DNA of 33,025 nucleotides, from assembly GCA_949289995.1 (NCBI GenBank), contig CASEQE010000083.1, forward strand, positions 1-33,025. The letters run 5' to 3'. Numbering within the stretch: position 1 is the first letter of the stretch; every line of letters starts with the position of its first letter. This document shows, one piece after another, positions 1-33,025 of this stretch. The position numbers and the translations under genes are program-made. Source of the DNA: an uncultured Peptococcaceae bacterium (lineage in GTDB: Bacteria; Bacillota; Dehalobacteriia; UBA4068). The notes under the pieces were generated by a model. It worked only from the letters and a program-made list of their open reading frames with translations. It did not search any database and had not been told where the DNA came from.

Positions 1-2
1 AA

Positions 3-1205
3 ATGGCGAAGCAAAAATTTGAAAGAACAAAACCGCATGTCAATGTTGGTACCATTGGTCACGTGGATCACGGCAAAACGACTTTGACCGCAGCGATCAC
101 CCTGTGCCTGTCCAAAGAGGGCGGCGCCCAAGTGATGGCCTACGATCAAATCGATAAAGCGCCGGAAGAAAAAGCCCGTGGTATTACGATCAACACGGCT
201 CACGTAGAATACGAAACGGAAAAGCGGCATTACGCGCACGTGGATTGCCCTGGCCACGCGGACTATGTAAAGAACATGATCACCGGCGCGGCGCAAATGG
301 ACGGCGCGATTTTGGTGGTAAGCGCGGCGGATGGCCCGATGCCGCAAACCCGCGAACACATCCTGTTGGCCCGTCAGGTGGGCGTACCCTATATCGTAGT
401 ATATATGAATAAAGCGGACCAGGTGGACGATCCGGAATTGTTGGAACTGGTAGAAATGGAAATTCGCGATTTGCTGAGCGAATACGAATTCCCGGGCGAT
501 GACATCCCGGTTATCGTAGGATCGGCGTTGAAAGCTTTGGAATGTGGTTGCGGCAAACGGGATTGCCCCAATTGCGGCAGCATTTGGCAGCTGATGGACG
601 CGGTGGATAGCTACATTCCCACCCCGGAACGGGATACGGATAAACCGTTCCTGATGCCCATTGAAGACGTGTTCACCATCACCGGCCGCGGCACGGTGGT
701 AACCGGCCGTGTGGAACGGGGTCAGATCAAAGTGGGCGATACGGTAGATATCGTTGGTTTGATGGATGAAAGCAAAAAGACGGTGGTAACCGGCGTAGAA
801 ATGTTCCGCAAATTGTTGGATTATGCGGAAACCGGTGATAACATCGGCTGCTTGCTGCGTGGTATTGACAGAAAAGAAGTAGAACGCGGCCAAGTATTGG
901 CGAAACCGGGCACGATTCATCCCCATACCAAATTTCAAGGCCAAGTATACGTTCTGACGAAAGAAGAAGGCGGCCGCCATACGCCGTTTTTCAACGGTTA
1001 TCGTCCCCAATTCTATTTCCGCACCACGGACGTAACCGGCGTGGCCAAACTGCCGGAAGGCGTGGAAATGGTAATGCCTGGTGACAACATTGTGATGGAT
1101 ATCGAATTGATTACCCCTATCGCGATTGAAGAAGGTTTGCGCTTCGCTATCCGCGAAGGCGGCCGTACGGTAGGTTCGGGCGTGGTTACCGCGATCAACG
1201 AATAA
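3..1205 (+). CDS. tuf: Elongation factor Tu
   Basis: EF-Tu is the GTPase that carries aminoacyl-tRNA to the ribosomal A site. The 400-residue product is full length and shows the P-loop GHVDHGKT (residues 19-26), the switch I segment with RGITI (59-63), DCPGH (81-85) and NKAD (136-139), followed by domains 2 and 3. The gene starts at the third base of the window, so its promoter and ribosome binding site are not visible. An unusual feature is a short insert at the end of the G domain with four cysteines (181, 183, 188, 191; C-x-C-x4-C-x2-C) where many EF-Tu proteins have an acidic helix. This resembles a small zinc knuckle, and I believe similar inserts occur in some other Firmicutes. A terminator follows, so it is probably transcribed apart from rpmG. 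Confidence 0.98.
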
Positions 1206-1223
1206 GAAAAGATTGCTGAAACG

Positions 1224-1266
1224 AAAGGCCGGGCGGCAAAGGAATTTGCCGCCCCGGCTTTATTTT
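1224..1266 (+). terminator. Intrinsic terminator after tuf
   Basis: A GC-rich hairpin (about 13 bp, one bulge, GGAA-type loop at about 1241-1244) has arms starting GCCGGGCGGC and ending GCCGCCCCGGC. It is followed by TTTATTTT. It lies 18 bases after the tuf stop and before the next promoter. Confidence 0.9.
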
Positions 1267-1288
1267 GCGCCGGTTATGAATTTAAATA

Positions 1289-1317
1289 TTGACAGGCCGG
1301 TTAATTTATGATAATCT
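1289..1317 (+). promoter_or_regulatory. Sigma-A promoter for rpmG-secE-nusG-rpl genes
   Basis: The -35 box is TTGACA (1289-1294). The -10 box is TAATCT (1312-1317) with a 17-bp spacer and a TG one base upstream (1309-1310), which makes an extended -10. GATAAT at 1310-1315 is an alternative -10 with a shorter, 15-bp spacer. It lies directly between the tuf terminator and rpmG. Confidence 0.8.
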
Positions 1318-1366
1318 AACTTAGTGCCCATATATGGGTAAAATCGCTACAAGGAGGCGGCCGAAG

Positions 1367-1516
1367 ATGCGCGTTTCGGTTACGATGGCCTGCACGGAGT
1401 GCAAAAGACGGAATTATATGACCACCAAAAATAAAAAGACCACTCCGGACAGATTAGAAATGAAAAAATATTGCAGCTTTTGTAAAACGCATACCCTTCA
1501 TAAGGAAACAAAGTAA
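1367..1516 (+). CDS. rpmG: 50S ribosomal protein L33
   Basis: This is the small L33 protein of the large subunit. The 49-residue product has the two CxxC pairs (Cys9/Cys12 and Cys36/Cys39) that mark the zinc-binding form, and ends in the usual HTLHKETK. I chose ATG 1367 because AAGGAGG (1351-1357) stands 9 bases upstream and the protein then has the standard length. An in-frame ATG at 1334 would add 11 residues but has no ribosome binding site. The order rpmG-secE-nusG is the common Firmicutes arrangement. Confidence 0.97.
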
Positions 1517-1531
1517 GGATGTGAAGTCGGC

Positions 1532-1774
1532 ATGGCTAATTTAAAGGAAGCTGCTGCCCGCGCTGCCGCACAAAATAGCGGTAAAAAAAGAAAGGGCGGC
1601 GCCAAATCTTTTTTTAAGGGCGTTTGGGCGGAATTGAAAAAAGTCCACTGGCCGGATAGAAAACAATTGATTACCTATACCGGCGTGGTGATTATCGCTG
1701 TTTTGCTGATGGCGGTTGTGATATCCATTTATGATTGGATTATCGCTTCTCTGCTGGGTTTGATCATCGCTTAA
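1532..1774 (+). CDS. secE: Preprotein translocase subunit SecE
   Basis: SecE is the small essential subunit that clamps SecY in the inner-membrane Sec translocon. The 80-residue product has a basic, Ala-rich N-terminus, then the amphipathic helix with the family signature ELKKVHWP (34-41), and one transmembrane helix at about 50-78. This is the short single-helix form typical of Firmicutes. It starts 15 bases after rpmG with AAGGA at 1515-1519, and nusG follows within 13 bases, so the three genes are co-transcribed. Confidence 0.96.
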   Translation: MANLKEAAARAAAQNSGKKRKGGAKSFFKGVWAELKKVHWPDRKQLITYTGVVIIAVLLMAVVISIYDWIIASLLGLIIA

Positions 1775-1787
1775 CGGGAGTTTGGCT

Positions 1788-2312
1788 ATGGAAAAACAAT
1801 GGTATGTGATTCATACCTACGCCGGCTATGAGAATAAAGTGAAGGCCAACCTGGAAAAACGTGTGGAATCCATGAACATGGAGGAAAACATTTTCCGGGT
1901 AATTGTTCCTATGGAAAATGAAGTTTCCATAAAAGGCGGCAAAAAGAAAATTACTCCCAGAAAGGTATATCCCGGTTACGTACTGGTAGAAATGAATTTG
2001 ACCGATACTTCTTGGTATGTGGTGCGCAATACGCCCGGGGTTACCGGTTTTGTGGGAACCGGTTCTAAGCCGGTGCCTTTGCATGAGGAAGAAGCGGAGA
2101 AAATCCTTATGCAAATGGGCTATATGGAAAATCGCTTTAAAGTGAACTTTAGCCTTGGGGAGTCGGTGCGAATTGCCTCCGGCCCCTTTGAAAATTTCGT
2201 AGGCGAAGTAACCGATATCGATGCCGAAAAAGGCAAACTGCGGGTTTCCGTATCTATGTTTGGGCGGGAAACGCCTGTTGAATTGGAATTCTCTCAGGTT
2301 GAAAAGCTGTAA
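1788..2312 (+). CDS. nusG: Transcription termination/antitermination factor NusG
   Basis: NusG binds RNA polymerase through its NGN domain and links it to Rho or the ribosome through its KOW domain. The product is 174 residues: NGN domain at about 1-105 (starting KQWYVIHTYAGYE) and KOW motif at about 122-150 (GESVRIASGPF, then FVGEVTDID). I chose ATG 1788 because GGGAG (1776-1780) lies 7 bases upstream. A TTG at 1782 in the same frame would add two residues and is less likely. It is followed by an 81-base spacer that carries an L1-type RNA site. Confidence 0.97.
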   Translation: MEKQWYVIHTYAGYENKVKANLEKRVESMNMEENIFRVIVPMENEVSIKGGKKKITPRKVYPGYVLVEMNLTDTSWYVVRNTPGVTGFVGTGSKPVPLHEEEAEKILMQMGYMENRFKVNFSLGESVRIASGPFENFVGEVTDIDAEKGKLRVSVSMFGRETPVELEFSQVEKL

Positions 2313-2340
2313 TATATATTATTTGTATCACGGTTTCCCT

Positions 2341-2370
2341 GTGGGAGGAGAGCCATCTCCGCCAAACCAC
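2341..2370 (+). promoter_or_regulatory. Probable L1-binding mRNA site upstream of rplK
   Basis: The 5' arm GTGGGAGGAG (2341-2350) faces CTCCGCCAAACCAC (2357-2370). The fold has an outer stem GUGG/CCAC, an asymmetric internal loop (GA opposite GCCAAA) and an inner stem GGAG/CUCC. The GUGGGAGG and ACCAC strands match the L1 site on 23S rRNA (helices 76-77) as I recall it. L1 is known to repress the L11-L1 mRNA in E. coli by such mimicry. It sits 10 bases before the rplK Shine-Dalgarno AAGGAGG. A nearly identical element precedes rplA. Binding here is inferred. Confidence 0.65.
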
Positions 2371-2393
2371 ATCAAAATAAGGAGGAAAGTAAA

Positions 2394-2819
2394 ATGGCGA
2401 AAAAGGTAACCGCAGTGGTAAAACTGCAAATACCTGCGGGAAAGGCAAACCCCGCGCCGCCGGTGGGCTCGGCCTTAGGCCCGCATGGCGTTAATATTAT
2501 GGGCTTTTGTAAAGAATTTAACGAGAAAACGGCCAATCAAGCTGGATTGATTATTCCGGCGGTGATTACCATTTATGAAGATCGGTCCTTTTCTTTTGTC
2601 CTGAAAACGCCTCCCGCGGCGGTATTGCTGTTGAAAGCCGCCGGTGTGGAAAAAGGCTCCGGGGTGCCCAATCGAACCAAAGTGGCTAAGGTGAGCAAGG
2701 AACAGGTGCGGGAAATTGCTACATTGAAAATGCCCGATCTGAACGCGGCCACAGTGGAAGCGGCCATGAAGATGGTGGAAGGTACCGCCAGAAGCATGGG
2801 CATCGTAGTAGAAGGATAA
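2394..2819 (+). CDS. rplK: 50S ribosomal protein L11
   Basis: L11 binds the GTPase-associated centre of 23S rRNA. The 141-residue product is the standard length and contains the N-terminal signature [16 protein letters not shown] and the C-terminal RNA-binding domain ending in [13 protein letters not shown]. The ATG at 2394 follows AAGGAGG (2379-2385). rplA follows after 49 bases. The two spacers flanking rplK both carry the same hairpin, consistent with joint L1 feedback on the L11-L1 unit. Confidence 0.98.
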
Positions 2820-2825
2820 AAAGCA

Positions 2826-2853
2826 GTGGGAGGAGCGCTGCTCCGCTGACCAC
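2826..2853 (+). promoter_or_regulatory. Probable second L1-binding mRNA site, upstream of rplA
   Basis: The arms GTGGGAGGAG (2826-2835) and CTCCGCTGACCAC (2841-2853) give the same fold as the site at 2341: GUGG/CCAC, internal loop GA against GCUGA, then GGAG/CUCC with a five-base loop. The stems are identical and the loops differ, as expected for selection on structure. It begins 6 bases after the rplK stop and ends just before the rplA Shine-Dalgarno. Confidence 0.65.
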
Positions 2854-2868
2854 GAAGGAGGTTTATAT

Positions 2869-3567
2869 ATGCCGAAACATGGCAAAAAATATGCCCAATT
2901 GGTAAAAGAGCATGATTATAAAGCTTTCTATGAGCCAGAACAAGCTTTGGCTTTGGTCAAAGAAGGCGCTAATGCGAAATTTGATGAAACCGTAGAATTA
3001 GCTATCCGGCTGAATTTGGATCCTCGCCAGGCGGATCAACAAATTCGCGGCGCGGTGGTATTGCCCAACGGTACCGGTATCAGCCGTTCCGTTTTGGTCT
3101 TTGCCAAAGGCGAAAAAGCGAAGGAAGCGGAAGAAGCCGGCGCAGATTTTGTGGGCGCCGAAGATATGGTGGAAAAAATTAAAGGCGGTTGGTTTGATTT
3201 TGACGTAGCCGTCGCCACCCCGGATATGATGGGCGCCGTTGGTAAACTGGGTCGTTTGTTGGGTCCCAAGGGTTTGATGCCCAACCCCAAGACCGGCACC
3301 GTTACCATGGACGTAGCGCGGGCGATCGCCGACATTAAAGCCGGTAAAGTGGAATATCGCCTTGATAAGGCCGCCAACATCCATTGCCGTATCGGCAAAG
3401 CTTCGTTCCCGGTAGAAAAATTATTGGAAAATTATCAAACCATCGTGGAAGTTCTGCTTAAGGCGAAACCCGCTGCGGCGAAAGGTCAATATATGAAAAG
3501 CGTGACTCTTTCTTCCACCATGGGGCCGGGGGTTCGTATTAACCCGGTTAAACCTTTAGGAAAATAA
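2869..3567 (+). CDS. rplA: 50S ribosomal protein L1
   Basis: L1 forms the mobile L1 stalk near the E site and is the usual translational repressor of its own operon. The 232-residue product is full length, with the signatures [13 protein letters not shown] near residue 50, the central domain [18 protein letters not shown] at about 128-145, and the closing segment [10 protein letters not shown]. The start ATG 2869 is preceded by AAGGAGG. The hairpins before rplK and rplA are its likely mRNA targets. Confidence 0.98.
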
Positions 3568-3589
3568 ATTTTTGTACAAGATTCCTACT

Positions 3590-3713
3590 TTCTTTGCCCA
3601 AGACAGCCGGTCCGTTTTTGCGGATAAGCATCATGCGCCGGCCGAGGCGGAAAGCAACCGATAGCCGTTATGGATTCGGGGCTTGCCGTTTGGGCAAAGC
3701 CCCGATTTTGTTT
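3590..3713 (+). promoter_or_regulatory. L10-type ribosomal protein leader
   Basis: The 200-base gap between rplA and rplJ carries the layout of the Firmicutes L10 leader. CTTTGCCCAA (3592-3601) is exactly complementary to TTGGGCAAAG (3690-3699) and would close a long arm. Inside lie CCAAGACAGCCGG and GCCGGCCGAGG, which resemble the L10(L12)4 binding region. The 3' closing strand is also part of the terminator hairpin at 3676-3705, so the two folds exclude each other. In B. subtilis L10(L12)4 attenuates rplJL this way; here the mechanism is inferred from the fold. Confidence 0.8.
3676..3713 (+). terminator. Attenuator terminator in the rplJ leader
   Basis: The stem TCGGGGCTT (3676-3684) pairs with AAGCCCCGA (3697-3705), continues by GCC/GGC inside with one bulge, and is followed by TTTTGTTT. 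Its right half overlaps TTGGGCAAAG, the strand needed for the alternative leader pairing. Confidence 0.8.
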
Positions 3714-3768
3714 AATCATTTCTTATATTTATAGATTTGCAAATTTTGAAGGGAGGTGCATTTGCATA

Positions 3769-4299
3769 GTGGATAAGAAGCCTCAACTGATTGAGAAAGA
3801 AAATCAAGTCGCCGCTTTACAAAAATTATTCAGTGAAAGCGCCGCAGCGATTATTACCGATTATCGTGGTTTAACCGTGGCCCAGGATACGGTATTGCGC
3901 AACAAAATGCGGGAAGCCGGCATTGAATATTTGGTAGCCAAAAACACGTTGATTAAAATTGCCTGTCATAATTTGGATCAGACTGCTTTGGATCCGTATC
4001 TGAACGGCCCTACAGCCGTAGCTTTTGCTCATGATCCGGCTGCTGCCGCCAAATTGATGTGTGATTTTATCAAGGAGACCAAAAAAACGGAAATCAAAGC
4101 CGCTTTGTTGGGCAACAAGCTGATCGATGCCGCCGGTGTGGAAGCTTTGGCGAAACTGCCCGCCAGGGAAGTGCTTTTGGGTCAGGTGGCTGGTGCCATG
4201 CAGGCCCCGTTGTCTGCCTTTGCTGGCGTTTGCGCCGGTATGTTGCGTCAATTGGTCACCGTTGTGGACAAGGTGCGGGAACAAAAAGCAACCGCCTAA
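3769..4299 (+). CDS. rplJ: 50S ribosomal protein L10
   Basis: L10 is the stalk base that binds 23S rRNA and several L7/L12 dimers. The 176-residue product has the N-terminal rRNA-binding domain (AIITDYRGLTVAQ near 27-39, YLVAKNTLIKIA near 53-64) and the C-terminal helix that holds L12. The start is GTG 3769, with GGGAGGTG (3751-3758) upstream. The same frame is open back to an ATG at 3670, but that ATG lies inside the leader terminator and would add 33 non-homologous residues. Expression is probably attenuated by the leader. Confidence 0.96.
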   Translation: MDKKPQLIEKENQVAALQKLFSESAAAIITDYRGLTVAQDTVLRNKMREAGIEYLVAKNTLIKIACHNLDQTALDPYLNGPTAVAFAHDPAAAAKLMCDFIKETKKTEIKAALLGNKLIDAAGVEALAKLPAREVLLGQVAGAMQAPLSAFAGVCAGMLRQLVTVVDKVREQKATA

Positions 4300-4390
4300 C
4301 CGTCCTCTCTGTATTCTCAACTTATATGTTTCCGGCCTAGAGGGCCAAAATCAAAAAATTGTTTAAAAATTTTAAGGAGGATATATATCT

Positions 4391-4768
4391 ATGTCTAAAG
4401 TTACGGAAATCCTGGATGCGGTTAAAGAAATGACCGTTTTGGAATTGGCTGAATTGGTTAAAGCTTTTGAAGAAGAATTTGGCGTATCCGCCGCCGCCCC
4501 CGTGGCCGTTGCCGCTGCCCCCGTGGCTGCTGCCGCCGCTGATGCTGCTGAAGAAAAGACCGACTTTAACGTCATTTTGGCCAATTTTGGCGCCAACAAA
4601 GTCGCCGTCATTAAAGTTGTCCGCGAAGTTACCGGCCTGCCGCTGAAAGAAGCCAAAGATTTGGTAGACGGCGCGCCCAAACCCGTTAAAGAAGGCGTTA
4701 ACAAAGAAGAAGCCGAAGCGATCAAAGCCAAATTGGAAGAAGCCGGCGCTTCTGTGGAATTGAAATAG
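4391..4768 (+). CDS. rplL: 50S ribosomal protein L7/L12
   Basis: L7/L12 forms the flexible stalk that recruits translation factors. The 125-residue product shows the N-terminal dimerisation helices (1-33), an Ala/Pro/Val-rich hinge (about 34-54) and the C-terminal factor-binding domain with [28 protein letters not shown] lies at 4373-4380 before ATG 4391. The 91-base rplJ-rplL spacer holds only a small GGCC/GGCC hairpin. The gene ends at a strong terminator, and rpoB, which normally follows, is absent. Confidence 0.98.
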
Positions 4769-4831
4769 TAGCCAAAAATATCGCGTGCATTTTGAGACTC
4801 CCTAAGGGAAATCAAACGACCGATATACAGA

Positions 4832-4868
4832 GGGCGAAAGTATACGTTGGTATGCTTTCGCCCTTTTG
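4832..4868 (+). terminator. Intrinsic terminator after rplL
   Basis: GGGCGAAAG (4832-4840) pairs with CTTTCGCCC (4855-4863), extended inside by TATA/TATG around a short loop, and is followed by TTTT. It closes the ribosomal protein operon at rplL. Confidence 0.92.
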
Positions 4869-5166
4869 CCGTCGTGTAGTATATTACGGAAGCAAACGTA
4901 TATGCGTGTTGGCGCGGCTTCCATCGTTTTTGGCTTCTGGTTTAAGCTGTTTTGGGAACAAAAGATTGTATCTATAGCGTCCACTATAAGGAATTGTTTT
5001 TGTGGGTAAACGTTTAACGCTGTGGCGGAAGCGACGGCATGTAGAGCCCGGCGAAGCTGGATCGTCTTGCCCGGCGCATACGTTTTGATCCGGACGAAGC
5101 GATTGATGTATTAATTGCCCCGCTGTCATGACGTTTCCAGCCTGATGTATGGTATGGCGTTTCCCC
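4869..5166 (+). other. Gap with a possible frameshifted small gene
   Basis: No intact gene is recognised in these 298 bases. AAGGAA (4988-4993) is 8 bases before a GTG at 5002, which opens a 28-codon frame (VGKRLTLWRKRRHVEPGEAG, then a short tail) stopping at 5088. From about 5059 the next frame, ending at TGA 5129-5131, reads KLDRLARRIRFDPDEAIDVL before IAPLS, which looks protein-like. A one-base shift near 5058 would join them into a peptide of about 43 residues. I do not recognise the product. It may be a decayed gene or chance. Confidence 0.3.
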
Positions 5167-6453
5167 TTAGTCCCAAGATAGCGATGGATCCTGTTCTACC
5201 GGTTTGGTTACGCCAGTTCTTCTTTCCTTGCTCAGGCCGCCGCTGAGCGGCGGGGTAGTAGATTGTAAAAAACAAGCGCGAAACAAGGCGTTTTCGCCAA
5301 ATTTGCGGCGTATTTGATCAATCGCCGTATCACCTTTCGCCAAGCGATCATAGTCATCCTGGATAAACAAGCGCATTTGCCGTATAGGGGTCGTCGTTAC
5401 TTTGGTAATGGATACGCCCAATTGCCGTAACGGCGTTGCGCCATCCCATAAGCGGTCGAATATCCAACAGGCTTGGCGATAGATTTCTATGGTGCTATCG
5501 CTAGGCTGCTCCAGTTGATGTTGCTGTGCAAAATGGCGGAAATCGTTGCTGCGGAGAAACACTCCAACGCAGCTACCGGATTGTTCGTCTTGACGCATAC
5601 GCATAGCCGCCGTTTCACAAAGAGAAAGTAAAAGATGATGTGCATCTTGGCGGTTGGTGATATCTTTGGCGGTGGTTAGCGAATTGCTATAGCCTTTGTT
5701 TAGCGGCGTTTGTTCCGTTAACGTATCTTCACCATAGCCGTTGGCAAAGCGCCATAATACTTCGCCATGTTTATGCAAGGCTTGTCGTAAGCGTTCGGGA
5801 TTGGCATGGGCCAATTGACCGATGGTAAAAATGCCCATTGCGTGCAGTTTTTGTTCGCTGGCCGCTCCCACCTGAAACATTTTTTTTACCGGCAACGGCC
5901 ATAATTTGCTAGGAATTTCCGGCGGAAACAGGGTGTGCACCAAATCTGGCTTGGCAAAATCTCCCGCTATTTTGGCTAATATTTTGTTATTGGATAAGCC
6001 GATATTGACGGTGAAGCCTAGCTCGTCGCGTATGCGGTTTTTAATTTGATAAGCGGCCTGTAGCGGCGGACCGTATAAACGTTGCGTACCGCTTAAATCA
6101 ATCCATGCTTCGTCTATAGAATATTGTTCTACAACCGGCGCTACTTCTTTGAGCAGAACGATTAATTTTTGCGAAGCTTGCACATATAGAGAGTAGTCTG
6201 GTGGAAAAACTTGCAAATAGGGACATTTTTTTCGCGCTTGATATAATGGTTCGCCAGTTTGTACACCCATCGCTTTTGCTGGCTCACTTTTGGCCAAAAC
6301 GATGCCATGCCGGGTCTTGCTATCGCCGCCGATGACGGCGGGAATTGTTCTTAAGTCGAGAGTTTCTCCCAGTATTTGTAGGCGGTATACCGCCGTCCAA
6401 GAAAGAAAAGCGCTGTTTACATCGACATGAGCGATAATTTTTTGTGAATTCAT
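5167..6453 (-). CDS. dinB: Y-family DNA polymerase (DinB/UmuC-like)
   Basis: This is a translesion polymerase that copies past DNA lesions. The 428-residue product has the catalytic acidic residues in HVDVNSAF (Asp11) and YSIDEA (Asp114, Glu115), then the thumb/HhH region with KILAKIAGDFAKPD and a little-finger domain to about 380. The DVNSAFLSW form and the segment RHGIVLAKS belong to a Firmicutes subgroup related to UV-repair polymerases. The start ATG 6453 has GAGGAC upstream. It is the second gene of an operon, 17 bases after a small protein gene, driven by a promoter with a LexA box, so SOS induction is very likely. No clear terminator is seen after it. Confidence 0.93.
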   Translation of the reverse strand: MNSQKIIAHVDVNSAFLSWTAVYRLQILGETLDLRTIPAVIGGDSKTRHGIVLAKSEPAKAMGVQTGEPLYQARKKCPYLQVFPPDYSLYVQASQKLIVLLKEVAPVVEQYSIDEAWIDLSGTQRLYGPPLQAAYQIKNRIRDELGFTVNIGLSNNKILAKIAGDFAKPDLVHTLFPPEIPSKLWPLPVKKMFQVGAASEQKLHAMGIFTIGQLAHANPERLRQALHKHGEVLWRFANGYGEDTLTEQTPLNKGYSNSLTTAKDITNRQDAHHLLLSLCETAAMRMRQDEQSGSCVGVFLRSNDFRHFAQQHQLEQPSDSTIEIYRQACWIFDRLWDGATPLRQLGVSITKVTTTPIRQMRLFIQDDYDRLAKGDTAIDQIRRKFGENALFRACFLQSTTPPLSGGLSKERRTGVTKPVEQDPSLSWD

Positions 6454-6470
6454 AAAATGTCCTCATTGAC

Positions 6471-6740
6471 TTATAAAATAATGCGGAATAAAATCCAGCG
6501 ATGGCTTTTGATTAAATAACGCAATTCAAATACTTTTTCCTGATCCAAAACCATTGCCCGACATAAATATTGCAACCCTTGTATACCGGCATAATGGATT
6601 TCTTTGGCGCTAAGGATTTCTTGTATGGATACGGTGTGCAAGTTATGGCGTTCATCTTCGTAACGAAATCGTAAAGGTTGTAAGCCGCCGTCTACATTGT
6701 GAAGAGAAAGCATTTGCACCGGTTTGTTTAGGGGCATCAT
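6471..6740 (-). CDS. Small SOS-operon protein of unknown function
   Basis: The product has 89 residues starting MMPLNKPVQMLSLHNVDGG. I chose ATG 6740 because GAGGTGG lies 6 bases upstream. Longer in-frame starts run into the promoter and its LexA box. Visible features are GGLQPLRFRYED, a central YAGIQGLQYLCRA and a C-terminal FELRYLIKSHRWIL. This pattern recalls small single-domain proteins found beside Y-family polymerases in other bacteria (DUF6504-like), but I cannot assign it firmly. No signal peptide or membrane helix is evident. It is the first gene of the SOS unit and precedes dinB by 17 bases, so a role linked to the polymerase is the best inference. Confidence 0.75.
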   Translation of the reverse strand: MMPLNKPVQMLSLHNVDGGLQPLRFRYEDERHNLHTVSIQEILSAKEIHYAGIQGLQYLCRAMVLDQEKVFELRYLIKSHRWILFRIIL

Positions 6741-6774
6741 ATGCGCCACCTCTTTAGAGATCATGTATAAATAT

Positions 6775-6803
6775 ATTATATTTAGAACATATGTTCGTGT
6801 CAA
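6775..6803 (-). promoter_or_regulatory. Consensus sigma-A promoter of the SOS operon
   Basis: On the minus strand the -35 box is TTGACA (6803-6798) and the -10 box is TATAAT (6780-6775), both perfect, with a 17-bp spacer. The spacer is largely occupied by a LexA box. The unrepressed promoter should be very strong. Confidence 0.92.
6784..6797 (-). promoter_or_regulatory. LexA operator (SOS box)
   Basis: On the minus strand it reads CGAACATATGTTCT, matching the Firmicutes LexA consensus CGAAC-N4-GTTCG at 9 of the 10 fixed positions (final T for G). It fills 14 of the 17 spacer bases between -35 and -10, so bound LexA would block polymerase directly. Confidence 0.9.
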
Positions 6804-6835
6804 CAGGAAAAATACGGTTTTTTGCCATAAAGAAT

Positions 6836-6864
6836 CCCCGCCTTTGCTATAGGCAAAGACGGGG
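6836..6864 (-). terminator. Terminator after the amidohydrolase gene
   Basis: A hairpin with arms CCCCGTCTTTGC and GCAAAGGCGGGG (one mismatch) is read on the minus strand and followed by the modest T tract ATTCTTTAT. It lies 27 bases past the amidohydrolase stop and upstream of the SOS promoter. Confidence 0.7.
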
Positions 6865-6891
6865 TGAAAGGCAAGAACATGTATATGCGGT

Positions 6892-7689
6892 TTATAATGG
6901 TAGTCCGTAAAAAGCGGCAAAATTGTTGTATAAAATATCTTCCAAAAATTGAGGATTCAGATGGAACGATTCCAAGGTATCCAATTCCTGCTGATAATCC
7001 CACATGGGGAAATCGGTGCCAAAAAAGATATGGCTGGGATCAAAGGTGGCCAATGCTAGTTTTTCCGCTTCATAACCGCCAAAACCCACGGTGCTACTGG
7101 TATCGATGTAGACGTTCTCTAGAGAAGGGAGAACTTCCCTGGCTTCATCCCATTGCATCCAGCCGCCGCAATGGGCGGCGATACAACGCAGTTTGGGGAA
7201 CATTTTGGCAATTCTGGCCATACGATGGGGTTGGGAATAGGGGTAACGATAATCGCCGGTATGGCTGATCAGAAACATACCCCGTTCGCCCATTTCTTCA
7301 TAGGCGGGAAACATCGCTTCGTCATCCAAACAAAATTTTTGAAAATCGGGATGCAGTTTAATGCCTTTTACCCCTGCTTGGCTTAATCGTTCTAATTCTT
7401 GAGAGAAATCGCTAAAATCTTTATGCAAAGTTCCTACCGGCAACAATCTGGGGTCGGTAGCCGCCGATTTGATGATAAAATCGTTAATGGAACGCACTTG
7501 ATGGGCGGTGGTAGCGCTGGAAAAAATGACGCAATATTTTACGTTAAATTTTTCTCCCGCCGCCAGCAATTCTTGCAGGCTGCCCTGGTGTTGCATCAGT
7601 ACGTCGTTATAAAAAACGGAAATGGCTTTGGTGGCTGGCGATACCAATTTAGGCGGAAAAATATGCGTATGTACGTCAATAATTTTCAT
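6892..7689 (-). CDS. Amidohydrolase-family metal-dependent hydrolase
   Basis: This is a TIM-barrel hydrolase or decarboxylase of the amidohydrolase-2 type. The 265-residue product shows the metal-binding set in order: HxH in DVHTHIF (His7, His9), KLHPD (Lys111-Asp115), ISHTGD (His143), AHCGG (His173) and GTDFPMWD (Asp226). Members of this group act on very different substrates, so the reaction cannot be read from the sequence. The start ATG 7689 has AAGGATATC upstream and a good promoter about 50 bases away. It is monocistronic, with its own terminator. Confidence 0.88.
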   Translation of the reverse strand: MKIIDVHTHIFPPKLVSPATKAISVFYNDVLMQHQGSLQELLAAGEKFNVKYCVIFSSATTAHQVRSINDFIIKSAATDPRLLPVGTLHKDFSDFSQELERLSQAGVKGIKLHPDFQKFCLDDEAMFPAYEEMGERGMFLISHTGDYRYPYSQPHRMARIAKMFPKLRCIAAHCGGWMQWDEAREVLPSLENVYIDTSSTVGFGGYEAEKLALATFDPSHIFFGTDFPMWDYQQELDTLESFHLNPQFLEDILYNNFAAFYGLPL

Positions 7690-7738
7690 AAATATAGATA
7701 TCCTTATCGTAAGCTATAAAAGATTTTCTCAAATAAAT

Positions 7739-7767
7739 ATTGTACTACATAGTTTTAAAAATTGCAA
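7739..7767 (-). promoter_or_regulatory. Promoter of the amidohydrolase gene
   Basis: On the minus strand the -35 box is TTGCAA (7767-7762) and the -10 box is TACAAT (7744-7739), with a 17-bp spacer. The start codon is about 50 bases downstream. Confidence 0.7.
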
Positions 7768-7911
7768 GATAAAACCTAGGGAGACGGTTGCCGCAAACTG
7801 GAGATAGAAGGCGGCACTGGGGAAAAATATTTCATCGCCGTTTTTTTACTGCAATTCTATTTTGAATATGATAGAATAAATAAATGCAGGGGTAGGCAAG
7901 GGGTTGTGCAT

Positions 7912-9087
7912 ATGCCGAAATACAAACCAAGCATTTTTCTTGTTTTATATGGATCCGCTAAGGGTAAACGACATATCATCGGTTGGGTCATAGGCCTGGC
8001 TTTGGTATTGCTGGCGGTTACAGGTGGCTGGTGGTTGAAACAATATCTTAGTGCCGGTTTGCAGCCTCAATCTTTAACAGCCTGCTATGTCCATGGAGAG
8101 CATGTTCGCCTATATTTTCAAGATTTTTCTCCTCAGAACGTCGATTTGCAGGCCGCTGATGGTACGGTCTACCGTTTTAGCATGGATAGCGATGCCTTAA
8201 ACCATGGTATGACCTGGATTTATTTGCCGGACGGCACATATCGTTTGTTTGGCGATTCTGTGGCTTTACGAGCCGCCCCTGGTTATGAGCAGGAAGGATA
8301 TAGCTTGACCCGCCAGGGTTGCAATCGCTATTGGCGGCTATACGGTAGCCGGGGCTATTTGTTCTTATCGCTATCCACCGTTGACCAATTGCCGGAAGAC
8401 GTATATGATATTATTATTGATGCAGGCCATGGCGGGGCGGATAGCGGCGCTATGAACGGTTCCTTGCGAGAAGCGGATTTTAATTTGCAAGCCGCTTTGT
8501 ATATGGCGGAACTGTTTACGGAGTACGGGCTCAAAGTGGCCTTGACCCGGGATGGAGATTATAGCGTTGGTCAGGAAGGCGTGGCGGCTAGCCAAATAGA
8601 TCCCTATATTAGCGGCGGACGGGTAGATACCGTGTATGCCAGCGGAGCCAAATATCTAATTTCCAATCATCTTAACGCCTCCACCGATGGACTTTGCCGG
8701 GGGTATCAAGTCTATTCCTCCGTGCGTTGTGATAATCGCTGGGCGGAATTGACCGCTGCCGCCTGGCGGCAAGCGGGAATGTTCGCCAATAACGATTTTA
8801 CCGGTTTGGTGCAGGATGGTACTTATAAGCAATATACCCAGGACGATGTGCAAACCGGTAGCGATTATTATTATATTTTGCGAGAATGTGGCGGTATGGC
8901 TACTTCGCCCCGTAAGATGTTGGCTGCGGGAATTCGGGAAGAAAGGGAACTTTTTGCCGGAGCGGAAGCTCTTTTGTTGGAATATTGTTTTATCGATAAC
9001 GGGCAGGATTTATCCTTTTGGCAGGAAAATTGGCAAGCTTTGGTAAAAGCGGCGGTAGATGCCGCCGTGGAATATTGGCAATTGTGA
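7912..9087 (+). CDS. Membrane-anchored N-acetylmuramoyl-L-alanine amidase
   Basis: It cleaves the bond between N-acetylmuramic acid and L-alanine in peptidoglycan (Amidase_3 family, zinc-dependent). The 391-residue product has a basic N-terminus, one membrane helix at about 23-42, a spacer domain of about 120 residues without a recognised fold, and the catalytic domain at about 165-388. Zinc ligands and catalytic Glu are visible: IIIDAGHGG (His173), LREAD (Glu187), SNHLNAS (His253) and LLEYCFIDN (Glu357). ATG 7912 is preferred because AAGGGG (7898-7903) lies 8 bases upstream; GTG 7906 is too close. A second cell-wall enzyme starts 11 bases downstream, so the two are an operon. The promoter is not clear: a TATGAT is present at 7867-7872 without a good -35. 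Confidence 0.92.
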   Translation: MPKYKPSIFLVLYGSAKGKRHIIGWVIGLALVLLAVTGGWWLKQYLSAGLQPQSLTACYVHGEHVRLYFQDFSPQNVDLQAADGTVYRFSMDSDALNHGMTWIYLPDGTYRLFGDSVALRAAPGYEQEGYSLTRQGCNRYWRLYGSRGYLFLSLSTVDQLPEDVYDIIIDAGHGGADSGAMNGSLREADFNLQAALYMAELFTEYGLKVALTRDGDYSVGQEGVAASQIDPYISGGRVDTVYASGAKYLISNHLNASTDGLCRGYQVYSSVRCDNRWAELTAAAWRQAGMFANNDFTGLVQDGTYKQYTQDDVQTGSDYYYILRECGGMATSPRKMLAAGIREERELFAGAEALLLEYCFIDNGQDLSFWQENWQALVKAAVDAAVEYWQL

Positions 9088-9098
9088 GGTAAAGGAAT

Positions 9099-10703
9099 AT
9101 GTTTGCGGAACGGAAAAGAACTTGGTTATGGATGGCGTTTTTGGCTTTGCTTATCGCTGGCGTATGCTCTCCCGAGGCCTCCGCCTCGACCACAAACCAG
9201 AACGTTGCGGCCAACGGCGGGACGGCGGTACATGCATACCAAATGCTGGTCAACAAAACCTATCCCCTTAGCGCGGATTTTGTTCCGGAAGATTTGGCGC
9301 CCGTTAGCAACTATGCCAAGGGAGCGGTAGGGATTCGTATTTGCCGGCAAGCCGGGGAGGCTTTGGCTATGATGTTAGCGGATATGGAACAAGCCGGTGT
9401 GGGCGAAGTGTATGTGAACTCCGCTTATCGCACATATGAAAAGCAAAGTTCTTTATATTCGAATAAAATTGCTTCTTATGTTTCCCAAGGTTATAGCCGT
9501 TCGCAGGCTGAGGCATTGGCCGCCCAATGGGTGGCTCCGCCGGGAAAAAGCGAACATCAAACCGGGTTGGTGGTAGATCTTTCTACCGCTTCCTTGGGAT
9601 ATGCCTTAAACAATAGTTTTGCTGAAACCGCTCAAGGCAAATGGTTGAAGGAAAATTGTTGGCGCTATGGTTTTATTCTGCGCTATCCTCAGGATAAAAC
9701 CGATATTACCGGTTATGCTTGGGAATCCTGGCATTTTCGTTATGTGGGAGCGCCCCATGCCGAATATATCATGAAGCATGGTCTTACTTTGGATGAATAT
9801 GTCGAGCAGATTCGGCAAAACGGGTATTTGACTTTTGACGCCGCCAACGGTCAAATTTACGCTACCTATTATGGTTGGAGTAGTGAAGCGGAATTGTTTG
9901 GCGATTCTCTATTGCAAATTTCCAAAGCCCGTTGCGGTATGGGAGATTATCTGCTAACCACTTTACAGCCAGCAGGGTCGCTGGTGGATATCGTGGGCCA
10001 TTGGGGAGAAAGTTATATCCGTCAGTTATTGGATACGGGGGTGGTACAAGGTTATACCGATCATACTTTTCGGCCCAATGCTAATATCACCAAAGCGGAA
10101 TTAACGACCATGCTGGCAAGATTATTGCAATTGCTGCAGGAACCTCAAGACCCGCTGTTATCTCAGGCCGATGCGCCGGTATTTATTGATTGTCAGGAAA
10201 GCGATTATTATTATCAGGCGGTTTGGATTTGCTATTCCGCCGGTTTGTTGGACGAAAGCCTATATCTGAATCATGGCGACGGAACGGCTTCCTTTTTGCC
10301 TCAAGAGATCATGCGCCGCAAACAAGTTGCGATCATGTTGGCGGGGTTGTTTAGCCGTGAATCGGCAGAACAAGCGAACCAGGAAAACGATTTCCGCGGT
10401 GCAGAAATGGATGATATGCTAACGGAAACCATTGCCGATTTGGCTTTTAGCGATTTGGCCGGCCAGGATGAAAAGGTGGTGCGCGCCGTATCCCTGTTGG
10501 CGGAGAATGCTATCGTCACCGGCGATACTTTGGGTCGTTTTAATCCGGAATCGACTATAACGCGGGCGGAGATTTGTACTATGTTTAGCCGTATTTTAGC
10601 CAAGTTTCATCTGAATGACTCCTTTAACCAGGAGAAAGGGCAAATCGAGAATATAGACGGCGCGCCGGAAGACGTTTCCTCTTCAACCTTGGCATTGGAG
10701 TAA
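9099..10703 (+). CDS. Secreted D,D-carboxypeptidase (VanY/M15) with three SLH domains
   Basis: It trims the terminal D-alanine of peptidoglycan stem peptides. The 534-residue product has a signal peptide (about 1-30, ending EASAS), a VanY-type peptidase M15B domain at about 55-235 with the zinc/catalytic motifs SEHQTGLVVD (His153, Asp160) and WESWHFRYV (Glu209, His212), and three SLH modules at about 297-345 (ITKAE), 361-417 and 450-500 (ITRAE). In Negativicutes SLH modules bind peptidoglycan carrying covalently attached polyamines, so this enzyme is probably held at the wall on the periplasmic side. The start ATG 9099 follows AAAGGA, 11 bases after the amidase gene. The linker and tail are acidic and of low complexity. 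Confidence 0.93.
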   Translation: MFAERKRTWLWMAFLALLIAGVCSPEASASTTNQNVAANGGTAVHAYQMLVNKTYPLSADFVPEDLAPVSNYAKGAVGIRICRQAGEALAMMLADMEQAGVGEVYVNSAYRTYEKQSSLYSNKIASYVSQGYSRSQAEALAAQWVAPPGKSEHQTGLVVDLSTASLGYALNNSFAETAQGKWLKENCWRYGFILRYPQDKTDITGYAWESWHFRYVGAPHAEYIMKHGLTLDEYVEQIRQNGYLTFDAANGQIYATYYGWSSEAELFGDSLLQISKARCGMGDYLLTTLQPAGSLVDIVGHWGESYIRQLLDTGVVQGYTDHTFRPNANITKAELTTMLARLLQLLQEPQDPLLSQADAPVFIDCQESDYYYQAVWICYSAGLLDESLYLNHGDGTASFLPQEIMRRKQVAIMLAGLFSRESAEQANQENDFRGAEMDDMLTETIADLAFSDLAGQDEKVVRAVSLLAENAIVTGDTLGRFNPESTITRAEICTMFSRILAKFHLNDSFNQEKGQIENIDGAPEDVSSSTLALE

Positions 10704-10711
10704 AAGATTAT

Positions 10712-10738
10712 GCCGCCTGCCGCAACCAGGCAGGTGGC
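10712..10738 (+). other. Hairpin after the SLH carboxypeptidase gene
   Basis: GCCGCCTGCC pairs with GGCAGGTGGC (one mismatch) around a seven-base loop. There is no T run, so it may stabilise the mRNA 3' end ahead of the stronger hairpin at 10758. Confidence 0.45.
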
Positions 10739-10757
10739 CTAGCTTATCGCATAGGCA

Positions 10758-10788
10758 AAGCCGGCAGGGAATTCCCTGCCGGCTTTTA
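10758..10788 (+). terminator. Strong terminator, probably bidirectional
   Basis: A perfect 28-base inverted repeat (AAGCCGGCAGGGAA and its complement, 10758-10785) is followed by TTTTAT on the plus strand and by a short TTTG on the minus strand. It lies between convergent genes. Confidence 0.9.
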
Positions 10789-10854
10789 TCTTGGCGCCAG
10801 CGCCGCTCTAGCAACGGCTGTCCGTAAGAGGGGTTTCCGCAAGCAGTGGCGGAA

Positions 10855-11295
10855 TTAAAGATAGGGCGCTATATCCGTGGTCATTTGTTGCTCCACATGA
10901 ATCAACTGCTCCGTCAGCCGCCGGGATTGGCCATCTGCCTGCGTATATTGGTTTAAATAGCGGCGCAAAGATTTTACGCCCATATTGCAGCCGTCGGTGA
11001 TAAGATCGGCTACGGTAGCGTCGCTTTCATCCATGGTCATTTTCATATTGGTTTTTAGCCAAGACATACTTTTGGCTAAAGGATTGGGGTCTTTGCCGCT
11101 TTCATCGCATTGATTCAATAAGCGGTGAATTTCACTACCGATTTTCTGATGTTCATCCTTGCTATGGTGTAAAATCTGTTGCAGATGTTCATCCTGTACA
11201 TGATCAATGACTTCGGCAATGGAATCTACGCCCATTTTTACGCCCGCATTACATTCTTTGAGTAGAGATACGGTATCTTCATTAAATTTTTCCAT
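10855..11295 (-). CDS. Helical-bundle protein of unknown function
   Basis: The 146-residue product is almost wholly helical, with no signal peptide or membrane segment. Regularly spaced Glu, His and Asp residues (for example QDEHLQQILHHSKDEHQKIG near residues 34-53, and DGCNMGVKSLRRYLNQY near 101-117) suggest a ferritin-like or DUF2383-like four-helix bundle. I recall similar proteins of about 145 residues in anaerobic Firmicutes with no known function. Metal binding is possible but not shown. The start ATG 11295 has AAAGGAG upstream. It is convergent with the SLH gene and has a leader of about 100 bases. Confidence 0.75.
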   Translation of the reverse strand: MEKFNEDTVSLLKECNAGVKMGVDSIAEVIDHVQDEHLQQILHHSKDEHQKIGSEIHRLLNQCDESGKDPNPLAKSMSWLKTNMKMTMDESDATVADLITDGCNMGVKSLRRYLNQYTQADGQSRRLTEQLIHVEQQMTTDIAPYL

Positions 11296-11399
11296 GTTTT
11301 TTAACTCCTTTTGACTCTTATTTTCTCCGTGTAAGAGTAAAATATGCGCAAAAATGAAGGAAGCAGGTTTGCCTTGCTTTGCGAGCAGGGCGCATGAAG

Positions 11400-11427
11400 A
11401 TTATCCTATGCGTATCCCATAAGCCAA
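11400..11427 (-). promoter_or_regulatory. Possible promoter of the helical-bundle gene
   Basis: On the minus strand TTGGCT (11427-11422) and GATAAT (11405-11400) are separated by 16 bp. A short perfect hairpin (AGCATTTT, three-base loop) lies just upstream. The -35 match is weak. Confidence 0.35.
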
Positions 11428-11470
11428 GCATTTTTTCAAAATGCTATAGAATTTATGGCAAATAAAAAAA

Positions 11471-11506
11471 CATCCTTTACGATAGCCAAAGGTATCGCAA
11501 AGGATG
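11471..11506 (-). terminator. Second minus-strand terminator downstream of tRNA-Arg
   Basis: CATCCTTTGCGATA pairs with TATCGTAAAGGATG (one mismatch) on the minus strand and is followed by TTTTTTTATTTG. It is a good terminator with no recognised gene directly upstream of it. Confidence 0.85.
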
Positions 11507-11723
11507 CTACATGTACATGGAACGTCGGCTATTACCCTAGCTTTCCATTCTATGCTCAATATATGCAGAAACCGATTTCAAGCTTATCTTTTGCTTGCCG
11601 CCAGCACATTGTTGCCTGAAAAATATAGTTGATCGACCTTGGAACATGGATTTTGCTGCGATAAAGCCGTTTTGGCTTGTTGCCGTCTCCTTGGCTGCGG
11701 CGTGAGCGCGCTCTGACTTTTGC
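11507..11723 (-). other. Gap between two minus-strand terminators, no gene recognised
   Basis: These 217 bases lie between the tRNA terminator and the terminator at 11471-11506. A 62-codon minus-strand frame here begins with a TTG inside the tRNA terminator and has no ribosome binding site, so I do not call it. A small hairpin (AAGCC, five-base loop, GGCTT) is present. The second terminator suggests a short transcript, perhaps a small RNA or read-through from the tRNA, but I see no clear promoter. Confidence 0.3.
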
Positions 11724-11761
11724 AAAAAAGTCGGAGCAAGCGATACAAAGCTTGCTCCGAC
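11724..11761 (-). terminator. Terminator of tRNA-Arg
   Basis: A perfect 12-bp stem (GTCGGAGCAAGC with GCTTGCTCCGAC, 11730-11761) is followed on the minus strand by TTTTTT (11729-11724). It starts one base after the CCA end of the tRNA. Confidence 0.92.
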
Positions 11762-11762
11762 G

Positions 11763-11837
11763 TGGTATGCCCGATAGGGATCGAACCTACGCTTCCGGCT
11801 CCGGAGGCCGGCGCTCTATCCACTGAGCTACGGGCAC
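11763..11837 (-). tRNA. tRNA-Arg (anticodon CCG)
   Basis: A 75-base cloverleaf is read on the minus strand. The acceptor arm is GTGCCCG/CGGGCAT with discriminator A and an encoded CCA. The D arm contains GCTCAGTGGATAGAGC. The anticodon stem CCGGC/GCCGG holds loop CTCCGGA, giving anticodon CCG for codon CGG. The T arm contains GGTTCGATCCC. It has its own strong promoter five bases upstream of the mature end and its own terminator. No integrase or duplicated 3' end suggests use as an attachment site. Confidence 0.97.
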
Positions 11838-11848
11838 ATTACCAAAGT

Positions 11849-11877
11849 ATTATAGACTATTTCTCCATCAAAGTCAA
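11849..11877 (-). promoter_or_regulatory. Promoter of tRNA-Arg
   Basis: On the minus strand the -35 box is TTGACT (11877-11872) and the -10 box is TATAAT (11854-11849), with a 17-bp spacer. The predicted start lies a few bases before the tRNA. Confidence 0.88.
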
Positions 11878-11919
11878 TGGTAAATTCCGTAGCAGAGGGT
11901 ATTTTTCCGTAGGGCCGCG

Positions 11920-13122
11920 TTATTCCACCAGATCGGGATGAAAACTTTCCTGCCAGGGCAAGCCCCAAATATTTAGAGCATCCATAAACGGATCGGGGTC
12001 GAATTCTTCGATATTATAAACGCCGGGTTTACGCCACGTGCCGTTTAGCACCATCATAGCGCCGATCATTGCTGGTACGCCGGTGGTATAGGCCACAGCT
12101 TGAGAACCCACTTCCCGATAGCATTGCTGATGGTCGCATACGTTATATACATAGTAAGCTTTTTCTTGGCCGTCCTTTTTGCCCTGGATGATGCAGCCGA
12201 TATTGGTTTTGCCTTTGGTACGAGGTCCCAAAGAGGAAGGATCCGGCAATACCGCCTTGAGGAATTGTAGAGGTACGATTTTTTGCCCCTGAAAGTCGAT
12301 CGGCTCTATGCTGGTCATGCCAACGTTTTCCAGACATTTCAAATGGGTAAGATAGCTTTGACTAAAGGTCATAAAGAAACGGATTCTTTTGATACCGGGC
12401 ATATGCAAAGCCAGAGATTCCAGCTCCTCATGATGGAGCAAATACATATCTTTAGGGCCGATTTGGGGGAAATTATAAACCCGTTTGATTTCCATTGGCT
12501 CCGTTTCCCGCCATGCGCCGTCTTGCCAATAGCTGCCCTTGGCGGAAACCTCGCGAATATTGATTTCCGGATTAAAGTTGGTGGCGAAAGGATAGCCATG
12601 ATCGCCATCGTTGCAATCCAAAATATCAATATAGTTGATTTCGTCAAAATAATGCTTTAAGGCATAGGCGCAAAAAACGCCGGTAACGCCGGGATCGAAA
12701 CCGCTGCCCAGTAGTGCGGTAAGACCGGCCTGGGAAAAGCGTTCTTTATAAGCCCATTGCCATTTGTATTCAAATTTGGCCTCGTCTTCCGGTTCATAAT
12801 TGGCGGTGTCCACATAATGGGCGCCTGTAGTCAAACAGGCATCCATAATTTTCAAGTCTTGATAGGGCAGGGCCAGGTGTAATACCACTTGCGGTTGATA
12901 GGTTTCCATCAAGCGGATCAGCGCCGCCGTATCGTTGGCGTCTACCTGGGCGGTGGAAATCGTAGTGGCGGTATGATCCGCCAATTTTTCTTTTAGCGCG
13001 TCGCATTTGCTTTTGGTGCGGCTGGCGATACAGATATCGTCAAAAACGGCGCTGTTTTGACAGCATTTATGGATGGCAACGCTGGCCACGCCGCCGCAAC
13101 CAATGATTAAAGTTTTTCCCAT
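11920..13122 (-). CDS. Saccharopine-dehydrogenase-family protein, probable carboxy(nor)spermidine dehydrogenase
   Basis: Enzymes of this type condense aspartate semialdehyde with putrescine or diaminopropane and reduce the product with NADPH to carboxyspermidine or carboxynorspermidine. The 400-residue product begins with the nucleotide-binding motif IIGCGGVAS (about 6-14) and has the family signatures HLALPYQD, HYVDTANYE, LLGSGFDPGVTGVF and the closing DPFMDALNIWGLPW. I chose ATG 13122 because GGAGGA (13135-13130) lies 7 bases upstream. A TTG at 13140 in the same frame overlaps that site. It is the last gene of the polyamine operon. The partner decarboxylase (NspC type) is not in this window. 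A lysine-pathway role is the alternative but is less likely in this context. Confidence 0.85.
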   Translation of the reverse strand: MGKTLIIGCGGVASVAIHKCCQNSAVFDDICIASRTKSKCDALKEKLADHTATTISTAQVDANDTAALIRLMETYQPQVVLHLALPYQDLKIMDACLTTGAHYVDTANYEPEDEAKFEYKWQWAYKERFSQAGLTALLGSGFDPGVTGVFCAYALKHYFDEINYIDILDCNDGDHGYPFATNFNPEINIREVSAKGSYWQDGAWRETEPMEIKRVYNFPQIGPKDMYLLHHEELESLALHMPGIKRIRFFMTFSQSYLTHLKCLENVGMTSIEPIDFQGQKIVPLQFLKAVLPDPSSLGPRTKGKTNIGCIIQGKKDGQEKAYYVYNVCDHQQCYREVGSQAVAYTTGVPAMIGAMMVLNGTWRKPGVYNIEEFDPDPFMDALNIWGLPWQESFHPDLVE

Positions 13123-13145
13123 AATATATTCCTCCGGCAAATTTT

Positions 13146-14009
13146 TTACGGATTGATGTTAAGCGCCAACAGCAATTCCCGCAGCGCTTTACAGGCCGCC
13201 ATTACGGAAATGCCGCCGCTGTCATAGGGTGGGGATAATTCTGTCAAATCCGCGGCCACAATCCGAGCCTGTGCTGCTACTTGGCAAATTGCACCGGCTA
13301 ATTGTTGAAAACATACGCCTCCCGCTTCCGGCGTGCCGGTTCCGGGAAATACGGATGGATCCAATACATCCAAATCGCAGGTAAAATATACAGGTAGCCC
13401 TTTTAGGCGTTGTAACACCATATCCAGCCCCTGAAAATCTTGGGTTCTTATCCAGGTATGCCCGGCCTGGGCAAAACGGAATTCCTCCCGATCTCCAGAA
13501 CGAATGGCAAATTGGAAGATACGTCCATCGCCCAATAATTCCCAACAGCGCCGCAGTACGCATGCATGGGACAGAGTAACGCCTAAATATTCCTGACGCA
13601 AATCGGCATGGGCGTCGAAATGGATGATATGCAAATCCGGATAGCGACGGGCTGCCGCTTGAATCGCGGCCAAGGTGACCAGATGTTCCCCTCCCAATAA
13701 CACAGGTAGTTTTCCCTGGTGTAAAATGGTTTCTGTTGCGGTTTCGATAGCTGCCAAAGCGGCCGGTACATCGCCAAAGGGCAAGTCCAGATCACCGCTA
13801 TCGCAAACCCGCAGATCCAGCAAATCTTTGTCTTGTACAGGGCTATAGCTTTCGATACCCCAGGATTCGTTGCGTATGGCTTGGGGGCCGAAGCGGGCGC
13901 CGGGGCGATAGGAGGTGGTGCCATCAAACGGTGCCCCAAATAGAACTATATCGGCCTGATCAAAGGTTTTGTCGCAACCGATAAAACAATTGCTTACGCT
14001 ATTCAACAT
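13146..14009 (-). CDS. speB: Agmatinase (ureohydrolase family)
   Basis: It hydrolyses agmatine to putrescine and urea. The 287-residue product has the binuclear manganese site of the arginase/agmatinase family: GGEHLVT (His109), HFDAHADLR (Asp132, His134, Asp136) and CDLDVLDPS (Asp212, Asp214). It starts inside the last codons of speE (11-base overlap), so the two are translationally coupled. Its place between spermidine synthase and a carboxyspermidine-type dehydrogenase, downstream of an arginine-type decarboxylase, favours agmatine over arginine or guanidine substrates. Confidence 0.93.
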   Translation of the reverse strand: MLNSVSNCFIGCDKTFDQADIVLFGAPFDGTTSYRPGARFGPQAIRNESWGIESYSPVQDKDLLDLRVCDSGDLDLPFGDVPAALAAIETATETILHQGKLPVLLGGEHLVTLAAIQAAARRYPDLHIIHFDAHADLRQEYLGVTLSHACVLRRCWELLGDGRIFQFAIRSGDREEFRFAQAGHTWIRTQDFQGLDMVLQRLKGLPVYFTCDLDVLDPSVFPGTGTPEAGGVCFQQLAGAICQVAAQARIVAADLTELSPPYDSGGISVMAACKALRELLLALNINP

Positions 14010-14850
14010 CCCGTACCAACTCCTCTACATAGGCCGGCAAGGCGAATGCCCCCCGATGCACTTTGGTGGTATAGTATTTGGTTTGCAAATGCAATTGATT
14101 CCAGGCCTGATCATCCAAATCTTTTAAGGGATGATAGTGTTTAGATGCAAAGCCGAAGGTCCAATGCCCCGACGGATAGGTGGGAATATGGGCTTGATAG
14201 ATACGGCTGATGGGAAAGCTTTGGACGATACGTTTATGGGCTCTTTGCATAGCAATGGCATCGTCCTCATAATAGGGGCTTTCCTGTTGATTGACCATGA
14301 TGCCGTCGGATTTCAGAGCTTTGTAGCAGCTACCATAGAATTCTTTGGTAAACAGGTTTTCCCCCGGCCCGAAAGGATCCGTGGAATCGACGATAATCAA
14401 GTCGTATTCCTCTTCCTTGGCGCGGACATATTTTAATCCGTCTTCATAATGGATATGCACTCTGTTGTCGTCCAGGCCACAGGATACTTGGGGCAAATAT
14501 TTGCGGCAAACTTCTACTACCAATGGATCGATTTCCACTAGATCAATATGGGCGATACGGGGATAGCGTAGCAATTCCCGCACGGCGCCGCCGTCGCCGC
14601 CGCCAATTACCAAAACCCGGCGGATATTTTGATGTACCGCCATGGGTACATGGGAAATCATTTCGTGATAAATAAATTCGTCCTTTTCCGTTAGCATCAT
14701 CGCCCCATCCAAAGTCAGGAAGCAGCCGAATTGTTCCGATTGAAATACGTCGATACGCTGGTATTCGCTTTGTTGGCTGAACAATTGACGATTGACACGA
14801 ATGGAAAATTTGACGTTGGCGGTATGCATTTCCGAATACCACAATTCCAT
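13999..14850 (-). CDS. speE: Spermidine synthase (polyamine aminopropyltransferase)
   Basis: It transfers the aminopropyl group from decarboxylated S-adenosylmethionine to putrescine. The 283-residue product has the Rossmann motifs GGGDGG (83-88), VEID (105-108) and catalytic VDSTDPFGP (154-162), and the N-terminal beta-domain with QRIDVFQSEQFGCFLTLDG. It starts 97 bases after speA. That spacer holds a perfect GACAGTT hairpin (14929-14946) next to the speA stop, without a T run. It overlaps speB at its 3' end. The enzyme needs decarboxylated SAM, but no SAM decarboxylase gene is in this window. Confidence 0.95.
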   Translation of the reverse strand: MELWYSEMHTANVKFSIRVNRQLFSQQSEYQRIDVFQSEQFGCFLTLDGAMMLTEKDEFIYHEMISHVPMAVHQNIRRVLVIGGGDGGAVRELLRYPRIAHIDLVEIDPLVVEVCRKYLPQVSCGLDDNRVHIHYEDGLKYVRAKEEEYDLIIVDSTDPFGPGENLFTKEFYGSCYKALKSDGIMVNQQESPYYEDDAIAMQRAHKRIVQSFPISRIYQAHIPTYPSGHWTFGFASKHYHPLKDLDDQAWNQLHLQTKYYTTKVHRGAFALPAYVEELVRDVE

Positions 14851-14947
14851 AAGGCCGATTCCTTTCTGCCACAGCAGGCATTTGCTATAAAATCGTCAAA
14901 TAATCGGTTGTCATGTGGAGGGCTGGCGGACAGTTAAGAAACTGTCG

Positions 14948-16402
14948 TTAAGAATCGCGCAAAACGTTCAATCGGTTGATTTCCGGATCCTCCGGGCCGG
15001 TCATAGAACAACCTTTGGCTTTGGCGTAGCGAATATAGTCGAGAATTTCTCCGGTGATTTTTTCTCCCGGAGCCAAAATTGGTATGCCCGGCGGATAACA
15101 CATAACGAATTCGCTGCATACACGATTGATGGTTTCCGCCAACGGCAGGGAAACTTTTTCCGCATAAAACGCTTGTTGCGGCGTGGCCGTTACCAGCGGT
15201 TCAATATATTCTTGGCTTAACAAGCCGGTTTTATCCTTTTGATAGCGGCGACGAATTTCCGCCAGGGCGGACACCAGCCTTTCCACATCCTGCTTCCGGT
15301 CGCCGATGGATAAATAGGCGAGGATATTGCCTAAATCGCCAAATTCGATTTGAATATCGTATTCGTCCCGCAGCAAGTCGTATACTTCTATGCCAGCCAG
15401 GCCAATATCCAAGGTGTGTATGGAAAGTTTGGTTAAATCAAAATCGAAAACGCTGTCGCCGTTGAGCAAATCTTTTCCAAAGGCGTAGTAACCGGGAATG
15501 GTATTGATTTCATCCCGGGCGTATTGTGCCAAAGCGGCTACTTTGGCAAAGGTTTCCCGTCCACGCAGGGCCAGATTACGTCGGGAAATGTCCAGACTGG
15601 CCAAAAGCAGATAGGAAGCGCTGGTGGTTTGGGTGAGATTAATGATTTGTCCCACATAACCGGCGCTGACCTGTGGACCTGCTAGCAATATGGAGCTTTG
15701 GGTGAGGCTACCGCCGGATTTATGCATACTGATGGCGGCCATATCTGCTCCGGCTTTCATGGCGGCCAAAGGCATATCTGCGCCAAAATAAAAATGGGTA
15801 CCGTGAGCTTCATCCGCCAACAAAAGCATATTGTGTCTATGGGCCAATTGAACCAGACAGCGCAAATCGGAACAGATGCCGTAGTAGGTAGGATTATTCA
15901 CCAAAATGGCGGCGGCGTCGGGATGTTTGGCTACAGCCTGTTCCACCTGGCTCACACTCATGCCCAAAGAAATGCCTAAATTATGATCCACGCCGGGGTT
16001 TACGTATATAGGCGTGGCGCCGCATAATACCAAAGCATTGATTACGCTGCGATGTACATTGCGGGGAAGAATAATTTTGTCATGTTGTTTGCAGGCGGTC
16101 AACACCATGCTTTGCACTGCCGAAGTGGTACCGCCTACCATGAGAAAAGCAGCCTGTGCGCCAAAAGCGGCGGCGGTCAATTCTTCCGCTTCTTTGATTA
16201 CGGAAATTGGGTGGCAGAGATTATCCAGAGGTTTCATGGAATTGACGTCTACACCGACGCATTGTTCGCCCAAAAATCGACTTAGTTCCGGGTTGCCCCG
16301 TCCCCGTTTGTGGCCGGGCACATCAAAAGGAACTACTCGCATTTTGCGGAATTTCTCCAATGCCTCATAAAGCGGAGCCCGAGATTGGTCCAGATTCGTC
16401 AT
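14948..16402 (-). CDS. speA: Orn/Lys/Arg decarboxylase, probably arginine decarboxylase
   Basis: It is a PLP-dependent fold-I decarboxylase; with agmatinase in the same operon the substrate is most likely arginine, giving agmatine. The 484-residue product is the short Bacillus-type form without the N-terminal wing domain. Motifs: VPGHKRG (28-34), the PLP contacts DEAHGTH (197-203), the PLP lysine in SMHKSGGSLTQ (Lys228), and the C-terminal domain with CYPPGIPILAPGE. Lysine or ornithine activity cannot be excluded by reading. TAAGGAG precedes ATG 16402. It heads the polyamine operon and has a leader of about 110 bases with a large hairpin. Confidence 0.9.
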   Translation of the reverse strand: MTNLDQSRAPLYEALEKFRKMRVVPFDVPGHKRGRGNPELSRFLGEQCVGVDVNSMKPLDNLCHPISVIKEAEELTAAAFGAQAAFLMVGGTTSAVQSMVLTACKQHDKIILPRNVHRSVINALVLCGATPIYVNPGVDHNLGISLGMSVSQVEQAVAKHPDAAAILVNNPTYYGICSDLRCLVQLAHRHNMLLLADEAHGTHFYFGADMPLAAMKAGADMAAISMHKSGGSLTQSSILLAGPQVSAGYVGQIINLTQTTSASYLLLASLDISRRNLALRGRETFAKVAALAQYARDEINTIPGYYAFGKDLLNGDSVFDFDLTKLSIHTLDIGLAGIEVYDLLRDEYDIQIEFGDLGNILAYLSIGDRKQDVERLVSALAEIRRRYQKDKTGLLSQEYIEPLVTATPQQAFYAEKVSLPLAETINRVCSEFVMCYPPGIPILAPGEKITGEILDYIRYAKAKGCSMTGPEDPEINRLNVLRDS

Positions 16403-16452
16403 CCCCTCGTCTCCTTATGTTAAATTTTGCTTTTCTTAGAAGGATTGAGAAA

Positions 16453-16504
16453 GGGGAAAATGGCAATTTTAACCATATTGGTTTTGTATTGCGCCTTTTC
16501 CCCC
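16453..16504 (-). promoter_or_regulatory. Structured 5' leader hairpin of the polyamine operon
   Basis: In the speA leader on the minus strand, GGGGAAAA pairs with TTTTCCCC, a middle stem GGC-AAT/ATTGCC has a two-base bulge, and AACC/GGTT closes a five-base apex. The total is 18 bp in three tiers. It lies about 9 bases after the predicted start and 50 before the start codon, followed by a weak TTTCTC. A role in attenuation or mRNA stability is possible. It does not match a riboswitch I know. Confidence 0.5.
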
Positions 16505-16520
16505 AGTATCAATTTAGAAA

Positions 16521-16549
16521 ATTATAGCATGTCCCATAGGGCAAGTCAA
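16521..16549 (-). promoter_or_regulatory. Promoter of the polyamine operon, overlapping the sbcC stop
   Basis: On the minus strand the -35 box is TTGACT (16549-16544) and the -10 box is TATAAT (16526-16521), with a 17-bp spacer. The TGA inside the -35 box is the sbcC stop codon, so the promoter is embedded at the end of that gene. Confidence 0.85.
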
Positions 16550-19500
16550 GTGCGCAGCTCCAGGCGGCTGCCATTGCGCCCTTTATGGACAATAATTTTG
16601 TGGTCAATTCGTTGTTGCAGTTCGCTTACATGAGAAATGATTCCTACCAGTCTTTTGCCGGCGCTTAATTGGGACAATACGGCCAAGGCTTTTTCCAAGG
16701 CTTGTTCGTCTAGGGAACCAAAGCCTTCATCAATAAACATAGCGTCCAATTGTATGCCGCCGGCGTATTCTTGGATAATATCCGCCAGGCCTAAAGCCAT
16801 GGACAAAGCGGCCATAAAGGATTCCCCGCCGGATAAAGTGCGTACATCCCTTTTCTTGCCGGTATAATTATCCCATACATCCAAATCCAAGCCAGTTTGG
16901 CTGTTGCCGCTGCTTTCCTGGCGACGCATGAGCATAAATTGACCTTCGCTCATTTGTTGCAATCGGCGATTGGCGCGCTGAATGATACGTTGAAAGTAGG
17001 CGCCCTGTATATATCTTTCTAAAGCCAGTTTTGGCCGGTTGGCCAAGCGGCCGCAGGCTGTATCCGCCAGATCTTTGATTTGTGCCCATTGGCGTCCGGT
17101 TTGCTGATATTGTTTATATTGTTGTTGCAGTTTTCCCAAGGCGTCTTCATTGATTTTGCGTCGCCCAAAGACCTCCTTTTGTTCTTGCAGCAAGTGCTGA
17201 TTGGTTTGACGTAAGGCATCGATTTGGTTTTGTAATGAAATCAAATCAGCGGGCTGCAAACCGGCGCAGTTTTGACGCAGATTGTCCAGAAAAGCGGCGG
17301 CAGCATTTTTTTGCACCCGGTAATTTTCAATATCTTGGCGGATTTTTTCTGCCTGTTCTTCGATAGCCAAAGCCTGATGAAATTCGGATTCATCGGCAAA
17401 GCCATGTTGTTGCAGAGCGGCGGAAAAATTTTCCCGTTCCATTGCCGCCTGCCGTTGGGCCTGTTCCAAAGAGGTTTGTTTTTCTTCCTGGCGCAACTGC
17501 AGACGCTGGCATTGTTGCTGAAGCTGTTGCCAATCTTGTTGCGCTTGTTCCAGGGCTTTTTCCAGCAGGCTTAGGTTATTTTCTTTTTCTTCCAGCGCCT
17601 TTTCCGCCTGAATTGCGGTATGAAATTGTAAATCTGCACCATAGGTGGCCAGCTCTTGAATTTTGGCTTCCGCCATAGCGGCAACTTCGGTTTTTAAACG
17701 ATTTTGTTCTTCATATTGATTTTGCAACTGCCGGTATTGTTGATCCGTCTTTTCTTGTTGATCCAGGTATTGTTGCCGCTGTTGTTGCAGGTTTTGCAAA
17801 TTTTCATATTGTTTTTGGGACAAAACCAAAGCTTGTCGGCTTTGCTGTTGCCGTTCTTGGCTGATTGTGGCTAGATCCGCAATGGCAATCTGTTGATTTT
17901 CTCCTGCCAGTTTGCGGATTTGTTCTTCCATCTGGGCGATTTCTCCCTGAATACGCTGGGCTTGAGCTGCCAAATCATAGCAAACATCCCGGGCCGTATC
18001 GCTGTCTGCCCGAGCCTGTTCTACCTGATTTTTATCCGAGGATTCCGGATGAAATGGCGCCGGCTGCGGATGCGCGGTGGAACCGCACACCGGGCAGGGT
18101 TGGCCAGGCTGCAAATTTTTTGCCAGTAAACCAGCTTGCATCTGCAAAAACAGGGATAAACGCCGGGTGTATATTTCCTGCAATTGCCGAAATGTTTCCC
18201 ATTGTTGGCGATACCGGGTTTCTATATCGGCTAATTGTTGACTTTTTTCATTGTATAGAGTAATTTGCCGGTTTAATTCTTGTAATTGTGCCAATTCCTG
18301 TTGCTGGTTATGAATATGGATTTGCAATTGGCTAATGGCAGCCGTTTGCTCCGGCAGCGCGGCCAAAGCCTGATGAATTTGTTGCTGTTGATCTGCCAAA
18401 GTTTGAATTTGTTTGGCAGAGGCTGCTGCTGTCTGTTCCAGACGATGCAATTGTGTTTCTGCCTGTTTTTGTTCCCGGAGCAAATCATCTTGTCGTTGAT
18501 AACGAGGCATATCTCGGCGCAATGCGGCAATATCCTGGCGCAAACTTTGAATTTGGCCGCTTTCTTCCAATTGTTGGCATTGTTCCTGCGCAGCGAGTAA
18601 GCGGGGAACCAGTTCTTTTTGTTGTTGTTGGCTGGCGGCAATTTCTTTTTCCAAGGTTTGTACTGCTGTAGCGGCATTGCCGCTCAATTGGGCAAGGGGC
18701 TGCAATTGCCGGGCTTTATCATACCATTGCAGTTTGCGGTATTTTTCCTTGTAACCGTCTCTTTGCTGCAGTAAATTAGTATAATTTGCTTCTGCTTGAG
18801 CCAACTGTTGCAGGCGGCGATTGATTTCCGCCGCTTCTGCTAATTCTTTTGTTAAACGACGATTGTTTTGTTCGGTTTTTGTCATCTGACTTTGCAAATT
18901 ATGTTCTTGTATTAGATCTTGTTGCACCATTTCCTCTATATAAGGTAATATTTCCGGCAGTTTTTCAATATTGGGCTGCTGATTTTTCCATTGGTCAAGG
19001 AGGTCGGACAAAGGGGTTTGAGGAAGAGGCTGCAAATTTCCCAAGGTTTGATGAATCAGCATTTTTTGTTGCCGCCAGTTGTTTTCTTCCGTGGCGGCGG
19101 CATTTTTTAATTCTTCCTGAAGTTGTTGATAGAGTTTTGTGTCAAAAATATGGCGAAAAATATTGCTGCGTTCTTCTGTTTTGGCTTGAATCAGCCGCAG
19201 AAAATCCCCTTGGGCGATCATAGCGATTTGGCAAAACTGATTTAGATTCAAACCGATGATTTTTTCTACAATTTCATTTACCGGTTTGATACCGCTGATT
19301 ACCCTGCCGTCTTCATAAGTAAATATAGCGTCTGCTTTTTGCGTTACCAAGCCTTGTCCTTTTTTCTTGGGGCGGCTATATTCCGGCTGGCGGCGGATTT
19401 GATAGGTTTGTCCGCGATAACAAAAGCGCAATTCAGCAAAAGTTTCCTGTTCCGGCGGAGCAAAATCGCTGCGCAACATGCGCGGTTCTCGGCGTCCGCC

Positions 19501-19671
19501 GCTGGAAGCTCCGTATAAGGCAAAGCAAATGCCGTCAAAAATGGTAGTCTTGCCTGCGCCGGTTTCTCCGGTTACCAAAAACAATCCGCCGGCGCCGAAA
19601 CGGCTAAAGTCAATTTCCGTTATGCCGGGAAAGGGGCCGAAAGCGCCAAGTTTTAAGCTTAAGGGCCGCAT
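16546..19671 (-). CDS. sbcC: DNA double-strand-end processing ATPase SbcC (Rad50-like)
   Basis: SbcC with SbcD forms an ATP-dependent nuclease that cleaves hairpins and blocked DNA ends. The 1041-residue product has Walker A GETGAGKT (35-42), a Q-loop region IAQGDFLRL (153-161), two long glutamine-rich coiled-coil arms, the zinc-hook CPVCG (526-530) that joins two molecules, the ABC signature RTLSGGESFMAA and Walker B with LDAMFIDEGFGSLDEQAL near the end. The start is ATG 19671, whose A is also the last base of the sbcD stop (TGATG), so translation is coupled. The coils are exceptionally rich in Gln. Confidence 0.96.
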   Translation of the reverse strand: MRPLSLKLGAFGPFPGITEIDFSRFGAGGLFLVTGETGAGKTTIFDGICFALYGASSGGRREPRMLRSDFAPPEQETFAELRFCYRGQTYQIRRQPEYSRPKKKGQGLVTQKADAIFTYEDGRVISGIKPVNEIVEKIIGLNLNQFCQIAMIAQGDFLRLIQAKTEERSNIFRHIFDTKLYQQLQEELKNAAATEENNWRQQKMLIHQTLGNLQPLPQTPLSDLLDQWKNQQPNIEKLPEILPYIEEMVQQDLIQEHNLQSQMTKTEQNNRRLTKELAEAAEINRRLQQLAQAEANYTNLLQQRDGYKEKYRKLQWYDKARQLQPLAQLSGNAATAVQTLEKEIAASQQQQKELVPRLLAAQEQCQQLEESGQIQSLRQDIAALRRDMPRYQRQDDLLREQKQAETQLHRLEQTAAASAKQIQTLADQQQQIHQALAALPEQTAAISQLQIHIHNQQQELAQLQELNRQITLYNEKSQQLADIETRYRQQWETFRQLQEIYTRRLSLFLQMQAGLLAKNLQPGQPCPVCGSTAHPQPAPFHPESSDKNQVEQARADSDTARDVCYDLAAQAQRIQGEIAQMEEQIRKLAGENQQIAIADLATISQERQQQSRQALVLSQKQYENLQNLQQQRQQYLDQQEKTDQQYRQLQNQYEEQNRLKTEVAAMAEAKIQELATYGADLQFHTAIQAEKALEEKENNLSLLEKALEQAQQDWQQLQQQCQRLQLRQEEKQTSLEQAQRQAAMERENFSAALQQHGFADESEFHQALAIEEQAEKIRQDIENYRVQKNAAAAFLDNLRQNCAGLQPADLISLQNQIDALRQTNQHLLQEQKEVFGRRKINEDALGKLQQQYKQYQQTGRQWAQIKDLADTACGRLANRPKLALERYIQGAYFQRIIQRANRRLQQMSEGQFMLMRRQESSGNSQTGLDLDVWDNYTGKKRDVRTLSGGESFMAALSMALGLADIIQEYAGGIQLDAMFIDEGFGSLDEQALEKALAVLSQLSAGKRLVGIISHVSELQQRIDHKIIVHKGRNGSRLELRT

Positions 19672-20810
19672 CAATCGTGTTCCTCCACTTGTTGTAAAAT
19701 TTTGTGAAACAGGTTTTTCTGTTCCTGGCTGAGGGGCTGTCCATGTTGCAGCAAATAGAAACTGTTAAATAAAGCCACTGGATCCCGCAGTTCTTCATCC
19801 AAATCTTCTTCCGGTAGCATATCCGTTTCCTCAGTTAACGCGGGAAAATCCAGACGCAACAGATTGGGATAGCGGGAGCGCAGCAATGCCAATGGATCAC
19901 CATGTTCCGGGCGTTCCGTAAGTATCACGCGGATATAATCCATGCGTTCCGTTGCGTTTAGCGGCGCCTGCATCAAAGCCTGCAAAGGACCTTTTAACTG
20001 CCGTAAATCCCGGGAAGGGGTTAAAGGCAGGCATTGAATATTGGTTTGTCCCTTGGCTGCCAGATCTACCATTACCAAGCTTTTTTCGTGATCGGTTTCC
20101 GAAAAGGAGTATTTCAATGGTGATCCGGCATAACGGATTTGCGGCCGGCTTACGCTTTGCGGACGATGCAAATGCCCCAAGGCTACATAATCGAAAGCCG
20201 CCAGCACGGCGGCATTCACTTCATCCAAACCGCCTACGTTGATGGTTTCTGAGTCGGATCTTTGTGGCGAATCCCCGCCGCCGGTAACAAATTGATGGGC
20301 CAATAATACTCGCCGGTAGTCGTTTGCCGGTAGCGTTTCCAAGGCGGCTGCCACTGCTTGGCTATAATCCTCAATGGACTTGTGGGGAAAAAATGGGCGT
20401 GCTTGCGCCGGTTTGATAAATGGCAGCAGTATGAATTCTACCGTACCATAATCGTCTTGGAATTGCCATATACCGGGTTTGCCGTTGAAGATACCTTGGG
20501 GTATCACTTGATGTTTGGCCATAATTCGTCCGCCAAAGGACAGCCGTTCCGGGGAATCGTGATTGCCGGCAATCAGCAATACTGGCAACGCTTCTTCGCA
20601 GCAGGCGGTAAGAAAATCATCCAGTAGACTGATTGCATCGGCTGGCGGTGATGGCTTGTCGTAAACATCACCGGTGATCAATAAAGCGTCCGGCCGGTAT
20701 TCCTTGGCCAGAGCAAGAATTTGTTGTAGAATATGGTATTGTTCTTCCAACATACTTTGTTCATAAATTTTTTTGCCTAGATGAAGATCGGCGGTATGAA
20801 AAAAACGCAT
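19671..20810 (-). CDS. sbcD: DNA double-strand-end processing nuclease SbcD (Mre11-like)
   Basis: SbcD is the manganese-dependent nuclease subunit of SbcCD. The 379-residue product shows the calcineurin-like phosphoesterase motifs in order: DLHLG (Asp8, His10), GDVYD (Asp48), GNHDS (Asn83, His84), AHQF (His172) and GHLH (212-215), followed by the capping domain. ATG 20810 has AGGAA upstream. It begins 55 bases after addA and overlaps sbcC by one base, forming the addB-addA-sbcD-sbcC unit also known from Bacillus. Confidence 0.96.
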   Translation of the reverse strand: MRFFHTADLHLGKKIYEQSMLEEQYHILQQILALAKEYRPDALLITGDVYDKPSPPADAISLLDDFLTACCEEALPVLLIAGNHDSPERLSFGGRIMAKHQVIPQGIFNGKPGIWQFQDDYGTVEFILLPFIKPAQARPFFPHKSIEDYSQAVAAALETLPANDYRRVLLAHQFVTGGGDSPQRSDSETINVGGLDEVNAAVLAAFDYVALGHLHRPQSVSRPQIRYAGSPLKYSFSETDHEKSLVMVDLAAKGQTNIQCLPLTPSRDLRQLKGPLQALMQAPLNATERMDYIRVILTERPEHGDPLALLRSRYPNLLRLDFPALTEETDMLPEEDLDEELRDPVALFNSFYLLQHGQPLSQEQKNLFHKILQQVEEHD

Positions 20811-20865
20811 ATTGTTCCTGCTTTCTTAATCGTTTCCTTGTTTATGCTTATGCTTCGGCAAACGG

Positions 20866-23800
20866 TCAATGGATATCCCCATCTGCCGGCGTATGAGTTT
20901 GTTCCGGGCCGTCTATGGGGATGATACGGCCGTCATCCAACATATACAAATAAGCTTCTTTTACCGGTTGCCGCCATAGTCTTTCGATGGCCAGACGATA
21001 GAGGTGGATTTGCCGCCGGTATTGCTCTATCAATTGCTGATCGTTTTTATGCCGGCCGCCGCTTTTATAATCGATAAGAATCCAGCCGTCGTTTTCCCAA
21101 AAAGCCGCATCCAATACTCCCTGAACCAAAATGTGTTCCGTGGATTGGGGCAGCCGCTCTTCGGTTTCCAAGGTCATGGTAAAGGGAATTTCCCGGCGAA
21201 GAAGCGGCGAAGCGCATAAACGTTTTCCTAAAGGGCTGTGAATAAAGCCGTTGATGGTTTCTACATCTTGGGTGGTAATTTCTCCTGTCTCAATTTGGTT
21301 GTTTTGTTTCAAATAAGCAATTTGCGGCGCTACGGGTTGTTGAAAATCCAATTGTTGCAGTAACAAATGCAGGGCGCTGCCTCTGGCCGCGGCTTGCGCC
21401 GGCTCCAAGGGGGATGAGGAGGCGTCTCCCGTAGCCACAAGCAACAGGGCGGGGCTTTGCGCTTCTTGATTGAGCCGGCTTACCGTCCATTTGGCAGGAT
21501 AGTTGCAAACGGAACCATAAGGGTAACGAAAAGCTAGAGCTTGCGCTACTTGTTCCGCCAGCGGGGGATCGACGGGAGGCAGTTGCCAAGGCGCGGCGGC
21601 CTCGTCTATAGACGAGGGGGCAAAATTGGCCGCCGGCCGTATCTGGATTTGCCAGGCTCCCGGGCCGGGCAGGACGTGAGAGTAGCCGATGCGGCGGCGC
21701 CAAGCTGCTCCATCCGGGTGGCGCAACAATGCCCGGGCAAACCATTCCGCCGGCCTTTTTGCGCTATAGACGATAGACGGCGGCAATATCTCCTCCTCCG
21801 TCATATCCCGGCTCCACTTGGTCAATTCCTGCCAAGGATTGCGTAAAGCGGCGCATAGAATCAGCCGTTCCTTTGCCCGGGTTAAGGCTACGTAAAAAAT
21901 ACGCAGTTCTTCCGCTACTTCGTCTTGTTTTTGCCGCAAAGCCACGCTTTGATAGGCCAGACCTAGATATTTACGCCGATTTTGTCTTTGGCAGATCTTG
22001 GGGCCAAGCCCCAAATCTTTATGCCAGATTACGTCGCTTTTGTCTGCGCCGTGAAAGCTGCTACCCAGACCCGCTACGAATACCACGGGAAATTCTAATC
22101 CTTTGCTATGATGAATGCTCATAATCCGTACCGCCGAGGGGGCTTGACCATAGACCACCGGTATTTCGCCGCCCTGCTGCCGCAATTGCTCCATCCAGAT
22201 GAGAAAGCGGTATAAGCCGCCGTAGCGATCGCTTTTTTCATAAGCGCAGGCTTGGGCATAGATAGCGTCCAGTCGGGCTTGACGGCGGGCGCCGTCGGCT
22301 AAAGCGCCAGCCAGCCGGTACATACCGGTGTCTTGCCATAAATGCCGTATCAGCAAAGATACCGGTTCCTGACCGGATCGCTGGCGCCAGCCTTGCAGAC
22401 GTTGGAGAAAATCCCGGCAGCGTCGCCCAGTTTCGCCGGGAACGTCCTGTTGGCATAGCAAAGCTTGATACAAATCGCCGTCTTTTTCCTGGCGGATTTC
22501 CAGCAATTGTTCCGGCGTGAAAGCAAATAGGGGAGAACGCAAAACTGCCGCTAAAGGCAAATCTTGTCGTGGATTATCTATGATTTGTAGTAAGGAAAGA
22601 AATAAGGCCGTCTCCGGCGTATCTAAAATGTTTTCCGGCATATCTGTGCGGGCCGGTATCCCCAAGCGATTTAATTGTTCCGCCAAAGGCGCCGCTTTGT
22701 TTTTGGCGGAACGTAATAAGATGGCAATATCGTCATAATCGTATTGTTCTTGATTATGCAAATCGTGGATACGGCAGGCGATAAAACGAGCTTCCGCTTG
22801 CAGAGCGGAAATCTCATCTTCTTTTTCCCGCTGTTGCTCCGTTTCCGCATCGTTTTCCGTTTCCGCATCGTCAAGTTCTTCGTCGTTTAAAGCTAAGAGC
22901 ATAAATTCCGGGGCCAAACCAGATTCTTCACGCCCCGCTTTTAGCGCCGCCGCCTGGTCATAATCCAGTTCCGCTACTGTCTTGCTCATCAATTGACCAA
23001 AGATATAATTGATTCCATGGATAATCGAGGCGACGCTGCGATAATTGCGATTTAAATCGATTCTTAAGCCTCCTTCCGCTTGACCGTATGCAGTATACTT
23101 GGCTAGAAACAGATGGGGCTCGGCCAGGCGGAAGCGATAAATGCTTTGTTTGACGTCGCCTACGGCAAAACAATTGTCGCCTTTTTGTAACAAAAGGAGG
23201 ATTTGTTCTTGTACGGCGTTAATATCCTGATATTCGTCGATTAATACCTGATCAAAGCTTTGCCGTAGTTCGGCGGCAATATCTTCTTGTTGCAGCAGAG
23301 CATAGGCAAAATGTTCCATGTCGCTGAAATCCAGACAGTTGCGGCGTCGTTTTTCTTCGGCCAAACTTTGAGCGAAGCCTTCCGTTACCTTGACCAAGCT
23401 TTGCATCAATTGGCCTGCCCGATTTAAATCCTGGATTTGTATATCCACATCTGGTTCGGCAAATTGTTTTTGCAGCTTTTTCAGCGTATCTTTGGCTTTA
23501 TTTCGGCAGCTTTTGATTTCCTGGCGCATATCTTGCCATTGGTCTTTTTTACCGCCCCGCCAGATTTGCGGCGTATATGCGGCCAAGAGTTGTAAGCGAC
23601 GGTCCAGGCTCAGGCGGGGATCGGCCAATTCCTGCAATAGCTCTCGCTCCGCCTGCAAGCTTTCATACCAGTTTGTTGGTAGCCGCAGCTGCAATTCTTC
23701 TAGGGAAAACAGCGGCAATTCCATGTGTATGGCGGCTTGGGCGGCTTGAGATGTTATATATTGATTCAAATAGCTGGCAAAGGGAAAATCGTCCAGTTTG

Positions 23801-24405
23801 TTTCCCCATAGGGCTGCAGCTTGGCGTAACCATTGTTGCGGATGCGGCTGGGAGCGGCTAAAAGCGTATAATTCGCCGATGATCTGTGCTAGCGCGGCGT
23901 CATCTCGATTACCGCCATAATCGTCAGCCAATTGACAGATCATATCGTCATTTTTTTCATAACATGCCGCCAAAAAGTTTTCCAGCGTTTGCCGTTGTAG
24001 CACGGACATTTCGTTTTCTTTGGCGATACGGAAACCGCCGTCTAGATGTAGCCGGTAGTAGTAACGGCGTAGCAGATTTAAGCAAAAAGAATGGATGGTG
24101 CTGATTGGCGCCTGAGGCAATTGATGCAATTCCCGCAACAAATGGCGATCATTGGGACGCAGCCGCACTTGTTGGGTTAGCGCCGTTTCGATTTTTCGCC
24201 GCATATCCGTGGCCGCCGCATTGGTAAAGGTTAAGACCAAAGTCCTTTGCAGAGAACCGGGATGGTCTGTCCGGCATACCAGGCGTATCAATCTTTCCAC
24301 CAAGACGCTGGTTTTGCCACTGCCTGCACCGGCTGCTACCAGTAAATTTATTCCTTGGGTTTCGATGGCCGCCGTTTGTTCCGCCGAAAAACGATAATCG
24401 CTCAC
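20866..24405 (-). CDS. addA: ATP-dependent helicase/nuclease subunit A
   Basis: AddA is the 3'-5' UvrD-type helicase and nuclease of AddAB, which resects double-strand breaks to a Chi-like site for RecA. The 1179-residue product has Walker A AAGAGSGKT (24-32), motif Ia LTFTNAAA (58-65), LDFSDME (358-364), Walker B LIDEYQD (388-394), GDVKQSIYRFR (416-426), later helicase motifs including SIHHSKGLEFPVVF, and a RecB-type nuclease near the C-terminus with GVLDAAF and LIDYKSGG. I chose GTG 24405: AGGAGG (24418-24413) lies 7 bases upstream, and it overlaps the addB stop by four bases (GTGA). A longer frame to 24546 runs back into addB and lacks support. Confidence 0.96.
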   Translation of the reverse strand: MSDYRFSAEQTAAIETQGINLLVAAGAGSGKTSVLVERLIRLVCRTDHPGSLQRTLVLTFTNAAATDMRRKIETALTQQVRLRPNDRHLLRELHQLPQAPISTIHSFCLNLLRRYYYRLHLDGGFRIAKENEMSVLQRQTLENFLAACYEKNDDMICQLADDYGGNRDDAALAQIIGELYAFSRSQPHPQQWLRQAAALWGNKLDDFPFASYLNQYITSQAAQAAIHMELPLFSLEELQLRLPTNWYESLQAERELLQELADPRLSLDRRLQLLAAYTPQIWRGGKKDQWQDMRQEIKSCRNKAKDTLKKLQKQFAEPDVDIQIQDLNRAGQLMQSLVKVTEGFAQSLAEEKRRRNCLDFSDMEHFAYALLQQEDIAAELRQSFDQVLIDEYQDINAVQEQILLLLQKGDNCFAVGDVKQSIYRFRLAEPHLFLAKYTAYGQAEGGLRIDLNRNYRSVASIIHGINYIFGQLMSKTVAELDYDQAAALKAGREESGLAPEFMLLALNDEELDDAETENDAETEQQREKEDEISALQAEARFIACRIHDLHNQEQYDYDDIAILLRSAKNKAAPLAEQLNRLGIPARTDMPENILDTPETALFLSLLQIIDNPRQDLPLAAVLRSPLFAFTPEQLLEIRQEKDGDLYQALLCQQDVPGETGRRCRDFLQRLQGWRQRSGQEPVSLLIRHLWQDTGMYRLAGALADGARRQARLDAIYAQACAYEKSDRYGGLYRFLIWMEQLRQQGGEIPVVYGQAPSAVRIMSIHHSKGLEFPVVFVAGLGSSFHGADKSDVIWHKDLGLGPKICQRQNRRKYLGLAYQSVALRQKQDEVAEELRIFYVALTRAKERLILCAALRNPWQELTKWSRDMTEEEILPPSIVYSAKRPAEWFARALLRHPDGAAWRRRIGYSHVLPGPGAWQIQIRPAANFAPSSIDEAAAPWQLPPVDPPLAEQVAQALAFRYPYGSVCNYPAKWTVSRLNQEAQSPALLLVATGDASSSPLEPAQAAARGSALHLLLQQLDFQQPVAPQIAYLKQNNQIETGEITTQDVETINGFIHSPLGKRLCASPLLRREIPFTMTLETEERLPQSTEHILVQGVLDAAFWENDGWILIDYKSGGRHKNDQQLIEQYRRQIHLYRLAIERLWRQPVKEAYLYMLDDGRIIPIDGPEQTHTPADGDIH

Positions 24406-27400
24406 CGATCGTCCTCCTTTTGTTGCTTTTTCTGTTCTTCCGCCAATTTTTGCCATAGTCGTTTGGCGCTTAGTTGTTCTTCCCCATGAACCGGCGCAAA
24501 TTCTCTGTCCAAACCGCATGCTTGTCGCTGATCGCATAAATCGCAAGCGACCCGGCTAGCCCAGCGGCGGGGACGGGCTGCGATCAAGCCTTGATACATT
24601 TGTTCGGCCGTTTCCATCAGCAATCGTTTTAAATGCTGGAATAATAAGCGCAATTGTTCTTCGCTGATGCCCGAGGAATTGGCGTAAAAGCCGCTTTTGG
24701 CAGAATATGCAACTTTGATCAGACGGGAATATCCGTCGATTTCCCGATCTGCCAACAAAACCGCTTCTTCATTTTTTACGGTTAATCCATTCAGGTGCAT
24801 GTCCGGCGGCTGATCGCCGTCAGCGCCGCCGTCAAAATCGTCGCGTACCGGCGCGTAATATATTCCGGCAGCCGCGGCCTCTTGGTCGGTAAAATAGAAA
24901 CTATTGGTTAGCACCGTTTGCAAATATACCAGCAATTGTAATCGTATGCCATTAAAAATATCCAGTGGCGTAATATTGGCCTGGCCGGTTTTATAATCTA
25001 CAATGCGAAACCAGGTTTTGTTTAGCCCTTTGGCCATATCTACCCGGTCGATTTGGCCGTACAGTTTTAATTGCTTTCCATGGGGCAAATCGATTACTAG
25101 CGCCGGTAGTCCTTGCCTATCGTCGCCAAAAGGCAGTTCGAAAGCCGCCGGTATAAATTCCCCGCCTTGAATGTTTCGGGCCGCTAACAGGAAGGAGGCG
25201 CTTAACGCCTGGCAAAAGCGACGGGAAATATAGCGATACCGGGAAGAACTGGCGAGAATACCCGAAAGAAAATCCGGGGCGTAGCGCTGGAAAGCTTCTT
25301 CGCTTAGGGCTTGGGCCAAGGGTTCGTCCACCTGGCGCCAATTCAGTTTGCGCCGTTGCAGGATACGTCCCATTTCCGCCAGGGACTGATGAAACAGTTC
25401 GCCCCGGTCGGCGGCGGTAATTTGATATTGCAGACGGGGCTTGAGTCCTAGCGTATAGCCGGCAAAAAAGGCGAAGGGACAGGAACGGAATTTTTCCAGA
25501 CGGGATACGCTGGCGCCGATATGCGCGCCATAAAGTTTGCGGCTGACGCTGGGCGCAAGGTTGCCCGACTGGGCCTGAAAGTTCAGGCCCTGCTGGATTT
25601 GCCCTAATTCCGGCGCCATATGAGGATTTTTTTCATACCAGCGATATGCTTCGTACCAGAAGGAGGCTATATTTTGCCCTTGGGCCGCTAGGGATAGCTG
25701 TTTCGCCAGGGCGGCGGCATCTAAGCCGCCGCCGCAAAGTTGCCGCCAACTGGCTAGATCGTCCAGATTTTCCGTCAGTAGATCCGGGAATAAGGCTTGC
25801 AGCTTATGGATAAGCGGGGAGGGAAGGCAAGCCGCTCCATCTTCATTTTTTTGGATATAGCTGATATAGAGGCGTTTGCCACAGCGGGTAAAGGCCAAAT
25901 AGGCCAAAAAATTTTCCGCCAACTGGCGCTGTCGCCCATCTGGAGCCAGCAGAATATGGGCTTGGGCCAATCGTTTACGTTCCATAATGCTAAACAGCCC
26001 GTCTTCTTCTATCTTTTTCGGCAAGGCGCCATCGTTGACGTTGAGCACAAACGCCGCCTGTACAGGCGGATGTACGCTGCGTTCCAAGGAGGAAACGAAC
26101 ACCTGATCCAATCCGGGGGGGGTTAAAGAAACGGTCAGATTCTGCCAGGCTCCATCTAACAGCGATATGGCTTCTTCTGGCTGCAGCGGCGTTTCCGCCA
26201 ACAGGGCGGCGGATTCGCTTAATGACTGTTGCAAGCTAGACCATGCTTGCCGGTGAATTTGGCTTTGACTGCCGTCTCCTTGTCGTGCCGTTTGCTCCGC
26301 CCACATTTCCAAGGTTTCGGCTACGCCGGTTTGACGCAACAGCGTAAGCAATTGGTCGCAGATTTGTTCTCCGGTAGCCTGTTTGCCCAGGGCCGTGCAG
26401 AACTGCTGCAAATTTTGGTAGCCTTGCCGTCTCCATTCGTCGATTTGTTGCAGCGAAACGCCCCATTGCTCCAGGCCTCTTACGCCGGTCCATGGCCCTT
26501 CTTGCCGCCAATGCCAAAGTTGTATGCCGTTGGCCAAACAGTAGTTTTCTAAAATATCGCATTGTTCTAGGGGTAAAGGAGAAAGGGGATTTTTTAAATA
26601 ACGAAATATCTGATCTTGTCGCGGTTGATAAGCCCAAACCGCCAAGGCGGCGCGGCAAAATTCAACCAGCGGATGGTAGAAAAGACTTTTGCGGCTATCG
26701 ATAAAATAAGGAATAGCCATTTCGTCAAAAATTTGCGGTAATAATTGTTCATATGGTTCCAAAGAACGAAGAATTACCGCCATATCTCGATAGCGCAAGC
26801 CTTCTTCTCGGGTAAGACGAATGATTTCCCGGCCAACCGCGGCGATTTCCTGCCGGCGGCTGGCTGCTTGGCCTAAACGGATTTGTTGCGGCGCCTGCCC
26901 GCAGGGCAATGCCGGGGAACAAGGTCGATTGGGATTGGCCAGGGCCCGCTCCCAAGCGCCAATTTCGTTGCCGGGGGCAAAACGGCCCTGTCCCGGCGAC
27001 AGCAAGGCCGGCGGATTTTCCGCGACTCCGTTTTGTTCCGCCAGACGGCGTATTTGGCTATAGCAATGCCACGGGGGATAAAAGATTTGTTCTTCGCCGA
27101 GAGGAGTTAAGGCTTCTCCAGCGTCCAAAGGCAAGGTTATGGTTACGGAAGCGGCCCGGGTTTGCCAGGCGGCGATCACGGTTAGTTCTTTGGGGGTAAA
27201 TTGATAATAGCCGTCGATAAAAATATCGGCTTCCGCTAAAAAATTTTTTTCTTGAACGGCTTCGGCTAAAAGGTCTAAAGCTTGGGGGTAGCTACCGTAT
27301 CCTTCCGACAAAGCCTGCAAATAATCTTCGTACAATAAGGCGATATCCTGTAATTTATCGCCAAAACGGCTGTTCCAGGCTATAGGTTGTGGCGTTTGGG

Positions 27401-27830
27401 CAACTTGTAACAATTGTTGGGGGCTTATATTATAAATATGGAATTCTTCCAGCGCCGAGCGTAAATTGCTGAGGAAACCATTTTGCAAGTAAGCGGAATG
27501 GAAGGTAGTTAATTCTTGCCGCCGCTTGCGAATCAGTTTTTTTAGCAATAGGCTTTTGCCGCAATCGCTGAGATTGGGAGGCAAAGATAGGTTGAGGCTT
27601 TGGGCGGCTTTCAGGCATAGCCGTTGAAAACTGGCAACTTCTGCGCCGCTGAAACCACCTCCTGGGCAACGTTCAGCCAGTTTGCGTTCATATATAAAAG
27701 TCGCCTGTTCCGGAACAATCAGCACTTGCGGCCGGCCCATCGGCTCCGCAGTCAGCGCCTGGGCAATCCGGTTCAGGCAATAATCGGTTTTACCGGTTCC
27801 TGCCGGTCCGAGAATCATTTTTAACGCCAT
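24402..27830 (-). CDS. addB: ATP-dependent helicase/nuclease subunit B
   Basis: AddB is the second nuclease subunit of AddAB and recognises the Chi-like site. The 1142-residue product has a P-loop GPAGTGKT (8-15), a degenerate helicase body, and a C-terminal RecB-type nuclease with IVDYKTGQ and QLLVYLQT. The iron-sulphur staple cysteines are visible: one in FRSCPFAFF and three in CDLCDQRQAC (1096, 1099, 1105). I chose ATG 27830 because GGAGG lies 9 bases upstream. An in-frame ATG at 27851 overlaps that site. addA follows by a four-base overlap. The upstream spacer (27831-27932) has a GGCCGG inverted repeat and a run of seven Gs, with no clear promoter, so transcription may come from upstream. 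Confidence 0.95.
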   Translation of the reverse strand: MALKMILGPAGTGKTDYCLNRIAQALTAEPMGRPQVLIVPEQATFIYERKLAERCPGGGFSGAEVASFQRLCLKAAQSLNLSLPPNLSDCGKSLLLKKLIRKRRQELTTFHSAYLQNGFLSNLRSALEEFHIYNISPQQLLQVAQTPQPIAWNSRFGDKLQDIALLYEDYLQALSEGYGSYPQALDLLAEAVQEKNFLAEADIFIDGYYQFTPKELTVIAAWQTRAASVTITLPLDAGEALTPLGEEQIFYPPWHCYSQIRRLAEQNGVAENPPALLSPGQGRFAPGNEIGAWERALANPNRPCSPALPCGQAPQQIRLGQAASRRQEIAAVGREIIRLTREEGLRYRDMAVILRSLEPYEQLLPQIFDEMAIPYFIDSRKSLFYHPLVEFCRAALAVWAYQPRQDQIFRYLKNPLSPLPLEQCDILENYCLANGIQLWHWRQEGPWTGVRGLEQWGVSLQQIDEWRRQGYQNLQQFCTALGKQATGEQICDQLLTLLRQTGVAETLEMWAEQTARQGDGSQSQIHRQAWSSLQQSLSESAALLAETPLQPEEAISLLDGAWQNLTVSLTPPGLDQVFVSSLERSVHPPVQAAFVLNVNDGALPKKIEEDGLFSIMERKRLAQAHILLAPDGRQRQLAENFLAYLAFTRCGKRLYISYIQKNEDGAACLPSPLIHKLQALFPDLLTENLDDLASWRQLCGGGLDAAALAKQLSLAAQGQNIASFWYEAYRWYEKNPHMAPELGQIQQGLNFQAQSGNLAPSVSRKLYGAHIGASVSRLEKFRSCPFAFFAGYTLGLKPRLQYQITAADRGELFHQSLAEMGRILQRRKLNWRQVDEPLAQALSEEAFQRYAPDFLSGILASSSRYRYISRRFCQALSASFLLAARNIQGGEFIPAAFELPFGDDRQGLPALVIDLPHGKQLKLYGQIDRVDMAKGLNKTWFRIVDYKTGQANITPLDIFNGIRLQLLVYLQTVLTNSFYFTDQEAAAAGIYYAPVRDDFDGGADGDQPPDMHLNGLTVKNEEAVLLADREIDGYSRLIKVAYSAKSGFYANSSGISEEQLRLLFQHLKRLLMETAEQMYQGLIAARPRRWASRVACDLCDQRQACGLDREFAPVHGEEQLSAKRLWQKLAEEQKKQQKEDDR

Positions 27831-27932
27831 ACGATTCGTCCTCCGCATCATGGACGGCCGGTTTTTCCCGTGCAGGGGGGGCCGGCCAAAACTCGATCAA
27901 GCAGCTTTTGCGGGGATTGGGCAAATACCAAC

Positions 27933-28428
27933 CTACGCCCGCTTTTTTAGGAAACGGCGGGCCAGGTATGGTATGTTGCCGGTATATTCTTCCGGTATTT
28001 TTAACATACGCCTTATGAAACTGGCGGCTTCGTTCAAATCTTTCCGTGGTTGCCCAAAATCATGGCTCAGCTGCCGGTATTGCAAGCGATAGCAAATTTC
28101 CTGTAGCGGTGCGGCGATAAAACAGCCGTTATGACAAGAATAGCCCGGCCAGGAGGTATGTAGAAGTTCCGCCGCCTGCCGGCGCAAATGATCGACGGCT
28201 ACCGGACATGTATCTACCGCCACCACCTGACGGTAAAAACCGGCTAGATACAGGCTGGTTATCCCGGGGCCGCAACCGATATCCAAAACCGTATCCGTGG
28301 GCAGAATGTCTTGCCGTAAATATGGACCGAAGGGTTGATGGGGATAGTCCAGGACGGCGCAAGCCCGTTCATATTGTTCAATGGATTCCGCCGTCCAAAA
28401 GCATGTTTGTTGCCCAATATATGGACAC
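27933..28428 (-). pseudogene. Broken SAM-dependent methyltransferase gene
   Basis: The main frame encodes FWTAESIEQYERA, then DTVLDIGCGPGITSLYLAG and VVAVDTCP, the SAM-binding core of a class I methyltransferase, and ends with DFGQPRKDLNEAASF before a basic tail. It has no usable start in frame. The likely start is GTG 28428 (AAGGAG five bases upstream, TAGTG overlap with the previous gene), but that frame stops after 16 codons. Removing one T from the run TTTT (28397-28400) would join the frames and give MLWTAESIEQYERA, which looks like the proper N-terminus. The region after VDTCP also seems to lack about 80 residues of the usual fold. I read it as a pseudogene; a sequencing error could explain the frameshift but not the deletion. 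Confidence 0.65.
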
Positions 28429-29102
28429 TATCTCTCCTTTTGTGCTGGAAATATCATTTGATCCCAGGGAAAATCCATTAAATTATAAAGATATACATCA
28501 GCCGCTTCTTGAATTTGTGTTTTTTGCTTGTCATTGGACGCATCTTCTATGGCAATAATGGGAAATCCGGCCTGCTTTGCGGTATAGATGGCATGATAAG
28601 CATCTTCAAATACCGGCGTTTCTTCTTTGCTTGTACCAAGAGCAGCCAAGGCTTTTTCATATATATAGGGTTCATTTTTATCTTTTCCCGCTTCGCGGCA
28701 ACAAATTGTATAGTCAAAGTAATGCAGAATTTTTAGCTTTCGTAAAATTGGCTCTAGTAATAGCCGGTCTGTAGCAGTAGCTAGAGCCATTTTTACGCCT
28801 TGACGCTGCAAACCGGTCAATAATTCTGCAGCGCCAGGCTTGAGTTCAACTTTTTCCCGATAAGCCCATTCCATTACGGCATAAATATCGCGAACGATTT
28901 GTCGCGGTGGTTTGGCTACGCCAAAGATCTCGTGAAACATACGAGCCGTTTGTTCTACGCTGCGGCTACGCACCAATTCGCTGTAATTGTCCGGAGGTGT
29001 GATGCCCAAATTGGTTAAGTATAATTTACCGGCATTGCGCCAATAGTACATGGAATCGATTAAGGTTCCATCCATATCAAAAATTGCCCCGCTAATGTTC
29101 AT
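28428..29102 (-). CDS. HAD-superfamily phosphatase (subfamily IA)
   Basis: It is a small-molecule phosphatase or phosphoglucomutase-like enzyme, with unknown substrate. The 224-residue product has motif I DMDGT (9-13), a helical cap domain (about 18-85), motif II LATATD (107-112), motif III Lys in EAGKDKNEP (138-146) and motif IV VFEDAYHAI (164-172). The start ATG 29102 has GGAG (of GGAGAG) 9-12 bases upstream. The next frame, the broken methyltransferase, overlaps its TAG stop by one base, so they were once coupled. Confidence 0.9.
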   Translation of the reverse strand: MNISGAIFDMDGTLIDSMYYWRNAGKLYLTNLGITPPDNYSELVRSRSVEQTARMFHEIFGVAKPPRQIVRDIYAVMEWAYREKVELKPGAAELLTGLQRQGVKMALATATDRLLLEPILRKLKILHYFDYTICCREAGKDKNEPYIYEKALAALGTSKEETPVFEDAYHAIYTAKQAGFPIIAIEDASNDKQKTQIQEAADVYLYNLMDFPWDQMIFPAQKER

Positions 29103-29192
29103 CCTTGCGCTCTCCGCTAGATTATTTTGCTATTTTTTCATTATCGTTTCCCAGCCTTGCCCGCTAAATTATGGCAGGCGGCTTCGTATAGG

Positions 29193-29217
29193 GAAAATCT
29201 CATCATGAAAATCTCAT
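29193..29217. repeat. Two direct 11-bp repeats upstream of the HAD gene
   Basis: GAAAATCTCAT occurs twice with a 14-bp period (29193-29203 and 29207-29217), and a related ATCATGAAAATC recurs at 29274-29285. They lie in the 284-base gap between the HAD gene and the panE terminator, about 95 bases from the HAD start. They could be operator half-sites. A TATAAT on the plus strand (29225-29230) and TATACT/TATATT on the minus strand are nearby, without good -35 boxes. Confidence 0.4.
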
Positions 29218-29284
29218 AATATAGTATAATTCGCGCCGGAAAGGGCTTTCGCCTTTTGTCGCGATTATTTTTTATCATGAAAAT

Positions 29285-29317
29285 CAAGAAAAAGGACGGC
29301 AGTTATGGGCCGTCCTT
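29285..29317 (-). terminator. Terminator after panE
   Basis: On the minus strand AAGGACGGC (29317-29309) pairs with GCCGTCCTT (29300-29292) around an eight-base loop, followed by TTTTTCTTGATTTT. It lies 70 bases past the panE stop and closes the cysS-to-panE unit. Confidence 0.9.
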
Positions 29318-29386
29318 AGGACTTTATCCGGTTTTATGTATGCGGTTTTGTAACTTTGTTTTTGGTCTCTATAATACGCAAAAGCG

Positions 29387-30313
29387 TCAATAACTATCTC
29401 GTTTGCCCTGAATAGCGACAACTCGGCGTATGGTACGGATATTGGCCGGCGTATCTACGCCGTTTAATTCGCCGATACGCACGATACTTCCGTTAATCGC
29501 GCCAATTTCTGTAAAACGGCCCCGTTGTACATCGTTGAGCATAGAAGAACGATAGGCGGCGGAAGAACGGCAAGCATCCAAAACCGCAGCCCAGATTTCA
29601 CCATAATCCAACGGTACGCCGGCTTTTTGCGCTACTGTAACGCCTTCTACGGTTAATTCTACCATATCGCGGACAATATCGGGATCTTTGGGTAAAGCGC
29701 CGTTGTTGACTTTATGGATGGCGGATAAAGGGCCAAGCACGGAATCGATAATCAATTTTTTCCAACGTAGCGGCTCAATATCCGTAGTAGCGCCGGCGGG
29801 TAGATTGCAATTGTTAAACAATCGGGCTTGATCCATAGCTTGCTGCAAAGATTCTTTGAGCAGCGGCGCCACGATTGTTAAGCCGCTGGCGGTATGTTGG
29901 ATTTCGCCGGCAGATAATTCATAGCCGCTATGGTAGGTCATACCCAGGCAAATTTTATTTTTGGCAATGCGGCGGCATAGTTCTTCCTCGTTGCCCAACC
30001 CGTTTTGCAGGGAAACCACCATGGTTTTATCGCCTATCGTTTGGGCAATATCCCGGGCGGCTCTAGCGGTATGATATGCCTTTACCAAAACGATAAGCAA
30101 ATCCGCTGGCGGCGCTTCTTCCAGAGAAGGGTATACCGGAACCATAACGTGCTGGTCGTTACCATCCATTTCCCGAATGACGATCCCGTCCGTGCCGATT
30201 TTTTCCAGCTTTTGGCTATCGATATCGTAAAGGCCCACGTCTGCTCCGGCGTCTTTCATCTTCGCCGCAAAATAGCAACCCATGGAACCAGCGCCAATAA
30301 TGATCGTTTTCAT
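29387..30313 (-). CDS. panE: Ketopantoate-reductase-family protein, divergent PanE
   Basis: PanE reduces ketopantoate to pantoate with NADPH. The 308-residue product has the Rossmann motif IIGAGSMG (5-12), VSLQNGLGN and the C-terminal domain with RWKKL and SSMLNDVQRGRFTEIGAING. The catalytic lysine of RWKKL is kept. However, the usual Asn residues of the following helix (N-x3-N before PLTA in the E. coli enzyme) are Asp and Gly here (IIDSVLGPLSA), and TEID is TEIG. I chose ATG 30313: AAGGAG lies 10 bases upstream, and the longer frame to 30427 overlaps panB. It follows the panB-like gene by 28 bases. Its substrate may not be ketopantoate. Confidence 0.82.
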   Translation of the reverse strand: MKTIIIGAGSMGCYFAAKMKDAGADVGLYDIDSQKLEKIGTDGIVIREMDGNDQHVMVPVYPSLEEAPPADLLIVLVKAYHTARAARDIAQTIGDKTMVVSLQNGLGNEEELCRRIAKNKICLGMTYHSGYELSAGEIQHTASGLTIVAPLLKESLQQAMDQARLFNNCNLPAGATTDIEPLRWKKLIIDSVLGPLSAIHKVNNGALPKDPDIVRDMVELTVEGVTVAQKAGVPLDYGEIWAAVLDACRSSAAYRSSMLNDVQRGRFTEIGAINGSIVRIGELNGVDTPANIRTIRRVVAIQGKRDSY

Positions 30314-30341
30314 CCGTACCTTGCTCCTTTTGGCGGTTTTG

Positions 30342-31175
30342 TTAATAAAGTTTGCGGGCTTCGTCTTCTTCCATGGGGGAAGAGTGATGGTCTTGCGGAA
30401 AAGCGCCGCTTTTGACTTCTGCGGCAAAATTAGCTATGGCTTGACCAATCGTATTGGCTAAGTTGGCATATTGTTTGACATAATGAGGCGGTTGCTCCAA
30501 AGATATGCCTAACATTTGCTGATAATACAGCAGTTGTCCATCGCAATATCCGCCGGAACCGATGCCTATTACCGGAATATCCACTTTTTCGCTAATCAAT
30601 TTGCCCACTTCAGCCGTAGCCCATTCCAGCAATATAGCAAAAACGCCGGCCTCTTCTAAGGCTTGCGCCGCTTCAACCAATTGCCAAGCTGCGCTTTCAT
30701 CCCGACCTTGGGGCATATCTTCCTGCCACAGACAGGCGGTTTGAGGCAAACGGCCGATATGCCCCATCACCGGTATGCCTCGCCGGGTAAAAGCTGCCGC
30801 CAAAGGGGCGATTTCGCTGCCGCCTTCCAGCTTTACTCCGTCGGCGCCTTGTTGAATTAAAGTTAAGGCGTTTTTTAGCGCTTCTTCCGTATTGGATAGA
30901 TAGGAGCCGAAAGGCATGGCCGCCACCAGCATGGCTTGCTGACAGCCTCGATCCACCGCTTTCAAATGATGCAACATATCTTCCATGGTCACCGGGATTA
31001 CCGTTTCATATCCTAATACGGTAGGGCCCAAAATATCGCTGACCAGGATAATATCCACGCCGGCTCGATCCGCCAAAACGGCAGAGGGATAATCGTGGGC
31101 GGTTAACATCACCAGTTTTTCTCCAGCCAACATTTTCCGGTTTAAATCGGCAATGCCGGTTTTGGTTTTTAACAT
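30342..31175 (-). CDS. panB: PanB-like hydroxymethyltransferase with altered active site
   Basis: PanB adds a hydroxymethyl group from methylene-tetrahydrofolate to 2-oxoisovalerate to give ketopantoate. The 277-residue product is clearly of this TIM-barrel family: TAHDYPSA (25-32), LGYETVIPVTMEDMLHH, MPFGSYLS, GVKLEGG (Lys115, Glu117), MGHIG (His139) and IGIGSGGYCDGQLL. Of the magnesium ligands, Asp47 and Glu117 are kept, but the Asp before MPFGSY is Ala86. GDSLG is SDILG, and the segment after the catalytic Glu184 is LEWATAEV rather than LECVP. ATG 31175 has AAGGAG upstream. It pairs with the divergent panE; panC and panD are not present. Function may differ from pantothenate synthesis. Confidence 0.82.
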   Translation of the reverse strand: MLKTKTGIADLNRKMLAGEKLVMLTAHDYPSAVLADRAGVDIILVSDILGPTVLGYETVIPVTMEDMLHHLKAVDRGCQQAMLVAAMPFGSYLSNTEEALKNALTLIQQGADGVKLEGGSEIAPLAAAFTRRGIPVMGHIGRLPQTACLWQEDMPQGRDESAAWQLVEAAQALEEAGVFAILLEWATAEVGKLISEKVDIPVIGIGSGGYCDGQLLYYQQMLGISLEQPPHYVKQYANLANTIGQAIANFAAEVKSGAFPQDHHSSPMEEDEARKLY

Positions 31176-31253
31176 ATTTGCAACTCCTTTTATTTGGCTG
31201 CAGCGTTTAGGGGCGCCGGCGGCTCCCCGTGGCCGCTCGGCCAAGCAAAACGG

Positions 31254-31934
31254 CTATCTTTGCCGGATTTCCACTTGACCTTTTTTGCAGCATTTATCTC
31301 CTTCGTAGCAAATCCCCTGACTTTCGCAGGTAGGACCGGCCTGGGCAAATAAGGCGGGCGCAGCTTTTTGCGCCTCTTGCCGCATTAGATGGGCCATGTG
31401 CCGGATTTCCCATTGCGCCCGGTTGCAACAACGCAACTGGAAAAAGTTTAACAGACTGCGGGCGTTCATGGTCATGATCAAATTGGTAGCGGTGGCGTTG
31501 GGCAAAATATAACGAGCATCTTCCGCCGCTATCCCTTGATCCAGAAAATGGCGGTATAATGCATCAATTTTATCCATCAGCTGCCGGTATTCTTGCTCCG
31601 CCTGTGGGGAACGGCTAATACTGGGCGGAACGATATAGGAAAAGTGGTTTTCCTTTACATATCTTTGGGATTTTTGACTATAAGAGGCCAGTCGGTGCCG
31701 AACCAACTGATGGGAGAGGGCGCGGCTGACCCCATCGATGGCAAAGGTAAAGGAAGCGTGTTCAAAAGGGGAAAAGTGGCCCATTTGCCGCAAACGGCTG
31801 ATGAAAGCCGCTGCATCTTGTTGCTGAAAAGCGGCGGCGATTTCTTCGCCGCTTTGGGAGGAATAACATAAGCGGGCGGCGGCGGCTACCACTTGTTCCG
31901 GATTGGGCGTATGGGTTAACAATTGTACGTGCAT
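31254..31934 (-). CDS. thyX: Flavin-dependent thymidylate synthase
   Basis: ThyX makes dTMP from dUMP using FAD, NADPH and methylene-tetrahydrofolate. The 226-residue product has the ThyX motif RHRLASYSQKSQR (79-91), HFSPFEHASFTF (53-64) and the dUMP-binding region NARSLLNFFQLRCCNRAQWEIR. The C-terminal tail carries five cysteines (CESQGICYEGDKCCKKG), as in several Firmicutes ThyX proteins. I chose ATG 31934 with GAGG upstream; the frame to 32018 runs into mrnC. It follows mrnC by 17 bases. The 78-base spacer to panB has GC-rich small hairpins. Confidence 0.95.
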   Translation of the reverse strand: MHVQLLTHTPNPEQVVAAAARLCYSSQSGEEIAAAFQQQDAAAFISRLRQMGHFSPFEHASFTFAIDGVSRALSHQLVRHRLASYSQKSQRYVKENHFSYIVPPSISRSPQAEQEYRQLMDKIDALYRHFLDQGIAAEDARYILPNATATNLIMTMNARSLLNFFQLRCCNRAQWEIRHMAHLMRQEAQKAAPALFAQAGPTCESQGICYEGDKCCKKGQVEIRQR

Positions 31935-31951
31935 AAAGGCCTCGAATTTCT

Positions 31952-32338
31952 TTATTCTGTAAATAAATAAGCCAACAATTCTTGTAGGCGCTGTTCCTGA
32001 CCGGATAGATGTAGCCAACCGATTAAAGCTTCCAAGCCGGTGGCGCGGCGGTAAACCGCGGCGCTGGCATGGGGCGGCTGGTGTCCGCTTTTGGCATTAC
32101 GTCCATGGCGAAATACTTCCCGTTCTTGATCGCTCAGACGGCATTCGATTTCCCCATATAGACGGCTTTGCCGCTCCGCATTCACATATTGCACGGCGGC
32201 TTTATGCAAATCTCCAACTTTGGCCATACCATGATCCACCAAATAGCGGCGGACGGTCAATTCATAAACGCAATCGCCGATATAGGCCAAAGCCAGAGGC
32301 GGCATTTGCTTTAATTCGTCTTCCGTATAGCGTTTCAT
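31952..32338 (-). CDS. mrnC: Mini-ribonuclease III
   Basis: It trims both ends of 23S rRNA precursor and lacks the double-stranded RNA-binding domain of full RNase III. The 128-residue product is the RNase III catalytic domain only: YIGDCVYELTVRRYL (19-33, Asp22 and Glu26), a central helix and HGRNAKSG (78-85), with TGLEALIGWLH near the end. The start is ATG 32338, overlapping the cysS stop by four bases (ATGA). The order cysS-mrnC-thyX is widespread in Firmicutes. Confidence 0.94.
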   Translation of the reverse strand: MKRYTEDELKQMPPLALAYIGDCVYELTVRRYLVDHGMAKVGDLHKAAVQYVNAERQSRLYGEIECRLSDQEREVFRHGRNAKSGHQPPHASAAVYRRATGLEALIGWLHLSGQEQRLQELLAYLFTE

Positions 32339-33025
32339 CCTTTTTTCCAGCGAGCGCCTTGGGGCGTATCTTCGATAACGATATTTAACGTTTTCAACCC
32401 GTCGCGAATGGCGTCGGCCGTAGCCCAATCCTTCTTGGCCCGGGCGTTTTGGCGAATCTCTAAAATTAGATTCATTAGTTGTTCTTCCAAACCGCCGTTG
32501 TCGGCGACAGGTTCAATAATGACCGCCAAGACGCTATCCAAATCGTTAAATAAGTTTTGCGCCGCGGCCACATCATCTTTGGTAACTTGATTTTGTGCCA
32601 AATAGGCGTTTAATTCATGGCAAAAATTGAATACGGCGGAAAAGGCCAGCGCCGTGTTAAAATCGTCATCCATGGCATCGATAAAAGCCTGCTTGGCGCT
32701 GTCGATTTGCTTTTGGATATGGCAGGGGCCTTCTATCGCCCGTTTGGCTGCATCTTGCAGCAAAAAGTAGCTGTTGCGGATTCTTTCCAAGCTTTTGGCG
32801 GCGGCGGCCAGTTTATCGTCGGCGAAGTCGATGGGGCTACGATAATGGGTCGCCAGCAGATAATAGCGCACGACGTCTCCGGGGAATTTTTGCAGAATAT
32901 CTCGTAACAAGAAGAAATTGCCCAGAGATTTACTCATCTTTTCTTCATTCACGGTAATAAAACCGTTATGCAACCAATATTTGGCAAAATTACCGCCGGC
33001 AGCTTTGCTTTGGGCGATTTCATTT
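32335..33025 (-). CDS. cysS: Cysteinyl-tRNA synthetase, 3' part
   Basis: It charges tRNA-Cys. Only the last 230 codons are in the window; the gene continues past the right edge. The visible part begins NEIAQSKAAGGNFAKYWLHN, contains the class I signature KMSKS (visible residues 29-33) with EEKMSKSLGNFFLLRD, then the anticodon-recognition helices and the C-terminal DALR-type domain ending in GARWKKG. It overlaps mrnC by four bases. The frame is open to the edge, so an ATG at 32973 is internal. Confidence 0.96.
   Translation of the reverse strand, partial: NEIAQSKAAGGNFAKYWLHNGFITVNEEKMSKSLGNFFLLRDILQKFPGDVVRYYLLATHYRSPIDFADDKLAAAAKSLERIRNSYFLLQDAAKRAIEGPCHIQKQIDSAKQAFIDAMDDDFNTALAFSAVFNFCHELNAYLAQNQVTKDDVAAAQNLFNDLDSVLAVIIEPVADNGGLEEQLMNLILEIRQNARAKKDWATADAIRDGLKTLNIVIEDTPQGARWKKG

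Follow-up and report, generated by a model that had tools for sequence, protein, structure and literature searches.

The panB-panE pair and its locus

The window, as we refer to the whole stretch of 33,025 nucleotides analysed here, represents one contig (C83) of an 84-contig draft genome of 1.83 Mb that is 92% complete. On its minus strand, cysS, mrnC, thyX, panB, panE, a HAD hydrolase gene, a broken methyltransferase gene, addB and addA follow each other in this order (Table 1). Profile searches confirmed the preliminary description of the adjacent genes at 29387-31175 as members of the PanB and PanE families: the first product matches PF02548 end to end (301 bits, cut-off 28.7) and scores 268 bits with TIGR00222, above the equivalog cut-off of 207.6, and the second matches PF02558/PF08546 and TIGR00745 end to end (243 bits with TIGR00745, cut-off 141). 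The stop codon of panB is separated from the start of panE by 28 bases. The product of thyX, the gene preceding the pair, is another 5,10-methylene-THF enzyme.

Table 1. Genes, ribosome-binding sites and altered codons of the panB-panE locus (positions in the window)
Feature	Position	Strand	Remark
thyX, upstream gene	31254..31934	-	between mrnC and panB in the genus of the window
panB ribosome-binding site AAGGAG	31184..31189	-	sequence reading
panB-family gene	30342..31175	-	277 aa, ATG at 31175; sole PF02548 match in the genome
codon His27 (E. coli Tyr25)	31095..31097	-	alignment
codon Ile48 (E. coli Ser46)	31032..31034	-	Ser or Thr in all other PanBs
codon Ala86 (E. coli Asp84, predicted metal ligand)	30918..30920	-	Asp in 124/124 other PanBs
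codon Arg142 (E. coli Leu139)	30750..30752	-	Arg solely in four Asp84-less PanBs
rewritten loop Gln151-Glu152-Asp153, replacing conserved Gly148-Gly149-Tyr150	30717..30725	-	adjoins low-confidence part of the model
codon Gln220 (E. coli Asp217)	30516..30518	-	Asp in 124/124 others; Gln in all four Asp84-less PanBs
panE ribosome-binding site AAGGAG	30324..30329	-	sequence reading
panE-family gene	29387..30313	-	308 aa, ATG at 30313; sole PF08546 match in the genome
codon Asp190 (E. coli Asn180)	29744..29746	-	common to the sister species
codon Gly194 (E. coli Asn184, substrate carboxylate contact)	29732..29734	-	Asn in the sister species
codon Tyr254 (E. coli Asn241, substrate 4-OH contact)	29552..29554	-	His in the sister species

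The locus is common to the window and its canonical relatives. In genus g2 (G002, G014 and G018), whose members carry a canonical PanB together with panC, the order is cysS-mrnC-panB-panE, so that the pair of the window represents an inherited, native family locus. The placement of thyX between mrnC and panB was seen in the genus of the window and in none of the other genera read. In G011 and G017, which belong to a second genus, panB apparently follows mrnC directly and is not accompanied by panE, and in G007 panE without panB occupies apparently the same place after mrnC; the mrnC remnants, out of frame upstream of panB in the former two genomes, were assigned by eye in all three. The PanE of G007 (L071, G007:C4, 365-1486) is the closest to that of the window outside its genus (62%) and has Asn180, Asn184 and Asn241; panB, panC and panD were not found in this genome, whose PanE is kept. 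None of the neighbouring genes was identified as specific to the remodelled type of PanB described below, and the HAD phosphatase, considered as a dedicated third step, was dropped, as its gene is widespread across the family.

Just past the next gene downstream of the intact panB-panE pair, a SAM-dependent methyltransferase gene (27841-28412, minus strand) is broken: at a repeated LRRQAAEL-like motif it lacks approximately 46-60 internal residues, and a frameshift occurs close to its end. In the sister species it is intact (263 aa, L058:10241-11032). Hence, the genome of the window does shed unneeded genes.

Kept and changed residues of the two proteins

The PanB-family protein of the window shares with canonical PanB (ketopantoate hydroxymethyltransferase; E. 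coli 1m3u, M. tuberculosis 1oy0) its fold and the residues Asp45, Lys112, Glu114, His136 and Glu181 (E. coli numbering is used throughout the text), the catalytic Glu181, Lys112 and His136 being among them. Its AlphaFold2 model (pLDDT 93.7, with residues 141-150 of low confidence, pLDDT 68) had 1oy0 as the best PDB match, with TM-scores of 0.86 and 0.96 when normalised to the query and the target length, respectively, at 38% identity, and the top solved matches were all PanBs. Enzymes of the PEP mutase/isocitrate lyase superfamily, such as 2-methylisocitrate lyase and phosphonopyruvate hydrolase, are distant fold relatives (TM-score about 0.6, 11-16% identity), but the sequence gives no grounds for placing the protein in those families.

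Asp45, Asp84 and Glu114 we take, from the E. coli structure, to be the metal ligands of PanB, and Glu181 its catalytic base. This triad is incomplete in the window: the Asp preceding MPFGSY, at position 84, is replaced by Ala (AAMPFGSY), as the preliminary description had observed. Of the three magnesium ligands that it listed, Asp45 and Glu114 are present, and Asp84 is the only changed one. SDILG does stand in place of GDSLG but leaves Asp45 in position, the changes being Gly44 to Ser and Ser46 to Ile. Similarly, LEWAT is found for LECVP but does not amount to a loss, as Glu181 is kept and the other PanBs themselves have Cys182 in only 77 of 124 cases and Pro184 in 94. Further departures from the canonical protein that had escaped attention are Tyr25 to His, Thr57 to Val, Leu139 to Arg and Asp217 to Gln; the loop 148-153 is rewritten as well. 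Of 31 nearly invariant PanB columns, 6 differ here, whereas other PanBs differ on average at 0.2 of them. Enol formation by PanB requires a metal (PMC7770189), and a literature search returned no paper on Asp84 or Asp45 of PanB. As one of the tested hallmarks, Asp84, is missing, we would not call the protein a PanB but, going by its sequence, a member of the PanB family with an altered or unassigned activity.

PanE resembles ketopantoate reductase (KPR; E. coli 1ks9, closest solved sequence 5hws) along the entire profile, contains the cofactor motif GxGxxG and keeps Asn98, Lys176, Asn194, Ser244 and Glu256, of which Lys176 and Glu256 are catalytic (AlphaFold2 model, pLDDT 92.9). Within the contact set around residues 98, 180, 184, 194, 241 and 244, in which we include Asn180 as a presumed substrate contact, Asn98, Asn194 and Ser244 are kept and Asn180, Asn184 and Asn241 are changed. 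The Asp and Gly reported earlier in place of two Asn residues are indeed found at positions 180 and 184; Asn180 to Asp is common to both species of the genus, but Asn184 to Gly is private to the species of the window, its sister having retained Asn184. The overlooked change of Asn241 (Tyr here, His in the sister species) is likewise a loss common to the genus. In E. coli PanE the substrate contacts include residues 98, 184, 194, 241 and 244, Asn184 and Ser244 holding the substrate carboxylate and Asn194 and Asn241 the 4-hydroxyl (PMC10127515). TEIG for TEID, also correctly read, is private to the genome of the window and carries little weight, because the sister species has TEIE, a reading often met among close relatives and in the family.

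PanE departs from the canonical enzyme less than PanB does, its changes being milder and partly species-private. The earlier view of matching losses in both active sites, although correct in that one of three predicted metal ligands of PanB and two or three contacts of PanE are changed, was therefore overstated. Moreover, the two active sites need not change together, since the second genus has a remodelled PanB and no PanE was found in it.

Distribution of the Asp84-less PanB, pantothenate genes and selection

Our comparison set comprised 124 other PanBs of bacteria and archaea, and Asp84 is invariant in all of them. Only four proteins lack it: Ala takes its place in the species of the window and in the sister species, G001, and Gly does so in G011 and G017, two species of the second genus of the family. 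Arg139 is confined to the same four proteins, other PanBs having one of Leu, Met, Phe, Val and Ile there, as is Gln217, and the conserved Gly148-Gly149-Tyr150 loop is missing from each of the four. The unusual PanB residues are identical between the species of the window and its sister. Chance or sequencing error as the source of the substitutions is excluded, because two independently assembled species share them at a synonymous divergence of about 0.9 and because other aligned PanBs almost never vary at these columns. A DNA pattern for [A/G/S/T/R]-M-P-[F/Y]-G-x-Y, run against 399 genomes of the phylum and, in a narrower form, against 43 genomes of the class, returned the four known Asp84-less PanBs and no other, within the spellings that the pattern can see (Leu for Met, for example, would escape it); the eight remaining matches were not PanB.

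In the full-alignment tree the Asp84-less PanBs formed one clade with moderate support (87/84). The clade disappeared without the signature columns, and enforcing the grouping gave a p-AU of 0.15; in the rpoB tree, weak in this part, the two genera did not stand together. As the grouping depends on the signature columns, one origin and two parallel origins of the remodelled PanB are both possible on these alignments.

Additional PanB copies were observed elsewhere in the class. G006 has two (L059, G006:C60, 7484-8320, and L068, G006:C89), one of them canonical, located beside panC and panD and grouping with another family of the class, and the other a divergent native-type copy with His25 that has kept Asp84. 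G041, a single contig of 6.4 Mb with a listed contamination of 10%, carries eight PanB-family genes.

The genome of the window and the sister species (92% and 95% complete) carry one copy each of panB and panE, and profile searches for a duplicate canonical panB or panE elsewhere in the genome, as had been recommended, revealed none. The reported lack of panC and panD near the pair was confirmed and extends to the entire assembly: neither gene was found by profile searches of the drafts of these two species, nor in G011 and G017 (83% and 84% complete). The panC gene is present in 0 of 4 Asp84-less genomes versus 17 of 17 tested genomes with an Asp84 PanB (Fisher p 1.7e-4, a value that ignores relatedness and treats as four genomes what amounts to one or two events). 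Either gene could be hidden in the drafts or replaced by unrelated enzymes. Phosphopantothenate synthetase (PPS, PF02006), considered as an archaeal route from pantoate, was not found. The pantothenate kinase CoaX was detected in all ten genomes checked (in that of the window only its first stretch, at an apparent contig end), so imported pantothenate could be used, which fits salvage. Both species of the genus carry ilvD, so that ketoisovalerate could still be made; the gene was not found in G011 and G017. Partial loss of the pathway is common in the family, where one genome has panE only, two have panB only and several have none of the genes. G008, 98% complete, has panC without panB or panD and is a near mirror image of the genome of the window.

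Both genes are under strong purifying selection and are not decaying. Between the species of the window and its sister, dN/dS was 0.069 for panB (bootstrap range 0.042-0.106) and 0.069 for panE (0.043-0.104), comparable with thyX (0.070) and cysS (0.052) and lower than in the HAD gene (0.134), these ratios being approximate at a synonymous divergence as high as about 0.9-1.1. The frames of panB and panE are open in both species, and the two PanBs of the second genus gave a dN/dS of 0.105. Decay is rejected by the low ratios and the open frames; which activity the selection preserves, dN/dS does not indicate.

Possible roles of the retained pair

On balance, it seems somewhat probable that, after the end of the pathway had been lost, the native, vertically inherited PanB, in the window together with PanE, persisted and was reshaped for some role outside pantothenate synthesis. 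With the loss of panC and panD the organism would have come to depend on imported pantothenate while the panB-panE locus was retained. In the (beta-alpha)8 barrel of PanB, Glu181 would act as the base forming the enolate of a 2-oxo acid or a similar carboxylate, to which a one-carbon or aldehyde unit would be added (or from which it would be removed); the substrate might be held differently, with fewer metal ligands in the absence of Asp84 and with changed residues including Arg139, Gln217 and the new 148-153 loop. In the genus of the window, NAD(P)H-dependent reduction of the resulting 2-oxo compound by PanE may follow, and the altered residues 180 and 241 of PanE would suit a product other than ketopantoate. 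This chemistry is proposed because the catalytic residues are kept and because the E. coli enzymes PanB and PanE, working one after the other in vitro, also convert other 2-oxo acids when formaldehyde is supplied (PMC10127515). As the second genus has PanB without PanE, a scheme of two steps cannot hold for every case.

We prefer a retained pair with a new task over decay or plain pantoate synthesis because the catalytic base and acid are kept, the pocket is changed, the pathway end is gone and the constraint is strong. The earlier proposal of kept chemistry on a changed substrate survives in this form, fitting sole copies under purifying selection without panC and panD better than decay does, but not as a case of paired losses. 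Counting against an altered activity are the presence of ilvD and the result that the analysis yielded no substrate, product or partner gene. Possible, though rather doubtful, is the more specific proposal of a new PanB subfamily, marked by the lack of Asp84, by Arg139, Gln217 and the changed 148-153 loop, in which the metal site would be partly replaced by other groups and a new carbon-carbon bond reaction would proceed on another carboxylate, having arisen once or twice upon loss of pantothenate synthesis, with a retuned PanE in one genus.

Vitamin pathway enzymes normally disappear together or remain because the vitamin is needed. In this case the gene is as constrained as its housekeeping neighbours, yet its product has lost an active-site residue that is invariant elsewhere, and this was seen only in genomes missing the pathway end. 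The protein passes the equivalog cut-off; a new activity would mean that its automated annotation as PanB/PanE is wrong, and with it the predicted pantoate production in such organisms. Canonical, remodelled and lost states occur side by side within one bacterial family, a compact example of how a pathway remnant may be reused. Partial pathways in which some pantothenate genes outlast others have been described for gut bacteria, where PanC occurs with or without PanD and without PanB and the auxotroph variants keep PanC for pantoate salvage (PMC6593275), and for Buchnera, which keeps panB and panC (PMC4306246); unlike the window, the variants listed in the portions of these papers available to us include none with PanB and PanE but no PanC. 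A literature search returned no case of a remodelled PanB that accompanies missing panC and panD.

It appears unlikely that the pair still makes pantoate, either for neighbours possessing PanC but lacking PanB or for a substitute of PanC, with the altered residues being tolerated. The catalytic residues and the panB-panE order are kept under selection, ilvD would make ketoisovalerate available, G008 demonstrates within the same family a genome with panC and no panB, and gut genomes with panC and panD are inferred to salvage pantoate (PMC6593275). However, the loss of the predicted metal ligand Asp84, otherwise invariant, along with changes of Ser46, Asp217 and the 148-153 loop, far exceeds what PanBs usually show, selection in favour of feeding neighbours would not persist easily, and the genome has yielded no PPS. 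A weakened pantothenate activity, the other option raised in the preliminary description, is likewise an unlikely reason for retention, because no known pantoate-using enzyme, neither PanC nor PPS, was found.

Less probable still is that PanB is kept for a folate side activity, for example one that cleaves or buffers 5,10-methylene-THF, or for a structural role, with PanE performing an unrelated reduction. The location of thyX directly upstream and the occurrence of PanB without PanE in the second genus and of PanE without PanB in another would agree with it, and a folate-cleaving side activity of E. coli PanB has been reported (PMC4814558). Such a role leaves the remodelling of the substrate and metal pocket in particular unexplained, and thyX does not occupy this position in the other genera read. 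A remnant of a dying pathway, whose enzymes are losing function after panC and panD, is very improbable: although partial losses are common in the family, the low dN/dS of both genes and of the second-genus PanBs, the open frames and the conservation of the odd PanB residues between species already contradict it for the period since the two species split.

Elsewhere in the window, at 11920-16402 on the minus strand, lies a polyamine-type run of genes for an Orn/Lys/Arg decarboxylase, spermidine synthase, a member of the arginase/agmatinase family and a saccharopine (carboxynorspermidine-type) dehydrogenase.
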